Assembly (NCBI RefSeq): GCF_900109575.1
Contig: NZ_FOAF01000001.1
Location: 1,087,662-1,151,661, forward strand
DNA length: 64,000 nt
Direction of reading: 5' to 3'
Source: Olivibacter domesticus
Lineage (GTDB): Bacteria > Bacteroidota > Bacteroidia > Sphingobacteriales > Sphingobacteriaceae
The notes below the pieces were generated by a model. The model saw only the letters and a list, made by a program, of their open reading frames with translations, was not told where the DNA came from and searched no databases. Below, piece by piece: positions 1 to 64,000 of the stretch (position 1 is the stretch's first letter; each line of letters opens with the position of its first letter). Made by a program: the position numbers and the translations under genes.

Positions 1-1071
1 ACGGCTTATATACGGATATCGTGATCCGTTATTTGGTACCGGAAATTCTGCTGTATTTTTACCCGTCGGATCCCACCATTTTTTCCTGACATCAGTTTCA
101 GAAATTTTATCATATAAAACCGAGAAGATCGATTTGGGGTTTGTACGAATAGCTGTAGAATTATAATTGGCAGACATATATGCAAAAAAAGAATAAAAAT
201 AACTTGTCTGATCAGACTGAATGCGAGATGCCCACATCCATTCTGTATTATCATAATTATTAAATCCTTCCAGCATTGCGTTATTATTCATCAAGTTAAA
301 ACCTTCGCGTGCTTGCTTTGCGTTTTCTGCAGCCGCATTCCAGTCGCCCTGTGTCAGTGCTACTCGTGCTTTTATGCCCTTTGCAACATGCACATCTAAA
401 TGTGATTTATTTGCCCGACTATAACCTTCCAACAATGTAACGGCTTGCGTTAAATCAGTATTAATTTGGGCATAAACCTCTGCGACAGTATTTCTCGGTG
501 TAGCTGTAAGTTTCGGATCTAGCACCAAGGGAACACTCAAACCATCATTAGCAGCACCTGCCACATAACGCTCACCGAAAAGCTGCACCATCTGAAAATA
601 CGACCAAGCCCGATAAACGAGGGCTTGCCCCTTCAAGATATCTTTATCTTCCTGCGGTCCTTCCGCTTGATCCACATTAGCCAGGATCTTATTAGCATTT
701 CCTATAATGACATAATAGAATTGATAATTATAAAAGAGCATGCGATTTGTGGGATTTCGATGGCCTATCCATTGATATTCATCCCGTAACCAGGCATTTG
801 CTGTGCTATTAAAAACCATATCTTCACCTATAATATCCATATAAAGTATATTCCCGCTTTGGCCACCTTGCGATTGGACACCGAAAATCTGCGAATACAT
901 AATGCGATGGATACCATTTAAAGCCGCCCACACATTTGTTGTCGTGCTAAAAACCTCCTCCTCCGAAACTTCGTCGGTTGGCCTTGTCTCCAAATAATCC
1001 TTACCACAGCTACTTAAACACAGCAAAAAGATAAGTATTAAGGTATTATTATTGTTTAAAAAATTTTTCAT
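1..1071 (-). CDS. SusD/RagB-family nutrient-binding outer-membrane lipoprotein, C-terminus outside the window
   Basis: SusD-type lipoproteins sit on the cell surface as lids of SusC barrels and help capture oligosaccharides or peptides. The frame starts with ATG at 1071 and stays open to the window edge (357 residues visible; family usually about 450-600). A short hydrophobic leader ends in a lipobox with Cys about residue 22 (LCLSSC), followed by the typical SusD start GKDYLETRPTDEVSEEEVF. Further in, the TPR-like text (GQALVYRAWSYFQMVQLFGERY) is characteristic of the family. It lies 71 bp downstream of the SusC gene on the same strand, the canonical susC-susD order. Substrate cannot be told from the sequence. 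The family call is firm; the gene is partial only because of the window edge. Confidence 0.93.
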   Translation of the reverse strand, partial: MKNFLNNNNTLILIFLLCLSSCGKDYLETRPTDEVSEEEVFSTTTNVWAALNGIHRIMYSQIFGVQSQGGQSGNILYMDIIGEDMVFNSTANAWLRDEYQWIGHRNPTNRMLFYNYQFYYVIIGNANKILANVDQAEGPQEDKDILKGQALVYRAWSYFQMVQLFGERYVAGAANDGLSVPLVLDPKLTATPRNTVAEVYAQINTDLTQAVTLLEGYSRANKSHLDVHVAKGIKARVALTQGDWNAAAENAKQAREGFNLMNNNAMLEGFNNYDNTEWMWASRIQSDQTSYFYSFFAYMSANYNSTAIRTNPKSIFSVLYDKISETDVRKKWWDPTGKNTAEFPVPNNGSRYPYISR

Positions 1072-1142
1072 TTCTGTTCATTATTAGCGTCAAAGCGCGT
1101 TGATAATCTTTTTATTTATCCTTATCCCTACAAATACAGACA

Positions 1143-4100
1143 TTAAAAAGTCAGGTTTACCCCAACAGATACAATACGGTTCAGGTTATATGTATTGTCA
1201 ACTGTTCCATTGAAAGCACCAACCGTATTCATACCTTTTCTTTTTGTCCACAATGCTAAATTCTCAGCGCTGCAATAAATATTCGCATTTTGTGCTTTCA
1301 AATGGTTTAACCATTTCTTTGGAATCGAATAGCTTAAAGACACGGTATTTAGCTGAAAATAGGAAGCATCTGTTAAAAAGCGATCGCTAATACCAGCATA
1401 GTTAGCAACCTGACCGTTGTCTAATCGCGGTACGTCTGTGATATCTCCAGGATTCTGCCAACGTTTAAGCGCATCAACATGCATAGCTGTTCCATAAGTA
1501 CCTCCATGCATGAGAGAACGGTAGGCATTATCGTACACCTTACCACCTACCTGATAAGTAAATTGCACGAACAACGAGAAATTCTTACAACTAAAATTAT
1601 GACTCATCGCACCATGAAAGTCAGGGATGGCTGATTCTCCCGTATAAGTGTAATTTGCCTCTGCAATCTGGTTGGTTACTGTATCCTGACCAATGATTCG
1701 TGTATTATTAGTTTGCTGATTGGTATAGTACAATGCCTCTCCATTGTCTGGATCTACCCCATAAAAGCGTCTCATATAAAAATCATATACAGAATGCCCT
1801 ACACTGTAGGCTTTGGTACCATCCTGAATCAATGGTTGGTTATCCGGCATTTTCGTTATTTCGTTCTTGAAAGTTGTCCAATTCAGTGTAGCCGAATATT
1901 TAAAATCACCGGTATTAACGATCTGTCCGGTCAACTGAAGTTCAACCCCTCGATTATACAGGTTACCGATATTACTATTAATTTTAAAGTAGCCTTCGCT
2001 ACTTCCAAGATAATTTCCTCCATTAGACATTGGTTGAGGCACCGCGAAAATTAAACCGCTTGTTTCCCTATTAAAGAACTCAAGGCTACCTCCTAAACGG
2101 CCTTTAAAGAAACTGAAGTCTATACCGGCATCAAAATTTTTAGCTGTTTCCCAAGTGAGCTCCTCGTTTGGTAAGGAGTTCTGCGTAAATCCTGCTTCGC
2201 TCTGATTATTACGCCCCAGTAAATACAAAGCTTGATACGGATAGTAACCAAAGGCATCTCCACCTCGGTCATTGCCAACCGTACCGTAGGAAGTACGGAA
2301 CTTTAGCTGGTCAACCCAGTCCACATCAAAGAAATCTTCACGATCGATGTTCCAAGCAGCACTTAAAGACCAAAAATTTGCCCAACGTACTCCAGGAGCA
2401 AATTTTGAGTTACCGTCCCTACGCAAACTACCGCTAAAGATGTACTTACCGTCGTAGTCGTAGTTAACCCGCGAAAGGTAGCTTTCGATCGTTGCATTAT
2501 GTTCATAAGATTGTAAGCCCAAAACGGTAGCAAAATTATCCAACTCTGTAATTCCCTGTGCAATCAAACCACTTCTGCTACCATTAAAGTTATTGTATTT
2601 ATAGCTGTAGTTTTCGTGACCGGCCAACACGTTTAAGTTGTGCTTCCCGAAGCTTTTTGTGTACTCTATTAATTGATTAAAAGTATAGCTTGTGGTGCGG
2701 TAAAAATACTGATAAGCCCTGCCGGAAGGAGCTCCATCACCTAGAGTGGGATTGTCGTAAGTTCTATTATGTGTATCGAGCAGGTCAAAGCTAATATTGG
2801 TCGTTGCCTTTAAACCTGGCACGATGAAAACCGTTCCATAAGCCCTTGCATTCACCTGTCCCCGTACCTGATTCTGTGCATCCATTAAATTTTCGTAGAT
2901 CGTATGCCTTCCGGGTGCAAAAGGTCTATTATCTCCAAAATCATACCGGGGCTGTCCATTCGCATCTAAAACCAATGCACCTGTTTCATCGTGCAGATGT
3001 ACCGGATAAATAGGTCCGATAAAACGGGAAATATAGAAAGGATTAATGTAACCAGTACCACCGTCTCCCACATTGTCATACTGTGCCTTTGAATAGTTAC
3101 CGCTTACATTCAAGCCAGTTTTGAAAAAATCCAACGGTTGCGTGTTGACGCTTAATCTGGCGGTATATCTTTTTAAGCTCGACTTCACCAGGTAGCCCTC
3201 TTCGTCAGTGTATCCGAAAGACCCATAATAATCTGAGCTACTCGATCCACCGCTGTAGCTCAAATTATAGTTTTGGCGTTGCTTCCCCCCTTGCGTCGAT
3301 TGTTCCTCCCAATTGAGATCGTCAGGATATAAGAGTTGCGCGTTTGGATTCAGTTCGCCATTTGCATTGACAATCTGGTTATCCGGTACGTTAAAAGGAT
3401 TATAACCCAATAAACTGTTTATTCCCGAATATCTTCGTCCGTTATATTCCGTTGTAAGCCCCGCTGCAATACTACCTGCCACATCCCTGGGTATCCTAGC
3501 ACTGCCATATGCTAACGAATTTCGATATGTTTCCCACATCAGTGGATAATATTGCGTTGCCGTCACCCGATCATACTCAGGCAAGCCTCTACTAATCCAA
3601 CCCTTACTGGCTTTTACGTTTAGATTTTTACTATCAATCTTACCTTTTTTTGTCGTGATTAACACTACGCCATTAGCGCCTCTAGAACCATACATTGCCG
3701 TTGTGGCAGCATCCTTCAGTACCGATATGGATTCTATATCATCTGGGTTAATACCGGCCATATCTCCTTCGAAAGCGGCTCCATCTAATACAATAAGCGC
3801 ACCATTTTCAGCTGATAGAGAACCAAAACCTCTAATACGAATAGACGGACTGGCCCCCGGAGCGCCACCTGCCGTAGTCGATTGTACTCCTGGCGCAGAA
3901 CCGGCAATGGAGCTTAATGCGTTGGTGATAGGTCTCTTCTCAATTAACTCAGCACTGATTTTTCCGGATGATCCGGTAGCTAGGGCTTTATTTATACTCC
4001 CGTAGGCCACTACCACTACCTCGTCCAAAGCATTCTCTCTCGAAGCCAGCTGTATTGTCAATAAAGTTTGTCCCGATGTAGCGATCTCTTTTGTGGCATA

Positions 4101-4496
4101 ACCTAAATAACTTGCTACGATAATTCCGTTCTTAGGCACACCCCCTAAGCTGAAATTACCATTTTCATCTGTTTGCGTACGCAATGTTGTACCTTTTACA
4201 GCAATTGAAACACCAGATAGCGGTGCATTTTGTCCATCTACAACCTTACCCATTATTCGATCCTGTAGCATTACCGAAGAATAAACTGGCCGTTCGACAT
4301 TTAGCTTAGGTTCAGCAGCTAAACTATGAATCTGGCTACAAGCTAAAACAGTCAAAAAAATTGGATAGCGAGCTTTTTTAATGACCTCCCATGGCATTCC
4401 ATTTTTTGGAAAAACATGATGGTCACTTTTTGCCAAGATCCCGCTTTTCACAGCAATAGGATCCCCAGCACTCTTTTTTTGTTTAGTTAAATACAT
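1143..4496 (-). CDS. SusC/RagA-family TonB-linked outer-membrane transporter
   Basis: This is the TonB-dependent barrel of a SusCD pair, importing a ligand captured by the adjacent SusD. From the ATG at 4496 the protein has about 1117 residues, normal for SusC. Order: a long N-region with a hydrophobic signal segment at about 43-61 (ARYPIFLTVLACSQIHSLAA), a carboxypeptidase-regulatory-like beta domain at about 80-150 (GKVVDGQNAPLSGVSIAVKG), the SusC TonB-box-like motif DEVVVVAYG at 159-167, a plug domain at about 185-300 and a C-terminal barrel ending in an aromatic-terminated strand (VSVGVNLTF). An in-frame ATG also exists at 4526; I prefer 4496 because the extra ten residues add nothing recognisable. 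No STN domain and no FecR/anti-sigma partner is visible upstream, so sigma/anti-sigma control is not indicated. Confidence 0.93.
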   Translation of the reverse strand: MYLTKQKKSAGDPIAVKSGILAKSDHHVFPKNGMPWEVIKKARYPIFLTVLACSQIHSLAAEPKLNVERPVYSSVMLQDRIMGKVVDGQNAPLSGVSIAVKGTTLRTQTDENGNFSLGGVPKNGIIVASYLGYATKEIATSGQTLLTIQLASRENALDEVVVVAYGSINKALATGSSGKISAELIEKRPITNALSSIAGSAPGVQSTTAGGAPGASPSIRIRGFGSLSAENGALIVLDGAAFEGDMAGINPDDIESISVLKDAATTAMYGSRGANGVVLITTKKGKIDSKNLNVKASKGWISRGLPEYDRVTATQYYPLMWETYRNSLAYGSARIPRDVAGSIAAGLTTEYNGRRYSGINSLLGYNPFNVPDNQIVNANGELNPNAQLLYPDDLNWEEQSTQGGKQRQNYNLSYSGGSSSSDYYGSFGYTDEEGYLVKSSLKRYTARLSVNTQPLDFFKTGLNVSGNYSKAQYDNVGDGGTGYINPFYISRFIGPIYPVHLHDETGALVLDANGQPRYDFGDNRPFAPGRHTIYENLMDAQNQVRGQVNARAYGTVFIVPGLKATTNISFDLLDTHNRTYDNPTLGDGAPSGRAYQYFYRTTSYTFNQLIEYTKSFGKHNLNVLAGHENYSYKYNNFNGSRSGLIAQGITELDNFATVLGLQSYEHNATIESYLSRVNYDYDGKYIFSGSLRRDGNSKFAPGVRWANFWSLSAAWNIDREDFFDVDWVDQLKFRTSYGTVGNDRGGDAFGYYPYQALYLLGRNNQSEAGFTQNSLPNEELTWETAKNFDAGIDFSFFKGRLGGSLEFFNRETSGLIFAVPQPMSNGGNYLGSSEGYFKINSNIGNLYNRGVELQLTGQIVNTGDFKYSATLNWTTFKNEITKMPDNQPLIQDGTKAYSVGHSVYDFYMRRFYGVDPDNGEALYYTNQQTNNTRIIGQDTVTNQIAEANYTYTGESAIPDFHGAMSHNFSCKNFSLFVQFTYQVGGKVYDNAYRSLMHGGTYGTAMHVDALKRWQNPGDITDVPRLDNGQVANYAGISDRFLTDASYFQLNTVSLSYSIPKKWLNHLKAQNANIYCSAENLALWTKRKGMNTVGAFNGTVDNTYNLNRIVSVGVNLTF

Positions 4497-4964
4497 AGTG
4501 TGTTTGTTTAGGAAGGTATAAATCAAAAACTACTAATCAGGTTGATTTTTAGATAAAATATAGAAAGATTTAGCAGTATTTAAGTAAAATTATACCATAG
4601 TAAATAGTAAAAAAATTGAAACCAAATAAACTTATTTGTTTTTTTTAACAAGTATCGTAAATATCTGTCAAAAAAAATAAATTTATTAATCATTTTTTCT
4701 CAAAATATGTAAAATAACTTCATATATTATAATTTTAGAATAAAAAAACTACTTTTTGAAATAAAAAAATACAAAAAATAACGATAAAAGATGTTTATTC
4801 AAAAAAAAACACACCATTATAAATATAAACAATAATACACAGACACATATAGCTGTGCATATAGAAAAAATCAACCAAATTAAAGGTATTTGGCAATATT
4901 GATATAGTTATTTGCAAGGATGGTAGACTATTCCCTCCCTCAAACCCTTCATTCTAGTGCGTTT
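4497..4964. other. AT-rich intergenic region upstream of susC
   Basis: About 470 bp between the susC start and the end of the FtsX-like permease gene. It is strongly AT-rich with several A and T runs (for example around 4610-4680 and 4740-4810). No convincing ORF, RNA gene or perfect CAAAnnTA promoter motif was found on the minus strand; the susC promoter presumably lies here but cannot be placed. Confidence 0.5.
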
Positions 4965-7310
4965 CTACTCTTCTTTTATTGCTTTAATCGGATTACCCGT
5001 CGCGGCTACGAAGCTCCGGACAAAAACAGTAATCCCCGCGACAAAAAGGGTGGTGAGCAAGGCCACAATAAAGTGCAGGGGCACAATGTTAATCTGATAA
5101 GCAAATTCTTGCAGCCAACCATGCATCGCATACCAAGCGACGGGCACCGCTATCACAAAGGCCATCAATATTAATACTACAAAGTCTTTTAAAAAGAGAG
5201 CGACGATATTTTGCACCGAAGCACCCAACACCTTGCGCACACCAATCTCTTTTACACGCTGCACAGCCATTAAAGACACAAGACCCAACAATCCTACACA
5301 GCTGATGATGATAGCAATGATAGTAAAAACCTTAAAAGTACTATAAAGCGTTTGCTCTCGCTCATACAATCTGGCAACTTTATTATCGAGAAATTCATAG
5401 TTAAATAAAGACTCCGGGTTTAGTATTGACCATTCCTTATTAATCGCTGTAATTGTTTCCTTTATATTTCCCGATTGAAGCTTCACACTTGCCTGGTAGA
5501 ACCCCTCAGGATCATAATATAGAAAACAGGCTCTGATTTTTTTATGTTTCGACTCACTTTGAAAATCAGCTACGACTCCCTGAATCTCTGCGCGACGATC
5601 TCCCACTATCACCTGCTCGCCCAGGGCATCGTTTGGATCACGTATACCCAGTCGTGTTATAAACGTTTTATTGACTACAATTTTCTGGATACTGTCTTTT
5701 GTTGTCTTCTTAGCAATAGGCAGGCCGGCTAACATCTCTATTTTAAACATGGAAAGATAATTTTCATCAACCACTTTCGCCTCCGTGACATCCACTTCAT
5801 CCATTCCTAAGTGGGGTGCTGAAAACGGCATGTATCGCATATTATATGCTGGTGCAGCCGATGCAAAACTAAAGTCTTTAACCCCGGGTTGCTTTGAAAG
5901 GAGGTGGCGCAATCCTTCAGGATTTTTTCCTACACCAAAAGTTATAATCGATTCTTTGTCAAAACCTATATCCTTATTAAGGAAAAAATCCATTTGTTGA
6001 GCAACAATGAATGTACTCATAATAAGCAATTGAGTCACTAAGAATTGTACACCAATCAGTCCTTTTTTTAAGGTTGAACGCCCCTTAACAGCTGTAGAAA
6101 AAGGCGATTTTAAGATTTGTAATTGATTAAATCGCGACTGTATCAAGGCAGGGTATAAGCCGGAAATCAAAACAGCAAACAACGAAATCAGCAAAAGGCC
6201 GATGACAACATCAGCCTGAAAGAGCTGATTTGAAGAAATACGAACACCGAACACATTCTCTGTATGAGGCATAAATAACAATAGGCTTCCCAATGCTAAT
6301 ATTAAAGCCATCAACACTTGAAGTATTATTTCCAAAAGTGCGCTCTTTATGATCTGTATAGGCTTGGCCCCTATTACCTTACGAATGCCTACTTCTTTTG
6401 AACGCTTTACAGCAAATGCCGTCGCTATATTAACGAAATTTATACAGGCTATTACTAAAATAAATAGGCCAACGGCCGCTAAACCATAGATACTCTTTTT
6501 GGAGCGTGGCATGCTGGTCTGGTTGATATATCGCTGATCGTAATGTATATCGGTTAATGGCTGTAATAATAGTTTGCCTTCTTTTTCAATTTCTTCACCC
6601 CAATTCTTTTTAATAAATGCGGGAAGTCTTCCCTCTATACTTCGGGCAGACAGTCCCTCAGGTAAGGTGACGTACAGATATCCCCCTTGTATAGACCAAA
6701 AGTTGGTTGTTTTATCATGAAATGTCTCCCATGATACCAGTGATTTAAATGTTAAATGAGTGTTACTGGGCAGATCTTTAATTATGCCCGTTACTTTCAG
6801 GTCCCAATTATTATCCATGCGGATTACTTCTCCGACAGGATTTTTATCTCCAAAATATTGTTTCGCAATACTCTTTGTAAGTACAATCGTATTTGGAACC
6901 GCTAGCGCCGATTTAGGATCGCCAGCCAACCATTCTAAATCGAATATCCTTGCAAATTCACCGTCGGCCGCGCCTATATCTTTTATAATACGACGCTCAT
7001 GGCCAATTTCGATCATACTCTCTTGCCAATAATAATATTGCGAAATATGTTCCAATTCCGGGAAATCATTCCTGATAGCTGGAGCTACCGCAAAAGAAAC
7101 ACTAGGATTATAGTCTAAGCCAAGTGATGTTATCCGATAGGTCCGGTCCGCCTGACCGTGATACTGATCGTAACTGAGTTCATTTCTAACGATAAGAAAG
7201 ATTAATATACAAGAAACAAGTCCTAAACCCAGACCGAAAATATTAATGGCCGTGTACGATTTATAACGCAGCATGGAGCGCGTAGCAATCCGAAAATAAT
7301 GTTTGAGCAT
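4965..7310 (-). CDS. MacB/FtsX-like ABC transporter permease
   Basis: A 781-residue integral membrane permease of the FtsX/MacB type, probably working with a separate ATPase in efflux of peptides or other envelope-active compounds. The start (MLKHYFRIATRSMLRYKSYTAINIFG) is the standard opening of the Bacteroidota family. One membrane segment at about residues 20-42 is followed by a periplasmic MacB core domain, an FtsX block at about 280-400 (CINFVNIATAFAVKRSKEVGIRKVIGA), a second periplasmic domain and a second FtsX block at about 665-775 (VQRVKEIGVRKVLGAS). The repeated KEVGIRKVIGA / KEIGVRKVLGA motifs show the internal duplication. No ATP-binding subunit lies next to it in this window, as is common for this family in the phylum. 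The transported substrate is unknown. Confidence 0.9.
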   Translation of the reverse strand: MLKHYFRIATRSMLRYKSYTAINIFGLGLGLVSCILIFLIVRNELSYDQYHGQADRTYRITSLGLDYNPSVSFAVAPAIRNDFPELEHISQYYYWQESMIEIGHERRIIKDIGAADGEFARIFDLEWLAGDPKSALAVPNTIVLTKSIAKQYFGDKNPVGEVIRMDNNWDLKVTGIIKDLPSNTHLTFKSLVSWETFHDKTTNFWSIQGGYLYVTLPEGLSARSIEGRLPAFIKKNWGEEIEKEGKLLLQPLTDIHYDQRYINQTSMPRSKKSIYGLAAVGLFILVIACINFVNIATAFAVKRSKEVGIRKVIGAKPIQIIKSALLEIILQVLMALILALGSLLLFMPHTENVFGVRISSNQLFQADVVIGLLLISLFAVLISGLYPALIQSRFNQLQILKSPFSTAVKGRSTLKKGLIGVQFLVTQLLIMSTFIVAQQMDFFLNKDIGFDKESIITFGVGKNPEGLRHLLSKQPGVKDFSFASAAPAYNMRYMPFSAPHLGMDEVDVTEAKVVDENYLSMFKIEMLAGLPIAKKTTKDSIQKIVVNKTFITRLGIRDPNDALGEQVIVGDRRAEIQGVVADFQSESKHKKIRACFLYYDPEGFYQASVKLQSGNIKETITAINKEWSILNPESLFNYEFLDNKVARLYEREQTLYSTFKVFTIIAIIISCVGLLGLVSLMAVQRVKEIGVRKVLGASVQNIVALFLKDFVVLILMAFVIAVPVAWYAMHGWLQEFAYQINIVPLHFIVALLTTLFVAGITVFVRSFVAATGNPIKAIKEE

Positions 7311-7725
7311 ATCACAATAAAATATGGTTGATAGCTCAGCTTCAAATACAAAGCCATTTCAAAGAAACGAGCGATAAAGCGGTTCCATGCACATTGCTAT
7401 TTAAAGTACTGTACGGATTCGAACACTTATTGTTCGTTTTGAGACATATTTTTTTGTAAATTTATTATTGAAGCAACAAAGGCTCCGCTTTGGGAAGCAA
7501 GAGCCTTTGTTATATAATCAACCTAAACCTACTACTCTAAACGAGATTTTTGCTTATTTGTTTTAGCTATTCCGATTTTTTTTCGGATAATACTTCGGCA
7601 ATTAATCATCATTCCTTTTATCATCATGGGATCATTAGTAAAAATAGACCTGAGGGAGTATTTAAGCGAAATATTTATTAAAATAATAATTATATTTACC
7701 TTATAACATCCCTAAATTTATTTTA
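7311..7725. other. 415-bp divergent intergenic region with one strong hairpin
   Basis: Lies between the minus-strand permease and the plus-strand acetyltransferase. It holds a strong inverted repeat at 7475-7511 (listed separately) and a weaker one around 7573-7592 built on CCGA/TCGG around a T run. A 26-codon frame at 7626-7706 has no support. No perfect TAnnTTTG motif was found upstream of 7726; TATATTTA at about 7695 is one mismatch away. Confidence 0.45.
7475..7511. repeat. Strong isolated hairpin in a gene-free region
   Basis: Arms AACAAAGGCTC (7475-7485) and GAGCCTTTGTT (7501-7511) match perfectly over 11 bp, with a nested GCTT/AAGC stem inside around a TGGG loop. No T-tract follows on the plus strand, and no upstream plus-strand gene needs a terminator here, so it could be a leader RNA structure or a protein-binding palindrome. 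Confidence 0.5.
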
Positions 7726-8133
7726 ATGACTATAACAATTTCTGAAAGAAGAGACATCTCATCATCAGCCATTATTGATTTATATCGTGCAAATAAATGG
7801 AGTTCAGCAAAAAAAACCGTAGAGCTGATCAACGCACTTAGAAATTCCCATTCGTTGTTTTCCGCATGGGATGACGATAAATTGGTAGGTATCTGTAACG
7901 CTATCTCGGATGGTCACTTGGTTGTATATTATCCGCATTTGCTTGTTCACCCAGACTATCAGGGAAAAGGTATTGGTCAGCTAATTATGAACAAGATGAA
8001 AGACAAGTATGGTCATTTTCATATGCAAATGTTAACTGCTGATGAGCAGGCAATCGATTTCTATAAGAAAGTCGGATTTGTAAAAGCTGGAAAAACAGAA
8101 GCTATGTGGATCTATAATGGAGATGAACATTAA
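7726..8133 (+). CDS. GNAT-family N-acetyltransferase
   Basis: A 135-residue GNAT-fold acyltransferase, expected to move an acetyl group from acetyl-CoA to an amine; the substrate is unknown. The acetyl-CoA pyrophosphate-binding motif A is clear at about 74-84 (VHPDYQGKGIG), followed by the C-terminal strand-helix of motif B (QAIDFYKKVGFVKAGKTEAMW). Length is typical of single-domain GNATs. It starts an apparent plus-strand group with the unknown gene 51 bp downstream and another GNAT beyond. Nothing indicates toxin-type GNAT function, since no ribbon-helix-helix antitoxin gene is adjacent. Confidence 0.85.
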   Translation: MTITISERRDISSSAIIDLYRANKWSSAKKTVELINALRNSHSLFSAWDDDKLVGICNAISDGHLVVYYPHLLVHPDYQGKGIGQLIMNKMKDKYGHFHMQMLTADEQAIDFYKKVGFVKAGKTEAMWIYNGDEH

Positions 8134-8184
8134 ATAATAGAACGGATAACCAACAAATTAAGAAGAAAAAGATACGCTAAAGCG

Positions 8185-8577
8185 ATGAAAGATCAACAAG
8201 TACTATTTGAAAACCAAGCACTGTGGATACATGATTTTGAAATTCAGAATATGAACTACGATGAGCGGTTTAGTATAAGACACTTTTCATTTGTTCCTCC
8301 ACTCTCAAAACATAGTGGTAATATACTTTTAACCGAAGCAGAAATTATTTTATATGGAGATGAAGCTACAAATATATCATTAAGAAACATAACGGAATTA
8401 TATTACGGCTTTGACGAATTATATACGGCTTCTTCAGTCAAAAATTTCGGTATATTCTGGAAGCCTTTGAGAATAAAATATAATCTGTATAACGTCATAT
8501 ACCTCATTGTCAATTATCGCCATTTTTACACCTCAAATGAACAGTTTTTATCCATTTTAAAAGATATGTTATTATAG
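8185..8577 (+). CDS. Conserved-looking small protein, function unknown
   Basis: A 130-residue protein with ATG at 8185. I do not recognise the family. It reads as an alternating beta-rich protein (ILLTEAEIILYGDEATNISLRNITELYYGFDELY) followed by a short helix (NEQFLSILKDMLL). That pattern is reminiscent of a bacterial pleckstrin-homology-like fold, but this is a guess from pattern only. There is no signal peptide or membrane segment. It sits between two GNAT genes on the same strand, 51 bp after the first and 164 bp before the second, the latter gap being filled by the structured leader repeat. Confidence 0.6.
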   Translation: MKDQQVLFENQALWIHDFEIQNMNYDERFSIRHFSFVPPLSKHSGNILLTEAEIILYGDEATNISLRNITELYYGFDELYTASSVKNFGIFWKPLRIKYNLYNVIYLIVNYRHFYTSNEQFLSILKDMLL

Positions 8578-8640
8578 TTTTTTGTTCTGAATCGAGATTT
8601 ATTAGTAAAGTCATGGATCCAGTAAAATTTCTAATGATTA

Positions 8641-8741
8641 TGAACCGTCCATGTTTAAAATTTCATTTTTATCACACAGGGAAATGTAAATTTTCAACAT
8701 GGTAAGCTCCATCTGACCGATGGATAAAAAATTATTTACAG
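8641..8741 (+). repeat. Structured leader repeat, copy A, ending at a start codon
   Basis: This copy matches the complement of 37325-37404. Shared blocks in order are TGAACCGTCCATGTTTA, ACATGGTAAGCTCCAT, GACCGATGGATAAAA, ATTATTTAC and GATGAAA, the last including the start codon of the following gene. Hairpin 1 has a conserved base CCATGTT (8649-8655) and AACATGG (8696-8702) and here an inner stem AAAATTTCATTT/AAATGTAAATTTT. Hairpin 2 is TCCAT (8708-8712) and ATGGA (8720-8724). The inner part of hairpin 1 is unrelated in sequence to copy B, yet paired in both. Confidence 0.7.
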
Positions 8742-9164
8742 ATGAAAAAAGATAACCTTTATATTTCTACGGATAAATCACTTTTAGATATCAACTTAAT
8801 CTATCATTACCTAAGCCTAGAATCCTATTGGGCAAAAGGCAGAAGCAAAGAAACAATTGAAAAATCGATTCAACATTCATTATGTTTTGGTATCTATGAT
8901 AACACGAATAAACAACTTGGTTTTGCTCGAGTGGTGAGTGATTATGCTGTATTTGCTTGGTTAATGGATGTATTTGTGTTAGACGATTATCAGGGAAAAG
9001 GTCTGGGGAAACAACTTATAAACGCAGTAGTTAACCATCAAGATCTACAAGGACTTAAAAGATGGGGACTTGGCACAAAGGATGCCCACAGCTTGTACGA
9101 AAAGTTCGGTTTTCAATCGCTTTCAGAGCCAGATAAAATGATGGAAAGATTACCTTTTTCATAG
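8742..9164 (+). CDS. GNAT-family N-acetyltransferase
   Basis: A 140-residue acetyltransferase with motif A at about 77-90 (VFVLDDYQGKGLGKQL) and the motif B end (DAHSLYEKFGFQSL). The opening residues LLDINLIYHYLSLESYWAKGRS and the segment FARVVSDYAVFAWLMDVFV are typical of a widespread small GNAT group of unknown substrate. The ATG at 8742 follows directly after the leader repeat copy A, so translation or transcription may be controlled by that structure. It shares only the fold and motif A with the GNAT at 7726 and is not an obvious recent duplicate. Confidence 0.87.
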   Translation: MKKDNLYISTDKSLLDINLIYHYLSLESYWAKGRSKETIEKSIQHSLCFGIYDNTNKQLGFARVVSDYAVFAWLMDVFVLDDYQGKGLGKQLINAVVNHQDLQGLKRWGLGTKDAHSLYEKFGFQSLSEPDKMMERLPFS

Positions 9165-9197
9165 AAGAAACCAGTACTCTTTCCTCGCGAACGAAAA

Positions 9198-9293
9198 TTA
9201 ACCAAATAATTTATTCATATCAGAATAGGATGCTGCATCATTAGCGTAACCAAATGTTCCCTTCTCCAAAACCTCCCGTTCAACGCTATAATC
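9198..9293 (-). pseudogene. Possible C-terminal remnant of a lost gene
   Basis: A 31-codon minus-strand open stretch, bounded upstream by a stop at 9294-9296 and ending in TAA at 9198, reads as ordered protein text (VEREVLEKGTFGYANDAAS, then YSDMNKLFG). It has no start codon of its own and lies between two real genes. It looks like the tail of a deleted gene, but at this length chance cannot be excluded and I cannot name the family. Confidence 0.25.
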
Positions 9294-9347
9294 TCATGTT
9301 TGTCTAACCTAGGGAGAATGTTGACAGGACCTTTGTTTAATACAAAA

Positions 9348-11861
9348 CTACAACTGCACGCTCCTACCGCTTCTTCCTTGATTGTTAAAGGCACTGAATT
9401 TCATTCCCTTTTCAAACGGAAGTGGGTCTTTATAAACCGGGCTCTTTATGGTAGGTTCAGAACCATCTGTTGTATAATGTATGGTAAACCCTGGAAGTTG
9501 GATATTAGCATGTATTTTATCTCCAATCTTCTTGACCCCAGGAGTTGAAACCCGATAAAGGTAGCCGCCATTATAAAAATCAAGCCGAGCAAGCTCACGC
9601 TTAGCTACTGTATGTAAAAATGCCGACCAGGCCTTCTGGTATTCTTCTTGATTACCCGACCTAGCCCACGAAGGATCCGGAGCCCATGCCCGTTCTACCA
9701 AACCCAAAATCTTAGGTAATAACAGGTATTCCTGTTTCTCTTTGGAGGTAATTTTTTCTGCCCAAAGGGGAGATTGAACGCCTACAATGTTCGTTTTACC
9801 AAACGCGGTTAGCTTTTCCTTACCACTAAAATGACCCGACTTCAGTGGATTTCCCTTTTCATCTTCGGTCTGATTCTTATAATAGTCGTACGGAATAAAA
9901 CTAAAGGGCTTCTCTATGTCAACATAACCGCCCCAATATTGCCCCATCTCATAAAAACTAGGATTGTAGGCCAAATCAACATACATATTGGTCACATTCG
10001 TTAAGACTACCTTATAGCCGGCATTTGCCAATTTGTATGCAAGATCTTCATTACCGGAAAGATTATTCCAAACGTCCAAATAGAAATTATTATGCACAAA
10101 ACGTTTTTCCACTTCCATCTTCTTGGTTCCATCTGCTGCCGTTACTTTACGTAAACCAACTTCCTCCCATCCAGAAAGAAAAAGCTCCCTGCTAGCAAGC
10201 ATTTCATGGAGTTTATTGAAATAATAGTACCATAGGTCTTCCGGCGATTTAATAGCAACGTTACTGGCCATGAGCTTTTGAACGGCCGGGGAGTTTTCCC
10301 AAACACCATTGGGCACCTCATCTCCTCCAAAATGGATAGTACGCAAAGGGGCTCCGGCCTCTGCATACATAGCGATGAGTTCATCGCTTACCTTGGTGAG
10401 AAAAGTATATACAGAGGGTAAAGCAACGTTAATTACGTTATCATGAAAGCCTTGAACCGATTCGTAGGATGATTTATCTGCTAGATCCCGTAACAGATAC
10501 ATGGAAGCTTCCTTTTCTTTTCCTTCGGCTTTTAGCCTTGCATAACGTTCGTCCATCGCCTTAATAGCCGCGCGCGCATGCCCGGGTGTTTCGATTTCCG
10601 TTATCACTTCGATATGCCGATCTTTGGCGTATCGCAATATTTCAATAAAGTCTTTCCTTGAATAGAATCCGTTTCCTGACAGATTATCTGTAGTAGGTCC
10701 TGATCCATAAGAAGGCAAAAGACGGTCCTTCTCATCCCGTGTATGCCCTCTGTGAGCACCTACCTCAGTAAGCTCCGGCAAACCTGGGATTTCCAGTCTC
10801 CAGCCCTCATCCTCCACTAAATGAAAATGGAAGACATTTAGTTTATAAAGTGCCATTAGATCCAACACTTTCTTTACCTGATCTTTCGGCTGAAAGTTTC
10901 TTGCTACGTCTAACATAAAAGCACGATGAGCAAATCGGGGTTCATCTTGTACAACAAGTGATGGCAATGATATCTCTTTTTGTTTATTCTTCCAAAGGTC
11001 GGGCGCGGTAAGTGTTTTAATAGACTGTATTGCGTAAAATGCACCTGCACTGCCCGACGCTCTTATAACAATATGCTGAGATGTTATCTCCAACTCATAG
11101 GCTTCATTGGAAGCTAGTTTCTTTTGTTGGATCTGTATCGTAGCCGTGTTTTGCTGTTGCAGAACGTCTATTTCCGAACCGGTAAATTCTCCCAATGTTT
11201 TGGCCAAGTATTTTGCTTCGGCAAGAAATGCCGTGTCAGCGGAAATCGTTGTCTGCGCATTTAGTTTAAAAACCCCTTCATTTCTTTTATAGTATTTTGG
11301 TGTTGGAAAAAGTGGAGGTATTTGGTTGCTATCTACAGCTGAAATACGCGTATTTTGGTCGTATATCTTCGCGTTTAACATTTCTTCATGCTGACGCACG
11401 TATGCTGGCGTATCGATGGAAAAAGGAATGGAAATCCCTTTACTCGAATCGCTCTCCAGCACTATATAAAAACCATTAGGAAAATCTGTTAAATTCTTAA
11501 ACCGGCGTGATGTGACGTTCACTTTCAGTGAATCCCCAACGTTTAACCCCGCGAAACTCGAATCAGGTTCCAGCAAAAAGAAATCTCCGTTAACATGTCG
11601 AGTATGGAGGTGACTACTATCGCCTTCCGCTATTTTAATATTCCCTATATTGAAGTAGAGCTTCCATCCATTTTTAGGTAAGGCCTCTTCGGTGGTATTC
11701 AAAAGCGTTAAGGTAGAAAGACTCTCATTTGCATGCTGCTGTGAATGATCAGACACGCGCCATTTTAATGTTATAGGAGCGGTTACATTATTACCTTCTC
11801 TTTTACCGGAGCATGCCATTAAACAAATCAATGAGAGGCTTAGTATGTTAATTATCTTCAT
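9348..11861 (-). CDS. Beta-N-acetylhexosaminidase lipoprotein, glycoside hydrolase family 20
   Basis: A cell-envelope exo-enzyme that removes terminal N-acetylglucosamine or N-acetylgalactosamine from glycans or chitin fragments. The 837-residue protein has a lipobox (LICLMAC, Cys17), an N-terminal carbohydrate-binding CHB_HEX-like beta domain at about 30-160, a GH20b-like alpha/beta domain at about 185-310 and the GH20 barrel from about 315 (RFAHRAFMLDVARNFQP). The catalytic pair of the substrate-assisted mechanism is visible as HFGGDEVPNG, with Asp514-Glu515. The C-terminus carries a chitobiase-type beta domain (FTIHYTTDGSEPT). Size and order fit bacterial chitobiase-type hexosaminidases. 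It stands alone, with no neighbouring Sus genes. Confidence 0.95.
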   Translation of the reverse strand: MKIINILSLSLICLMACSGKREGNNVTAPITLKWRVSDHSQQHANESLSTLTLLNTTEEALPKNGWKLYFNIGNIKIAEGDSSHLHTRHVNGDFFLLEPDSSFAGLNVGDSLKVNVTSRRFKNLTDFPNGFYIVLESDSSKGISIPFSIDTPAYVRQHEEMLNAKIYDQNTRISAVDSNQIPPLFPTPKYYKRNEGVFKLNAQTTISADTAFLAEAKYLAKTLGEFTGSEIDVLQQQNTATIQIQQKKLASNEAYELEITSQHIVIRASGSAGAFYAIQSIKTLTAPDLWKNKQKEISLPSLVVQDEPRFAHRAFMLDVARNFQPKDQVKKVLDLMALYKLNVFHFHLVEDEGWRLEIPGLPELTEVGAHRGHTRDEKDRLLPSYGSGPTTDNLSGNGFYSRKDFIEILRYAKDRHIEVITEIETPGHARAAIKAMDERYARLKAEGKEKEASMYLLRDLADKSSYESVQGFHDNVINVALPSVYTFLTKVSDELIAMYAEAGAPLRTIHFGGDEVPNGVWENSPAVQKLMASNVAIKSPEDLWYYYFNKLHEMLASRELFLSGWEEVGLRKVTAADGTKKMEVEKRFVHNNFYLDVWNNLSGNEDLAYKLANAGYKVVLTNVTNMYVDLAYNPSFYEMGQYWGGYVDIEKPFSFIPYDYYKNQTEDEKGNPLKSGHFSGKEKLTAFGKTNIVGVQSPLWAEKITSKEKQEYLLLPKILGLVERAWAPDPSWARSGNQEEYQKAWSAFLHTVAKRELARLDFYNGGYLYRVSTPGVKKIGDKIHANIQLPGFTIHYTTDGSEPTIKSPVYKDPLPFEKGMKFSAFNNQGRSGRSVQL

Positions 11862-12106
11862 CGGAATATTTATTTTTTTACTGGGGGCCTATACTTGCCA
11901 TAAAAATCGTATTATATTTTTAATTTCGAAATTTTTTCCATAAATCTTTCATTCAACCCAATGAAAAGCTTAACAACGATTCCATCGAGACAGCTGATTA
12001 ATAACAAAAAACCTTATCTTTAACAGTTAAAATAATAGCGTAACTCAACATTGGCTAACCATTAAAATAGCATGAATGAGTAAATGAGAACCTAAAATCA
12101 ATAGCT

Positions 12107-13480
12107 ATGAGAACAAATATCCGTGTAATAAGCCCCATCCTGTTCGTTACAAGTCTATTAATGGCCTGCAATAATAGACCGTCCACCAATACTGAAAAAG
12201 ATAGTATACTTTTAAAAAATGTAAATCTAGTAGATGGCAATGGTGGCATCCCGGTGAAACAAACCAACATTCTCATACAGGGGGATACTATTTCTGCCAT
12301 TGGAAAAGATTTGAATACCTCAGCGAAAAAGGTTATCGATCTGAAAGGGAAGACCATTATACCAGCATTGATCAGTGCGCACACACATATTGGAACGTTA
12401 AAAGATTTAAGCACAAGGGAAGAAAACTACACGCGCGAAAACATCCTCAACCAACTTAAAAAGTACATGGATTACGGTGTTACCAATATCCAGGTGATGG
12501 GAACAGATAGACCCTTGCTATTTGAAACAGGTCTTGGCGACTCTAGTAGAAAAGGACTTTTACCCGGTGCACGTATTTATTCCGCAGGCTATGGATTTAG
12601 TATTCCAAATGGCCCCTCACCCGCATTGGAGCATGGTAAGGATTATATTTATCGGCCTAAAACTGCAGAACAGGTACCTGGTGAAATCGATAGCCTTGCC
12701 CGGTTGAACGTTTCTATCATAAAATTATGGCAAGATAATTTCGGAGGAAGCTTCAAAAAAATGGAGCCCGCCATCTACCAAACAATCATTAACGAAGCGC
12801 ACAAGCATAAGATGCGTGTGGCGGCGCATGTATACTACCTCTCGGATGCGCGGAAATTAGTGGCCAGCGGTGTCGACATCATTGGGCATAGCATTCGTGA
12901 TAGTGTTATAGATGATGTATTGATACAGGAAATGAAAGCACGGAAGGTAGCCTATATCCCCACGCTATCGCTAGATGAATTTTCCTTTATTTATGCACGT
13001 AAGCCCGATTGGATCAATGATCCATTTTTCAAGGCTTCCCTTGAGCCAGGCGTATATGAAATGATTACATCAACCAAGTACCAGGAAAGCGTAAGGAACT
13101 CACCAGCTTATGCGCGTAATGTGAACGGTTTTGAAATCGCTTTAAAAAATCTTAAAAAGCTTTATGATGCAGGTGTCTTAATCGCCATGGGTACAGATTC
13201 AGGCGCAAACCCCTTACGTGCCCAAGGTTTTTCAGAGCATTTAGAACTGGAATTAATGGTGCAGGCTGGCATCGATCCTTTGCAGACCATTACCGTGGCC
13301 ACCAAAAATGGTGCCGCCGTTTTACAAATAGCAGCGCATTATGGTACCATCGAAGTTGGAAAAATTGCCGACTTTATTGTGCTCAGTGAAAGTCCGGAAA
13401 AAGACGTTAAAAATACACGTAAAATTGAGGCGGTATATAAAGCTGGTAAAACAGTAAGTAAAGGTCCTTTAGTTAAGTAA
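12107..13480 (+). CDS. Amidohydrolase-family metal-dependent hydrolase, lipoprotein
   Basis: A 457-residue member of the amidohydrolase superfamily (imidazolonepropionase/prolidase-like branch), with a lipobox at LLMAC (Cys21) placing it in the periplasm or outer membrane. The metal site starts with HTH at 92-94 (SAHTHIG). A likely carboxylated Lys follows in SIIKLWQDNFGG, later His residues in AAHVYYL and IGHSI, and the conserved Asp in MGTDSGANPL. The N- and C-terminal strands (ILIQGDTISAIGKDL and GTIEVGKIADFIVL) form the usual small beta-sandwich. Substrate could be a dipeptide, cyclic amide or lactone; it cannot be decided. The ATG at 12107 gives a good signal peptide. Confidence 0.88.
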   Translation: MRTNIRVISPILFVTSLLMACNNRPSTNTEKDSILLKNVNLVDGNGGIPVKQTNILIQGDTISAIGKDLNTSAKKVIDLKGKTIIPALISAHTHIGTLKDLSTREENYTRENILNQLKKYMDYGVTNIQVMGTDRPLLFETGLGDSSRKGLLPGARIYSAGYGFSIPNGPSPALEHGKDYIYRPKTAEQVPGEIDSLARLNVSIIKLWQDNFGGSFKKMEPAIYQTIINEAHKHKMRVAAHVYYLSDARKLVASGVDIIGHSIRDSVIDDVLIQEMKARKVAYIPTLSLDEFSFIYARKPDWINDPFFKASLEPGVYEMITSTKYQESVRNSPAYARNVNGFEIALKNLKKLYDAGVLIAMGTDSGANPLRAQGFSEHLELELMVQAGIDPLQTITVATKNGAAVLQIAAHYGTIEVGKIADFIVLSESPEKDVKNTRKIEAVYKAGKTVSKGPLVK

Positions 13481-13705
13481 TAGGTTGGAAATCGATTCAT
13501 CTTATTTTTAGCGGATTCATTATTCTCTGCTCTGTTCTATATCGATAACTTAACTATATTCATTCCACCGTCTAAACATTCTTATAGGTATAAGTACCTG
13601 AAAAAAAAATCGGGTATTTATACTCTTTTTACCGTTGTTTATTGCGCCTAGCTTTGATATGTACAGAAGAAAGCACTTTTGTATTTCACTTTAAAAGTCA
13701 AACAT

Positions 13706-14689
13706 ATGAACACTAGCATTAAACAACTCAATACACAACAGATTGCTGTGCTCCTTGCTGCCATTACCTATAGCAATAATCCACAGCAAGATATGGACAT
13801 ACTCCTACCTGGCTGGAAAATTGTTTGGGATGGTAATCAAACCATTGATGGTAATTATGCTTTTATTGCTACCGACTCCTTGCAAACACAATATGCGCTA
13901 GCAATACGTGGTTCATTACCCCCCAATGAAGTTTTTACAGATTGGTATGCTTTTGCTAATTGGGTAATCGAAGACCTCGACGTAATAACACGTGTTAATT
14001 GGCCTTATGCTGTATCAAACAGTGCTTTAATAAGTCAGGGTGCTTTTACCGCCTTCACGAATGTGCAGAACATGCAAGACTCCTTAAATTCCGGAACACT
14101 CATTTACGATTATCTTAAAAATAATGCGGTCATACCGGGAAAACAAGTTATTATTACCGGGCATAGTTTGGGAGGTAACATTGCCAATGTGTACGCATCT
14201 TATTTTGTTGCTGCGCTGGCACAAGATGGACTCACCTTTAGCAACACCTCTTTATTTACATTTGCGGCACCTGCTGCTGGCAACAGCGATTTTGCAACAG
14301 ATTTGGACAGTAAAATTTCAAATGCCTGGCATTACGAAAACAGTAACGATATCGTTCCAAAATTCCCCGTTTCAGCAGCAATTTTGGAGCTTACTTTATT
14401 ATATTTTCCAGCACCTTCCGCGGGAAAAATCACGTTTACCTACAAGGGACACGTTATTAGTCTAAGAGAGGCCTTTATGCTGCTGGCAGGTGTATTTTAT
14501 CCATATCACTACCAGCAACAAGCTGCCAATTATAAAATATTCTTCAATGCACTAGACACCAAATATGAAAGCAATACTATTGAAGACTGGTTTTACCAAG
14601 CCGGTTCTCAACATGCCATGAGCAATTACGCCAATTATTTAGGAGTATCCTTGACGAACGAATTAAATGAACGAAGCCGTTTGATATAG
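13706..14689 (+). CDS. Class-3 lipase-like alpha/beta hydrolase
   Basis: A 327-residue protein with the lipase class 3 signature GHSLGGN at about 152-158, Ser154 being the expected nucleophile, followed by FTFAAPAAGNSDF and the catalytic-Asp region ENSNDIVPKFP. The family hydrolyses triacylglycerol or phospholipid esters. A TTG upstream at 13679 is in frame, but I chose ATG 13706 because MNTSIKQLNTQQIAVLL is a normal cytosolic start. No signal peptide is visible, so the location is uncertain. Upstream, TTTG at 13653 and CACTTTTG at 13674 make a weak promoter candidate. A hairpin at 14697-14717 separates it from the convergent next gene. Confidence 0.85.
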   Translation: MNTSIKQLNTQQIAVLLAAITYSNNPQQDMDILLPGWKIVWDGNQTIDGNYAFIATDSLQTQYALAIRGSLPPNEVFTDWYAFANWVIEDLDVITRVNWPYAVSNSALISQGAFTAFTNVQNMQDSLNSGTLIYDYLKNNAVIPGKQVIITGHSLGGNIANVYASYFVAALAQDGLTFSNTSLFTFAAPAAGNSDFATDLDSKISNAWHYENSNDIVPKFPVSAAILELTLLYFPAPSAGKITFTYKGHVISLREAFMLLAGVFYPYHYQQQAANYKIFFNALDTKYESNTIEDWFYQAGSQHAMSNYANYLGVSLTNELNERSRLI

Positions 14690-14696
14690 ATCAAAG

Positions 14697-14717
14697 AGGG
14701 GTGCGCCATGCACCCCT
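14697..14717. terminator. Hairpin between convergent genes
   Basis: Perfect 8-bp arms AGGGGTGC and GCACCCCT around a 5-base loop, 8 bp after the lipase stop and 26 bp from the end of the convergent gene. There is no T-tract on either side, so it is at best a weak or Rho-independent-like terminator. Confidence 0.4.
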
Positions 14718-14742
14718 GAATGCGAATACCTGTAGAAGAAAA

Positions 14743-16257
14743 CTAAATGGTTTTTGGTGTATATACCTTTATGACGCCATCCTCTTCACTACTAACAATC
14801 AATAAAGTCTTTTTAGTCGGGCTATCTTCCGCCTTGACCATCATAATTCCTTCAGGCGCATCACCAGATTGTAATAGCTGCAAAAATTTTGGTTGAATTG
14901 GATTATTGATATCATATACAGCAACAGCATCGGCTCGCTCCATTCCTACGAAAGCTACATTTGTATTACCAATTTTTCCAATCGTGATGCCTTCCGGCTC
15001 AACTGATTTATCATCACTCCTACCATCATCATAAAAACCTGCTTCTGTTACTTTTTTATCTAACTCGTTTTTGCTGTCGTATACCTGTGAGCCGTCATTT
15101 CCATTCCACACACTAAAAGATCTGGCGCCTAAAGAATAAAGTGTTTCGAAATCACCATCATGGTCATTATCTCCTAAGGTAGTAGTGATGTTTAGCCTGC
15201 CAAGCATTTCATCCTTTTGTAAGGTAGCAGCATCAGGAAAACTTGTGGGGTCTAAGCTTACATTCTTTATACGATCCAATTCCTCAAATGCGTCATATTC
15301 ACGAGCATCCCCTTCATTCGCCGTAAACAAAAACGGTGTACCATTCGTTTCGAGTACTGCAATGGCATCTGGCATATAAATCCCTTTTATATTCCATTTC
15401 TTTGGCTCCATACCATCATCCTTGTCACTAACATCAATCTCGTTTCCTGCTAAATTATAGTCTTTAAAGCCTAGTGGATAGATATCCGTTATTGTTTTTG
15501 AACTAATATTGATTTTTGCAATCGCATTATTTTCCTGTAAAGTAACCCAAGCGGTCTTTGAATCAGCAGAAACCGTAATATATTCCGGCTCTATGTCTTT
15601 GGCGAAATCATTGGACGGACCGAAGATTCTAAAACCTTTGGATTTAAGGTCCTCCTCTTGATTAGCAAGATCAGCAAAGTCTAACGTAGACACTGTATAG
15701 TTTTCCTCCACAGAAATAATGGAAATACTACCAGTAGGATCATTTGTATAGTCGGCATTAGGCTCTCCTTCATTGGCAGTTAAAATATACTTTCCGTCTG
15801 GAGAAAAAGTTACCATATCTGGCAAAGCACCCACCGAGACCGCTGCCAGTTCGTGATAATCACTTGTTTGAAATACCACCAATTTACCAGCGGCTTGTTT
15901 ATCAAGTGACTCAATAGCCGCCGCTAATTTTCCATTAGAAACACTCACACTATTAACCACACCGCCATAAGGTTGCACGCTGATCGAGCCGATAACAGTC
16001 ATGGAGACCGGGTCCTTCATATCGATTACATCGATTTTATTGACTTCGCTATTATTTACAACAAATAAACGGTTGGTGGAGGGGTCAAATGCAGAGATTT
16101 CTGCCGCACCGACATCGCCGATATCAATTTGACCAATTTCTGTAAAAGTGCTGGGATCTTCATTTACAACAGGTTCCTCTCCCTTTGTGTCATTCTTTTT
16201 GCATGCAGCTAATGCAATGATACCTACCAATAGGCTTATTTTGATTTTATGATACAT
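14743..16257 (-). CDS. Choice-of-anchor-I-type beta-propeller lipoprotein
   Basis: A secreted lipoprotein of about 504 residues (Cys19 in GIIALAAC) built of propeller-type repeats such as FSPDGKYILTANEGEPNADY, SADSKTAWVTLQENNAIAKI and PEGITIGKIGNTNVAFVGMERADAVAVY. This matches the family found in alkaline-phosphatase/phytase-like secreted proteins and choice-of-anchor I proteins. Many Asp-rich turns suggest calcium binding. The catalytic role is uncertain. The ATG at 16257 is preferred over the upstream ATG at 16311 because it begins the signal peptide. A 9-bp inverted repeat folds the start codon region into a hairpin (see the separate entry). Confidence 0.85.
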   Translation of the reverse strand: MYHKIKISLLVGIIALAACKKNDTKGEEPVVNEDPSTFTEIGQIDIGDVGAAEISAFDPSTNRLFVVNNSEVNKIDVIDMKDPVSMTVIGSISVQPYGGVVNSVSVSNGKLAAAIESLDKQAAGKLVVFQTSDYHELAAVSVGALPDMVTFSPDGKYILTANEGEPNADYTNDPTGSISIISVEENYTVSTLDFADLANQEEDLKSKGFRIFGPSNDFAKDIEPEYITVSADSKTAWVTLQENNAIAKINISSKTITDIYPLGFKDYNLAGNEIDVSDKDDGMEPKKWNIKGIYMPDAIAVLETNGTPFLFTANEGDAREYDAFEELDRIKNVSLDPTSFPDAATLQKDEMLGRLNITTTLGDNDHDGDFETLYSLGARSFSVWNGNDGSQVYDSKNELDKKVTEAGFYDDGRSDDKSVEPEGITIGKIGNTNVAFVGMERADAVAVYDINNPIQPKFLQLLQSGDAPEGIMMVKAEDSPTKKTLLIVSSEEDGVIKVYTPKTI

Positions 16258-16294
16258 CTCGATTTTTAATGTTGTGAAACTATTTAATCGAGAT
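16256..16294 (-). promoter_or_regulatory. Start-codon-occluding hairpin
   Basis: Arms ATCTCGATT and AATCGAGAT (9 bp, perfect) at 16256-16264 and 16286-16294. In the minus-strand RNA the AT of the AUG at 16257 is the end of the stem, so folding would hide the start codon. It could also be an operator. No ligand can be named. Confidence 0.4.
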
Positions 16295-16342
16295 GAACAA
16301 ATTATTAACAAATCATTACATAAACACTAAATATATAGCAAA

Positions 16343-16350
16343 CAAATTTA
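16343..16350 (-). promoter_or_regulatory. Candidate -7 promoter element
   Basis: CAAATTTA on the plus strand reads TAAATTTG on the minus strand, a full match to the Bacteroidota TAnnTTTG element, about 86 bp upstream of the start at 16257. Palindromes nearby (AGCAAA/TTTGCT and CTAATTAAATTAG at 16359-16371) may be operator sites in this divergent region. No -33 TTG at normal spacing. Confidence 0.35.
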
Positions 16351-16418
16351 TATATTTGCTAATTAAATTAGTATAAATAAACTTTTCAGTAAAAGGCTTT
16401 TAGCAATTTCTTACCCAC

Positions 16419-16709
16419 ATGGACAATACGCATTATTATAAAATAGTAGCCGCCCAATTTAAGTCGAACGTAGATAGAAAGAAACATCTTATAAAGCTAT
16501 ACCCAAAAACGAAATGGGAAGATATCTTAAAAATTCGTCAGAACGACTATAATAATGATACCATTATTCAATACCTTATACAGAATATCGATGTACTTGA
16601 AACATTTGGATACCGAACCGTCGCTGAAAAGCATCTTAGAGACTATCAATTACAGGCTTATCCCGAGTTATTCATAGCCGAAGAAACCGACTCACAGCGT
16701 GAGTGCTAA
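16419..16709 (+). CDS. Small hypothetical protein
   Basis: A 96-residue protein with ATG at 16419. I recognise no family. It reads as soluble and helix-rich (NDTIIQYLIQNIDVLETFGYRTVAEKHL), with no signal peptide or membrane segment, and the C-terminus is charged (EETDSQREC). Its last codons overlap a short inverted repeat (ACTCAC/GTGAGT, 16690-16704), and a long stem-loop follows directly. It is divergent from the beta-propeller lipoprotein and convergent with dodecin. Codon use looks like its neighbours. Confidence 0.6.
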   Translation: MDNTHYYKIVAAQFKSNVDRKKHLIKLYPKTKWEDILKIRQNDYNNDTIIQYLIQNIDVLETFGYRTVAEKHLRDYQLQAYPELFIAEETDSQREC

Positions 16710-16795
16710 GAAAATGGTTCCGACAAATGAGGTTTGTTCTGCGACGAGTAAGCGTAGCAAAACCGCTTCTCGGAACAAATAGGGGAACCATTTTT
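16690..16795. repeat. Multi-part stem-loop, terminator or palindromic element
   Basis: A nested inverted repeat follows the gene ending at 16709. The outer arms are AAAATGGTTCC (16711-16721) and GGAACCATTTT (16784-16794). A middle stem is TTTGTTC (16733-16739) and GAACAAA (16773-16779), and an inner stem CGAG-AAGCG (16745-16754) pairs with CGCTT-CTCG (16764-16772). A small hairpin ACTCAC/GTGAGT (16690-16704) precedes it. The plus-strand arm ends in five T, compatible with a terminator, but the element is far longer than needed for one. Confidence 0.6.
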
Positions 16796-16831
16796 AACAA
16801 AGACTGTGAACAAAAGTTGTATAAAAAAACA

Positions 16832-17035
16832 TCAATGTTCAACACGAAAAGCCACTTTACAGATAGCCCCAAAAGAGGCAATTTCTCCATTCTTAACATG
16901 CACTTTAAAATCTTTTACATAAACCGAATCTATGTTTTTTACCGTCAATGATACCTCTTTAACTGCATTACGTACAGCATCTTCAAAACCGTTTTCTGAT
17001 GAGGCTATTACTTCTATTACTTTTACAATACTCAT
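16832..17035 (-). CDS. Dodecin family flavin-binding protein
   Basis: Dodecins are small dodecameric proteins that bind flavins or CoA for storage or buffering. The 67-residue protein from ATG 17035 has the family text MSIVKVIEVIASSENGFEDAVRNAV, then KNIDSVYVKDFKVHVKNGEI and the closing strand FGAICKVAFRV; length and beta-alpha-beta-beta layout are exact for the family. An in-frame upstream ATG at 17128 would add 31 unrelated residues and is rejected. It is divergent from miaE across about 190 bp. Confidence 0.9.
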   Translation of the reverse strand: MSIVKVIEVIASSENGFEDAVRNAVKEVSLTVKNIDSVYVKDFKVHVKNGEIASFGAICKVAFRVEH

Positions 17036-17223
17036 GATCTTTGCTTTTTTTGTGAAAAAATAATTGGTTCTTAGTGAACAAACGGCCTTAATTTTAGTTT
17101 CAATTTTATAAAAATATATGATTGTCACATATCACGTAATAAAAAACGCCAATGTTTTGCTACATAATATTTATAAACTTGATAGATATTTCTAAATTGG
17201 CGAATCGTAAAAATGAAATCTTT

Positions 17224-17805
17224 ATGCTTGGACTAAAATTATCAACAGATCCCCGATGGGCTATTATTGCTGAATCAAATCTAGAAGAGATATTAACTGA
17301 TCATGCCTGGTGCGAACAAAAGGCTGCCTCCAATGCAATATCTTTAATCGCTTACAATTCAGAGCATCAGGAATTAGTACACGAGCTAACCATAATAGCG
17401 ATCGAAGAAATGCAACATTTTCAAATGGTAATTGATATCATTCACAAACGCGGCTATACTTTAGGTAGGGAACGTAAAGACGATTATGTAAATCAGCTCA
17501 TGAAGTTCGCCAAAAAAGATGGAAGCCGTAATATGGCCTTTATAGATCGCCTACTTTTCGCCGCTATGATCGAGGCCCGTAGCTGCGAGCGCTTCCGGGT
17601 ATTATCACAGCATATTAACGACAAAGAGCTGGCTAAATTCTATTACGATCTAATGGTATCAGAAGCAAACCACTATACAACTTTTTTAAATTTTGCGCGC
17701 AGGTACAGCGTGGATGTTGATGTAGATAAGCGATGGAAAGAATGGCTTACCTTTGAGGGAAAACTTATTCAGCACTATGGAAAAACACAAACAGTTCATG
17801 GTTAA
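17224..17805 (+). CDS. miaE: tRNA-(2-methylthio-N6-isopentenyl)adenosine hydroxylase
   Basis: MiaE is a non-haem di-iron monooxygenase that hydroxylates the ms2i6A base at position 37 of tRNAs reading UNN codons. The protein (193 residues from ATG 17224) opens with the family start LGLKLSTDPRWA and has the di-iron four-helix pattern: Glu31 in AWCEQKAASNA, EEMQH at about 61-65, EARSCERF in the third helix and SEANHY in the fourth. The upstream ATG at 17152 would add a hydrophobic stretch not expected in this enzyme. It stands alone and is followed by a strong two-way terminator. The substrate base requires miaA and miaB, which lie outside this window. Confidence 0.9.
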   Translation: MLGLKLSTDPRWAIIAESNLEEILTDHAWCEQKAASNAISLIAYNSEHQELVHELTIIAIEEMQHFQMVIDIIHKRGYTLGRERKDDYVNQLMKFAKKDGSRNMAFIDRLLFAAMIEARSCERFRVLSQHINDKELAKFYYDLMVSEANHYTTFLNFARRYSVDVDVDKRWKEWLTFEGKLIQHYGKTQTVHG

Positions 17806-17834
17806 AGCAAGAAAACCAAGTAAGTTGCAGCAAT

Positions 17835-17873
17835 AAAAAGGGGCACCGCAATCCATGCAGGCTGCCCCTTTTT
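17835..17873. terminator. Strong bidirectional intrinsic terminator
   Basis: Arms AAAAAGGGGCA (17835-17845) and TGCCCCTTTTT (17863-17873) form a perfect 11-bp stem with A/T tracts on both sides, between the convergent miaE and HAD genes. Confidence 0.85.
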
Positions 17874-17905
17874 ATTGAGCTATTACCTTTTACAAGATAT
17901 TACAG

Positions 17906-18526
17906 TTATTTTAATCCATACTGAGCAAAAGCTATTTCGGTGTTCGCTGTGTCTGTATGATGAATGGTCTTTATACCTAATCGCTCGGCAGCCTGTATAA
18001 AAACAGGTCGATCATCTACATAAATAGTTTCAGCGGGATCAACCTGTGCCAAGTCGAGTGCAAACTGATAAATATCTTTATCTGGCTTGCGTGCATGAAC
18101 AAAACATGACGAAGCGAACACATCGATAAAATCTTTTAATCCAAACTGTTTAATGCGATACTCATTAAGCTCACGGCCCTCATTATTTACAGCAATTGTA
18201 CGTAAACGATACTTGTGTTTCAGTGTACTAACTAACGTAATCATATCAGGATATGCTTGAGATTTTTCCATCATGAAGTCTTTGAGTGCTTGTTTAGAGA
18301 AAGGTCGCTGCTCATAAAAAACCAGTAAGTCCAGGTATTCGTCCAGACTTGTTTTACCCGATTCGTAAGCATCGAATATAATACGATGTCGACCATTCAG
18401 CTCTTCAAAATCTAATGAAAACTTATTTGCTGCTTCCTTTCGAGCTTGTGTATCCCACCCATTTGTTAAAAACACTCCTCCTATATCTAGAAAGAGTGCT
18501 TTAATTGTTAACTCTTTTGCTGGCAT
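17906..18526 (-). CDS. HAD-superfamily phosphatase-like hydrolase
   Basis: A 206-residue haloacid-dehalogenase-like hydrolase of the DxGGV subgroup: motif I is FLDIGGVF with nucleophile Asp14, motif II/III follows in TIAVNNEGRELNEYR and around Lys in ARKPDKDIY, and motif IV is YVDDRP. The helical cap is inserted after motif I. Likely a small-molecule phosphatase. Its ATG shares one base with the transaldolase TAA stop (TAATG), so the two are probably translationally coupled, last in the tkt-rpiB-tal row. This suggests a sugar-phosphate or damage-control substrate, but that is inference only. Confidence 0.88.
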   Translation of the reverse strand: MPAKELTIKALFLDIGGVFLTNGWDTQARKEAANKFSLDFEELNGRHRIIFDAYESGKTSLDEYLDLLVFYEQRPFSKQALKDFMMEKSQAYPDMITLVSTLKHKYRLRTIAVNNEGRELNEYRIKQFGLKDFIDVFASSCFVHARKPDKDIYQFALDLAQVDPAETIYVDDRPVFIQAAERLGIKTIHHTDTANTEIAFAQYGLK

Positions 18527-19653
18527 TAAATAGCGGCCTCCTCACGTTTTTGAGCAAGTACATCCATTAAACTATTAAAAGGCTTAATAAATTTCTGAAT
18601 ACCTTCATCCTCCAATTGTTGGGTAACCTGAGAAAGTTTAATACCCACCACATCTTCTAATTGATAAAGTTCATAACGTGCATGTTCTAAATTTTGCTGC
18701 AAGCGTGAGGCTGGATCCCCATGATCGCGGTAAGCATCAAGTGTCTCCTTGGGTACCGTGTTAACAGTATCGCGACCTATGAGCGCTTCAATATACATCA
18801 AATCATCATATGCCTTATTTTTAACGCTGGTGCTGGCCCATAACAAGCGTTGTGGCTTAGCACCTTTCGCTTCCAAAACGCTGAAACGTTCTGAGAGGAA
18901 AAGCTCCTTATAAATCTGGTAAGCAACCTTGGCACTGGCAATAGCAATAGTACCTAATAGTTGTTTAGCTTTGGTGGCCCTGCTAGGATTATCCTGAATA
19001 ACCTGCTCCAACATAGGATCAACAATCGTGTCAATACGACTTAAAAAGAAGCTGGCCACCGATGCGATATTTTCTAAGGATTCACCCTTCGCTGCGCGTT
19101 CCTCTAAGCCAGCAATATACGCCTCTGCCACCTCACGATACCTATCCAACCCAAACAATAGGGTTACATTAATATTAATACCTTCACTGATTAATTGCTT
19201 AATAGCAGGCAAACCTTCTTTTGTACCTGGAATTTTGATCATCACATTCTCACGATTTAATGCTTTCCAAGATGATCTTGCCTCTAATATAGACCCTTCA
19301 GTATCCAAAGCTAAACCAGGTGAGACTTCTAAACTTACGTAGCCATCAAGCGCCTTTGTATCATGATATACACCTTTAAATAGATCTGCAGCATGCTGCA
19401 CATCTTCAATGGCAATTTTTAAAAAGATATCTTCCGTTGAAAGGTCTGTTTTGGCCAACTCCTGAATGGTTTCATTATAGTCGTTGCTTCGGGCAATAGC
19501 CTCCTCAAAAATAGCAGGGTTTGATGTTACCCCTTTTAGATTGTCTTCATCAATCAACTTCTTTAGCTCACCCGATTGAATGAATGACCTTTTTATATAA
19601 TCAAGCCAAATACTTTGGCCAAAATCTGGAATTCTTGCTAATGGATTTTTCAT
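18526..19653 (-). CDS. tal: Transaldolase
   Basis: Transfers a dihydroxyacetone unit between sedoheptulose 7-phosphate and glyceraldehyde 3-phosphate in the non-oxidative pentose-phosphate pathway. The protein has 375 residues, matching the longer bacterial Tal subgroup. Family blocks are GQSIWLDYI (12-20), LIDEDNLKGVTSNPAIFE (33-50) and the Schiff-base lysine Lys140 in NVMIKIPGTKEG, then INVTLLFGLDRY and SRIDTIVD. It lies 83 bp downstream of rpiB and overlaps the HAD start, so tkt, rpiB, tal and HAD likely form one transcription unit. Confidence 0.95.
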   Translation of the reverse strand: MKNPLARIPDFGQSIWLDYIKRSFIQSGELKKLIDEDNLKGVTSNPAIFEEAIARSNDYNETIQELAKTDLSTEDIFLKIAIEDVQHAADLFKGVYHDTKALDGYVSLEVSPGLALDTEGSILEARSSWKALNRENVMIKIPGTKEGLPAIKQLISEGININVTLLFGLDRYREVAEAYIAGLEERAAKGESLENIASVASFFLSRIDTIVDPMLEQVIQDNPSRATKAKQLLGTIAIASAKVAYQIYKELFLSERFSVLEAKGAKPQRLLWASTSVKNKAYDDLMYIEALIGRDTVNTVPKETLDAYRDHGDPASRLQQNLEHARYELYQLEDVVGIKLSQVTQQLEDEGIQKFIKPFNSLMDVLAQKREEAAI

Positions 19654-19736
19654 CTGTTTATTTTTTGTTTTTTAATGGTGATGAAGCTATCAGATTTATC
19701 CATCCCCTTGTGTGGTTTGAATAAATCATGATGGTT

Positions 19737-20192
19737 TCATATCCTATATTTTTTTTCTAATGCAATAACTTTATCCAAGCGACGCTGAAAGCGTTCACCA
19801 CCATCATAATTAGCTTTAAGATAAGCCTGTATTATTTCCCACATCAGCACTAAACCAATTACCCTACCACCTAAACAGAGTAGGTTCATATCGTCATGCT
19901 CCACCCCCTGATGGGCGGAATAGCTTTCCGTTACTAAGGCTGCCCTTACACCAGGAATCTTATTTGCCGCCACAGACACCCCCACCCCACTTCCGCATAC
20001 GGCAATTCCCTTACTTACTTCTCCATTAGAAATCGCCTCAGCCAAGGGAACAACTATATCGGGGTAGTCATCCGTCGCGTCATACGTAAAAGCGCCGTAA
20101 TCCTCCACTTGGTAACCATTATCAGCCAGAAGTTTTAGTAACTGTTCCTTCTGCTCAAATCCGGCATGGTCTGCCGCAATACCTATTTTCAT
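19737..20192 (-). CDS. rpiB: Ribose-5-phosphate isomerase B
   Basis: Interconverts ribose 5-phosphate and ribulose 5-phosphate. The 151-residue protein has the RpiB/LacAB start MKIGIAADHAGFEQKE with Asp8-His9 and the catalytic base Cys66 in GIAVCGSGVGVSVAANK, followed by AALVTESYSAHQGVEHDDMNLLCLGGR. Cys at this position marks RpiB rather than LacA. It sits 86 bp after the transketolase stop and 83 bp before tal, same strand. Confidence 0.95.
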   Translation of the reverse strand: MKIGIAADHAGFEQKEQLLKLLADNGYQVEDYGAFTYDATDDYPDIVVPLAEAISNGEVSKGIAVCGSGVGVSVAANKIPGVRAALVTESYSAHQGVEHDDMNLLCLGGRVIGLVLMWEIIQAYLKANYDGGERFQRRLDKVIALEKKYRI

Positions 20193-20278
20193 CCTATTAT
20201 TTTCGTTTTAATTGCTAATGAGCGCTCGAGTAAATAATAATTGCGCTGTGTGTCAGTATTATTTACATCTCTATTTCA

Positions 20279-22291
20279 TTAACTATTTTTAAGAAGTGCT
20301 TTTGCTCTATTGTAAATATTTTCCGTGGTGAAACCAAAATGCGCCAGAACGGCGTTTCCTTCCCCTGATTCACCGAAGGTATCAATACCTATCACATCTC
20401 CTTCACTACCAATGTACTTGTACCATGGTAGCGTCACACCAGCTTCCACTGCTAGGCGCTTAGGCTGATTTGGTGATAATACAGAATCCCGGTATACTTT
20501 ATCCTGCTGATTAAAAATCTCGAACGATGGTAAGCTCACTACACGTGCCTTAATGCCTTCGGCAACTAATTTCTCTTGCACTTCTAAAATTAAATGAACT
20601 TCAGAACCAGTCGCAATCAAAATAATATCCGGTTCGCCTTCCGAATCACTTAAGATATAAGCGCCTTTTTCTACGTTGCTAGCTGGAGCATATTTTTCCT
20701 GATCTATCACCGGTAATTTTTGTCGTGATAAAATCAATGCTACTGGTCCCTTCAGCCTGCTCATTGCAATTTTCCATGCAAAGATTGTTTCATTGGCATC
20801 TGCGGGCCGAATTACCGTCAAATTCGGCAACATACGTAAGGAAGAAACTTGCTCGACAGGTTGATGAGTTGGGCCATCTTCACCCAGTGCCACACTATCA
20901 TGTGTAAATATATACGTAACAGGTGCTTTGGTTAGAGCAGCCAAACGGATAGCCCCACGCATGTAATCAGAGAAAGTCAAAAAAGTACCACCGTAAACCC
21001 GCGTGCCTCCGTAAGAAGCCATCCCATTTAATATAGCTCCCATACCATGTTCCCGCACACCAAACCAAATATTGCGTTGATCGTAATGCCCTGGCTGAAA
21101 ACTTTCGTCGCCTTTTCCGGGTGTACTGTTAGAGCTGGCTAAATCTGCGGAACCACCAATGAGCCAGGGCACATTTTTACGCAAAACCTCTAGCACTTTG
21201 CCAGATGCCTCTCGTGTAGCCAACGCATCACCTGCCTTAAAAACAGGGAAATCGACATCCCACTGCTCGGGTAATTCACCGTCGAAACTAAGGGTAAAAT
21301 CATGCGCCTCCTGTACGTGGCTTTCCTTATACTTACCAAAATCTGTATTCCATAAATCCTGTAACTTAGCGCCTCTTTCCCCTGCTTCAGAAAGATGATC
21401 TTTCACACCTTCCGGAATAAAGAAATTCTTTTCAGGATCCCATCCAAAAAACTCTTTGGTTTTCTTTAGGTTATCAACACCTAGGGGGCTCCCATGTACT
21501 TTATTGGTTCCCTGTAGCGGACTACCGTATCCAATAATTGTTTTTACCGATATTAATGTAGGCCGGTCTGTTTCTGCTTGCGCATCTTTTATTGCCTGTT
21601 CAATTGCATTTATATCATTCCCATCTTCAACGGTAAGTGTATGCCAGTCGTATGCTTTAAAACGCTCCTGTACGTTTTCAGTGAAGGCCAAGCTCGTTGG
21701 TCCGTCTAAGGATATTTTGTTGTCATCATATAAATAAATTAGCTTGCCCAATTTAAGGTGCCCGGCCAAAGAGGCCGCTTCTGAAGCAACTCCTTCCATT
21801 AAATCGCCATCACTCACAATGCTATAGGTGTAATGATCAATCAATTTATGTCCGTCTCGATTATATTTTGTAGCTAAAAACTTTTCTGCCATGGCAATTC
21901 CAATACCATTGCCAAAACCCTGGCCCAGTGGCCCTGTAGTTACTTCGATGCCGGGAGTTAAGACAGATTCGGGGTGACCCGGTGTTTTAGACCCAAGCTG
22001 TCGAAAACGTTCCAATTCAGATAGCGGTAAATCATAACCATATAGATGTAATAAGCTATATAACAAGGCAGAACCATGTCCCGCAGATAATATAAAACGA
22101 TCCCGATTTGGCCATTTAGGATCATTAGGATTAAAGCGTAGAAAACGGCTCCATAACACATAAGCCATAGGAGCAGCACCAAGAGGTAAGCCAGGGTGAC
22201 CCGAATTGGCCTTCTGCACCATATCAGTTGCTAAAAAGCGAATGGTGTTAATACTCAATTCGTCGATCGTAGTGATGTTTTTCTCTGTCAT
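20279..22291 (-). CDS. tkt: Transketolase
   Basis: Thiamine-diphosphate enzyme moving two-carbon units between sugar phosphates. From ATG 22291 it has 670 residues, the usual length. The TPP domain shows [32 protein letters not shown] and the diphosphate/Mg motif SDGDLMEG; the middle domain shows [16 protein letters not shown] with the catalytic Glu, and [18 protein letters not shown]; a C-terminal domain follows. An in-frame TTG at 22312 lies upstream, but ATG 22291 ([12 protein letters not shown]) fits the family start. It is first in the minus-strand tkt-rpiB-tal-HAD block. A TAnnTTTG match lies about 66 bp upstream. Confidence 0.96.
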
Positions 22292-22637
22292 ATTCAATGA
22301 TAATTTGTTCAACTAATAATTGAAGATTTACGTTAATTCCTTTAAAGTATATATTACAAACCTATATTATATGAACAACATAATGTGGTTATGTTTTGTC
22401 AAAAAAAAGGTAATTTTGTATTACGCAAGATAAATTACCATAAAATTACAATTAATAAGATCAAGAATGGTCTAGGCTATAACCATAAAGTTTGGCAAAA
22501 ACATAATGGCTGTTAAATAGGCAAACCGGAAGATTCTAATAGAGAAATCTATTTTTTTGATTTACAAACGAATAGACCTCTCCATTTCAACGTGAAGTAA
22601 AGAAACTGCTTTTAAAAAAAGTAGCCTCAATTTTCAA
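22292..22637. other. Intergenic region upstream of tkt
   Basis: About 345 bp between the tpx stop and the tkt start, AT-rich and without a convincing ORF or RNA gene. It holds one candidate promoter element (22357-22364) and a small inverted repeat AGATT/AATCT around 22532-22550. Nothing else is apparent. Confidence 0.4.
22357..22364 (-). promoter_or_regulatory. Candidate -7 promoter element of tkt operon
   Basis: CAAACCTA on the plus strand reads TAGGTTTG on the minus strand, a full TAnnTTTG match, giving a predicted leader of about 60 nt before the ATG at 22291. No clear -33 TTTG at the expected spacing. Confidence 0.4.
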
Positions 22638-23237
22638 TTATTTAATAGCAGATAAGGCTGCCTTATAATCAGGTTCTTGTGCAATTTCAGGCACTTGTTC
22701 TTCATATACAATTTTACCCTCAGGATTAATAACAACAACCGCTCTACTCAATAAGCCTTTCATTGGGCTATCTGCAATCTCCACACCATAATCCTTTCCG
22801 AAATCTGATCTAAAATCAGAAAGCATCACAACGTTCTTAATACCTTCGGCACCGCAAAACTGCGCTTGCGCAAAAGGTAAATCTTTGGAAACACAAAGAA
22901 CCGTGGTATTAGGCAAATTGGCTGCATCTTCATTGAATTTGCGTACAGAAGCTGCGCACACGCCTGTATTTACACTAGGAAAAATATTTAAGATCACATA
23001 TTTCCCTTTAAACTCTTTGAGACTTTTATCGGATAAATCAACAGCTGTTAAAGAAAAATCCTTTGCATCAGTTCCTACTTTCGGTAATGTCCCAACTGTG
23101 TGAATGGCGTTGCCTTTTAATGTAATAGATGTCATATTTGTTGTTTTATTTAATTGTTGATATACGTTAGATTGTTTTTGTGCATATGAGATGCTATAAA
23201 AACAAAAAGTAAGACAAAAAAAGAGTGAGTATTTCAT
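22638..23237 (-). CDS. tpx: Thiol peroxidase (Tpx-type peroxiredoxin) with an N-terminal signal-like extension
   Basis: Atypical 2-Cys peroxiredoxin reducing hydroperoxides with thioredoxin. From ATG 23237 it has 199 residues. Peroxidatic Cys94 (FPSVNTGVCAASVRKF) and resolving Cys128 (FAQAQFCGAEG) become Cys60 and Cys94 if counted from the internal ATG at 23135, which lines up with the usual numbering of about 61 and 95. The first 34 residues (MKYSLFFCLTFCFYSISYAQ) look like a Sec signal peptide with an AxA-like end. The gene may therefore give a periplasmic form, a cytosolic form from 23135 (MTSITLKGNAIHTVG), or both. I keep the long form because the extension reads as real coding, and flag the doubt. 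Confidence 0.88.
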   Translation of the reverse strand: MKYSLFFCLTFCFYSISYAQKQSNVYQQLNKTTNMTSITLKGNAIHTVGTLPKVGTDAKDFSLTAVDLSDKSLKEFKGKYVILNIFPSVNTGVCAASVRKFNEDAANLPNTTVLCVSKDLPFAQAQFCGAEGIKNVVMLSDFRSDFGKDYGVEIADSPMKGLLSRAVVVINPEGKIVYEEQVPEIAQEPDYKAALSAIK

Positions 23238-23378
23238 TTTATTACAGATTAAGAGAACAATGGTAACACTTTTAGACCAAATAAGTTTGGGTCATCAGTT
23301 ATTTTACAAAAAATTGATATCCTATTAATTTGGTAAATAATTATGTTTTTCATTAGGAGCCTTATCCGTTCGCTCCTT

Positions 23379-24161
23379 TTAATAAAGGCTTTCATTTAAT
23401 TCAATCCAAACAGGCGCATGATCGCTTGTCTTTTCCCATCCACGGACATGGCGGTCAACACCAGCCGCTATCAGGTGCTTCTCAAGTTGTGGGCTCAGCA
23501 AGAAGTGATCAATACGTAGCCCTGCATCACGACCATATGCATTCCGAAAATAATCCCAAAATGTATAAATTTTATCTTCAGGATACAGCTTTCGTATCGC
23601 GTCCGTCCACCCTTGCATAAGCAACTCCTCAAATGCTGCTCGGGTTTCCGGGCGAAACAAGGCGTCGTCAATCCAGCGTTCCGGTTTATATACATCCCGT
23701 TCTGTTGGAATAACGTTATAATCCCCTACCAGCACTATCGGTATATCTTTTGTAAGAAGTTCCTTGGCATGAACGGTGAGCCGTTTAAACCAACTAAGCT
23801 TGTAGTCGAATTTTGGACCAGGAGCCGGGTTTCCATTCGGCAAATAAAGACAGCCCACATGTATGCCGTTAACTAAAGCTTCGATATAACGGCTATGAAT
23901 ATCTTCCGGGTCACCTGGAAGCGCCCGTTGAATCTCTTTAATTTCTAAATTGCGCGTTAGAATCGCAACACCATTCCAGCTCTTTTGTCCATGCCAGATA
24001 GCATTATAACCTGTGTTACGAATAGCTTCTTCCGGAAATTTCTCTTGAGGCGCTTTTAGTTCTTGCAAACATACAACATCGGGTTTCGTTTCGTTAAGCC
24101 AACGGAGCAAAACCGGTAGATGCCCGTTAACTCCATTGACATTATAGGTAGCTATTTTCAT
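23379..24161 (-). CDS. xth: Exodeoxyribonuclease III, AP endonuclease
   Basis: Repair nuclease of the exonuclease III/APE1 family that cuts at abasic sites and removes 3' blocks. The 260-residue protein shows the start MKIATYNVNGVNGHLP, metal-binding Glu in CLQELKAP, the catalytic block VLVGDYNVIP, the TFWDYFRNAYGRDAGLRIDHFLLS segment and the final SDHAPVWIEL, where Asp-His complete the active site. Length is standard. It is followed downstream by tpx, suggesting an oxidative-damage theme, though 141 bp separate them. Confidence 0.95.
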   Translation of the reverse strand: MKIATYNVNGVNGHLPVLLRWLNETKPDVVCLQELKAPQEKFPEEAIRNTGYNAIWHGQKSWNGVAILTRNLEIKEIQRALPGDPEDIHSRYIEALVNGIHVGCLYLPNGNPAPGPKFDYKLSWFKRLTVHAKELLTKDIPIVLVGDYNVIPTERDVYKPERWIDDALFRPETRAAFEELLMQGWTDAIRKLYPEDKIYTFWDYFRNAYGRDAGLRIDHFLLSPQLEKHLIAAGVDRHVRGWEKTSDHAPVWIELNESLY

Positions 24162-24247
24162 CCGTATATAATTTGCTTTTTAAGGATCAAATGGAGCCGC
24201 AAGATAGCCATTATTATCTTTCTTGGTCATCTTTGTATACCTTTTTT

Positions 24248-24255
24248 CAAAAGTA
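24248..24255 (-). promoter_or_regulatory. Candidate -7 promoter element of xth
   Basis: CAAAAGTA on the plus strand reads TACTTTTG on the minus strand, a full TAnnTTTG match 86 bp upstream of the xth start. The nearby CAAA at 24266-24269 is too close (10 bp) to act as a normal -33 box. Confidence 0.3.
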
Positions 24256-24298
24256 TGCAACGGACCAAATAGTTTACCTCTAAGAATAATTTATAGAT

Positions 24299-24727
24299 CT
24301 AACTATTTATATAGCTTTCGAGCTGATTAATAGTTTGTTTTTGGTCTTCAATAATGAACTTTACTAAATCGCCAATGGATATAATGCCTATTACGCGGTC
24401 ATCTTCCATCACAGGTAAATGCCGAAAGTGCTTATTAGTCATAAGTGCCATACAACTGTCTATGCTTTCAATCGGTGAAATTGTATGAGGATTCGGTGTC
24501 ATCGCTTCGTAAATAGGCGTATCCTTGGAAGATTTTCCCTGTAGAATGATTTTTCGGGCATAATCCCTTTCGGTGAAAATGCCAAGTAGCTTATCTTCTT
24601 CGATAACCAGTAGCGCACTGATATTTTTTTCCATCATAAGCTGCAAAGCATTCAAGACAGAATCATTAGTCGATACAGCGTAAACAGCCGCTGGCTTGCT
24701 ATTAAGAATGTGTTTAACCGTTCTCAT
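24299..24727 (-). CDS. Tandem CBS-domain protein
   Basis: A 142-residue protein made of two CBS domains, about 10-65 (VYAVSTNDSVLNALQLMMEKN, then ALLVIEEDKLLGIFTERDY) and 75-130 (HTISPIESIDSCMALM and RHLPVMEDDRVIGIISIGDLVKF), with no attached effector. Stand-alone CBS pairs bind adenine nucleotides and modulate partner proteins; the partner is not evident here. TERDYARK followed by ISIGDLVKF is the typical phosphate-facing signature. It stands alone upstream of xth. Confidence 0.92.
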   Translation of the reverse strand: MRTVKHILNSKPAAVYAVSTNDSVLNALQLMMEKNISALLVIEEDKLLGIFTERDYARKIILQGKSSKDTPIYEAMTPNPHTISPIESIDSCMALMTNKHFRHLPVMEDDRVIGIISIGDLVKFIIEDQKQTINQLESYINS

Positions 24728-24993
24728 AGAGTGTTTAGTTTATAATTGGTAAATAAATATCGCTAAACGTTAGTACGTAAAACTATTCAAATAGATAAAA
24801 TGGTAATAAAGGTATAATAATGTTGCAAAGTAAAGATACGTGTTTTTACTTGTAAATAAAAGAAACGAATTTACCCACACGTTAACTCATCGCCATGAGG
24901 CTATTCCGATGACCGCTTTCCGTTTTCTCTCCATGGAATCAATAACAGATTATCATTCCGGCAGCGAATTTCAAACCCTTCATTTCAATTTAC

Positions 24994-25022
24994 TTTGTTT
25001 CCAAGAATTTATATTAACTTTG
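24994..25022 (+). promoter_or_regulatory. Promoter with both Bacteroidota boxes
   Basis: TTTG at 24994-24997, a 17-bp spacer and TAACTTTG at 25015-25022 match the Bacteroidota -33/-7 pattern. The predicted RNA start (about 25029) lies just upstream of ATG 25046 and rules out a longer reading beginning at 24995. Confidence 0.5.
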
Positions 25023-25045
25023 AGATCGCAACGACCTTTGTGTTT

Positions 25046-25300
25046 ATGAAAATGTCATTGGTATCTTTAAGTAAATTACTGAAGATCAGAATCACTTATG
25101 ACAATGTTAGAGTTATGCCTTATTTAAGAATAAATAAGCGGTATATTATTACAGAACATTTTCTGACGAAGGAGTTAGAATTGAATAATTTAGACACGTA
25201 TGAATGGCATACTTTATCCACTGCTGAACTGTCAGACATTTTGACTTTTCAATCAACTTTTCACTTACAAAAGGAATATGATCCCATCTTACCTAAATAA
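25046..25300 (+). CDS. Small orphan protein, paralogue of the gene at 53822-54049
   Basis: An 84-residue soluble protein of unknown function. It aligns along most of its length with the 75-residue product at 53822-54049: LSKLLKI versus LSKMLKI, MPYLRINKRYIITEHFLTKELELNNLDTYEW versus a near match there. The conserved core looks like a short beta hairpin, YIITE and an EL-NNL-TYEW motif. There is no signal peptide and no known domain. I chose ATG 25046 because the paralogy begins there and because a promoter sits directly upstream. Confidence 0.7.
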   Translation: MKMSLVSLSKLLKIRITYDNVRVMPYLRINKRYIITEHFLTKELELNNLDTYEWHTLSTAELSDILTFQSTFHLQKEYDPILPK

Positions 25301-25452
25301 ATAATGCATTAATTGTAAAACAGTAGATTCATTATAGTAAGAAGATTTTCTAAATTTATATCTTTAAAGCTTCGTTAAATGATAAGATTATCGATTAGGT
25401 TAATAGGAAAAACAATGAGTCCGATATACCTTGAATAAATATTAGCATATAT

Positions 25453-25641
25453 ATGAGCAACTTTCTGAAAGTAATACATCCTACCGGTCAAGTAGAGTGG
25501 ATAAACATCGATCATATTTTTTCTTTTTATCCACTGGAAAACCCTAGTCCAACACAACAGACGGTCATTAAGCTGATAAACGGAAGTAAAGTCACTATTT
25601 CCCAAACGGTAGATGAAATACTAAAGCAAGTAAATCTTTAG
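25453..25641 (+). CDS. Small hypothetical protein, faintly FlbD-like
   Basis: A 62-residue protein with the layout of a short beta-rich domain: VEWINIDHIFSFYP, then TVIKLINGSKVTISQTVDEILKQV. The NGSK-V-I-VDEI arrangement is reminiscent of FlbD, LytTR-like or other small strand-turn-strand domains, but no flagellar genes are present and the match is by eye only. It lies alone between an orphan gene and the sialidase gene. Function unknown. Confidence 0.55.
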   Translation: MSNFLKVIHPTGQVEWINIDHIFSFYPLENPSPTQQTVIKLINGSKVTISQTVDEILKQVNL

Positions 25642-25698
25642 TCAAGGGGGGCTATTTACCTCTTTAATGCTTCGTGACTACTGAATAATTTTATAAAA

Positions 25699-26955
25699 TT
25701 AAGGTTCTGTACTTCCATTCAAAATCCATGCAAGATTAAATTTATTAAACTCTATAGATTTATTACTATTAGCAGAATCATGCACATTCTCATTGTATTC
25801 TATTAAGGCACCAATACAGTAGTCGGAAGTTTTCACCATGCTGGAGTAGCCGCCGTAAACTACTGTACTGGAAGTATAGTTGCAATTACTGCTACTATAA
25901 AGCGCTCTACTTTTAGGCCAAGTATCACCATCATCGTAACTGATCCTCACCGTCATATTACAACGCTGACTGGTACCATTTGGATTCAGAAAAATAATCC
26001 TGTTAGGGTCATCAACATTATACCGAAGAATTGATCCTTCACATTTAGGGTCAGGAAGCGCAGAAACGGTAGAAAAAGCAGGGAAACCAGTAGAAATAGA
26101 TCCAACAGATTTTCTACGCGTCTTAGACAAATTCCATTGCGTAGTATTCGGACGATCGTTTCTCATTAAACTACCGTTCATCAGTTCCACTATTGTACTT
26201 TCGTCTGTACCTTCCGAAACAAGTTCGTAATGCCATGTAGCACCATGATCGTCGCTGTAAATATTCCTTCCATAAGCTGGAATAACCAACCTTCCAGGAT
26301 TATTATAGGCAGTTCTAATACCGATACCAGGTCCAACACAATCCCATTTGTAATGAGTGGGTGTCAACGCATTTGTTCGATCAACGGGGTCAGACCAGGT
26401 AATACCATCGTCATCACTGTATGCTGTATGAATTCTTCTGTCTCCCCAAGCTTGAAAATCCGACCATTGCGTCTTGAATTCATCATTCCATTCCATAAAA
26501 AGCCATATTCTACCATTCTCACCTTCACTCGGGTCATAAACAGCAGTAGGATTACCCCATGTACCGGCTCCCTTTCCTACCACTTCTCCCAATGCAGACC
26601 AATCTGTTCCATTGTTAATTGATCTTTTAAATACGATATTGATATCCCCGTAATCGCTCGGGCTCCATCTTCTGCCTTCTGCAAAGGCAATCAACGTGCC
26701 CTTTTTTGTTTTAACAATAGACGGGATACGAAAGGAATGATAGATACCTTCGTTACCGCCATTAAACAATATTTTACGTGTACTTATAGGTGCTGCCATT
26801 GAGGAGGCATCTACCGCTGCTTTTGCAGACACATTTGGGCCTTCAAGGGTACTAGCATCTACAGCTCTTTTGGAACATCCTGTTACACCAAAAGCCACAC
26901 TTAAAATGCAATAAATGATTGCAAAATAATTAACACCGATTTTAAAATTAGTCAT
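25699..26955 (-). CDS. Exo-alpha-sialidase lipoprotein
   Basis: A surface or periplasmic sialidase releasing terminal sialic acid from glycoconjugates. The 418-residue protein has a lipobox (FGVTGC, Cys27), the sialidase FRIP motif at 75-78 with its arginine, the following FAEGRR with catalytic Asp in the next loop, and four Asp-box-like turns: SINNGTDW, SDDDGITW, SDDHGATW and SYDDGDTW. Length fits the bacterial six-blade family. The linker after the lipobox carries a repeated AVDAS motif (AVDASTLEG, AVDASSMAA). No sialic-acid catabolic genes are next to it. Confidence 0.92.
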   Translation of the reverse strand: MTNFKIGVNYFAIIYCILSVAFGVTGCSKRAVDASTLEGPNVSAKAAVDASSMAAPISTRKILFNGGNEGIYHSFRIPSIVKTKKGTLIAFAEGRRWSPSDYGDINIVFKRSINNGTDWSALGEVVGKGAGTWGNPTAVYDPSEGENGRIWLFMEWNDEFKTQWSDFQAWGDRRIHTAYSDDDGITWSDPVDRTNALTPTHYKWDCVGPGIGIRTAYNNPGRLVIPAYGRNIYSDDHGATWHYELVSEGTDESTIVELMNGSLMRNDRPNTTQWNLSKTRRKSVGSISTGFPAFSTVSALPDPKCEGSILRYNVDDPNRIIFLNPNGTSQRCNMTVRISYDDGDTWPKSRALYSSSNCNYTSSTVVYGGYSSMVKTSDYCIGALIEYNENVHDSANSNKSIEFNKFNLAWILNGSTEP

Positions 26956-27092
26956 AGGAAGTATATTGGTTATTAGTTATTATGTAGAACATATCAAATG
27001 TCTAAACTATTTCTTATAATTCCAAATATTTCTTTTTATAGAAGAATCTACCTAAGTGAATGATACAGCCAGTACAACAAAATATTATTTAT

Positions 27093-27100
27093 TATTTTTG
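27093..27100 (+). promoter_or_regulatory. Candidate -7 promoter element
   Basis: TATTTTTG fully matches TAnnTTTG, 31 bp upstream of the sulfurtransferase ATG at 27132. No -33 TTG at normal spacing. Confidence 0.3.
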
Positions 27101-27131
27101 AAGAACACGGCGATCGCAAAAAAATAAATAA

Positions 27132-27959
27132 ATGGAGAATACAATAGTAAGTGTCGAATGGTTGCATAAAAATCTTGAAGAGGTTGATTTGATTGTGCTA
27201 GATGCAAGCCAGAAAAGCAACAAGGCCAATATGGAAAGCAGTGGCAAAAATTTTCAGATTGCGAATGCCCGTCCAGTTAATTTGGAAAAAGATTTTAGCG
27301 ATCCTACACATAAATTTCCGCATATGCTTCCAAGTCCTCTTCACTTCGAAGCAGCTTGTCGAAAACTAGGCATCAACAAATCCAGCAAAATCGTTGTATA
27401 CGATAATCTGGGCATCTATTTTAGCCCGAGAGTATGGTGGATGTTTAAGGCGATGGGTCATTCTGCTATAAGTGTGCTTGACGGCGGATTGCCGGCATGG
27501 AAAAACAAAGGTTATCCTGTTGAGCCTGTTCAAAATGCTTATGGAAAACAAGGAAATTTTAAAGCAACTTTTATAGCAGAAAAGGTGAAAGACTATACCT
27601 TTATAACCGACAACTTAACGTTGCAGCAAGCCATTGTTATCGACGCCAGAGCAGCTAACCGATTTAATGGATTAGATCCAGAACCCAGAGAAGGTCTGCG
27701 ATCCGGACATATTCCCGGGTCGCTAAATATTCCTTTCCAGGAGGTTCTTTTAAACGGGCAATACAAAACGAAAGAAGAGCTGACGAAAATTTTCGCCCCT
27801 GTAGGTACCGATAATAAAACATTGGTTTTTAGTTGCGGATCTGGTGTTACCGCCTGTATTGTTTTACTTGCAAGTGAATTAATTCTTAAAAATGCCAAAG
27901 CAGTATATGACGGTTCATGGGCCGAATGGGGCTATTATGATAAAAACATTGCAGATTGA
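27132..27959 (+). CDS. sseA: Sulfurtransferase, 3-mercaptopyruvate/thiosulfate type
   Basis: Two-domain rhodanese-fold enzyme of 275 residues. The N-terminal inactive domain (VEWLHKNLEEVDLIVLDAS, then KIVVYDNLGIYFSPRVWWMFKAMGH) is followed by the catalytic domain (VIDARAANRFNGLDPEPREGLRSGHIPGSLNIP). The active-site loop CGSGVTA with nucleophile Cys235 is the mercaptopyruvate-type signature (thiosulfate types usually have CRKGVTA). The C-terminus ends YDGSWAEWGYYD as usual. No partner genes are adjacent. Confidence 0.93.
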   Translation: MENTIVSVEWLHKNLEEVDLIVLDASQKSNKANMESSGKNFQIANARPVNLEKDFSDPTHKFPHMLPSPLHFEAACRKLGINKSSKIVVYDNLGIYFSPRVWWMFKAMGHSAISVLDGGLPAWKNKGYPVEPVQNAYGKQGNFKATFIAEKVKDYTFITDNLTLQQAIVIDARAANRFNGLDPEPREGLRSGHIPGSLNIPFQEVLLNGQYKTKEELTKIFAPVGTDNKTLVFSCGSGVTACIVLLASELILKNAKAVYDGSWAEWGYYDKNIAD

Positions 27960-28025
27960 AAATGGCAGCGCTAAATAGCTAAAATAATAAAAAGTAAAAA
28001 AATCTATATATCAATTAAATATACC

Positions 28026-28033
28026 TACCTTTG
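28026..28033 (+). promoter_or_regulatory. Candidate promoter element of csp
   Basis: TACCTTTG is a full match to TAnnTTTG and would give a leader of about 25 nt before ATG 28065. The leader is AT-rich without a Shine-Dalgarno site. No clear -33 box. Confidence 0.45.
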
Positions 28034-28064
28034 TCCTAATTAATTTTTATTTTATTTTTATACA

Positions 28065-28256
28065 ATGCAAGAAGGCGTAGTAAAATTTTTCAACGAAACT
28101 AAAGGTTTCGGATTTATCACCCCCAACGATGGTGGACGTGAAATTTTTGTTCATTCATCTGGGTTAAAAGACCGTATTCGTGAGAACGATGATGTTGTAT
28201 TTGATGTAGAACAAGGTCAAAAAGGTTTAAACGCAGTAAATGTTAAGTTGGCATAG
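28065..28256 (+). CDS. Cold-shock domain protein
   Basis: A 63-residue single cold-shock domain (OB fold) that binds single-stranded nucleic acid. RNP1 is visible as KGFGFITP and RNP2 as EIFVHSSGL, with [13 protein letters not shown] at the start and [17 protein letters not shown] at the end. It is a close paralogue of the protein at 30190-30381 (same length and layout). It has its own promoter element and a strong terminator, so it is probably monocistronic. A role as an RNA chaperone under cold or other stress is family knowledge. Confidence 0.95.
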
Positions 28257-28276
28257 TTCAACATTCAGATATTGAC

Positions 28277-28305
28277 AAAAGCCATCCTTAGGGATGGCTT
28301 TTTTT
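28277..28305 (+). terminator. Intrinsic terminator after csp
   Basis: Arms AAAAGCCATCC (28277-28287) and GGATGGCTTTT (28292-28302), loop TTAG, followed by more T: a textbook intrinsic terminator 21 bp after the stop. Confidence 0.9.
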
Positions 28306-28403
28306 GTGCAATATTTTCAGCAAATTGCATGCTCATGTGCAGTAAAATAATTGCAGTGCTTACAAATAGAACAGATTGTCCTACCGATAAAATGTTAAAA
28401 GAA

Positions 28404-29489
28404 TTAGTTTACTACTTCTTTTGCTATAGCTTTATTTGCGTATTTTTCTAAGAAAGAGGCTTTAGAGTCATGATAAGAAGTCACCCCTCCTATAAAATGC
28501 AAGAATTTAATATAATACCAAGCCAGGTCAATCTGGTGAACCAAAAATCCAGAACGGGCACTTCTCGGATAGAGGTGATGATTATTATGCCACTCCCCTG
28601 CTACGATACCTGGCCAGAGCTGATTAATAGACATATCTTTTTCATTGAAATCATAGCCCTTTCTTCGTTTATCTTCTCCCTTTCCATGCCCTTCATAATT
28701 GAATGTACGCACGCCAACAGCCCAAAATGCAGCAGCTCCAAATAGTGCACAGGCTAAACCATGTCCGCCGATCAGATAAAATATAGCATACCATATGGTC
28801 CAATTTAGGGTACATTCCAGCAAAGCACGTCCTGGATGAACGATTGATCCCCATTTTTGGTAACTGTTATAAGAATTGGGCTGCACACCGGTATGGGACA
28901 TAAGCTGAATCGTACGGCTATATTCGTCTGTCGTTAAGTCCTTTGAAATAGGTTGATGGTTTACATCTGCCAGAAAACAATAAAGAAAACCTCCGTTCGC
29001 ATTATAAGGATCTCCCGGTTGATCCGACTTTGCGTGGTGTACGTGATGAGAAATAGCATATATTTCTTCTGGAATCATGCTTATCGTTAGATTTTGAGTT
29101 AGAATTCTCCAGAAGCGATTTTTAAATTCATATGCCTTGTGTGTACAGTAGCGATGATGCCAGATGGTCCCATGAGTCCCCATAATAATCATGCTGTATA
29201 CGAATGCGATAAGCAGCAAGCCTATGCTGAAAAATTTAAAAATAAAAAGAAACAGCAGCGGTATTAATACAATCACTCTTAACCAGCTAAATAAAGGCAG
29301 CCAATTTTTTCTTGATCGAAAAATATTTAAACGTTTGAAAAATTCTCGCAGGATTTGTTTTGTGGTTGGTTTACTTAACGCTCCTCTTTGATCTGCCCAC
29401 CCATAAGAAGGTGGATCTAGCACTTTATCTAATAACATCTTTACCAATAATTCACGGAAAGTACAACCTTTTATTGGTAAAACATGCAA
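28404..29489 (-). CDS. Membrane fatty-acid (acyl-CoA) desaturase
   Basis: Integral membrane di-iron desaturase that introduces a double bond into acyl chains. The 361-residue protein has the three histidine boxes HRYCTH (112-117), HHVHH (148-152) and HNNHH (300-304), and hydrophobic segments at about 70-105 and 225-260. The box order and spacing match the acyl-CoA/stearoyl-CoA delta-9 class. It lies between two cold-shock protein genes, which fits a role in adapting membrane fluidity to low temperature, though its promoter is its own on the opposite strand. Confidence 0.9.
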   Translation of the reverse strand: MHVLPIKGCTFRELLVKMLLDKVLDPPSYGWADQRGALSKPTTKQILREFFKRLNIFRSRKNWLPLFSWLRVIVLIPLLFLFIFKFFSIGLLLIAFVYSMIIMGTHGTIWHHRYCTHKAYEFKNRFWRILTQNLTISMIPEEIYAISHHVHHAKSDQPGDPYNANGGFLYCFLADVNHQPISKDLTTDEYSRTIQLMSHTGVQPNSYNSYQKWGSIVHPGRALLECTLNWTIWYAIFYLIGGHGLACALFGAAAFWAVGVRTFNYEGHGKGEDKRRKGYDFNEKDMSINQLWPGIVAGEWHNNHHLYPRSARSGFLVHQIDLAWYYIKFLHFIGGVTSYHDSKASFLEKYANKAIAKEVVN

Positions 29490-29615
29490 TTTGACAAAAA
29501 ATTAACATTACTTAACATTTTATAGACCAGCTCAACATGCCTTTTCTACACGCTTATCCAACCAAATCAAATATTAATTCTTTGGTTTCCAATTAATTTA
29601 TTATATTTACGAATG

Positions 29616-29708
29616 TCTCGAAAAAGATTGAAGACAGGATTTTTAAAGATGGAGATATTGGTATCTCTCATTCAACTTAATAGCCTTCAAATATAAAAGG
29701 CTATTTTT
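29616..29708 (+). ncRNA. Candidate small RNA with its own terminator
   Basis: A gene-free plus-strand stretch starts after TTTG at 29581 and TATATTTA at 29602 (one base off TAnnTTTG, spacing 17). It contains a hairpin GAGATA/TATCTC (around 29652-29667) and ends in an intrinsic terminator with arms AATAGCCTT (29679-29687) and AAGGCTATT (29697-29705) followed by T. No ORF fits in this 93-nt span. The terminator has no upstream gene on its strand since the csp terminator at 28277, so an independent transcript is likely. Identity unknown. Confidence 0.45.
29679..29708 (+). terminator. Orphan intrinsic terminator
   Basis: Nine-base perfect arms AATAGCCTT and AAGGCTATT with a nine-base loop and trailing T run; the nearest upstream plus-strand gene is 1.4 kb away and already terminated. 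Confidence 0.7.
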
Positions 29709-29988
29709 GATTGAAACCTATTGAAAAGTTTACACCTTTAAAATACTCTTTCATTGTAAAACATAGTAGTCATTTTTTTAATATCATTACAATGGAAAAC
29801 TACCACCAATACAATCGTATATTTAGAAACGAAATACGCAAGCAGTCTTATTATTTCCACCCGGATTATCTAATCCAGGCTATTTAGATTATGTAATAGC
29901 GATAAAATAGTGCGCTACATATATCAAATATTCTATTGTTACAGAGTAGATAACAGCGGATTAAATTTTCACACTTATTCATTTTACT

Positions 29989-30120
29989 ATGAGCAGAGAT
30001 AAAAAAACGCCAAAGAGCACAGAAAAGAAGACCGCTTCAGATTACCAGAGCGGCAAAAATGCTTCAACAAAAGCAGAAATTATTTCAACAGGAAAACCAG
30101 CTACCAAGAAAGGGAAATAG
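29989..30120 (+). CDS. Small basic protein upstream of a cold-shock gene
   Basis: A 43-residue lysine-rich frame starting MSRDKKTPKSTEKKTASDYQ and ending PATKKGK. It has no hydrophobic segment and would be a very basic, probably disordered, nucleic-acid-associated peptide. The start ATG at 29989 and stop at 30120 leave 69 bp to the next cold-shock gene on the same strand, so the two may be co-transcribed. Short length makes chance possible, but the skew to Lys, Thr and Ser and absence of rare residues look like real coding. Confidence 0.5.
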   Translation: MSRDKKTPKSTEKKTASDYQSGKNASTKAEIISTGKPATKKGK

Positions 30121-30189
30121 CAAATATTATTGTAATAATTAATTAAAGAAAATCCTTAAACAATTTAATTTGAAGAGTAAAAATATATT

Positions 30190-30381
30190 ATGCAAAAAGG
30201 AACTATAAAGTTTTTTAACGAAAGTAGAGGATTTGGATTTATCACATTACAATCCAGTGAAAACGAAATATTTGTACATATTTCAGGATTAATTGATAAA
30301 GTACGGGAGAATGATGAGGTTGTATTTGATGTTGTACAGGGCCCTAAAGGCTTAAGTGCTGTCAAAGTAAAAATCGCCTAA
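30190..30381 (+). CDS. Cold-shock domain protein
   Basis: Second 63-residue cold-shock domain with RNP1 RGFGFITL and RNP2 EIFVHISGL, start QKGTIKFFNESRG and end VVFDVVQGPKGLSAVKV. It is clearly paralogous to the protein at 28065-28256, but the RNP1 tail is RGFGFITL instead of KGFGFITP. It lies 69 bp downstream of the small basic ORF and 140 bp upstream of the sigma-factor gene, with a likely terminator between. Expected role: nucleic-acid chaperone under stress. Confidence 0.94.
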   Translation: MQKGTIKFFNESRGFGFITLQSSENEIFVHISGLIDKVRENDEVVFDVVQGPKGLSAVKVKIA

Positions 30382-30398
30382 TTCTTTGGTCTTTCTGA

Positions 30399-30434
30399 AG
30401 CATTCTTTTTGACGAAAGAGTGCTCTTTTATTTA
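30399..30434 (+). terminator. Likely intrinsic terminator after second csp
   Basis: Arms GCATTCTTT (30400-30408) and AAAGAGTGC (30415-30423), one G-U pair, followed by TCTTTTATTT. It separates the cold-shock gene from the sigma-factor gene. Confidence 0.6.
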
Positions 30435-30521
30435 ATACAAAATCCGTTTACTATTTGCATATTCTTATAATGAAAGATCTGCTTTGAAAAGGGGGTCTGC
30501 AAATAAATGTAAAAAATAAAA

Positions 30522-31379
30522 ATGAGACAGCTAAAGATTTCCGAATCTATAACCAACCGTAGTAATCACTCCTTAAGTTTGTACCTAACAGAAGTAAGTA
30601 AAATCGAATTAATCAGTGCCGATGAAGAAGCTATTCTTGCAAAGAAAATAAGAGAAGGCGACCAGGCTGCATTAGAACGTCTTACAAGAGCAAATTTGAG
30701 ATTTGTAATATCTGTTGCCAAACAATATCAACATCAAGGTTTAGTACTTGAAGACTTAATAAATGAAGGCAATTTAGGATTGGTAAAAGCGGCAAAGCGA
30801 TTTGATGAAACAAAGGGATTCAAGTTTATCTCCTATGCCGTTTGGTGGATAAGACAGAGTATAATGTCTGCCGTTTCCATTCAATCGCGTGTGGTGCGTC
30901 TTCCCGGTAATCAGATTTCTAACCTAATTAAAGTCCGAAAAGCACAAGCTTCACTTGAGCAACGGCTTGAACGGGAACCTAGTATTGACGAGTTAGCTTT
31001 AGACTTAGACACTTCGCCCGAAAGAATTATTGACGCATTAAAAAATGCCGAAAGGCAGATCTCCGTTGATGCCCCCTCCATTATGATGGAAGAAGGCACT
31101 CTTTTAGATGTTTTACCAAACTTCGAAGCGCCTACCGATCAGCAATTGGTACTGGATTCACTTAATATACAAATTCATAAAGCACTGGAAAATCTTTCTT
31201 CACGCGAGCAGCAAATACTGGTACTGTTTTACGGTCTTTTTAGCAATGAGCCACATACGCTGGAAGAAATAGCCGACGAGCTTCAGCTTACCCGTGAACG
31301 CATTAGACAATTAAAAACAAAGGCTTTACTTCATATTAAGCATTCATCATCCGGTAGAGACTTATTATTAAATATGTAG
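30522..31379 (+). CDS. Secondary RpoD-like sigma-70 factor (group 2 type)
   Basis: A 285-residue sigma factor with regions 1.2 to 4.2 and no long N-terminal region, like the short primary sigma of Bacteroidota. Region 2 shows ANLRFVISVAKQYQHQGL, DLINEGNLGLVKAAKRFD and the -10 recognition block FKFISYAVWWIRQSIM; region 4.2 is LEEIADELQLTRERIRQLKTKALLHIK. It starts RQLKISESITNR like the primary factor, but many positions normally near-invariant there differ (SAVSIQSRVVRLPGNQISNL). I read it as a second, stress-type factor and not the housekeeping one; that would need genome comparison. It adjoins two cold-shock genes. Confidence 0.88.
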   Translation: MRQLKISESITNRSNHSLSLYLTEVSKIELISADEEAILAKKIREGDQAALERLTRANLRFVISVAKQYQHQGLVLEDLINEGNLGLVKAAKRFDETKGFKFISYAVWWIRQSIMSAVSIQSRVVRLPGNQISNLIKVRKAQASLEQRLEREPSIDELALDLDTSPERIIDALKNAERQISVDAPSIMMEEGTLLDVLPNFEAPTDQQLVLDSLNIQIHKALENLSSREQQILVLFYGLFSNEPHTLEEIADELQLTRERIRQLKTKALLHIKHSSSGRDLLLNM

Positions 31380-31520
31380 ACAGTAAACCAATAATGCGAG
31401 GTAAATCCTGATCACATGACCTGTTATATTAATCTAAGGCAATCAGTTTGCCTACTCTATGGATTTAACAAACAAATTGCTTTTTTAATTGTAATAAAAG
31501 TATAAAAAGCAGATAAGATC

Positions 31521-31739
31521 ATGAGCATTATTAAAAGTACTATTGGCATTGTATTCCTTGCAGGAACCTTAATATTTTCTAGCTGTGGCCAAAAGAGCAA
31601 AGAAAATAACCTTGAAAGCGAAACAGATTACACAGATACTGTGGAATCCGCTACGCCTTTAAATGATAACAACATGCGTAATGATCAACCGAATGAAGAG
31701 CTAACTAAAAAAGATTCGCTAAAGAAGGATTCACTGTAG
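31521..31739 (+). CDS. Small lipoprotein
   Basis: A 72-residue protein with a clear lipoprotein signal (MSIIKSTIGIVFLAGTLIFSSCG, Cys about 22) and then a short acidic, polar and probably disordered tail ending in two copies of KKDSL. No domain is recognisable. It follows the sigma gene by 141 bp on the same strand, but a shared transcript is not certain. Such small lipoproteins are common in the phylum and often stress-induced. Confidence 0.7.
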   Translation: MSIIKSTIGIVFLAGTLIFSSCGQKSKENNLESETDYTDTVESATPLNDNNMRNDQPNEELTKKDSLKKDSL

Positions 31740-31780
31740 GTAGCATCCGTTTCTCAACATCCCATTTAAACACAAATTAA

Positions 31781-31804
31781 GGGCGTCAGCAGGCATAGAC
31801 GCCC
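31781..31804. terminator. Hairpin between convergent genes
   Basis: GGGCGTC (31781-31787) and GACGCCC (31798-31804), a GC-rich 7-bp stem between the small lipoprotein and the TlpA gene, followed on the plus strand by A run rather than T. On the minus strand it is followed by TTAATTT, so it may end the thioredoxin transcript. Confidence 0.45.
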
Positions 31805-31843
31805 AAAAAATGAAAATGGCATGAGCTTGTGAATAAATAAATA

Positions 31844-32422
31844 CTATTCTAACCCTTTTTCAGCGGATTTACCCCGCCCATCTTTACTAAGTCTATCAAC
31901 GACCTGCACCAGATTACTGAATTCTTCTTTATCAAACAAACGCGTTAAATATTGAATCTTACCGGCGCGGTCGATGAGTACATTACGCGTTACACCAGCC
32001 TTTTTATCCGCAAATTTTTGAAAAATAGCAGCATTAGGATCTAATGCCAATGGATAGCTTATCTGCATATTCTTATGGAATTTTTGCACGGTTTCTAGTG
32101 GTTCATCACGATCAACACCAATAAGCACTACATCCTTATCCTTATAGGCCTGCCATATTTCGCGCTCTAGATGCGGCATTTCCTCGCGGCACACTTTACA
32201 CCAAGATGCAGTAAATTGTAGCACAACAATTTTTCCTCTCAACTCTTTCAAAGATGTTTTGCTTCCATCTTGCAGTACCAGCTCAAAATCATCAGGAGCA
32301 ATGTCTCCTACCCGCACAAGGTAACCGCGGTTGTCGCTATTAGGATTTTCAAATTTACTATCCTGCGCCTTAACGGTAAAGGCAACCAATATAATAATCA
32401 GGTTTAATATATACGTTTTCAT
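31844..32422 (-). CDS. TlpA/ResA-type periplasmic thioredoxin-like protein
   Basis: A 192-residue secreted thioredoxin-fold protein. ATG 32422 begins a signal peptide (MKTYILNLIIILVAFTVKAQ). The redox motif is CKVC (Cys75 and Cys78) in TASWCKVCREEMPHLE, preceded by the AhpC/TSA-like start IAPDDFELVLQDG and followed by the cis-Pro region NVLIDRAGKIQYL. Role: thiol-disulfide exchange in the envelope. An in-frame ATG at 32476 would overlap the upstream gene's stop (32466) and is less likely. It is probably co-transcribed with the M28 peptidase gene upstream. Confidence 0.9.
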   Translation of the reverse strand: MKTYILNLIIILVAFTVKAQDSKFENPNSDNRGYLVRVGDIAPDDFELVLQDGSKTSLKELRGKIVVLQFTASWCKVCREEMPHLEREIWQAYKDKDVVLIGVDRDEPLETVQKFHKNMQISYPLALDPNAAIFQKFADKKAGVTRNVLIDRAGKIQYLTRLFDKEEFSNLVQVVDRLSKDGRGKSAEKGLE

Positions 32423-32465
32423 TAGAAAATGATTTATCAATTTAATAGATACAACATTATAAAAC

Positions 32466-34754
32466 TTATTCACCAATCTCTTTTAATGCATTTGTTAAAC
32501 TTCTAATTGCATTAGTGAGTTGCGAAAGACCCTCTTCTGCTTCTTTGTAGTGTCCTTCTTCCAATCCTTCCCGCACACCTGGAAGCGTTTTCACTCCATA
32601 CCCCGTATAATAGCCTGGTGCATAAATGCTATGACTGTACCAGGCGCGTCGGGGCAATCCGCTCGCGAGCAGCAATTTCTTTTCCGCTTGAAATAATTTA
32701 TTGTTGATGGTTGGTATATCTGAAGTTTTTCCACTGAAATTTTTCTGACGTTCCTTTAGCGCCAGCGACTCCCGTTTGAGAGAATCTATAGAAGAGAGCA
32801 GCAACGTAAAATCAAACGGTGGAACCTGCGGTTTTCTTTTGGGAGCTATAAAACTAGTTTTCGGATCAGCTGCTTCCCGATATACACCTTTTTCAATCAA
32901 CTCATTATATAAAGCATTGCTCTTACGAAGCGATTTCGCTTGGTTAATAAGATTCTCCGCATAATGAGCGATGGCATCAGCTAAACCATCATACGCGAAA
33001 GGCAGAACGGTGGCATCGGCAAGCCGTAAAACTGCTCTTCCCGACACTTGGGAAAGGGCTAAACCGTAGCTAAAATCCGGGTCTTTAAAGCGGATATAAT
33101 TATCATAGGAGTCATAGATGGAATGGTACTCTCCTCCCTCACTTTCCCCGTCGAAAGCGAAATTTAAACTAGGTATACCGAGGTGCTGCAGAAAAGCAGA
33201 ATAGTCAGATCCTGTGCCCAGCGCTCCAAGGCTAAAATCTGTTTTCTCCAATAAAGAACTTTGCGAAGGACCGGAAGCTTGTAGTATTTCATTCGCTCGT
33301 TTACGATCAAAAATCGTCGTCTGTGTTCGCGGATCTTTTACATCCTTTGCTATCTCCGTTACCAGTTGCGTAAGCGCATGAGAACCCCCAGCATTAAAAA
33401 AGCCTGCACCGTTATTATCCGTATTAATATAGGCTACAGCTTTCGCGCGGAGTTCCTCCGCATGATCTTCTACCCATTCCGTAGAGCCCAACAGCGATTG
33501 CTCTTCACCATCCCATGCACAATATACCAATGTTCTTTTTGGTTTGTATCCGTCTTTAACGAGCGCTCCTATTGCCTTAGCTTCCTCAAGAAGAGACGCA
33601 AGTCCGCTTACAGGATCGGAGGCGCCGTTTACCCAGGCATCGTGATGATTTCCTCTTATTACCCATTCATCAGGAAATTCGGCCCCTTTTATTTTGGCAA
33701 TAACATTATAGGCCGGTACAATATCCCAGCTTTGCTTTATCAAAAGATGCACAGCCGTTTTTGCACCTCCGCCTACTCTATACGTTAAGGGCAATGCACC
33801 GCGCCATTCCTCCGGGGCCGCCGGTCCATCTAAAGCCTCTAATAAAGGTTTTGCATCATGAAAGCTGATCGGGAGAACAGGAATTTTCAAAATAGTGGTA
33901 GCTTCTTCCCTCGTCAAACGTTTCGCATTTTTTAACGACGGAATTCCGGGCGTAAGCGGATCTCCAGGATAAACAACCATATCCATAACGGATCCTCTCT
34001 GCACAGTGTGTTCATTTTTAAAAGGTCCTATCGGATAGGGATCCCCCTGGTAATAACCGTCATCTTTGGGGTCAGAATAAATAATACAACCTATAGCACC
34101 ATGTTCATAAGCTACTTTAGGTTTAATGCCGCGCCAGCTCTTTCCATATTTTGCAATAACAATTTTACCCTTCACATCAATTCCCAATCGCTCTAGTTGC
34201 TCATAATCAGTAGGCAAACCATAATTCACATAAACCAATGGGGCAGTTACATCACCATCCGCACCCCAAGCATTATAAGTAGGCAATTGTCCGTCCTGTC
34301 CTGAAGTAGCATCTTCAGCGAAGGCCGGTTCTTTTAAAACAGCAGTGAACTTGTTTGGTGCCAATAATTCCAATTTGCGTTCAATAGGCGTAGGGAATAA
34401 TACATAATAGGTCTCTATGTTTGAATCCCAACCATACGATTGAAACTGTTTATGAATGTTCTCCGCTACATCTTTACCTGCATCGGAGCCCAAATGATGC
34501 GGTTTAGCAGACAGCTCCTTTATATTTCTACCGATACTTTCTTTTTGTAATAAATTATCAAATTTCTGCTCCAAAACCTGCTGCTCTTTTGTTTGGGCAT
34601 AAAGTCCTATAGAAAATGCTGATACAAGCAAGTTTGTGACTATTATCGTTTTTCTATAAACACTTCTCTTAAATAGTTGGTGGATACCACTATTTTCAGT
34701 ATTCACCGGTAAATTAATATTGCTGTGGAGCACTTTGGGTAAGCGTATGTTCAT
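32466..34754 (-). CDS. M28-family glutamate-carboxypeptidase-like metallopeptidase
   Basis: A 762-residue exported peptidase resembling glutamate carboxypeptidase II. Order: N-terminal signal anchor at about 33-54 (KTIIVTNLLVSAFSIGLYAQ), a protease-associated (PA) insert around 170-260 (KGKIVIAKYGKSWRGIKPKVAYEHGAIGCIIYSD), the M28 zinc domain with GNHHDAWVNGASDPVSG and WDGEEQSLLGSTEWVE, then a transferrin-receptor-like dimerisation domain near the C-terminus. Two zinc ions are held by His/Asp/Glu residues in those motifs. It probably trims peptides in the periplasm; exact specificity unknown. A thioredoxin-like gene follows immediately. Confidence 0.93.
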   Translation of the reverse strand: MNIRLPKVLHSNINLPVNTENSGIHQLFKRSVYRKTIIVTNLLVSAFSIGLYAQTKEQQVLEQKFDNLLQKESIGRNIKELSAKPHHLGSDAGKDVAENIHKQFQSYGWDSNIETYYVLFPTPIERKLELLAPNKFTAVLKEPAFAEDATSGQDGQLPTYNAWGADGDVTAPLVYVNYGLPTDYEQLERLGIDVKGKIVIAKYGKSWRGIKPKVAYEHGAIGCIIYSDPKDDGYYQGDPYPIGPFKNEHTVQRGSVMDMVVYPGDPLTPGIPSLKNAKRLTREEATTILKIPVLPISFHDAKPLLEALDGPAAPEEWRGALPLTYRVGGGAKTAVHLLIKQSWDIVPAYNVIAKIKGAEFPDEWVIRGNHHDAWVNGASDPVSGLASLLEEAKAIGALVKDGYKPKRTLVYCAWDGEEQSLLGSTEWVEDHAEELRAKAVAYINTDNNGAGFFNAGGSHALTQLVTEIAKDVKDPRTQTTIFDRKRANEILQASGPSQSSLLEKTDFSLGALGTGSDYSAFLQHLGIPSLNFAFDGESEGGEYHSIYDSYDNYIRFKDPDFSYGLALSQVSGRAVLRLADATVLPFAYDGLADAIAHYAENLINQAKSLRKSNALYNELIEKGVYREAADPKTSFIAPKRKPQVPPFDFTLLLSSIDSLKRESLALKERQKNFSGKTSDIPTINNKLFQAEKKLLLASGLPRRAWYSHSIYAPGYYTGYGVKTLPGVREGLEEGHYKEAEEGLSQLTNAIRSLTNALKEIGE

Positions 34755-35036
34755 GTTTGCTAAAATTGATAAGCCAAAAATACATTATATCTACCTTTTT
34801 AGTAGTTTTATTTAAAATAAATTGACATTTATTTTATAATCAATTTCTACCCCTCATTTATCTTCCGATTGCATCTTTAAACGAATTCCTATTATATTTT
34901 ACATATAAACGAATATGCATTACGAATTCGTTTTTGATAAACCAATTGAAAATAGTAGTTTCACTGCCCTAGCCATCTCTGCATATGTTCAAGAAGGCTT
35001 ATCATCATTGGATAAATTTAACACTTACATAACATT

Positions 35037-35801
35037 ATGGCCTGGGACCCAAATAAATACAACAAGTTCAAAACTGAGCGATTTGCACCTTTTTACGATT
35101 TGCTATCACTTATTGAGATCAAACCAGATATGGAGGTGATTGATTTAGGTTGTGGAACAGGTGAGTTGACTAGAAAGCTAGCCGACAAGTTAGCTACAGC
35201 AAACGTAGTAGGAATTGATTCTTCAAAAGAAATGCTCAATGAAGCACAAGCATTCAGCAATGAGCGCATCAGGTTTGTGCAAAAAACGATAGAAGAACAG
35301 CTTAATAGTAATCAAGAATGGGACCTGGTATTTTCTAATGCGGCTATACAGTGGTCTGACAACCATGAAGTACTCATACCTAAAATTATTGCTAGCCTTA
35401 AAAAAAACGGACAATTAGCCATTCAAATTCCATCGCAAAAGGACAATCTATTAAACAAAATGCTCGATGAACTGGCTAATGAAGAATCCTACCAAAAAGC
35501 CCTGAACAGTTGGCACCGAACCTCGCCTGTATTAAGAACAGAAGTTTATGCTCATTTACTTTTCGACAATGGCTGTAAAAGTATGACCGTATACGAGAAA
35601 ATTTATCCGCTCATTGTACCTAACCCTGACGATTTATTTGAATGGATTGCTGGTACAGCTTTGATACCTTATGTAGAAAAGCTTGAAAGTGGAATAAAAG
35701 AGGATTTTATACTGGAATTTAAGAATCGTATTCATAAAAAATTCCTCAAAAGCCCTGTCTTATATCCATTTAAGAGAATTCTTATAGGCGCAACGTTTTA
35801 A
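35037..35801 (+). CDS. tam: Trans-aconitate 2-methyltransferase-like SAM methyltransferase
   Basis: A 254-residue class-I SAM-dependent methyltransferase. The whole protein follows the Tam layout: AWDPNKYNKFKTER start, motif I IDLGCGTGELTRKLAD, GIDSSKEMLNEA (acidic motif II), DLVFSNAAIQW (motif IV) and ending WIAGTALIPYVEKL. Tam methylates trans-aconitate, a by-product that inhibits aconitase. The family is identified by these motifs; exact substrate is inferred. An overlapping frame starting further upstream at 34915 is rejected. It has no operon partner: the next gene is convergent. Confidence 0.85.
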   Translation: MAWDPNKYNKFKTERFAPFYDLLSLIEIKPDMEVIDLGCGTGELTRKLADKLATANVVGIDSSKEMLNEAQAFSNERIRFVQKTIEEQLNSNQEWDLVFSNAAIQWSDNHEVLIPKIIASLKKNGQLAIQIPSQKDNLLNKMLDELANEESYQKALNSWHRTSPVLRTEVYAHLLFDNGCKSMTVYEKIYPLIVPNPDDLFEWIAGTALIPYVEKLESGIKEDFILEFKNRIHKKFLKSPVLYPFKRILIGATF

Positions 35802-35815
35802 TGTCGATGGCAGCA

Positions 35816-37324
35816 CTAAAACTCATCCTTCAGTTTCTCATATAAACGTTCAAAGGTGCCAAAGTTCTCCCTATAAATAGCATGATTTTCCTTATTTGGA
35901 TCAAAGGCAGCAATGGAAGGAACAAATTCATCATCATCTAGAATAAAACCATCTATAAGCTGTAATGCATTCATAGCAACTATTGCTGCTCCAACGGCAG
36001 AACTTTCCACGCTTTCTTTTACATATACTTTTTTGTTAAAAACATCTGCAAGCATTTGCACCCACAAGTCTGAACGGGCGAAACCTCCACTGGCTAAGAT
36101 TACCTTGAGCTCTCCCGCCGTTTCTTCTAGCGCTTTACCAACACTAAATATTCCAAAAATAATACCCTCCATCATTGCTCTAATAAAATGAGCGCGCTGA
36201 TGGTGCATTTGTATCCCAAAAAAAACGCCCTTTGCGCTCGCATCCCAATGAGGTGCCCGCTCCCCTGTCAGGTAAGGTAAAAATATCAGTCCATCCGAGC
36301 CCGCATTTACAGACGAGGCTTCTTTGGTCAGCAGATTGAACGCAGTAGGTAAACTCTTGTCTGAAGGCTGATCTTTAGACGCAACAAAACCGTCTTGAAA
36401 CCATCTCAGTATATTACCTCCATTATTTACCGCTCCACCCAAAACAAACATCTCCGGTGAAATTATATAGCTAAAAATACGTTCCTTATGATCAGCAACA
36501 AGTTTGTCGGAAACAACACGAATAGCACCACTTGTACCGATCGTAACAGAAGCAACCCCATTGCGCACAGCTTGTGCCCCTAAATTAGCAAGACAGCCAT
36601 CACTTCCACCAATTATAAAAGGCGTATCAGCATTTATTTGCATTTTCTCCGCATAACGAGCATCCAGCGTCGTTAAAGCATGCGTGATGGGAACAAGCGT
36701 AGAAAGCCTGTCAGCAGCAATACCAGCGATCTCCAAAGCAGGTCCATACCATTTTTGTGTAAGCGTTTCGAACAAGCCTGTAGCCGAGGCAATAGAATAG
36801 TCGACCACGTATTCTCCAAAAAGCTTATAAAACACATACTCTTTGATAGAGATAAATTTATCGGTAGCTTCAAAAACTCCTTTCATATGCTGCCGCATCC
36901 AGCCTAATTTGCAAAGAGGCGACATGGGATGGATAGGCGTTCCAGTATTCATATAAATATCATGCCCCAAGGATGTTCCCTTAAGGTGCTCCGCAAATGA
37001 CTCACTTCTGGTATCTGCCCAAATAATACAATTGGTCAATGGCTTTCCATTGCTATCCATTGCTATTAGTCCGTGCATGGCGCTGCTAAAACTTACGCCT
37101 AACAGGTCCAACTGCTCATATTTGATTTTCATGAGCTTAGAAACTTGTGCTATACAAGTGACAACAGCATCAAATAAAATTTCAGGGTCCTGTTCTGAAT
37201 AAGAAGGACGAGGCGAAATAATGGGATACGAAACATAATGCTCTGCTATAATTTTTCCGTTAAGATCTAAGGCAATTGCTTTTGTACTTGACGTTCCAAT
37301 ATCAACTGCAACAATATGTTTCAT
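35816..37324 (-). CDS. gntK: FGGY-family carbohydrate kinase, gluconokinase-like
   Basis: Phosphorylates a sugar acid or sugar, most likely gluconate to 6-phosphogluconate, which enters the pentose-phosphate pathway. The 502-residue protein from ATG 37324 begins MKHIVAVDIGTSSTKAIALD (phosphate-1 loop), has FSSAMHGLIAMD, CIIWADTRS, IKEYVFYKLFGEYVVDYSIASATGLF, TIGTSGAIR and, in the C-half, GGAVNNGGNILRW and ASGGFARSDLW. The MHGLIAMD and DYSIASATGLF text resembles bacterial gluconokinase more than xylulokinase; xylulokinase remains possible. The frame is open further upstream through a palindrome, but the leader repeat there puts the true start at 37324. Confidence 0.85.
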   Translation of the reverse strand: MKHIVAVDIGTSSTKAIALDLNGKIIAEHYVSYPIISPRPSYSEQDPEILFDAVVTCIAQVSKLMKIKYEQLDLLGVSFSSAMHGLIAMDSNGKPLTNCIIWADTRSESFAEHLKGTSLGHDIYMNTGTPIHPMSPLCKLGWMRQHMKGVFEATDKFISIKEYVFYKLFGEYVVDYSIASATGLFETLTQKWYGPALEIAGIAADRLSTLVPITHALTTLDARYAEKMQINADTPFIIGGSDGCLANLGAQAVRNGVASVTIGTSGAIRVVSDKLVADHKERIFSYIISPEMFVLGGAVNNGGNILRWFQDGFVASKDQPSDKSLPTAFNLLTKEASSVNAGSDGLIFLPYLTGERAPHWDASAKGVFFGIQMHHQRAHFIRAMMEGIIFGIFSVGKALEETAGELKVILASGGFARSDLWVQMLADVFNKKVYVKESVESSAVGAAIVAMNALQLIDGFILDDDEFVPSIAAFDPNKENHAIYRENFGTFERLYEKLKDEF

Positions 37325-37404
37325 CCGTAAATAATTTTTATCCATCGGTCGTATGGAGCTTACCATGTTTATCCGCCAGCTGGCGGATAAACATGGACGG
37401 TTCA
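37325..37404 (-). repeat. Structured leader repeat, copy B, ending at a start codon
   Basis: Reverse-complement partner of 8641-8741. In the minus-strand direction it reads TGAACCGTCCATGTTTA, a palindromic centre, ACATGGTAAGCTCCAT, ACGACCGATGGATAAAA and ATTATTTACGG directly before ATG 37324. The conserved base of hairpin 1 (CCATGTT/AACATGG) is kept, but the inner stem is a different sequence, TATCCGCCAGCTGGCGGATA, still perfectly paired. Hairpin 2 differs from copy A only in two loop bases (AC versus CT). Confidence 0.7.
37363..37396. repeat. 34-bp perfect palindrome
   Basis: A perfect inverted repeat centred on CAGCTG, extending CCATGTTTATCCGCCAGC and its complement. It fills the heart of leader repeat copy B. 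Because it is palindromic, both strands encode the text CLSASWRIN, which makes misleading extensions of the gntK reading frame and of a plus-strand frame. Its TCCGCCAGCTGGCGGA core resembles dispersed palindromes I recall from Bacteroidota genomes. Confidence 0.85.
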
Positions 37405-37496
37405 TCATTCTTTAAAGTCTTTTTTTTCCTAAATACAGATTCAGTTCAAACAGGCATCTATTTTTGCCCTGTTCATGCCAAAGCGTTAATCGTCAG

Positions 37497-39041
37497 CTAA
37501 TCAGCTTTTAACCAAGCCTTTTGTACCATCAATGCTTTTTTTCCAGCACCGCTATCCGGCACGAGCTTTCTTTCACCCGAAGCTTGGTATTTAATTCCTG
37601 CAAGTCCAAAATAGTAATCATACGGAATCGGCGTTGTTCCCTGTACATATTTCACTAGAAATTGCTTTATTTCCGGGTAGCTTAGCTTTTCAATTTCATC
37701 AAACAATTGATCATCTTCAAAATAGCGCTGTTTTCCAAAACGAACCCCTAAATCATGTGTTAAGTTTTTAAAGCCATAGCCACCGTCCGACAAGTGAAGC
37801 AGATAGATGTCTAAGCATGCTGCAATTAATGCTCCTTTTTGGTACACGTTGCCATATTGTTCAGCATAGGTTGTCGCAGCATATTTACTTAATTGGGTAA
37901 ACGCTAACGTGTCATTATATTTACTTTCAGCATCCGCTATTTTTTTTGAAAGTTTGTCCAAAAATTCCTGCTCCGTATTAATGCCACTCTTTACCTGTAC
38001 ATGATGGGCCGTATATTCTGTTGATCCCTCGTATAGCCAAAGATGTTCCGATAGTATGGGCGTATTATAGTTAAACGCTTTAACTTCTTTCGAAGCAATT
38101 GTTAGTGGCGTAATAATATGAAAGAACTCGTGGGAAGAAACATCTACTATGAAGCTCTTAAGCTGATCCGGTGGCAATTCAGGCAGGTAATAAAAAGAAG
38201 AAGTTGTATGTTCCAAAGCACCCGCAAGGCCCGGTTTGAAAGATTGTTTCTCCATCGGATCTTTAAAATAGTAAAGAAAAGCGTAGCGATCAGTGGGAAG
38301 TTTACCTCCTAAGTATTTTTTAGCCCCTTGAAGTAAACTGGTGAGCCAACCCGCAATTTCCTTTGCATGTATTAACTGATTGGGTGAATAAACAGAGATC
38401 AATACATCACAATTGCCTACCTTTACGGAAGTAGTATCTGCTACCCCATACATGATTGGTGTGTCATAGAGGTCATCAAGATCCGACAAATGAAAGACAT
38501 CTGTAGTGGTATTAGTGACGGTGGGAATCCTGCTGGAAGACGCATAAAAATTTTCAGGCTTACTAAACGTAACTTCGAAAGGTAATTTTCCTTTTTCTTC
38601 TAAATACCCAAATACCCCTGGCGAATTGATAACTACATTTTTATTTACTTCAATATTGGTAGCCGCCATAGGATAAATGTTATGCGACTTATCTGTGTCA
38701 AATATATCTTCTACAGTGTAGGTAATTTTAGCTAGCTTTTTCGATTTAGAAATCTCCCATTGATTAACGTTTATTTGACGAACAGGAAGCTTTTTACCTT
38801 TTTCATTCAAGGCAACGAGCTCCGTGATAAAATTACCGTAATCGCTAATTGCATAAGTTCCCGGGATAATTTTGGGCAAAGAAAAGATCACTTTTTTACT
38901 TGTTACTTTTGGTGTAAGAAGCGTAACGGATAATTTATCGTCTTGTATGTTCTTAAGGTCAACCGTATATTGATATTTCTGTGCAAAGGAAAAATGGATA
39001 CAAGCAAAAATAGAAACTAATAATAGAAGCGTTTTTTTCAT
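37497..39041 (-). CDS. M61-family (glycyl aminopeptidase-like) metallopeptidase
   Basis: A 514-residue secreted gluzincin peptidase with signal peptide MKKTLLLLVSIFACIHFSFAQ. The N-terminal M61 beta domain (about 25-190) precedes the zinc site HEFFH (304-308), with the third ligand Glu in the downstream LWLYEGSTEY. The usual C-terminal PDZ is absent or much reduced here: the protein ends soon after the peptidase domain (KKALMVQKAWLKAD), so this is a shorter variant of the family. Expected to trim N-terminal residues from peptides in the periplasm. Confidence 0.9.
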   Translation of the reverse strand: MKKTLLLLVSIFACIHFSFAQKYQYTVDLKNIQDDKLSVTLLTPKVTSKKVIFSLPKIIPGTYAISDYGNFITELVALNEKGKKLPVRQINVNQWEISKSKKLAKITYTVEDIFDTDKSHNIYPMAATNIEVNKNVVINSPGVFGYLEEKGKLPFEVTFSKPENFYASSSRIPTVTNTTTDVFHLSDLDDLYDTPIMYGVADTTSVKVGNCDVLISVYSPNQLIHAKEIAGWLTSLLQGAKKYLGGKLPTDRYAFLYYFKDPMEKQSFKPGLAGALEHTTSSFYYLPELPPDQLKSFIVDVSSHEFFHIITPLTIASKEVKAFNYNTPILSEHLWLYEGSTEYTAHHVQVKSGINTEQEFLDKLSKKIADAESKYNDTLAFTQLSKYAATTYAEQYGNVYQKGALIAACLDIYLLHLSDGGYGFKNLTHDLGVRFGKQRYFEDDQLFDEIEKLSYPEIKQFLVKYVQGTTPIPYDYYFGLAGIKYQASGERKLVPDSGAGKKALMVQKAWLKAD

Positions 39042-39056
39042 AAAATGTATTTACCC

Positions 39057-39064
39057 CAAAGTTA
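39057..39064 (-). promoter_or_regulatory. Candidate -7 promoter element of the M61 gene
   Basis: CAAAGTTA reads TAACTTTG on the minus strand, a full TAnnTTTG match only 16 bp upstream of ATG 39041, implying a leader of about 10 nt. A possible -33 TTG lies 24 bp further (39089-39091). Confidence 0.35.
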
Positions 39065-39093
39065 ATTTAATTTTTTAAAACACCTCACCAATA

Positions 39094-39123
39094 AAGAAAG
39101 CCTGTCATTATCAGTGACAGGCT
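39094..39123 (-). terminator. Intrinsic terminator
   Basis: AGCCTGTCA (39099-39107) and TGACAGGCT (39115-39123), with outer AAGAA/TTCTT almost paired, followed on the minus strand by TTCTTTATT. It sits between the hypothetical gene and the M61 gene on the minus strand. Confidence 0.75.
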
Positions 39124-39169
39124 TCTTAAAAAATTGATATTATTATGATTTTTGATTAGTCTAAATGTT

Positions 39170-39451
39170 CTATAGCGTCATTCTTTTCAGGTTTATGATC
39201 TGTTTATTGCTTGAATAAGTGATAACATAACTATATAACTTATTCGGGTGCTTCATGCCGTCGATAAAAACAACGTCCATGTACCGCGTATATTCATGAT
39301 CAGAACTTAATCTAACATCTGTCCATGCGCTTTGGAATGGTTTCACTTGAAATTCATTCAAGTTTACATCGTTTGGCAACTCTTCAGGATGATCCGCCAA
39401 ATATTTTTGCAAATACTCGGGAAAGCCGGTTAAAGCGGTAAAATTTTCCAT
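39170..39451 (-). CDS. Small hypothetical protein
   Basis: A 93-residue soluble protein of unknown function. The sequence MENFTALTGFPEYLQKYLADHPEEL is helical, and the second half (YTRYMDVVFIDGMKHPNKLYSYVITYSSNKQIINLKR) reads as beta strands. No signal, no membrane segment and no recognised domain. It stands between the terminator of the M61 gene and the divergent LysE gene. Confidence 0.6.
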   Translation of the reverse strand: MENFTALTGFPEYLQKYLADHPEELPNDVNLNEFQVKPFQSAWTDVRLSSDHEYTRYMDVVFIDGMKHPNKLYSYVITYSSNKQIINLKRMTL

Positions 39452-39559
39452 AATGTTTGTTTTAGTGCCATAAAATTAAGTTAAATAGAAAAAACTTTGG
39501 TATACATATTTTACACAGCTTTATGTGAAAATATAATTAAACATGTGCTTTCTATGTAT

Positions 39560-39567
39560 TATCTTTG
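39560..39567 (+). promoter_or_regulatory. Candidate -7 promoter element at the LysE start
   Basis: TATCTTTG is a full TAnnTTTG match, ending 5 bp before ATG 39573. At the normal distance RNA would begin at or near the start codon, i.e. a leaderless or nearly leaderless transcript. No -33 box at usual spacing. Confidence 0.3.
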
Positions 39568-39572
39568 ACATT

Positions 39573-40199
39573 ATGGGAATTACTAATTTCACCTCTTTTA
39601 TTTTTGCCTCATTTATCTTTGTTGTTTCTCCGGGTATTGACACTATATTTGTGTTAAATAAATCAGTTACACAAGGAAAAAAAGGAGGTATCTACGCCAC
39701 ATTGGGTATTTGCTCCGGTGTATTAATCCATACAATTTTGGCCGCTCTAGGACTTTCTTTGCTATTAGCAAAATCTGCTTTGGCATTTAGCATAATTAAA
39801 TATTTAGGTGCCGTTTATCTTATTTACTTAGGCTTTTTAAAATTGGTTCTAAAAAAGAAGTCACTTGAATTAACAGAGCCAACAACTATGGCATCAACTA
39901 GAAAAACATTTTTGGCAGCCGTATTAACCAACACCCTAAACCCGAAGGTAGCTATATTCTTTCTTGCCTTCTTTCCACAATTTATCAGTCCTAATGCAAT
40001 AACCGACGCCTTTCCATTTATTGTATTGGGTGCAACCTATGCACTCATCAGTTTGTTATGGTTTATCACGCTGGCCTTATTTGCCGGAATCTCCACCAGC
40101 AAGCTTAAATCTAACACGTCCTTTTTTTATTGGTTGAATAGGTTTTCAGGTTTAGTATTTATATCGATGGGAATTAAAATTGCTTTTACAAAGCGCTAA
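39573..40199 (+). CDS. LysE/RhtB-family amino-acid exporter
   Basis: A 208-residue membrane protein with about six hydrophobic segments, matching the LysE superfamily of small-molecule (mainly amino-acid) exporters. The typical start is FASFIFVVSPGIDTIFVLNKSVTQGKKGGIYATLGICSG, and AVLTNTLNPKVAIFFLAFFPQFI with its Asn-Pro-Lys motif is diagnostic. ATG 39573 is preferred over 39543 because the family begins near residue 1 of this form. The substrate is unknown. Confidence 0.92.
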   Translation: MGITNFTSFIFASFIFVVSPGIDTIFVLNKSVTQGKKGGIYATLGICSGVLIHTILAALGLSLLLAKSALAFSIIKYLGAVYLIYLGFLKLVLKKKSLELTEPTTMASTRKTFLAAVLTNTLNPKVAIFFLAFFPQFISPNAITDAFPFIVLGATYALISLLWFITLALFAGISTSKLKSNTSFFYWLNRFSGLVFISMGIKIAFTKR

Positions 40200-40547
40200 A
40201 TACAACCCTATAGCCAATCTGAAGGCTTCTGCCCAAGCAAAAGGCAGCGCACTGTTGCCTTATATAAATAGTGTCTTTCCCTCCATTGTATTTTTCAACA
40301 ATTCAATAAATATCTAATTTATTTAGCAACAATAACTAATAAAATTAGTAATATTGTCGAATAAATAGTTCAATGTACTTAGGTATTGCTAAAAGCCATA
40401 TGCACTAAAATGAAAAATTACGCAAAACACCCTTCATTTGTCGTTTTTGAACATTAAAAATACCTCATCATAAGCCGATGTTTGTGTTTTAATAACAATA
40501 ATGATAATCGTAGCATATGTGCAGTACCCTTAAAAATTACGAAAATT
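40200..40547. other. Intergenic region with one inverted repeat
   Basis: 348 bp between LysE and the NTF2-like gene. It holds an imperfect inverted repeat at 40329-40357 (ACAATAACTAAT and ATTAGTAATATTGT with a two-base bulge) and a 6-bp stem AAGGCA/TGCCTT at about 40241-40261. No gene or perfect promoter motif was found in the rest. The repeat could be an operator or terminator element. Confidence 0.4.
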
Positions 40548-40973
40548 ATGAATCTGATTGGAATTTTAGGTAAAATAAAAAGTATTTATACCCAAGCAAA
40601 CACAGGAAATTTTAGCACGGTTCTCGATAGTTTAGCAGAGAATGTTATTTTTAAATCGACTATTTTAGATGGCACCCCTATTAGCGGAAATTTCGTAGGA
40701 AAAGAAATGGTTGAGGATTATTACACCAGACTACTTCCTTCGGTAGCTACATTTAAGCAATTAATGCCTATGAAATTTGTGATTCGCGAAGATAAGGTTA
40801 TTATTATCGGCGAAAATATTTTTACGCTTGTAAAAAATGGCAGCACCTATCAACGGCCTTATGTTTCTATCATTAGAATAAAAGAAGGATTAATTAGCGA
40901 AATAACACTTATTCAAGATCTATTTGGCATTTACCTCGCTTATCGGGCTTCAGCTCAAGAAGGTAGTTGGTAA
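40548..40973 (+). CDS. NTF2-like (SnoaL-type) domain protein
   Basis: A 141-residue single-domain protein with the NTF2/SnoaL cone-fold pattern: an N-terminal helix (GILGKIKSIYTQANTGNFSTVLDSLAENVIFKS), a strand-helix (GNFVGKEMVEDYYTRLLPSVATFKQLMP), then strands KFVIREDKVIIIGENIFTLV and YVSIIRIKEGLISEITLIQD. Such proteins act as small hydrolases, isomerases or ligand-binding units; none is assigned. The ATG at 40548 gives this exact domain, and the upstream in-frame start at 40482 adds an unlikely Asn-rich extension. It ends 3 bp from the convergent MFS gene. Confidence 0.8.
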   Translation: MNLIGILGKIKSIYTQANTGNFSTVLDSLAENVIFKSTILDGTPISGNFVGKEMVEDYYTRLLPSVATFKQLMPMKFVIREDKVIIIGENIFTLVKNGSTYQRPYVSIIRIKEGLISEITLIQDLFGIYLAYRASAQEGSW

Positions 40974-40976
40974 TCA

Positions 40977-42188
40977 TCATTGTGTAAGAAGCGTATTATT
41001 TTTCTTTTCTTTTTCAAAATTTAATACAGCACATACAAATAGTCCAATAATTACCATTGCCATACTAAATGGAAAAATGTAAGCCATGCCAAACACCTTC
41101 GCCACAAAGCCCACCAGCGGTCCAGTAATACCTAATGAAATATCAATAAATAACCCATAAGCACCTAAAGCAGCCCCTTTATTAGCGGTAGAAACCTTAC
41201 TCACAGCTTCCACCCCTAGTGCAGGAAATACCAAAGAGAACCCTAAACCCGCAAGAGCCGCCCCGAATACAGCTACGTCTGAATCGGTGGCCATGCAAAG
41301 AACTAAAAGCCCCAAACTCTCAACGATCATGCTAACGATGGCCACTTTAGTCCCCCCATATTTATGAATTGCACCCGCAAAAAGTAATCTTCCTACTACA
41401 AACAATAAACTAAATGCAGTAATACAGATCGCGGCCTGATCCCATTTGTTATAAGCATAGTATAAGGTAATAAAAGTAGATAAAGTACCAAACCCTATAC
41501 CAGCCAGCGCAAGTCCGGTACCATAAGGGCTCACCGATTTCAACACCTTGAAGAACGGTTTTCTCGGTTCATCTTGCTCCGCCTTGAGAGCGGGCTTACG
41601 TAGAGCCGACCAAAGCCCTACCATTCCCATCAATATCGTTAGTCCGCCGATACTCCAGTTACCTAAGCTACTTGACATCCATACACCTAAGGGAGCACCG
41701 ATGGCCATAGAACTGTAATTTGCAATACCATTATAAGAAATGGCAGTTGCTGTATGTTGTTCACCCATTCGCAACATAGCCCAATTAACGGGACTAGCGC
41801 CAACCATTCCTTCAGCACAACCGGTCATTAACCGAGAAACAGTTAATATTGCCAAGCTAAGCAAGGGTGTATCCACTGTCAAGAAGGCAGCGATTAAAAG
41901 TACACCAGTAAGTAAGAAACAGATCATACTGGCAATAACAGCAGGTTTTGGGCCTTTTTTGTCCACTATATTGCCCGCATAAGCACGCATGATAAATGTC
42001 GTTACATATTGTAAACTGATTACAGCTCCTGCTATTACAGTATTGAATCCCAGCTGTTGATGAATAAAGATTGGCAATACCGCCAATGTTAAACCGATAG
42101 AAAAATAACCGTAAAAAGTTAAGATAACGTAATTTGCAATAATAATATTTGGCTTTTCAGAGAAGCCCGAGATAGAGAGATTTTTCAT
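40977..42188 (-). CDS. MFS transporter, YfcJ/YhhS-like
   Basis: A 403-residue major-facilitator-superfamily transporter with about 12 membrane segments. Text such as AGLGFSLVFPALGVEAV, GAALGAYGLFIDISLGITGPLVGFVA and MTGCAEGMVGASPVNWAM matches the YfcJ/YhhS group of putative sugar or drug exporters. The long frame begins at 42212, but ATG 42188 (MKNLSISGFSEKP) is preferred as a more natural cytosolic start. Substrate unknown. A promoter element match lies about 50 bp upstream, and the gene is read divergently from nothing on its immediate left, convergent with the NTF2-like gene. Confidence 0.88.
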   Translation of the reverse strand: MKNLSISGFSEKPNIIIANYVILTFYGYFSIGLTLAVLPIFIHQQLGFNTVIAGAVISLQYVTTFIMRAYAGNIVDKKGPKPAVIASMICFLLTGVLLIAAFLTVDTPLLSLAILTVSRLMTGCAEGMVGASPVNWAMLRMGEQHTATAISYNGIANYSSMAIGAPLGVWMSSSLGNWSIGGLTILMGMVGLWSALRKPALKAEQDEPRKPFFKVLKSVSPYGTGLALAGIGFGTLSTFITLYYAYNKWDQAAICITAFSLLFVVGRLLFAGAIHKYGGTKVAIVSMIVESLGLLVLCMATDSDVAVFGAALAGLGFSLVFPALGVEAVSKVSTANKGAALGAYGLFIDISLGITGPLVGFVAKVFGMAYIFPFSMAMVIIGLFVCAVLNFEKEKKNNTLLTQ

Positions 42189-42237
42189 GATAACACGGCG
42201 AAAAAAGCCCATTAGAGGGGAATTCCATTAATCGCCG

Positions 42238-42245
42238 CAAAGATA
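42238..42245 (-). promoter_or_regulatory. Candidate -7 promoter element of the MFS gene
   Basis: CAAAGATA reads TATCTTTG on the minus strand, a full TAnnTTTG match 50 bp upstream of ATG 42188. No -33 TTG at usual spacing. Confidence 0.4.
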
Positions 42246-42316
42246 TAGGTATTTTTAAAGTTGTACTAGTTTAAAATCATTTAAGACATTCATTTGATAA
42301 ACATGTTGCTGGCAGC

Positions 42317-42904
42317 TTATAGAATGGCGTGCACTTTAAGATATTGCAATAAGATAATAGTTTTAGCATCCTTGATTTCTCCCGTCTCGATCATCTGATA
42401 GGCTTCATTGAAAGGCAGCTCCAACACTTCTATATGTTCTTGTTCATCTTCTAAGCCTCCGCCATCACTTATCTTCATCGATTCAGCATATTCTGCGATA
42501 AAAAAATGGAGGGTTTCCGTAACAGATCCAGGTGACATATAGGCTTCAAATATTTTACGCACTTCTCTTACTTTATATCCTGTTTCCTCCTCGGTTTCCC
42601 GCTTAATGCAATCTTCCGGATTATCTAAATCGAGCAGCCCGGCACACGCTTCAATAAGCATACCCGAAGGGTTTCCATTAATATAGGTTGGCAACCTAAA
42701 TTGTCTGGTCAGTATAACGGTTTCTTTCTCTCGGTTATATAGCAAGATTACGGCTCCATTGCCGCGATCATACGCCTCTCGTTGTTGCGTTAACCATTCA
42801 TTGTTTTGTTTATACGCGTAAGTAACCTTTTTTAATATGTACCAGTTATCGGAAAGAATTTCCGTATTTAATATTTTAACATTGTCGTTATTGGCATCAT
42901 TCAT
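42317..42904 (-). CDS. nudK: NUDIX hydrolase, NudK (GDP-mannose pyrophosphatase)-like
   Basis: A 195-residue NUDIX enzyme of the ADP-ribose/GDP-mannose pyrophosphatase branch. The Nudix box is [22 protein letters not shown] at about 99-120 with the Glu metal ligands; the preceding [24 protein letters not shown] and the following [18 protein letters not shown] match NudK. It would hydrolyse sugar-nucleotide diphosphates. The ATG at 42904 gives the full-length family protein. Neighbours (MFS and divergent PNPOx gene) give no further hint. Confidence 0.92.
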
Positions 42905-42924
42905 ATGGGATCGTTCTTAAGGCA

Positions 42925-42932
42925 CAAAGCTA
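42925..42932 (-). promoter_or_regulatory. Candidate -7 promoter element of nudK
   Basis: CAAAGCTA reads TAGCTTTG on the minus strand, a full TAnnTTTG match, 21 bp upstream of ATG 42904, implying a leader of about 15 nt. Confidence 0.4.
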
Positions 42933-43072
42933 CTTATTTCATTGCATGTTTTAATAGCGAATCACCCATCGAGCTTCTTTTTACTTCACATATACTTATA
43001 AGTAATTAAGCAGATTACGAAAACCAATTTGCTCGTGTACGGTTATATAATAGAACGTAATTAAAGAATGTC

Positions 43073-43612
43073 ATGGATAGCATAAACAAGCAACAAGAAG
43101 AAGAAAATATAAAAAACTTAGCGGGTGACGAAGCTATTAAGAAAGTAAAGGAACTCGTTGAAATAGCAGAGGCCTGTTTTTTTTGCACCGATTTGAATAA
43201 AGTGGGTGTTCCCTTATCAATAAGGCCAATGTCTGTTCAAAAAGTTGACGACGAAGGAAACCTCTGGTTTTTAAGTGCAAAAGACAGCCATAAAAATGAG
43301 GAGCTTAGCAACGATCCTTTCGTCCACCTGCTTTTTCAAGGATCCCGTTATTCAGATTTCTTAAACATTTATGGCTTGGCCTCTGTTAGTGACGACAAAA
43401 AGAAGATAGATGAGCTTTGGGTGCCCATTCTAAAAACCTGGTTCACAGAAGGCAAAGACGATCCAAGAATAACCGTTATTAAAGTGGAACCCACTGAAGC
43501 CTATTATTGGGATAACAAACACGGAAATGCTATCGCTTTTGCAAAACAATCCATCGGATCCATTTTTGGCAAAACAATAGACGATTCCGTTGAAGGAAAA
43601 CTCGATCTTTAA
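43073..43612 (+). CDS. General-stress pyridoxamine-5'-phosphate-oxidase-like flavin-fold protein
   Basis: A 179-residue split-barrel FMN-binding protein of the PNPOx-like general stress protein 26 family (EIAEACFFCTDLNKVGVPLSIRPMSVQKVDDEGNLWFLSAKDSHKNEEL, then PFVHLLFQGSRYSDFLNIYGLASVSDDKKKIDELW and PRITVIKVEPTEAYYW). The family is often induced by stress and may reduce small quinones or bind FMN/F420-like cofactors. It is a single-domain protein with no membrane segment. It is divergent from nudK. Confidence 0.9.
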   Translation: MDSINKQQEEENIKNLAGDEAIKKVKELVEIAEACFFCTDLNKVGVPLSIRPMSVQKVDDEGNLWFLSAKDSHKNEELSNDPFVHLLFQGSRYSDFLNIYGLASVSDDKKKIDELWVPILKTWFTEGKDDPRITVIKVEPTEAYYWDNKHGNAIAFAKQSIGSIFGKTIDDSVEGKLDL

Positions 43613-43665
43613 TTTATCGGTTACCAATAACTAACAACCAATAATTAACAATGAATAACAAACAT

Positions 43666-45102
43666 TTACACGCTGGCTATTTTCCATTTTCCTTTAGAAA
43701 ATAGCCAGAGCGTAAATATGCCGACAGAAGTTTCTGAAAAAAAGACGCTCCAGAACACCCCTGTATGCCCCCAATCAAATATAATCGCCAGTAAATACGA
43801 TAAAGGAATCTGTATAAACCAGAAAAACACGAGATTAATCATCGTGGGAGTCTTTGTATCTCCGGCTCCATTGAATGCTTGTACCGATACCATCCACCAG
43901 CCATATACAAAATAAGAATAAGATAGTATCTGTAACCACTCCGCTCCTATCGCAATGACAGTACTATCATTCGTAAAAATACCAATCAGCTCTTTATTAA
44001 AGAAAAAATAAACAATCGAAACAAGCAATAAGAACACCATATTATAACGCCCTATTTTCCAAACAGAAGACTCGGCACGCGCAGGATTTCCGGCGCCCAG
44101 GTTTTGCCCAACCAAGGTAGCCGCGGCATTAGACATTCCCCAGGCAGGCATCATTGTCAACATCATAATGCGCATGGCAATGGTAGAACCGGCAACAGCT
44201 TCGCTGCCTATTTCCGCCAATATCCGCATCAGAAAAATCCAAGAGGTCATTGCTACAATCATTTGCCCTACGCCACCTAGTGAAGTACGCAGAATGTTAT
44301 ATATGATCTTCGCGTCCCATACAATCTGCTTAACACTTGCTTTGATATGTTTACTGCCTTTAAAAAGAACCCATAACTGCATCACAACACCAACACCTCT
44401 GCCTATATTCGTTGCGATAGCCGCTCCTTGAATACCTAATGCAGGAATTGGCCCCCAACCGAATATTAAAATAGGATCTAATAGCATATTAACGCCGTTC
44501 GCAATCCAGAGAATACGCATCGCTATAGCCGCGTCACCGGCCCCTCTAAATACTGCGTTCATAATAAAAATCAACATCACCACTATATTTCCTCCCAACA
44601 TCCACTGTGTGTAGCGGTAACCATATTCAACACTCCATTGATCAGCGCCCATTAATCCGAGTAGGTCCTTTGCGAAGAAAATACCTGAAACAGCAAAAGG
44701 TATAGATATGATGACAGCAATGAAAACAGCTTGAATCGCCGTTACACCTACCTCCTTCTTTCTTTTTTCACCTATACGTCGCGCAATAATCGCTGTAATA
44801 GCAGTAGATAGTCCCATAGCGACAGCATATAACAAAAAGAGATAGGTTTCGGTGAGTCCAACAGTTGCTACAGCAGAAGCACCCAGTTTACCCACAAAAT
44901 AAATATCGACCACCGCAAAGAGAGATTCCATTACTAACTCTAAAATCATAGGTACGGCTAATAGAAAAATCGCCCTTTTTAAATTAATTTGAGTATAGTC
45001 GGCTTCCGTACCTTTGATGGCATTTTTTAATTCCTGCCACATTGTATTCGATGATGAAGCAATTACCTGCTGAGAAACTTTTTCTTTATTTTCGTCTACC
45101 AT
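43666..45102 (-). CDS. MATE-family multidrug/toxin efflux transporter
   Basis: A 478-residue cation-coupled efflux pump with about 12 membrane helices in two homologous halves, typical for the MATE family (AVPMILELVMESLFAVVDIYFVGKLGASAVATVGLTETY; the second half starts GGVGQMIVAMTSWIFLMRILAEIGSEAVAG). It would export drugs or metabolites. The start at 45102 gives a 40-residue cytosolic head before helix 1. The last codons lie inside a 12-bp inverted repeat (see next entry). Confidence 0.92.
   Translation of the reverse strand: MVDENKEKVSQQVIASSSNTMWQELKNAIKGTEADYTQINLKRAIFLLAVPMILELVMESLFAVVDIYFVGKLGASAVATVGLTETYLFLLYAVAMGLSTAITAIIARRIGEKRKKEVGVTAIQAVFIAVIISIPFAVSGIFFAKDLLGLMGADQWSVEYGYRYTQWMLGGNIVVMLIFIMNAVFRGAGDAAIAMRILWIANGVNMLLDPILIFGWGPIPALGIQGAAIATNIGRGVGVVMQLWVLFKGSKHIKASVKQIVWDAKIIYNILRTSLGGVGQMIVAMTSWIFLMRILAEIGSEAVAGSTIAMRIMMLTMMPAWGMSNAAATLVGQNLGAGNPARAESSVWKIGRYNMVFLLLVSIVYFFFNKELIGIFTNDSTVIAIGAEWLQILSYSYFVYGWWMVSVQAFNGAGDTKTPTMINLVFFWFIQIPLSYLLAIIFDWGHTGVFWSVFFSETSVGIFTLWLFSKGKWKIASV
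43673..43708 (-). terminator. Hairpin overlapping the MATE stop region
   Basis: Perfect 12-bp arms CTGGCTATTTTC (43673-43684) and GAAAATAGCCAG (43697-43708) lie within the end of the MATE coding sequence. No T-tract follows on the minus strand, so it may be a Rho-type or RNA-stabilising structure instead of a classic terminator. Confidence 0.4.
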
Positions 45103-45188
45103 GGTTTTTATAAAAAGTGATCGCCCATTCTTTTTAAAATTGTTATTGCTTTGTCTGAAGAGTTCTTCAAATGCACATATGAATTAAA

Positions 45189-45196
45189 CAAAGATA
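45189..45196 (-). promoter_or_regulatory. Candidate -7 promoter element of the MATE gene
   Basis: CAAAGATA reads TATCTTTG on the minus strand, a full TAnnTTTG match about 87 bp upstream of ATG 45102. No clear -33 box. Confidence 0.35.
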
Positions 45197-45363
45197 GTAT
45201 CGATAAGCCTTTATAAAGATAGGGTGTTTTGACAAAATACGGGTTAATTGCGACAGATAATTGATTAAAAATACCGTTCAACATTTTGCATAAAATAGCT
45301 TATATGAATAACAATCTATCCCTTTTTGATGTTAATGAAATGAATGATAGTCGAGCATGATAT

Positions 45364-46392
45364 ATGGATATTTTGGAATGTTCAACGCTTAGGTTCACTT
45401 CCGACCAACAAGCGGGGTATACGAGAATTAAAAAAGGAAAAGGGTATGCCTTTTTAGATAAACATGGAAATGTGGTAGATGATGACAGCATAAAACAACG
45501 CTTACAAGCGCTCGTTGTACCACCTGCATGGAAATCAGTTTGGATAAGTCATTATGCTAACGGACATCTGCAAGCTACAGGATTAGATGAAAAAGGAAGA
45601 AAGCAGTATATCTATCACGCACAATGGAATCAATTGCGACAAGAAAGCAAATTAACCCAGATTCTTGCGTTCGGATACAAATTACCAAAACTCCGAAAAG
45701 CGATCAGCAGCGATTTAAAGAAAAGAAAGCTTGATAAAGCAAAAGTTACGGCAATCGCATTAGACATAATGGAAGAAACGCTTATTCGAGCAGGAAACCA
45801 TCATTATAGAAAAACATACAATAGTTTTGGTTTAACAACCTTGCATAATAAACATGTAAAAATTAACGGACAGCTGATTTTCTTTAAGTTCGTGGGAAAA
45901 AAGGGAAAGGAACACCAAATAAAAGTAAGCGATAAAAGTTTAGCAAAAAGATTAAAATCCGTAATGGAAATACCTGGACAGGAGCTGTTTCAATATTACA
46001 ATGAACGGAAGGAAATATGCACACTAGATTCAGGTGATCTCAATGAATACATTAAACATTATACAGCTGAAGACTTTACTTCAAAAGATTTTCGCACCTG
46101 GTATGGTACCCTATGGGCTTTCAAATATTTAGCAGCACTAGAAGCATTTCAGAGCAAAGCCACGTGCAAGCGTAACATTAACCAATGTTTGGATTTTGTA
46201 GCAAAAAAATTAGGTAACACACGAACCGTATGTAGGCAATATTACGTTTGTACCGATCTTATAAGAGCATATGAAGAAAACAGCTTACAACCCTATTTAA
46301 CCCGGATGAACCGTTCTAGAAGCAAACTAAGTGAAGATCTCAAAGCCGAGAAATTTTTAATGAAATTCCTGGAAAAAATCAAGGTATCCTGA
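45364..46392 (+). CDS. Poxvirus-type DNA topoisomerase IB
   Basis: A 342-residue type IB topoisomerase that relaxes DNA through a 3'-phosphotyrosyl intermediate. The N-domain (TRIKKGKGYAFLDKHGN, then VPPAWKSVWISHYANGHLQATGLDEKGRKQY) and the catalytic domain (EETLIRAGNHHYRKTYNSFGLTTL, KDFRTWYGTLWA) match bacterial members. In the usual catalytic-Tyr motif NTPAVCRKSYIHP, this protein reads NTRTVCRQYYVCT, with Tyr294 aligning to the nucleophile and HP changed to Cys-Thr, a divergent but probably active site. Family members are accessory and often travel with repair genes. Confidence 0.92.
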   Translation: MDILECSTLRFTSDQQAGYTRIKKGKGYAFLDKHGNVVDDDSIKQRLQALVVPPAWKSVWISHYANGHLQATGLDEKGRKQYIYHAQWNQLRQESKLTQILAFGYKLPKLRKAISSDLKKRKLDKAKVTAIALDIMEETLIRAGNHHYRKTYNSFGLTTLHNKHVKINGQLIFFKFVGKKGKEHQIKVSDKSLAKRLKSVMEIPGQELFQYYNERKEICTLDSGDLNEYIKHYTAEDFTSKDFRTWYGTLWAFKYLAALEAFQSKATCKRNINQCLDFVAKKLGNTRTVCRQYYVCTDLIRAYEENSLQPYLTRMNRSRSKLSEDLKAEKFLMKFLEKIKVS

Positions 46393-46473
46393 TAAAACCG
46401 ATTTTTATCGTCCACATTGCATCATTCGGGTACGATTAGAAACCATTTTTCTCTAACAATAAAAAAATTCATC

Positions 46474-46548
46474 ATGAGTAACCCCATTATTCGACATAAA
46501 TATACCTGCGACCCCACCGTATTAGCATATGCTAATAAAATTGTTTGA
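46474..46548 (+). pseudogene. Remnant of a glycoside hydrolase family 43 gene start
   Basis: An ATG frame of 24 codons reads SNPIIRHKYTCDPTVLAY, closely resembling the conserved N-terminus of GH43 arabinosidases/xylosidases (NPIIRHKYTADPxVLVY with the catalytic Asp in the DP). It then runs ANKIV and a TGA, and no GH43 text continues in any frame. The catalytic-Asp position is kept, but the rest of the enzyme is missing. I read it as a decayed gene fragment; function lost. Confidence 0.5.
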
Positions 46549-46600
46549 TTTTCGCAATTACTTGTTTCAATTCCACTAATAGCCGGGGCGATTGTCATTG

Positions 46601-46608
46601 TACTTTTG
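46601..46608 (+). promoter_or_regulatory. Candidate promoter element of the SDR gene
   Basis: TACTTTTG fully matches TAnnTTTG, 33 bp upstream of ATG 46641, with an AT-rich leader of about 26 nt. No TTG at usual -33 spacing. Confidence 0.4.
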
Positions 46609-46640
46609 TTTTATTAAATCATTAAAATTTAAACAGCGAA

Positions 46641-47504
46641 ATGAAAGCAATGAACAATCAAATATGGTATATTACCGGTGCATCTAAAGGACTTGGACTT
46701 GCACTAACCAAAAAGTTATTAAAAGAGGGGCATAAAGTAGCAGCAACATCACGCAATAAACAGGAACTGGCAACAGCAGTGGGTGCAGATGAAAGCATCT
46801 TTTTACCCCTTGCTGTGCATCTTACGGATGAAAACAGTGTGCAACAGAGCATCAGCGAAACCATAGCGCATTTTGGAAGAATTGATGTTGTAGTAAATAA
46901 TGCAGGATACGGCCTGGTTGGCGCATTAGAGGAGTTAACAGATGTAGAAGCAAGAGAAAATTTTGACATCAATGTATTTGGCTCCTTAAACGTTATCAGA
47001 CAATCCTTGCCCTATATGCGTAAACAACAATCCGGGCATATTTTCAACATCGCATCTATTGGTGGTTTCGCAGGGGGTTTTCCCGGATTTGGAATTTATT
47101 GCGCTACGAAATTTGCCGTACACGGTTTTACGGAATCCCTAGCGCATGAAATAAAGGACTTCGGCTTGTCCGCCACCGTTGTCATGCCTGGTTATTTCCG
47201 CACCAATTTTTTAAGTGATACTTCATTAAATGTTCCTAAAAATGAAATAAGTGATTATAAAACGGTAAGAGCAGCACAAAATGCGCATACAAACGATTAT
47301 AATGGCAACCAAGCGGGTGATCCAGATAAAGCGGCTGAAGTACTCATCGAAGTAGCACAGATGGAGCAACCGCCAATACATTTATTTCTCGGGCAAGATG
47401 CTTATGATTTGGCTGAAACCAAAATGAGTATTGTAAAAACAGATATGCATGCGGTAAAGGATTTGGCAACAGCCACTGCTTTATCAACTAAGCTTAACTT
47501 CTAG
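46641..47504 (+). CDS. Short-chain dehydrogenase/reductase
   Basis: A 287-residue classical SDR with the NAD(P) loop TGASKGLG at about 13-20, the NNAGYG stabilising motif, the catalytic Ser in IASIGGFAGG and YCATK (Tyr and Lys of the catalytic triad), then VMPGYFRTNF. Substrate unknown; this group often reduces carbonyls or acts on sugars/steroids. It is a single gene with its own promoter element and terminator. The GH43 remnant lies directly upstream. Confidence 0.93.
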   Translation: MKAMNNQIWYITGASKGLGLALTKKLLKEGHKVAATSRNKQELATAVGADESIFLPLAVHLTDENSVQQSISETIAHFGRIDVVVNNAGYGLVGALEELTDVEARENFDINVFGSLNVIRQSLPYMRKQQSGHIFNIASIGGFAGGFPGFGIYCATKFAVHGFTESLAHEIKDFGLSATVVMPGYFRTNFLSDTSLNVPKNEISDYKTVRAAQNAHTNDYNGNQAGDPDKAAEVLIEVAQMEQPPIHLFLGQDAYDLAETKMSIVKTDMHAVKDLATATALSTKLNF

Positions 47505-47519
47505 CGTTAACAGGCCCTC

Positions 47520-47554
47520 TTTAATGCAAAGGACTTCGAGTTCTTTGCATTAAA
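47520..47554 (+). terminator. Intrinsic terminator after the SDR gene
   Basis: A 16-bp stem (TTTAATGCAAAGGACT at 47520-47535 and the matching arm at 47539-47554, one mismatch) with a TCG loop, followed by an A/T tail with a seven-T run about 15 bp on. It lies 16 bp after the SDR stop. Confidence 0.75.
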
Positions 47555-47664
47555 TTATTAAAAATCTTTTTTTGTCTTATCCAACATATTGCGACCGCAA
47601 ATTGCCTGGAATTTTTTAAGTTTAAATTAGTATAAATAGGTTTCCCAATCTTCAAGTTCAGGGT

Positions 47665-47943
47665 CTACGGTATAACCATCCCCTGCCTGCAAGCGTAACG
47701 TATCCATTGGGCAGCTCTTTTCATTGCATACATATTGTTAAGTACCTTACCCGTTTCATCCATTTGAATATTATTGGTATATATCGCAAATACAGTTTCA
47801 ACTAAGCTGGCCTCATGCTTAAGATCTTCCCGATAGTCAATCCCTTTTAAAATCTCATCTTCAATCACATAAGGTAAAGTGCCATTAGTGTAATAGTAAA
47901 CAAAGTGTCTTAAACAAGATTTAAAATCATTTGATAGTTCCAT
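47665..47943 (-). CDS. Small hypothetical protein
   Basis: A 92-residue soluble, helix-rich protein of unknown function from ATG 47943 (MELSNDFKSCLRHFVYYYTNG), with YREDLKHEASLVETVFAIYTN and a basic end (RAAQWIRYACRQG). An upstream ATG at 48006 would add about 20 hydrophobic residues that look incidental. No domain recognised. It shares a strand with the neighbouring LamG-like gene 73 bp upstream. Confidence 0.6.
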   Translation of the reverse strand: MELSNDFKSCLRHFVYYYTNGTLPYVIEDEILKGIDYREDLKHEASLVETVFAIYTNNIQMDETGKVLNNMYAMKRAAQWIRYACRQGMVIP

Positions 47944-48016
47944 AATAGCATTTATTAAAAAAATCATGCTAACATTAAACGTTAAATCTATCCGCATATT
48001 ACACACAATTTCACAG

Positions 48017-48685
48017 CTATTTAAGTTTTTTTATCTCCAGGTTAGCCCATTCACCGCCGGAGGTAGCGCCCACCCATAATCCTATACGCTTCCCACCCCC
48101 CTTTTTTATGGGTTTAACCTCCAAACTTGGTTTGCTTTCCGCATTCACAAAAACCTGTATATTATTTTCCCCAATCATGATGCGAACATGAAACCAGTCA
48201 TTCGGTTTTGGTGCATCCTTTATTTCATTTTCATATACACCTTTGTAATTCGTTCGCAGGAAGTCCCAGTCATAACCAGGAATAGAGATGTACTGAACCG
48301 AATGGTTTTTTCGATCCGGGTTAAAAAAATTAAATGGCCTGAAATAGACGGCTTCATAATTCGTCTCATCAACGCCGTGAAAGGCTAACCCAACAAAACT
48401 ACCCCCTATTTTATCTTTACCTTTTATGTCAAACTCTACCGTCCCTTCGTCAAAAGATACGTCGTTCAGCCAAGCAAAGCCAGCTCCGCCGCTACTTTCC
48501 CCCATGGCTACCCCCTGGTGCGTGCTATTCACGTGAGAAAGTGTTAATGCTCTATTCTCTCCTTTAAGTTTATGCTCTTTAAAAAGTGTTGGAAGATCTA
48601 GTTTTATGAGCTTTTTTTGTTGAGCCATCACTGGTGTAACCACTATCAAAAGAAATACAATGGTTAGCAATCGATTTGTTTTCAT
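48017..48685 (-). CDS. Secreted LamG/DUF1080-like (concanavalin fold) protein
   Basis: A 222-residue protein with signal peptide MKTNRLLTIVFLLIVVTPVMAQ and a beta-jellyroll domain: EGTVEFDIKGKDKIGGSFVGLAFHG, NYEAVYFRPFNF, DWFHVRIMIGENNIQVFVNAESKPSLEV and KRIGLWVGATSGGEWANLEIKKL. These are the strands of the DUF1080/LamG-like fold found in Bacteroidota secreted carbohydrate-binding or glycosidase-like proteins. ATG 48685 starts the signal peptide; the ATG at 48733 is rejected. Catalytic residues are not obvious, so a binding function is more likely. Confidence 0.8.
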   Translation of the reverse strand: MKTNRLLTIVFLLIVVTPVMAQQKKLIKLDLPTLFKEHKLKGENRALTLSHVNSTHQGVAMGESSGGAGFAWLNDVSFDEGTVEFDIKGKDKIGGSFVGLAFHGVDETNYEAVYFRPFNFFNPDRKNHSVQYISIPGYDWDFLRTNYKGVYENEIKDAPKPNDWFHVRIMIGENNIQVFVNAESKPSLEVKPIKKGGGKRIGLWVGATSGGEWANLEIKKLK

Positions 48686-48848
48686 AAGGCACGATATTTT
48701 TATAATTTTACTAATGTCAGAGCAATTTATCAAATCTTAAAGTTAAGGAGATGCTGGAACTTGTTCATTTTCGTTCAAGTTTATTCAGCACCGTTCTAAT
48801 TGCTTCGTATCGTAACAGGGTATTTAATAAATTTAAAATATAATTTCG

Positions 48849-49274
48849 ATGAACTTCATACATTTAAGATGGGCAGATCTCGACCCAAACTTTCATCTCC
48901 GCCATAGTGTCTATTATGACTTAGCTGCTCAAGAAAGGGTTATGATTTTAAATAGTTATGGTATTAACACACAAACGATGAAAGAACAAAATTTCGGTCC
49001 GGTTCTTTTCAAAGAAGAATGCCAGTTTAAAAGAGAAATACACCTTTCGTCAAAAATTCACATAGAGACAAAGCTCTTGAACATGAAAAAAGATGCTTCG
49101 TTTTGGGTTATCCAGCATGAATTTCTTTCTGAAGAAAACAAATTGCACGCTTTGATTAAAGTAGAAGGAAGTTGGATCGATACACTGCTGAGAAAAATTG
49201 CCAAGCCAGTACCAACAGTTGTTTTTCAAGGATTGGAACGGTTTCCGAAAACAGCTGATTTCGAATATATATAA
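48849..49274 (+). CDS. Hotdog-fold acyl-CoA thioesterase (YbgC/FadM-like)
   Basis: A 141-residue 4HBT-type thioesterase with the conserved motif RWADLDPNFHLRHSVYYDLAAQERV near the start (Asp in the catalytic loop), then FKEECQFKREIHLSSKIHIETKLLNM and WVIQHEFLSEENKLHALIKVEGSWID, the usual hotdog strands. It would hydrolyse acyl-CoA thioesters. It is a single gene facing the amino-acid permease across 147 bp. Confidence 0.88.
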   Translation: MNFIHLRWADLDPNFHLRHSVYYDLAAQERVMILNSYGINTQTMKEQNFGPVLFKEECQFKREIHLSSKIHIETKLLNMKKDASFWVIQHEFLSEENKLHALIKVEGSWIDTLLRKIAKPVPTVVFQGLERFPKTADFEYI

Positions 49275-49367
49275 ACGTTTTTATTATTATTTCTTTAGTG
49301 TTTTAACCGCCAAAACGAACGTTTGCCAAAGAATTTCATCGATCAGCACAAATTCTTGTTCGCCGAA

Positions 49368-49419
49368 GCTATTTCCACCTCTATGAAATCTAACAAGTTG
49401 ATACAGAGGCGGAAATAGC
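49368..49419. terminator. Long hairpin between convergent genes
   Basis: A 15-bp stem with one mismatch, GCTATTTCCACCTCT (49368-49382) and AGAGGCGGAAATAGC (49405-49419), lies between the thioesterase and the permease gene; the second arm ends 3 bp before the permease stop. T's are sparse, so termination strength is uncertain. Confidence 0.55.
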
Positions 49420-49421
49420 GC

Positions 49422-50843
49422 TTATTTCTTTACGATACGGTAACTTACATATAACAAAATTAACCAAATAGGAATCAACTCAACAGGTACTTTCATTCCC
49501 GTAATCCACATAATAATCAATACACCGAATAAAAATATCAAACAGATATAATTCGTTAAAGGAAAACCAAATGCAGAGAACTTAGGCTTTATTCCCTCTT
49601 GTATTTTACTCTTCCGAAAATACAAATGTGTGATGCTAATCATAATCCAGTTAATGATCAGTGAAGAAACAACTAAAGACATGAGAATATTAAGAGCTTC
49701 CTCAGGTATCAATTTATTGATCACGATACAGATGGCGGCAAAAATAGCTGAAACCAAAATGGCCATAATAGGCACATGATTACTGTTTAATTTAGCTAAA
49801 AATTTTGGTGCATTTCCCTGCTTAGCTAGGCCGAAAAGCATTCTGCTATTGCTATAAACACTGCTATTATATACCGAGAGAGCGGCGGTTAAAACAATGA
49901 CATTTAGCACGTTTGCTATTAAACTTGTAAAATAAAAAGTTCTTCCCAGGAGTGTAAATTCAAATCCCTTTAGGGTATCAAATACCGTTACAAAGGGACT
50001 GCTTCCGGGTGTAATTTCCCGCCAAGGCGACAATGAAAACAGAATAACCAGGGCACCAACATAAAAAATAAGTATCCTATAAATAACCTGGTTAGTGGCT
50101 TTTGGTATATTCTTTTCTGGATTTTCGGCTTCAGCTGCCGTAATACCAATCAATTCCAAGCCACCAAATGAAAACATAATGAGCGCCAATGCGGTCAGCA
50201 GGCCCTCAAACTCACCGGTCTCATTTTTAGAAAATAACCCTTTAGGAAAAAAGCCGCCATCGTTCCAAAGATTATGGATGCTAGCTTGACTGCCACCACT
50301 TCCGCTTATTAAAAGATATGCTCCAAAAATAATCATGGCAATTATAGCGATTACTTTAATGATGGAAAACCAAAATTCTGCCTCACCGTAAATTTTAACC
50401 GACGCTAGATTCAATGCGTTTATTACTAAAAAGAAAAATAAACTGGAAGCCCATAAAGGGATCTCCGGCCACCAGAATTGAACGTAAATACCGATAGCAG
50501 TAAGTTCAGACATGCTCACCAGTATATACAAAATCCAATAGTTCCATCCCGAAGCAAATCCGGGAAAAGGGCCCCAGTACTTATATGCAAAATGACTAAA
50601 GCTTCCCGATACCGGTTCCTCCACCACCATTTCGCCTAATTGCCTCATAATAAGAAAAGCAATGAAACCAGCAATAGCATATCCTAACACTACTGCAGGG
50701 CCTGCGAGTACTGCGGCAGGGCCAATCCCCAAAAAAAGCCCGGTACCAATGGCCCCTCCTAATGCAATTAATTGTATATGCCTATTTAATAGTCCTCTTT
50801 TAAGTTCTTTCTGTGATGAACTGACTTTTTCTTGGTTTTCCAA
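49422..50843 (-). CDS. APC-family amino-acid permease (AroP/PheP-like)
   Basis: A 473-residue permease with about 12 membrane segments of the amino-acid transporter (AAT) group. The start motif HIQLIALGGAIGTGLFLGIG holds the conserved substrate-binding loop; EPVSGSFSHFAYKYWGPFPGFASGWNYW and FSFGGLELIGITAAEAENPEKNIPKA are standard. The group includes aromatic amino-acid, D-Ala/Gly and GABA importers; substrate is not resolved. A 14-bp perfect palindrome lies about 100 bp upstream of the start. Confidence 0.9.
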   Translation of the reverse strand: MENQEKVSSSQKELKRGLLNRHIQLIALGGAIGTGLFLGIGPAAVLAGPAVVLGYAIAGFIAFLIMRQLGEMVVEEPVSGSFSHFAYKYWGPFPGFASGWNYWILYILVSMSELTAIGIYVQFWWPEIPLWASSLFFFLVINALNLASVKIYGEAEFWFSIIKVIAIIAMIIFGAYLLISGSGGSQASIHNLWNDGGFFPKGLFSKNETGEFEGLLTALALIMFSFGGLELIGITAAEAENPEKNIPKATNQVIYRILIFYVGALVILFSLSPWREITPGSSPFVTVFDTLKGFEFTLLGRTFYFTSLIANVLNVIVLTAALSVYNSSVYSNSRMLFGLAKQGNAPKFLAKLNSNHVPIMAILVSAIFAAICIVINKLIPEEALNILMSLVVSSLIINWIMISITHLYFRKSKIQEGIKPKFSAFGFPLTNYICLIFLFGVLIIMWITGMKVPVELIPIWLILLYVSYRIVKK

Positions 50844-50867
50844 TGTTTAAACTTTATTTTAGTGGAG

Positions 50868-50875
50868 CAAAGGTA
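50868..50875 (-). promoter_or_regulatory. Candidate -7 promoter element of the permease gene
   Basis: CAAAGGTA reads TACCTTTG on the minus strand, a full TAnnTTTG match 25 bp upstream of ATG 50843, implying a short leader of about 18 nt. Confidence 0.4.
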
Positions 50876-50945
50876 AAAGATATCCTTCTATTTGAAGGTT
50901 CGTTTTTCTAATTAACTCAATTTTTGACCATTTAACCCAAAACCC

Positions 50946-50959
50946 GATTCGATCGAATC
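50946..50959. promoter_or_regulatory. 14-bp perfect palindrome, possible operator
   Basis: GATTCGATCGAATC is perfectly symmetric and lies between two divergent genes, about 100 bp upstream of both starts. A dimeric repressor site is possible; the binding protein is unknown. Confidence 0.4.
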
Positions 50960-51066
50960 ATTTTATATTTCGTTAAACAAACAAAAAGTTCCTATGTTAT
51001 AGAAACTAGATACGTAAAGAACAATTTCTACCAATATAAATTAAATTAATTATCAATAGCAAAATT

Positions 51067-51258
51067 ATGAGAGAAGAATTTTCAAAAGAACAGATTGAAG
51101 AATATGCAGATGGACTCTTAAATACGCATAAAGAAGAAACAAAAAAGGGAAAACCCTTTAGTTTTACCGTAAACATAGGCGATCAGCATTATACGGTATC
51201 TTATGCCAAAAATGACGATGGGTCGTGGAAGTTCCAGGATTTTAAAGAGTTGGAATAG
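51067..51258 (+). CDS. Small hypothetical protein
   Basis: A 63-residue charged soluble protein (EFSKEQIEEYADGLLNTHKEETKKG, then FSFTVNIGDQHYTVSYAKNDDGSWKFQDFKEL), reading as a helix followed by a three-strand beta sheet. No family recognised. It lies between the permease and the membrane-anchored regulator-like gene on the plus strand. Confidence 0.6.
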   Translation: MREEFSKEQIEEYADGLLNTHKEETKKGKPFSFTVNIGDQHYTVSYAKNDDGSWKFQDFKELE

Positions 51259-51327
51259 GCCTTATACGCGATAAACCTACCTCTCTGCTTTTACTACATC
51301 CCCAATCTCATTCCGGGCAATTGGGTG

Positions 51328-51357
51328 TTGTTTATTTGATTTCTTTAAATAAATTTG
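51328..51357 (+). promoter_or_regulatory. Promoter candidate with both boxes
   Basis: TTG at 51328-51330, 19-bp spacer, TAAATTTG at 51350-51357 (full TAnnTTTG). It would give an 80-nt leader before the GTG at 51446. Confidence 0.45.
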
Positions 51358-51445
51358 TTCACGGATTATCGTTAATAGCAATTTATACCCAATCATAACC
51401 AATCAGATTTAGTTTAAATTGATTAAAACACCTAATTATTAGCTC

Positions 51446-52714
51446 GTGGCAGCACATAGAGAAACTGAGCTTCAAAAATGCTTAAATAAAATAGAAGAAA
51501 AACTTGCTTGGGGAGATGGAAAAAAATGGTCGAGTGCAGACTTCCAGCAGCTAAGCGACCTGATCCATCAGCACACAAAAATTTTGCTAAGCGCAAGTAC
51601 TTTAAAGCGCATTTGGGGAAGGGTGAAGCATGACGGGAAACCTGCTACTTCCACCTTAGATGCACTCGCTAAGTTTATTGGCCATGAAAATTGGCGTGCC
51701 TTTGTAGTATATGAAAATAACCATTCCAAACAAGAAGAAGTTCCTCCAAAAAAAATCATATACAAAAAGAACTTTCTTATTTGGGGACTAGGAATAGTTG
51801 CACTCTCATTTTTAGTCTTTTCCTTCCTTTATAAAACCGACAAAAAAAACACCATAAAAACGGTACCATTAGCGGCGAAGGACTTTGCTTTTAGCAGTCA
51901 ACCCATCGTTAGAAATATACCGAATTCGGTTGTCTTTACTTACGATGCTTCTAAAGCACCAGATGATTCTATTTTTATTCAACAAAATTGGGATCCTCGA
52001 AGACGTGAGAAAGTATTAAAGGAGAATAAAAAACATACCTCTATCTATTACGAACCGGGATACTATACAGCCAAATTAGTAGTAAGTAATCAAGTTGTCA
52101 GTGAACACCCACTCCTTATTCCAACAGCCGGTTGGTTAGGAACGATTGATCACTCCCCTGTTCCTATTTACCTAAAACAGCATGAATTTATACAAAAGGA
52201 AGAACTTAATGCATCTATTTCGAGCATACTGTCTTATATTAACCCAAAGACGGAACAAAGCATCGTTAAATATTTCAACGTGGGGAACTTTGAACCCCTA
52301 ACAGTTGCCGATTTTTCCTTCACGACCGATATAAAAAACAATTACGCGGAAGGAAACAAAGCCTGCCAATTGTCGCAGATTATGTTAATAACGGATAACA
52401 TGCCTATTGTAATCCCCCTTTCCGTAAAAGGATGCGTCTCTGCATTAAATATTATGAGTGTCGATCAAGCTATTTCAGGCAAAAATGCTGATCTTTCTAA
52501 ATTTGGTGTCGATTTTTCTAATTGGGTGAATGTACGTTGCCAAAGTGATGGCAGAAAGATTCAATATTACGTAGATAATGATTTGGCCTATGAATTACCG
52601 CTTATTTCGAAGAACACAAAAATAGTAGGATTAGCTTTTATATTTAACGGAAGTGGCGCAGCAAAAAAAATAATGCTTCGAAATAAAAACAATATCGTAT
52701 TTCAGGATTTTTAA
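51446..52714 (+). CDS. Membrane-anchored protein with DNA-binding-like head, PKD-like and LamG-like periplasmic part
   Basis: A 422-residue protein starting with GTG at 51446; an in-frame stop directly upstream (51440-51442) and no in-frame ATG nearby make GTG the only sensible start. Residues 1-95 (ADFQQLSDLIHQHTKILLSA, then STLKRIWGRVKHDGKPATSTLDALAKFIGHENWRAFV) resemble a winged-helix/HTH head that I recall from similar Bacteroidota proteins. A single membrane segment follows at about 108-128 (LIWGLGIVALSFLVFSFLY). Outside, residues about 160-225 look PKD-like (VFTYDASKAPDDSIFIQQNWD, then YYEPGYYTAKLVVSNQ) and the C-terminus LamG-like (GVDFSNWVNVRCQSDGRKIQ). It could sense an outside signal and act on DNA; this is inference. 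Confidence 0.65.
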   Translation: MAAHRETELQKCLNKIEEKLAWGDGKKWSSADFQQLSDLIHQHTKILLSASTLKRIWGRVKHDGKPATSTLDALAKFIGHENWRAFVVYENNHSKQEEVPPKKIIYKKNFLIWGLGIVALSFLVFSFLYKTDKKNTIKTVPLAAKDFAFSSQPIVRNIPNSVVFTYDASKAPDDSIFIQQNWDPRRREKVLKENKKHTSIYYEPGYYTAKLVVSNQVVSEHPLLIPTAGWLGTIDHSPVPIYLKQHEFIQKEELNASISSILSYINPKTEQSIVKYFNVGNFEPLTVADFSFTTDIKNNYAEGNKACQLSQIMLITDNMPIVIPLSVKGCVSALNIMSVDQAISGKNADLSKFGVDFSNWVNVRCQSDGRKIQYYVDNDLAYELPLISKNTKIVGLAFIFNGSGAAKKIMLRNKNNIVFQDF

Positions 52715-52892
52715 TCCTATCACGCGCCCAACTAGCGCTAACAATATGTATATCCATTCGTGAGCCCCCTTCACCCACCTCAAGCTAGTACAAATAAACG
52801 CAACGATTAAGAGGCAACGAGTTGTTCTATATAATGACAATTTATACACAAAATTGCGTACAAATTGTGACTTTTTTCCGGTCTAATTCTAG

Positions 52893-52900
52893 TAAATTTG
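52893..52900 (+). promoter_or_regulatory. Candidate -7 element of the CsbD-like gene
   Basis: TAAATTTG fully matches TAnnTTTG. It would give a leader of about 100 nt before ATG 53008, containing two mini-ORFs: 52927-52956 (MITLNRING) and 52962-52994 (MNEVFLFIAH). Confidence 0.4.
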
Positions 52901-53007
52901 ACTATTACCTAATAAAAATCAAGAACATGATAACTTTAAATAGAATTAACGGGTAATTAAAATGAACGAAGTATTTTTATTTATTGCACATTAAAAAGAC
53001 AACATAT

Positions 53008-53223
53008 ATGGCCGAATGGAAATTAAAAAGTTCGTGGAGAAGTATCAAAAACGAAATAAAACATAAGTGGAGTGGATTAACAGATGAAGATCTATTTTAT
53101 GAAGAAGGTAAAGAGACAGAACTAGTACAAAGATTAGAAACTAAAACCGGTAAGAGCAGAGAATATATAGTAGATTACCTGAACCACTTATCTTTCCTAT
53201 CCGGATTAAAACTAAAGCCTTAA
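53008..53223 (+). CDS. CsbD-like small stress protein
   Basis: A 71-residue soluble protein with the CsbD-family shape in its Bacteroidota form: WKLKSSWRSIKNEIKHKWSGLTDEDLFYEEGKETELVQRLETKTGKSREYIVDYLNHL, i.e. the WxxxKxxxKxKWxxLTDxDL and GKxxELxxRLxxKTGKxxE pattern. CsbD proteins are abundant stress-induced proteins of unknown biochemical role. ATG 53008 is chosen over an in-frame TTG at 52984. It lies between unrelated genes. Confidence 0.85.
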   Translation: MAEWKLKSSWRSIKNEIKHKWSGLTDEDLFYEEGKETELVQRLETKTGKSREYIVDYLNHLSFLSGLKLKP

Positions 53224-53241
53224 GAAAAACCAGCTATAGTA

Positions 53242-53610
53242 TTATTCACTTTCTTGAAATAATAATTGATAATTATTATTTTCATATCTTCTTTTAACGC
53301 AAAGTCCTTTTGAGAAACGAGCGTCTCGAAGTGCATTTACAATACATCCCACATTTAATGTTGGAGGTGGAGCTATTAAACTCACGCGATAAACCAAAAC
53401 CTGCTGTAGTTGGCCTTTACCCCATAGAATTTCGAGCTCAGTATTCCTAATAATTATATTTTGTGTTAGTATAGCCTTATGAACAAGCGGTATTACGTCT
53501 TCATCGACAGTACTATCCAAGCCACGCTCCTCACTTAATTCTACCAGCACATCGAGTGGAAATTCCAACTGGATGTTTACTACTTGCGTATAAGGAATTT
53601 TGACTATCAT
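53242..53610 (-). CDS. Hypothetical protein
   Basis: A 122-residue soluble protein of unknown family (IVKIPYTQVVNIQLEFPLDVLVELSEERG, then LQQVLVYRVSLIAPPPTLNVG and RFSKGLCVKRRYENNNYQLLFQESE). The pattern suggests a mixed alpha/beta fold. No signal peptide. It is convergent with the CsbD-like gene (18 bp apart) and shares a strand with the small paralogue 211 bp upstream. Confidence 0.55.
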   Translation of the reverse strand: MIVKIPYTQVVNIQLEFPLDVLVELSEERGLDSTVDEDVIPLVHKAILTQNIIIRNTELEILWGKGQLQQVLVYRVSLIAPPPTLNVGCIVNALRDARFSKGLCVKRRYENNNYQLLFQESE

Positions 53611-53821
53611 AATTCATCAAAATATGTTTCAATATTAACCAAAACATACCGTACAAGACCATATTTAAAATTAAGGCAGAAAAAAGTATCTACAGCGATT
53701 GGTTAGCGCTAATTTGCATTAGACATTTAATGGTCTTACTGGTTATATAACATAATAGAAAGAAAAAAGTTTCTTATAAACCACCTTATAGCGAATTCCT
53801 TAGGTGCCTCACAAGCGATCC

Positions 53822-54049
53822 TTATTTAATTTTATCGGTTACATGAAAAATCAGGTAATCTGTTATATTTTCATTCGATAAAAGTTGCCACTCATACGTT
53901 TCCAGATTGTTTATTTCCAACTCCCTGGTTAGATACTGCTCTGTAATGATATATTTATCATTGAGCTTCAAGTAAGGTACTTCGCCAATATTGTCACACC
54001 GGACATCTATTTTAAGCATTTTACTCAATGTTAGTAAAGTTAATTCCAT
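53822..54049 (-). CDS. Small orphan protein, paralogue of the gene at 25046-25300
   Basis: A 75-residue soluble protein matching the product of 25046-25300 over most of its length, with shared PYL-LN-KYIITE, LTRELEINNLETYEW and LS-ENITDYL-F. Function and family are unknown; the conserved pattern and equal length show a genuine gene family. Start ATG 54049. Confidence 0.72.
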   Translation of the reverse strand: MELTLLTLSKMLKIDVRCDNIGEVPYLKLNDKYIITEQYLTRELEINNLETYEWQLLSNENITDYLIFHVTDKIK

Positions 54050-54408
54050 ATTTTCTTAGTATTTAGGTATCTTAAAAATGAAAACAACCTCCTTCACGCA
54101 ACCCTTAACCACATTGCTCCATATGAAGAACATCTTGTGTCTCATTTTTTGTCGTTTAAACAAATTATCCAATTTTATTAATTATAGTACACGGTTTAGA
54201 AAAAATTCAGAACAATATTCTTAGATTGAGTTGTAAATTTAAAGAACACCCTTTAGATTAAGTTACACAATTTCTTTATAATTCTTTGAGAAAATATGTA
54301 TAACACGCTATAATATTCTTCATTAAGAGCGCTATTAACTTATTTTCTTATCCTCAGCCAAACAATTCGAATACAGCCTACGTTACCATCATATAGCCTG
54401 CGAGGATC
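54050..54408. other. Gene-free divergent region
   Basis: About 360 bp between the small paralogue (minus) and the wHTH gene (plus). A plus-strand 48-codon ATG frame starts near 54079 (MKTTSFTQPL) but is rich in odd residues and is probably chance. No perfect promoter motif was found. AT-rich, nothing else seen. Confidence 0.4.
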
Positions 54409-54678
54409 ATGCTAAGTCAAAATGCCATAAGTCTGTTACGTGTATTACGTAGATGGTCGGTCGGATCGATCGATAAATTTTCGCAAGAAATGAGTCTACC
54501 TGTTGAGTCTATTGAACGTGGAGTAGCCGAACTTTTGACCAATCAATACATCTTGGCAGAAGACATAAACGAGCATTGCAACTACCAGAACCGCATGCTA
54601 GAAATTAGTGAAAACGGAATAGCCTATTTGGAAAGTGTAGATGGTCCGATAGAGACTTTTCCTAAAAAAAATGAATAA
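54409..54678 (+). CDS. Small winged-helix-like protein
   Basis: An 89-residue protein that reads as a winged-helix DNA-binding domain: helices SQNAISLLRVLRRWSV and SIDKFSQEMSLPVESIERGVAELLTNQYI, then a beta hairpin with NRMLEISENGIAYLESV. It may regulate the adjacent ankyrin gene 50 bp downstream, with which it probably shares a transcript. GAGG lies 5 bp before ATG 54409. DNA binding is inferred from the pattern only. Confidence 0.6.
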   Translation: MLSQNAISLLRVLRRWSVGSIDKFSQEMSLPVESIERGVAELLTNQYILAEDINEHCNYQNRMLEISENGIAYLESVDGPIETFPKKNE

Positions 54679-54728
54679 TCTAAGTAAGCTTTCCATCCAT
54701 TATATTTTATAAATTAAGCATATAACAT

Positions 54729-55205
54729 ATGAACAATAACCTAATTAGTGCTGCAAGAGCAGGGAATCTTCAAGAGTTGCAAGCATTCATCAGTGATCAT
54801 ATTAACTTAGATGAACAAGACGAAAAAGGCTATACACCACTTATCATCGCTTGCTACAACAATCGATACGACGCCGCAAAATTATTACTAGAAGCAGGTG
54901 CAGACGTAAATGCGCAAGATTTCGGAGGGAATACAGCGTTAATGGGAGTCGCTTTTAAAGGCTATGCAGACATCGCCGAATTACTGATCAATCATGGCGC
55001 AGACACAGATCTACAACATGGCAACGGTGGTACAGCAATTATGTTTGCAGCGATGTTTGGTAGAAACGAGTTAGTAGAAGTATTACTCAATCATGGTGCA
55101 GACACTACACTTCTAGATGCACGTGGACTCACAGTGCTTGATTTAGCCGCTCAGCAAGGCAATGAAGAAGCGATCACACTGATCGAAAAAAGCATGGCTG
55201 ATTAA
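54729..55205 (+). CDS. Ankyrin-repeat protein
   Basis: A 158-residue soluble protein made of about five ankyrin repeats with the typical GxTALxxA/AxxGxxxxxxLLxxGADxN text (GYTPLIIACYNNRYDAAKLLLEAGADVNAQD, NTALMGVAFKGYADIAELLINHGADTDLQ, GGTAIMFAAMFGRNELVEVLLNHGADTTL). It serves in protein-protein binding; partner unknown. In some bacteria a small ankyrin protein supports catalase activity, and a large catalase gene lies about 5 kb further on here, but the link is only suggestive. Confidence 0.92.
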   Translation: MNNNLISAARAGNLQELQAFISDHINLDEQDEKGYTPLIIACYNNRYDAAKLLLEAGADVNAQDFGGNTALMGVAFKGYADIAELLINHGADTDLQHGNGGTAIMFAAMFGRNELVEVLLNHGADTTLLDARGLTVLDLAAQQGNEEAITLIEKSMAD

Positions 55206-55233
55206 ATTGGTTCAACTTGCTTTTTCTAGGTAC

Positions 55234-56361
55234 TTAAGGTGTTGAATTGTTAGTTTTCTGCTGCAAAGTAAGGCCATTAAGGAAAACATGATCCATATTT
55301 TTTGACTGAATAAGTACTTTATACTTTTCGCCCATTTCCATGAGCAGCGACCGACAGATATATGCTTCTTCTCTTGCCATTTGAATCACATCTCGTGTTT
55401 GGTTTTCATAAAGTCGTCGTAAATGTTCTTTAAAGCCAAGTGCCAATAAGAACTTCGCCTGCGTGGTTATTCCACAAGTATCTAAACCCCTCTTCTTTCC
55501 CCAATGGATAAGTGCACTGAAATTCACATGCGCCGTTATATCTTGCTCCCCAATATTAGCAAACACATCGTCATTTACACGATGCTTATTGTAACACCTA
55601 ACACTTCCGCTTCGCCGGTAGTTACTATATAATTCCCTTGACTGCTCACCGTAATCAATCGTCAATAAAAATCCTTTCTTAAGCTTTAAACTAATTTCAT
55701 TAATCCACTGCAATGCCACCAAATTGACCTCCGTTTGGTAGCCTTTGGGTAAGTCTATAAGCAGTTCTTTAAAATAATTTTTCAACTTCGGAGGTGCCGG
55801 TCGCAAAACTTTTGTGAACGCCCCTTGATAATCAACATACACCTCCAATAGTTCGTGCTCCTTTACCACCGAGTGCACCGGAAAGTTATCAAGCAGCTCA
55901 TTCGAGATCACGCAGTCTATCTCTCCCTTTATAGCATCTATAGCATTATACCATGCAACCTTATCATTTAGCTGTCCTTGCGCAATAGTACGCATAGTGG
56001 GACTGATTTCAACAATACAATACCTCAAGTGCTTATATAATAGTGGAATGTTCTTCAAATAAGCTAAAATATCCTTACACAACATCCCTGTGCCTGCTCC
56101 GTATTCCACAACAGTCAACTCCTTACAACCTAAGAGGCGCCACATTTCTTCTAACTGTTTCCCCACCATTGCACCAAAAGAGGGTGTTAAGTAACAGCTC
56201 GTATAAAAATCTCCATTCACACCGATTTTGTTACCCGCGGTGAAATAGTAGCCAAATTGATGATCATATAAACAGCTGTCCATATAGTCACGAAAGCTAA
56301 TGGGCCCATCCTGCTCAATTTTAGTGATGATACTTTCGGCTAATTGGTTATTTGTTTCCAT
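55234..56361 (-). CDS. SAM-dependent methyltransferase, MidA/NDUFAF7 family
   Basis: A 375-residue class-I methyltransferase of the MidA family, whose eukaryotic members methylate a complex-I subunit. It begins ITKIEQDGPISFRDYMDSCLYDHQFGYYF, with motif I VVEYGAGTGMLCKDILAYL, then VISNELLDNFPVH and LTIDYGEQSRELYSNYRRSGSVRCYNKHRVNDD, all family hallmarks. It stands alone, convergent with the ankyrin gene. In a bacterium the target may be NADH dehydrogenase or another protein. Confidence 0.9.
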   Translation of the reverse strand: METNNQLAESIITKIEQDGPISFRDYMDSCLYDHQFGYYFTAGNKIGVNGDFYTSCYLTPSFGAMVGKQLEEMWRLLGCKELTVVEYGAGTGMLCKDILAYLKNIPLLYKHLRYCIVEISPTMRTIAQGQLNDKVAWYNAIDAIKGEIDCVISNELLDNFPVHSVVKEHELLEVYVDYQGAFTKVLRPAPPKLKNYFKELLIDLPKGYQTEVNLVALQWINEISLKLKKGFLLTIDYGEQSRELYSNYRRSGSVRCYNKHRVNDDVFANIGEQDITAHVNFSALIHWGKKRGLDTCGITTQAKFLLALGFKEHLRRLYENQTRDVIQMAREEAYICRSLLMEMGEKYKVLIQSKNMDHVFLNGLTLQQKTNNSTP

Positions 56362-56477
56362 TGTATAACAACAAAATTTTCCCTTCGTAGTTCAGAAAAA
56401 TAAAAACTTTACCAGAAGAACATGCACGTTACAAAACAATTAAGGCACCTATTCCTTTATTATCATAAAGAGATTAT

Positions 56478-57515
56478 ATGGCAGCGGAAAAACCTGATTC
56501 AGCACAAGGTGATCTAAATTTATTCACGCGGAAAGTATGGATTACGATGGGTATCATTACCCTCATTGTATTGCTTACCTTTATATTGAAAGCTGCCTTT
56601 AATGTTTTATTAATGGTATTTGCAGGCGCGTTGATAGCCGTTTATTTTCATGGTTTAGGTAATTTACTTCAAAGAAAAATTAAATTATCTCATCGATGGT
56701 GTGTATTGATAGGTGTCCTGATCACATTACTATTGGTAGGATTTTTATTTTCGTTTCTAGGTGCTAAAATATCAACGCAAGTAAGTGAGCTTTCGAAAGA
56801 TATACCTGCCATATTGGAGGATGTAAAAGGCCGTTTAAACGGTTCAGAAGTAGGTCGCAAAATTTTGTATTATTTTTCTGATGGAAATAGCTCAAAAATG
56901 ATGAATTCTTTTCAAGATGTATTCAGAACAAGTTTTGGCGTGGTGGGCGACGTTTACATCATCCTTCTTATTGGTATCTTTTTTACCGTGAACCCTGGCT
57001 TATATAGAGAAGGCATTATCAAGTTAATTCCAACGGCAGGAAAAAACAGGGCTCGTGCCGTAATAAAAAGACTAGATTTTACGCTTAAGGGCTGGCTAAA
57101 AGGCATGCTGATAGCCATGTTGTTTATTTCGATTCTGAGCTTCATTGGTTTATCCATTATTAATGTACCGATGGCACTGGCACTGGCTTTTTTTGCTGGC
57201 CTGCTCAATTTTATACCAAATTTTGGCCCACTCATCGCCATGATACCGGCCGTGTTGATCGGATTCACCGAGAGTGCCAATACAGCCTTGGTAATAGCCT
57301 TATTGTATATTTTAATCCAAACGATTGAAAGTAACATCATCACACCAACGATTCAGAATGTCATGATTAAAATTCCGCCTGCTCTTATCATCATAAGTCA
57401 AGTGTTATTTGGAACGTTAACCGGCGGACTTGGAATTATCCTTGCTACCCCACTTCTGGTGGTTGTCATTGTGATCGTCGATGAGCTATATGTGAAGCGG
57501 CAATTGGACACATAA
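56478..57515 (+). CDS. AI-2E/PerM-family membrane transporter
   Basis: A 345-residue membrane protein of the AI-2E exporter/PerM superfamily, with about seven to eight hydrophobic segments. Diagnostic text: a first pair of helices (LIVLLTFILKAAFNVLLMVFAGALIAVYFHG), FTVNPGLYREGIIKLIP, FAGLLNFIPNFGPLIAMIPAVLIGF and LIQTIESNIITPTIQNVMIKIPPALIIIS. Substrates in this family vary (AI-2, Na+/H+ exchange, others) and are not resolved. It precedes ligD by 93 bp on the same strand. Confidence 0.9.
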   Translation: MAAEKPDSAQGDLNLFTRKVWITMGIITLIVLLTFILKAAFNVLLMVFAGALIAVYFHGLGNLLQRKIKLSHRWCVLIGVLITLLLVGFLFSFLGAKISTQVSELSKDIPAILEDVKGRLNGSEVGRKILYYFSDGNSSKMMNSFQDVFRTSFGVVGDVYIILLIGIFFTVNPGLYREGIIKLIPTAGKNRARAVIKRLDFTLKGWLKGMLIAMLFISILSFIGLSIINVPMALALAFFAGLLNFIPNFGPLIAMIPAVLIGFTESANTALVIALLYILIQTIESNIITPTIQNVMIKIPPALIIISQVLFGTLTGGLGIILATPLLVVVIVIVDELYVKRQLDT

Positions 57516-57608
57516 TACCAAACCCTTGTTCAACAATCTTGTTATAACAGTACCATTCAATGTAATAACATTTAGTAATTACGAAAGGTCCACTCAAACG
57601 TTCAGTCT

Positions 57609-60338
57609 ATGGCACTTGATCAATATCGTAAAAAACGAGACTTCAAAAAAACCAGCGAACCAAGGTCCGGTAAAAGCATCAGTAAAACACAGTTAACGTT
57701 TGTCGTACAAAAACATGATGCCTCCCGTCTGCACTATGATTTCCGCTTGGAAATGAGAGGCGTGCTAAAGAGTTGGGCAGTTCCAAAAGGGCCATCATTA
57801 GATCCGCAAACAAAGCGGCTTGCCATGATGGTGGAAGACCATCCGATGGATTACAGGTTGTTTGAAGGTGTGATTCCGAAAGGTGAATACGGCGGCGGAA
57901 CCGTCATTGTCTGGGATGAAGGTTATTATGAGCCCATAGAACCAATTAAAGGCAAAAAAGCGCAGGAAAAGCATTTATTGGATCAGTTAGGTAAAGGGTC
58001 CCTGAAGATCAAATTACATGGCCAAAAACTTGAAGGGGAATTCGCTTTAGTGAAAACCCATGGCATGGGCGAAAATGCCTGGTTGCTTATTAAGCATAAG
58101 GATACCTTTGCAAAGACAGCAGATGTGACCAAAAAAGACAAATCTGTGCTCTCCGGCAAGACGATAAAAGCTGTGGAGACCGATAGTACTCATGTTTGGA
58201 GAAATGGCCATGCAGAAAAAAAACAAGCAAACAAAAAAGCAACAAAACGAAAAAAAAACACGAAAGCTGCGGATGAGCACCTCGCTGAAGATGTGGATGA
58301 AAAGGTCAAACCAAAAAAGCTAAATGTAGCTACACTGCTTAAAAAGGCACCAAAATCGGCTGTCCCCACTAAGGTCAAGCCCATGAAAGCTACATTAATC
58401 GACGAACCCTTTGATGATCCTGATTGGCTGTATGAAGTAAAATGGGATGGCTATAGGGCTATCGCCAACGTCAGTAAAACAGCGGTCAAGCTCATCTCGC
58501 GAAACAACATACCCTTTGATAAATATTACCCGCTGGTTGATCTTTTGACGGGATGGCGTATTAATGCCGTGATTGACGGAGAAATTGTTGTATTGAATGA
58601 CAAGGGATTATCAGATTTCGGAGCTTTACAGAACTGGAGAAGCGAGGCAGATGGCAACCTGGTTTATTACGTTTTTGACATTCTTTGGTATGAGGGCAAA
58701 AACCTGATGCAACTGCCTCTGCTGGAACGGCAGGCAATCCTTCAGGATATGCTGCCTACCGATGACGACCGTATTCGCCAAAGTAAGGTTTTCGCTGCTA
58801 GAGGCATTGATTTCTTTGATGCGGCCGAACAGGTAGGTTTAGAAGGTATCATTGCAAAAAAAGCTGATAGCAGCTACGCCCCTAATATTCGATCAAAACA
58901 ATGGTTAAAAATCAAGGTGCAACGTCGTCAGGAAGTAATCATAGCGGGCTTCACAAAAAATGCGGGCACCTCTAAGGTTTTTAGTGCGCTTATTTTAGGC
59001 GTGTATGAAGGGAAAGAACTGCGCTACGCTGGAAAAGTAGGAACGGGATTTTCCGACAAGCTACAAAAAGAAATGATGAAACGGTTTAAACCGCTGATTA
59101 CCAGTAAGAGTCCATTTGAAAAAGCACCAGATGTTGATAAACCTTCCCGATTTCGGCCACAGCGAGTGGGCGCCAAGCCTACATGGCTAAAGCCCACATT
59201 GGTATGCGAAGTTAATTATGCGGAAGTAACAAGCGAAGGTTTGTTTAGGCAAGCATCTTTTAAAGGTATGCGAGAGGATAAGGATGCCGATGAAGTGGTG
59301 ATGGAAGAAACTACAGATACTGAAGCACTTGTGACCGATGTAAAAAACAAAACAGCAAAAAGGGTAACGAAACCTGCTAAAAATGAGCGACGCACGCTCC
59401 TGAATCCACAAGAAGAAACCCAAACGCGTAAAGTACAAGGGAAAGATCTCAAATTCACCCACCTCAGTAAAGTTTACTGGCCAGATGATGGTATTACCAA
59501 AAGGGATATGTTCAATTATTACTATAGAATTGCCGAGTATATCCTCCCCTATCTGAAAGACCGTCCCATGTCATTGAACCGTTTTCCAAACGGAATCAAA
59601 GGGCCTAGCTTCTATCAGAAAGACATCAAGGGTAAGGCGCCCGACTGGGTCAATAAAACCTATCCATATGTAACCAGCGAAGGAGAGCACAAAGAATACC
59701 TGGTGGGTGACGATGAAGCGACACTTCTGTGGATGGCCTCTTTAGGCTGCATCGAAATGAACCCTTGGTTTAGCAGGGTGCAATCTCCAGACTATCCAGA
59801 CTATTGCGTGATAGATCTCGATCCAGATAAAAACACCTTTGATCAGGTTGTCGAAGCGGCACAGGCAGTACGGAAGGTGCTCGACGATATTGATGTGCCG
59901 AGCTATCCCAAAACTTCCGGTTCTACAGGCATACATATTTACATACCGCTCGGTGCAAAATATACCTATGATCAGTCGCAGCTTTTTGCAAAAGTTATTG
60001 TCAGTCTTGTGCACGAAGAATTGCCAAATTTTACGAGTCTCGAACGTAAAGTAAACAGCCGGAAAGGAAAGATGTATCTTGATTTCTTACAGAACAGGCC
60101 TGGAGCCACTATAGCATGTCCTTATTCGCTACGGCCAAAGCCCGGCGCAACAGTCTCCATGCCACTCGCATGGGACGAGGTAAAACCAGGTCTCAAGATG
60201 AGCGACTTCACCATTCACAACGCATACGATCGATTAAAAGAAACTGGTGATCTTTTCAAAGGTGTGTTGGGAAAAGGGATAGAACTTGTTAAAACTATCA
60301 AAATCCTGCAACAAAACCAAATAGACCACCAGTATTAA
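57609..60338 (+). CDS. ligD: Multi-domain ATP-dependent DNA ligase D
   Basis: A 909-residue non-homologous end-joining ligase with three domains in order: an N-terminal 3'-phosphoesterase (about 25-190; VVQKHDASRLHYDFRLEMRGVLKSWAVPKG, HPMDYRLFEGVIPKGEYGGGTV), the ATP-dependent ligase (from about 260; active-site Lys278 in YEVKWDGYRA; EGIIAKKADSSY) and a C-terminal primase-polymerase (from about 620; DWVNKTYPYV, VIDLDPDKNTF, KTSGSTGIHIYIPLG). Lys-rich linkers join the domains (residues about 200-245). It would repair double-strand breaks with Ku; no Ku gene is in this window. Confidence 0.95.
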   Translation: MALDQYRKKRDFKKTSEPRSGKSISKTQLTFVVQKHDASRLHYDFRLEMRGVLKSWAVPKGPSLDPQTKRLAMMVEDHPMDYRLFEGVIPKGEYGGGTVIVWDEGYYEPIEPIKGKKAQEKHLLDQLGKGSLKIKLHGQKLEGEFALVKTHGMGENAWLLIKHKDTFAKTADVTKKDKSVLSGKTIKAVETDSTHVWRNGHAEKKQANKKATKRKKNTKAADEHLAEDVDEKVKPKKLNVATLLKKAPKSAVPTKVKPMKATLIDEPFDDPDWLYEVKWDGYRAIANVSKTAVKLISRNNIPFDKYYPLVDLLTGWRINAVIDGEIVVLNDKGLSDFGALQNWRSEADGNLVYYVFDILWYEGKNLMQLPLLERQAILQDMLPTDDDRIRQSKVFAARGIDFFDAAEQVGLEGIIAKKADSSYAPNIRSKQWLKIKVQRRQEVIIAGFTKNAGTSKVFSALILGVYEGKELRYAGKVGTGFSDKLQKEMMKRFKPLITSKSPFEKAPDVDKPSRFRPQRVGAKPTWLKPTLVCEVNYAEVTSEGLFRQASFKGMREDKDADEVVMEETTDTEALVTDVKNKTAKRVTKPAKNERRTLLNPQEETQTRKVQGKDLKFTHLSKVYWPDDGITKRDMFNYYYRIAEYILPYLKDRPMSLNRFPNGIKGPSFYQKDIKGKAPDWVNKTYPYVTSEGEHKEYLVGDDEATLLWMASLGCIEMNPWFSRVQSPDYPDYCVIDLDPDKNTFDQVVEAAQAVRKVLDDIDVPSYPKTSGSTGIHIYIPLGAKYTYDQSQLFAKVIVSLVHEELPNFTSLERKVNSRKGKMYLDFLQNRPGATIACPYSLRPKPGATVSMPLAWDEVKPGLKMSDFTIHNAYDRLKETGDLFKGVLGKGIELVKTIKILQQNQIDHQY

Positions 60339-60340
60339 CG

Positions 60341-62524
60341 TTATGCAGGTACTTGACGTGGCTTTTCACGTTCCCAAAACCGATGCAAAGCAATAGCTTG
60401 AATAAATTGTTCTGATAATTTTTTTAAATCTCCATTTACCACAATCCCTTCTGTCAATACCGTTTCATCAGAAAAATCCGATGGTAGCTTATTCGCAAAA
60501 TAAGTAGCTTCCAGTACCTGTAACCCCTGCTCATCAGCGGCAATCGCTTTACAGTGCTTAAATGCTTCGTTTAAAAAATGGACAGCATTTGCTTCCGCTT
60601 CCAAGGTTGCCACGCTATTTTTGCCACCAGGTACATACACGGCGTCATATAGCACAGATGCTGCTGTCAGAAAACTTTCATCAACGGCTATTTCTTTATT
60701 ATTCATCCCAATAACGGCGTTAAGTCGTGGCGCAATAACATGTACTACCGCCCCGCCAGATACAAGGGCATCTTTTACGCCATTTACAGATCGCTCATCC
60801 ACCCCATCAGCCACTAAAAAGGCAATTTTTCGCGATATGATGCTGTCTTTAATAGTATTCTTCATACTCAGCGCTTCGGAAGACGCCAGTGAAGATTCCA
60901 CCTGCGTCGGTTGGTAATCTGCAACTTTGCCATCTGCTGGAATACTATGGTTAATAGGCTGTTCAGGTTTCAATACCTTTAATCCCAGTGCATAGGCAAC
61001 TTCAGTCGCAAGCCCCCTATCGATGAGTGATAATATACCAATCATTCGCTGCCGCACGGCAACCGTTTTAACCTTTCCAAGCTCGAAAGATAGTGCATCA
61101 ATCAAATGGTTTTTCTCGGGGTCAGACTGGCTATTGAAAAATAAACGCGCCTGGCTAAAATGATCAAAAAAGCTTTTACTTCTAGCACGTACCTTCTTCG
61201 CATCGATACGTTCTTGATAACTTGCAAAACCACCTTCAGCAGCCTTCGCTTGTACCGGGTCGCCTCCGCCTAGCGAGTTTGGGTTATAACTAGACTTGCC
61301 TTTATTGATTTGCTGCCGCATAAAACCATCCCGTTGGTTATTATGGATAGGCACTACCGGCCGGTTAATAGGAATCTCGTGGAAGTTGGGGCCACCAAGT
61401 CGAATAAGCTGCGTATCCGTATACGAAAATAAGCGTCCCTGAAGCAAGGGATCATTCGTAAAGTCTAATCCTGGCACAATGTTCCCTACATGGAAGGCCG
61501 ACTGTTCCGTTTCGGCAAAAAAGTTATCCGGATTGCGGTTCAATGTCATCTTTCCGATACGCTGCACAGGCACCAGTTCTTCTGGAATAATTTTAGTCGC
61601 GTCTAAGAGGTCAAAATCAAATTTAAATTCATCAGCCTCCGGAACAATCTGTACACCAAGCTCCCACTCAGGAAATGCACCACTTTCGATGGCTTCCCAT
61701 AAATCGCGACGATGAAAATCGGGATCTTTACCAGAGATATTCTGCGCCTCATCCCAAGCTACGGAGTGAACACCCAGCAGCGGTTTCCAATGAAATTTGA
61801 CGAAACTCGCTTCCCCCTTGTCATTTATAAAGCGAAACGTATGCACCCCAAAGCCTTCCATCATACGATAGCTGCGTGGAATAGCGCGATCACTCATGAG
61901 CCACATAATCATATGTGCCGATTCTGGCATCAAAGAGATAAAATCCCAAAAGGTATCATGAGCCGATGCCGCCTGCGGGATCTCATTATCCGGTTCAGGT
62001 TTTACGGCATGCACCAGATCTGGAAACTTCAAAGCATCCTGAATAAAAAACACCGGCATATTATTTCCAACCAGATCAAAATTACCCTCTTGCGTATAAA
62101 ATTTTACGGCAAAGCCACGAACATCCCTTGCCAGATCGGTTGAGCCTCTTGAACCCGCCACGGTAGAGAAGCGTACAAAGACCGGTGTTTCAGTAGCAGT
62201 ATCATTTAAGAAATGTGCTTTTGTAAATTTATTTAGTGGCTTATAGACTTTAAATACCCCATGTGCGGCAGAACCGCGTGCATGCACAACACGTTCCGGG
62301 ATACGCTCATGATCAAAATGCGTGATCTTTTCCCGCAATATAAAATCTTCCAGGAGCGTAGCACCACGATCGCCCGCTCTGAGCGAGTTTTGATCGTCAT
62401 TAATCTTGACTCCCTGATCGGTCGTCATGAATGCCCCCGTGCTGTCTTCCTTATCGGGTTCCAAATTTTCAATCTTTTTATTAGGTTGATTGGTCGCATG
62501 TTTTGTTTCTTGTTGTTTAGCCAT
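60341..62524 (-). CDS. katE: Large-subunit clade-2 catalase (HPII/KatE type)
   Basis: A 727-residue monofunctional haem catalase with the extra C-terminal flavodoxin-like/DJ-1 domain typical of HPII. The core has the catalytic His in RIPERVVHARGSAAHGVF, Asn in VGNNMPVFFIQD and the haem-Tyr motif RLFSYTDTQLIRLGGPNFHEIPINRP. The C-terminal domain begins near residue 560 (RKIAFLVADGVDERSVNGVKDALVSGGAVVHVIAP). It converts hydrogen peroxide to water and oxygen. It starts 15 bp after the end of the YciE-like gene, so both are very likely co-transcribed, and ends 2 bp from convergent ligD. Confidence 0.96.
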   Translation of the reverse strand: MAKQQETKHATNQPNKKIENLEPDKEDSTGAFMTTDQGVKINDDQNSLRAGDRGATLLEDFILREKITHFDHERIPERVVHARGSAAHGVFKVYKPLNKFTKAHFLNDTATETPVFVRFSTVAGSRGSTDLARDVRGFAVKFYTQEGNFDLVGNNMPVFFIQDALKFPDLVHAVKPEPDNEIPQAASAHDTFWDFISLMPESAHMIMWLMSDRAIPRSYRMMEGFGVHTFRFINDKGEASFVKFHWKPLLGVHSVAWDEAQNISGKDPDFHRRDLWEAIESGAFPEWELGVQIVPEADEFKFDFDLLDATKIIPEELVPVQRIGKMTLNRNPDNFFAETEQSAFHVGNIVPGLDFTNDPLLQGRLFSYTDTQLIRLGGPNFHEIPINRPVVPIHNNQRDGFMRQQINKGKSSYNPNSLGGGDPVQAKAAEGGFASYQERIDAKKVRARSKSFFDHFSQARLFFNSQSDPEKNHLIDALSFELGKVKTVAVRQRMIGILSLIDRGLATEVAYALGLKVLKPEQPINHSIPADGKVADYQPTQVESSLASSEALSMKNTIKDSIISRKIAFLVADGVDERSVNGVKDALVSGGAVVHVIAPRLNAVIGMNNKEIAVDESFLTAASVLYDAVYVPGGKNSVATLEAEANAVHFLNEAFKHCKAIAADEQGLQVLEATYFANKLPSDFSDETVLTEGIVVNGDLKKLSEQFIQAIALHRFWEREKPRQVPA

Positions 62525-62539
62525 TGTTGTTGTTTATTA

Positions 62540-63091
62540 TTAGGCTTCATCAGCAGCCTGGTAGTTCACATTATTTTCTGCAACAGCTGTTAATAATTCA
62601 TCAGCTGCCTTTTCTTCCTTAAGCGTTTGTTCTAAAAGACTCGCCACTTCATCCAGCCCCAGCGTAACAGCCAATTGGTAGAGACCGCCATAGGTGGCAA
62701 TTTCATAATGTTCTACTTTCTGGGCAGCTAGAATAATACCCACATCGCGCGTCGCTGTTTGGGCCTCCGTACTTTCAATGATGCTTTCCCCCTCTTTAGT
62801 TAATCCTTCCATAGCATCACATTTCTTTGCAATGGCCTTCTCCCCAAGCAATTCAAATACCTGTTCAAGCCGGCTCACATGTTCTATCGTTTCTTTTAAG
62901 TGATTTTCGATTGCAGTAGCAAGTTCAGCAGAAGTGGACTCTTTTACCATTTTAGGTAAATTTTTTACCAAATGGTTTTCGGCCCAGTAAATGTCCATGA
63001 TGCCGTCCAAAAACAACTCGCGGAGAGCAGGTGCTGCCGTCACAGAAGTTTTTGTTTTAAATTTAGGCTCGGTGCCTGTTTCATTTTTCAT
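62540..63091 (-). CDS. YciE/YciF-like ferritin-like stress protein (DUF892)
   Basis: A 183-residue four-helix-bundle protein of the DUF892 family, known for stress-induced proteins with a probable di-iron site. Text: ELFLDGIMDIYWAENHLVKNLPKMV, NHLKETIEHVSRLEQVFELLGEKAIAKKCDAMEGL and ARDVG-like AQKVEHYEIATYGGLYQLA, with paired Glu and EHYE (family iron ligands). It is the first gene of a probable two-gene unit with katE (15 bp apart), fitting a peroxide/iron defence role. A perfect inverted repeat lies upstream. Confidence 0.93.
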   Translation of the reverse strand: MKNETGTEPKFKTKTSVTAAPALRELFLDGIMDIYWAENHLVKNLPKMVKESTSAELATAIENHLKETIEHVSRLEQVFELLGEKAIAKKCDAMEGLTKEGESIIESTEAQTATRDVGIILAAQKVEHYEIATYGGLYQLAVTLGLDEVASLLEQTLKEEKAADELLTAVAENNVNYQAADEA

Positions 63092-63387
63092 ATCGATGGT
63101 TTTAATGATATTACCTATTAATAAGGTGAATTATATTGTTCTTGGAATCCATTATTACAACTCATGACTTATGAGTATTTTTTGTAACAATTAGTATTAC
63201 CCAACAACCCTACCGATTCATCAATACATCCAGCAGTGTGCATTTTTTATCTGTACATGTCATGTGCACAAAAAATAAGACACGGTAAGCGAATATTTTT
63301 TTAAAAAAATGATTGTAATTATAAACTTTGGCAGGCTTTTTTCTGTGTCCTATTTCGCGTATTATATACTCTCAAATTAAGTTCAAC
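63092..63387. other. Region between yciE-like gene and aldo/keto reductase, with inverted repeats
   Basis: About 296 bp without a gene. It holds ACTCAT-GACTT-ATGAGT at 63160-63176 (listed separately) and a near-perfect inverted repeat TGTACATG/CATGTGCA at 63252-63268 (one mismatch). Both may bind regulators of the downstream stress operon. AT-rich elsewhere. Confidence 0.4.
63160..63176. promoter_or_regulatory. Inverted repeat upstream of yciE-katE, possible operator
   Basis: Perfect 6-bp arms ACTCAT and ATGAGT around five bases, 69 bp upstream of the ATG at 63091. It could be a repressor or redox-regulator site for the catalase operon; the binding protein is unknown. Confidence 0.4.
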
Positions 63388-64000
63388 TTACTGACTGGGC
63401 ACCTGGGCATTTTCATAAATCAGTCCCTCCGTTTTTAATTCTTGCCAAAAAGCCGCCGGCACTGTTCTATTTAAAGCATTTACGTTCAATTCTACCTGCT
63501 GGGGCCTGCTTGCTCCAGGAATAATAGATACAAACTCATCTGCCGCCAATACAAAATGTAAAGCAGCAGTGATGATATCTATCCCATGTTTTCTTGCTAT
63601 CAAACTGATGCGGTCTCTCTTTTCCTCAAAGCCTTTCGGTATAACATCCTTATAGTTATAACGTTTACGTCCAGAAATAAAACCTGAATTATAGCCTGCG
63701 CCCGACACCAGTTGAACACCTGCTTTCCTTACCGCGGGTAAAAGGCGGTCAACAGCATCTTCATGTTCTATAATGGAATACTGCGTTGCAGATAAACAAA
63801 TATCCGGGTCGGCCATGCTTAAACAATCGAGGATAGGCTCTATTTTGTTAACCCCCATTCCCCAAGCTTTGATAAGTCCCTGACTTCTGTAATCACTTAA
63901 TACCCTAAATGCTCCTTCAGCTGCCTGCTTCAGAAAATAAGGATAACGGTCGCCCACTTGATCCTCTGAGAGATCATGTATATATACAATATCGATATGA
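63388..64000 (-). CDS. Aldo/keto reductase (D-threo-aldose 1-dehydrogenase-like), N-terminus outside the window
   Basis: About 203 residues visible of an AKR-fold oxidoreductase. The frame is open to the window edge (reading HIDIVYIHDLSEDQVGDRYPYF upstream of the GTG at 63957, which codes Val here and is not a start). Text GLIKAWGMGVNKIEPIL, SATQYSIIEHEDAVDRLLP, LVSGAGYNSGFISG and VSIIPGASRPQQVELN matches the D-threo-aldose 1-dehydrogenase/AKR group. NAD(P) binding is by the C-terminal SRPQQ segment. Substrate likely a sugar or aldehyde. Confidence 0.9.
   Translation of the reverse strand, partial: HIDIVYIHDLSEDQVGDRYPYFLKQAAEGAFRVLSDYRSQGLIKAWGMGVNKIEPILDCLSMADPDICLSATQYSIIEHEDAVDRLLPAVRKAGVQLVSGAGYNSGFISGRKRYNYKDVIPKGFEEKRDRISLIARKHGIDIITAALHFVLAADEFVSIIPGASRPQQVELNVNALNRTVPAAFWQELKTEGLIYENAQVPSQ

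Follow-up and report, generated by a model that had tools for sequence, protein, structure and literature searches.

What kind of sequence runs exactly into the start codons of two unrelated genes? In the window, by which we mean the whole 64-kb stretch of Olivibacter domesticus DNA that was analysed, a preliminary description had noted one such sequence twice, once before a GNAT acetyltransferase gene and once, on the opposite strand, before a carbohydrate kinase gene. Both copies (A and B) are present, with their limits corrected by a few bases to those listed in Table 1, and a 29-nt core occurs 2 times in the 64-kb window compared to 0 times expected by chance. Just as described, the first hairpin (P1) stands in both copies on a CCATGTT/AACATGG base with unlike insides, and the fold of each copy gives a z score, relative to shuffles, of -2.8 (copy A) and -5.4 (copy B). 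Two features had been missed, namely that the motif CATCTG is complementary to the CAGATG that contains the start codon (we refer to this pairing as P3), and that the pentamer ATGAA is repeated at both ends of the unit. Homology between the copies had been traced through the ATG itself; ATGAA does stand at each end, but it is better read as a target than as a start codon carried by a leader. In the case of copy B, the unit is followed by the start of the kinase gene, ATGAA at 37324-37320 (-).

Table 1. Positions of the two element copies, their parts and the genes they precede in the window
Feature	Position	Strand	Basis
Copy A, unit ATGAACC...TTTACAG, type I, inserted before the GNAT gene	8640..8741	+	sequence, model match
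Left ATGAA of copy A, one copy of the repeated target	8640..8644	+	sequence; element-free/filled comparison at lpd
Right ATGAA of copy A, start and second codon of the GNAT gene	8742..8746	+	sequence
Copy A hairpin P1, CCATGTTTAAAATTT...AAATTTTCAACATGG	8649..8702	+	fold; covariation
Copy A P3 5' arm CATCTG	8710..8715	+	complementarity and covariation
Copy A P3 3' arm CAGATG, start codon inside	8739..8744	+	complementarity and covariation
Copy A alternative hairpin P2, TCCATC/GATGGA, competing with P3	8708..8724	+	fold; without covariation support
GNAT acetyltransferase gene, PF13508 and PF00583	8742..9164	+	family search
Copy B, unit ATGAACC...TTTACGG, type I with nested palindrome	37325..37405	-	sequence, model match
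Copy B hairpin P1, 15 bp, AGCT closing	37363..37396	-	sequence, fold
Palindrome TCCGCCAGCTGGCGGA inside P1 of copy B	37372-37387	-	sequence; perfect palindrome
Copy B P3 5' arm CATACG, one mismatch to CGGATG	37350..37355	-	complementarity
Copy B P3 3' arm CGGATG with start codon	37322..37327	-	complementarity
FGGY carbohydrate kinase gene, PF00370 and PF02782	35816..37324	-	family search; start set by element-free orthologues

The preliminary description had predicted many more copies in the genome and had made copies in this genome or its relatives a test of its reading; many were found in both. In particular, the host genome (6.78 Mb in 23 contigs; Olivibacter, Sphingobacteriaceae) contains 15 copies with at most 3 mismatches to a 35-nt core (0 in a reversed control), 20 matching a 24-nt core, and 48 matches to a covariance model at E ≤ 0.1, 30 of which reach E ≤ 0.001 (our own count with rough E-values; 16 of 100 fetched places are without the core by regular expression, and some weak model matches may be false). 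An exact search for the core of what we call type I copies in the genomes of 84,980 species, a search that may omit records close to the window, returned 11 stretches, all of them from Olivibacter, Pedobacter or Parapedobacter. With the covariance model, which was built from 18 copies with P1 as its sole structure, at least 105 of 301 family genomes and 10 of 25 genera had matches at E ≤ 0.001, the figure being a lower bound because 13 candidates were scored per genome. A pattern describing the right end, GCTCCATCTGAC-N12-42-ACAGATGAA, was found in 55 of the 301 family genomes and in 5 of the 25 genera (98 rows by our own count, with 0 in the control columns). In a phylum-wide draw of 296 genomes, this pattern was found in 2, both Sphingobacteriaceae, and in 0 of 288 sampled Bacteroidota genomes outside the family. 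Searches of the type I core against viral contigs, and of one type I copy against plasmids and phages, gave no match.

Two types of element can be told apart, which have GCTCCATCTGAC...ACAGATGAA in common and in which the register of P1 is identical: type I reads ATGAACCGTCCATGTTTAAA...TTTAAACATGGTAAGCTCCATCTGACCGATGG...TTATTTACAGATGAAA and type II reads ATGAACCCGACATGATTAAAATAATCATT...AATGATTATTTTAATCATCAAAGGCTCCATCTGAC...AAACAGATGAAA. The unit, ATGAACC...ACAG, is about 80-210 bp long, and the left half is missing in copies L013, L024, L026, L029, L031 and L139. A tandem arrangement of type II was found in L173 (G323:C1:4627288-4627428), where two cores and three right ends follow at a spacing of 100 bp; in L163, L165, L189, L194, L123 and L208 a second right end, ACAGATGAA, adjoins the unit and no second core was found. 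Some copies are elaborated further. Long copies (L007, L008, L009, L019, L033, L039 and similar ones) contain extra hairpins, for example AACCGCTTTGCGGTTCATGAGTGCC or CCCTTCGGGG, and CGGTTCAT is the reverse complement of the left end of the element, ATGAACCG. The perfect palindrome of copy B is likewise nested at varied places in P1 of L002, L004, L005, L007, L011, L014, L015 and L132, and looks like a second, smaller palindromic repeat housed in the first. We also considered a conserved leader peptide read from the left ATG (MNRP or MNPT followed by a stop, longer in Olivibacter) and rejected it, as frame and length differ among copies.

Evidence that the element has moved comes from near-identical copies and from sites with and without it. 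Three copies in the host genome, L001, L003 and L006, share 98-99% identity across the element and have flanks no more alike than background; they are thus not segmental duplications. For the kinase gene next to copy B, the core is absent by regular expression from the 200 nt upstream of the gene in all five genomes with a close orthologue, and ATGAA is the start in two of these five orthologues. The orthologue of the GNAT gene in genome G001 begins ATGAAAAACGAGC / ATGAAAAACGAG, with the element absent before the start as judged by eye. For neither window copy could the exact site without the element be aligned in relatives, the flanks being too diverged, and thus the junction claim rests on the lpd gene.

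We read the start of lpd in 90 Pedobacter genomes (30 loci returned and 60 fetched) out of 143 with a match. The core is present in 24 of the 90 regions, a right-end-like CAG, CGG or TAG without the core in 19, and neither in 47. In 16 of these 47, by our classification by eye, the promoter stretch known from filled sites (CTCTTTAAAATAGAT or a near variant) is kept and runs directly into ATGAATTACGA or ATGAACTACGA, such that the junction reads ...GAT (or GGT, AAT, AGT) and then ATGAA. In 16 of the 24 core-bearing regions, again classed by eye, a full type I unit, ATGAACC...ACAG, lies between the promoter stretch and ATGAATTACGA. The lpd sites thus have the form of a target-site duplication, with one ATGAA in element-free sites and two around the element in filled sites, a form in which a duplicated target and an ATGAA borne by the element read alike. 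The left ATGAA is altered in 4 of the 16 full copies (L239, L260, L264 and L266). Scars occur as well: ten regions, classed by eye as short scars, read AGAT / TAAAAAACAG / ATGAA or a version one A shorter and retain only TTAAAAACAG or TTAAAAAACAG, and others are decayed. Most of the remaining regions with neither feature also look element-free, though the sequence upstream differs, and a few (L280, L286) appear to hold remnants. These comparisons show that insertion is precise, with ATGAA at both ends. Moreover, the element is dispensable at lpd, since it has decayed or been scarred in many lineages while the gene stays. (Note that a conserved block similar to GGAGACTCCTTC..AGAAGATTAC precedes the lpd promoter in L241, L251, L258 and others, by eye independently of the element.)

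The lpd site was probably hit more than once, because L295 has, as classed by eye, a complete unit of type II at that start codon while L293, whose promoter stretch is similar by eye, is element-free (L295 and L293 are joined in no tree). When 30 lpd genes are placed in a tree, L241, which is element-free, falls inside the group of filled and scarred alleles, and the two remaining element-free rows lie apart from that group, fully supported. The forks around L241 have moderate support, 91-93/88-92, with one drawn open. This placement suggests a precise loss of the element in L241; replacement by recombination could also account for it.

The claim that copies lie before start codons stood in large part. 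Of the units collected by regular expression, 104 of 124 precede an ORF of at least 50 codons (or one open to the fragment end) and 20 do not, in a set that includes repeated orthologues (lpd, ilvE-like, tgt, sucC) and a few wrong pairings left in the counts (e.g. the second row of L053, L024, L129, L331, L250). The claim fell short in the host genome, where 15 of 23 rows are at ORF starts and 8 of 23 precede no ORF of at least 50 codons. In the window, 15 occurrences of the pentamer ATGAA are at chosen gene starts, 62 are in non-coding sequence and 189 lie inside genes. Compared to the 15 of 77 start-or-non-coding ATGAA sites that are starts, the 15 of 23 host rows represent an excess (p 2e-6, or 4e-4 when the 26 first-ATG sites of ORFs of at least 50 codons are counted as starts, with the two window copies in both counts). 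In addition, 30 of the 98 rows were taken by the right-end pattern alone, without hairpin 1 or the left end. Of these 30 loci, 29 precede an ORF of at least 50 codons, 23 form 8 or more of the 10 P1 pairs, and 28 match the left end with at most 2 mismatches (a few of the latter, e.g. L348, L349 and L354, being chance or wrong picks); 9 of the 30 loci are one gene, sucC. The downstream genes are otherwise unrelated, and include what we take to be lpd, sucC, an ilvE-like aminotransferase, tgt, acylphosphatase, bioD, SusD-like lipoproteins and others (these were named from their first translated residues, the GNAT and FGGY genes alone by family search).

Compensatory changes argue for both P1 and P3. 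In a set of 18 copies (A1), 96.2% of the P1 and P3 cells are paired and there are 10 double changes (8 in P1, 2 in P3) compared to 2.1 in shuffles (0/500); in 17 orthologous lpd copies (A2), 95.7% are paired and there are 4 double changes (3 in P1, 1 in P3) compared to 0.8 (1/500). Note that the copies are related, such that the shuffle figures are not probabilities and the test is inflated by kinship, and that the events at lpd are few. Among the lpd copies, CCAT/ATGG of P1 has become CCCT/AGGG in L249, and the outer C-G pair is U-A in L263, with the U-G form in L257. Because many copies were found with the P1-based model, counts of P1 lean towards P1, the exception being the 30 loci chosen by the right end. 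All 6 positions of P3 are paired in 98 of the 124 rows, with variants including CATTCG/CGAATG and CATCCG/CGGATG, and pair 5 shows six double changes compared to a shuffle maximum of 3 (Fisher p 9e-7, on related rows).

The second hairpin of the preliminary description (P2, TCCATC/GATGGA) fared less well than the first. It had been said to be kept, and both window copies could form it, but few of the outer C-G pairs survive in type II and none do at lpd. Covariation in the stems, which had been anticipated, was found for hairpin 1 and not for hairpin 2, where the shuffle maximum was exceeded nowhere. The median predicted probability of P3 is 0.50 in type II, 0.11 at lpd and 0.02 in other type I copies, and P2 is favoured in the predicted fold of type I copies outside lpd. 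In this model, sequestration of the start codon is not predicted by energy alone for type I copies outside lpd, and a switch between P2 and P3 in type I is possible. Of the natures that had been offered for the element, a mobile sequence (borne out by the lpd sites and the unrelated flanks) and a structured leader at gene starts (borne out by the compensatory changes in hairpin 1) each hold in part.

We looked for an enzyme that might mobilise the element. The Y1 transposase family (PF01797) had 0 matches in the host genome (G000) and none in 7 of the 9 other genomes searched, leaving 2 of 10 genomes with matches. Around 6 PF01797 loci there were isolated partial matches to one or two parts of the element (L222, L224, L226), and the left end was never found together with the core and right end. 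The Y2 family (PF04986), the partner to be expected of an IS91/ISCR derivative, had matches in 0 of 10 genomes, and no control genome matched either. No autonomous copy with far-apart ends was seen in the host genome, and no left end was present in the upstream ~1500 nt of the half-copies L013, L024, L026, L029 and L031 or in the upstream ~350 nt of L133 and L139. The host genome contains 26 left-end matches compared to 7 in the reversed control at that threshold; of four that were inspected (L331, L333, L335, L337), two are in elements and two look like chance.

Small interspersed, MITE-like repeats of bacteria include REP-BIME, RUP, BOX, ERIC and Correia elements. The element is closest in kind to these: a mobile repeat the size of a MITE, with the start codon as its target and a leader that can pair with it. 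It resembles them in being ~100 bp long, present in many copies, hairpin-forming, non-autonomous and in part tandem, and it differs in its fixed orientation, in its exact ATGAA junction at start codons and in its complementarity to the target start codon. Like a MITE, it occurs as non-autonomous dispersed copies with unrelated flanks; unlike a MITE, it is without terminal inverted repeats by eye (after ATGAA it reads CCGTCC or CCCGAC, compared to CTGTAAAT or CTGTTTAT for the reverse complement of the right end). Elements of the IS200/IS605 family and those moved by REP-associated tyrosine transposases are asymmetric, form hairpins, keep a short target at one end and use guide-like pairing. The present element shares with IS200/IS605 its hairpins (P1, P3), a specific short target (ATGAA), apparently precise loss in one case and guide-like pairing, but has ATGAA at both ends, no Y1 match in its own genome and no autonomous copy found. 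It thus departs from MITEs in its ends and from IS200/IS605 derivatives in the want of a transposase match. Riboregulators that sequester the start codon include RNA thermometers and translational riboswitches; the element is like them in holding the start codon in conserved complementarity and in having alternative P2 and P3 pairings in type I, and unlike them in its dispersal by insertion, without a common gene class.

No description of such an element was found among the open-access PMC matches listed, and Rfam gave nothing credible over the element in the window at the gathering score or in 20 loci at permissive thresholds (the weak matches that L010 and L019 show close to it are to eukaryotic or viral families, E>2). 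Pedo-repair RNA (RF01715), a structured RNA reported in Pedobacter, is among the Bacteroidota motifs given by Weinberg et al. 2010 (PMC2864571); it is similar to the element in being a structured RNA of Pedobacter, but does not match over the element in the window or in the 20 loci. In Pedobacter locus L178, a Flavo-1-like RNA match lies at 1303-1370 (-), with 37.1 bits (gathering 42) and E 1.2e-4, ~200 nt upstream of the copy that precedes sucC.

The explanation that we favour, and hold to be rather likely, is that the sequence is a non-autonomous mobile element of Sphingobacteriaceae with ATGAA, chiefly of start codons, as its target, and that its copies become structured 5' leaders that persist through an effect on translation. 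The element would insert precisely before ATGAA, for the most part where that pentamer begins a protein-coding gene, leaving ATGAA at both ends and the gene with its start codon and upstream stretch, and would then form the last part of the 5' leader of the gene. The transcript is predicted to fold into P1, and just 3' of it CAUCUG may pair with the start-codon CAGAUG as P3. Formation of P3 in the RNA could affect translation, and copies most likely would persist because the start-codon hairpin tunes or conditions translation. The substrate of mobility may be hairpins in single-stranded DNA, to which the want of terminal inverted repeats, some tandem units and one apparently precise loss all point. 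A more tentative extension, which we think possible but doubtful, gives the CATCTG arm a double role, as an insertion guide (in single-stranded DNA or RNA) and then as a portable translational switch, with the lpd and sucC copies kept as regulators. If the favoured explanation is correct, one short mobile sequence equips many unrelated genes of a bacterial family with one kind of structured leader, in which the start codon is part of a conserved complementarity, and this would be a direct route for new post-transcriptional control to spread through a genome. Element-free and filled lpd alleles would then be natural pairs with and without the leader, and the roughly 100-base element would be a candidate portable switch for protein production.

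The element might instead be purely selfish, with P1 and CATCTG/CAGATG serving only as DNA hairpins for transposition, by guide pairing to the target ATG like that of IS200/IS605-type systems, and start codons being merely the ATGAA sites where insertion does least harm. This we consider somewhat unlikely. It would accommodate the ATGAA at both ends, the hairpins without terminal inverted repeats, the copies outside genes and the decay, as well as the position of L241, without the element, amid filled and scarred lpd alleles; in addition, the left flanks of six copies (L163, L173, L189, L194, L123, L208) end in the right end ACAG, and L173 alone of these has another complete core, 100 bp upstream. 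It accounts poorly, however, for compensation in P1 at orthologous lpd loci, a setting that does not involve transposition, for the over-representation of start codons relative to non-coding ATGAA, and for a host genome without a Y1 transposase match.

Shine-Dalgarno sequences are little used in Bacteroidota. In such a phylum, a right end rich in A (for example AAAAACAAAAATAAACAG before ATG), as seen in type II and at lpd, might make a good initiation region, and P1 might protect the 5' end, such that the element would be a cassette that enhances translation or mRNA stability. The right-end-like stretch kept without the core in 19 of 90 lpd regions fits such a cassette, but the placement of the start codon within conserved complementarity in both types does not, nor do the ten lpd regions that are down to TTAAAAACAG or TTAAAAAACAG, and we regard it as distinctly unlikely. 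Finally, an ordinary, vertically inherited cis-regulatory RNA of a regulon (a riboswitch or protein-binding leader) would explain why the element is kept before lpd, sucC, the ilvE-like gene and tgt in several Pedobacter genomes, but is disfavoured by the element-free sites and is highly improbable, given unrelated downstream genes, close orthologues without the element, near-identical copies with unrelated flanks and no Rfam match over the element.

Two further observations were made in passing. In the host genome, 17 of 20 type I cores have the minus orientation on their contigs (p 0.003), contigs themselves being arbitrarily oriented. The window also contains a pair of 120-nt direct repeats, at 28140-28259 and 30265-30384, that are 70% identical.
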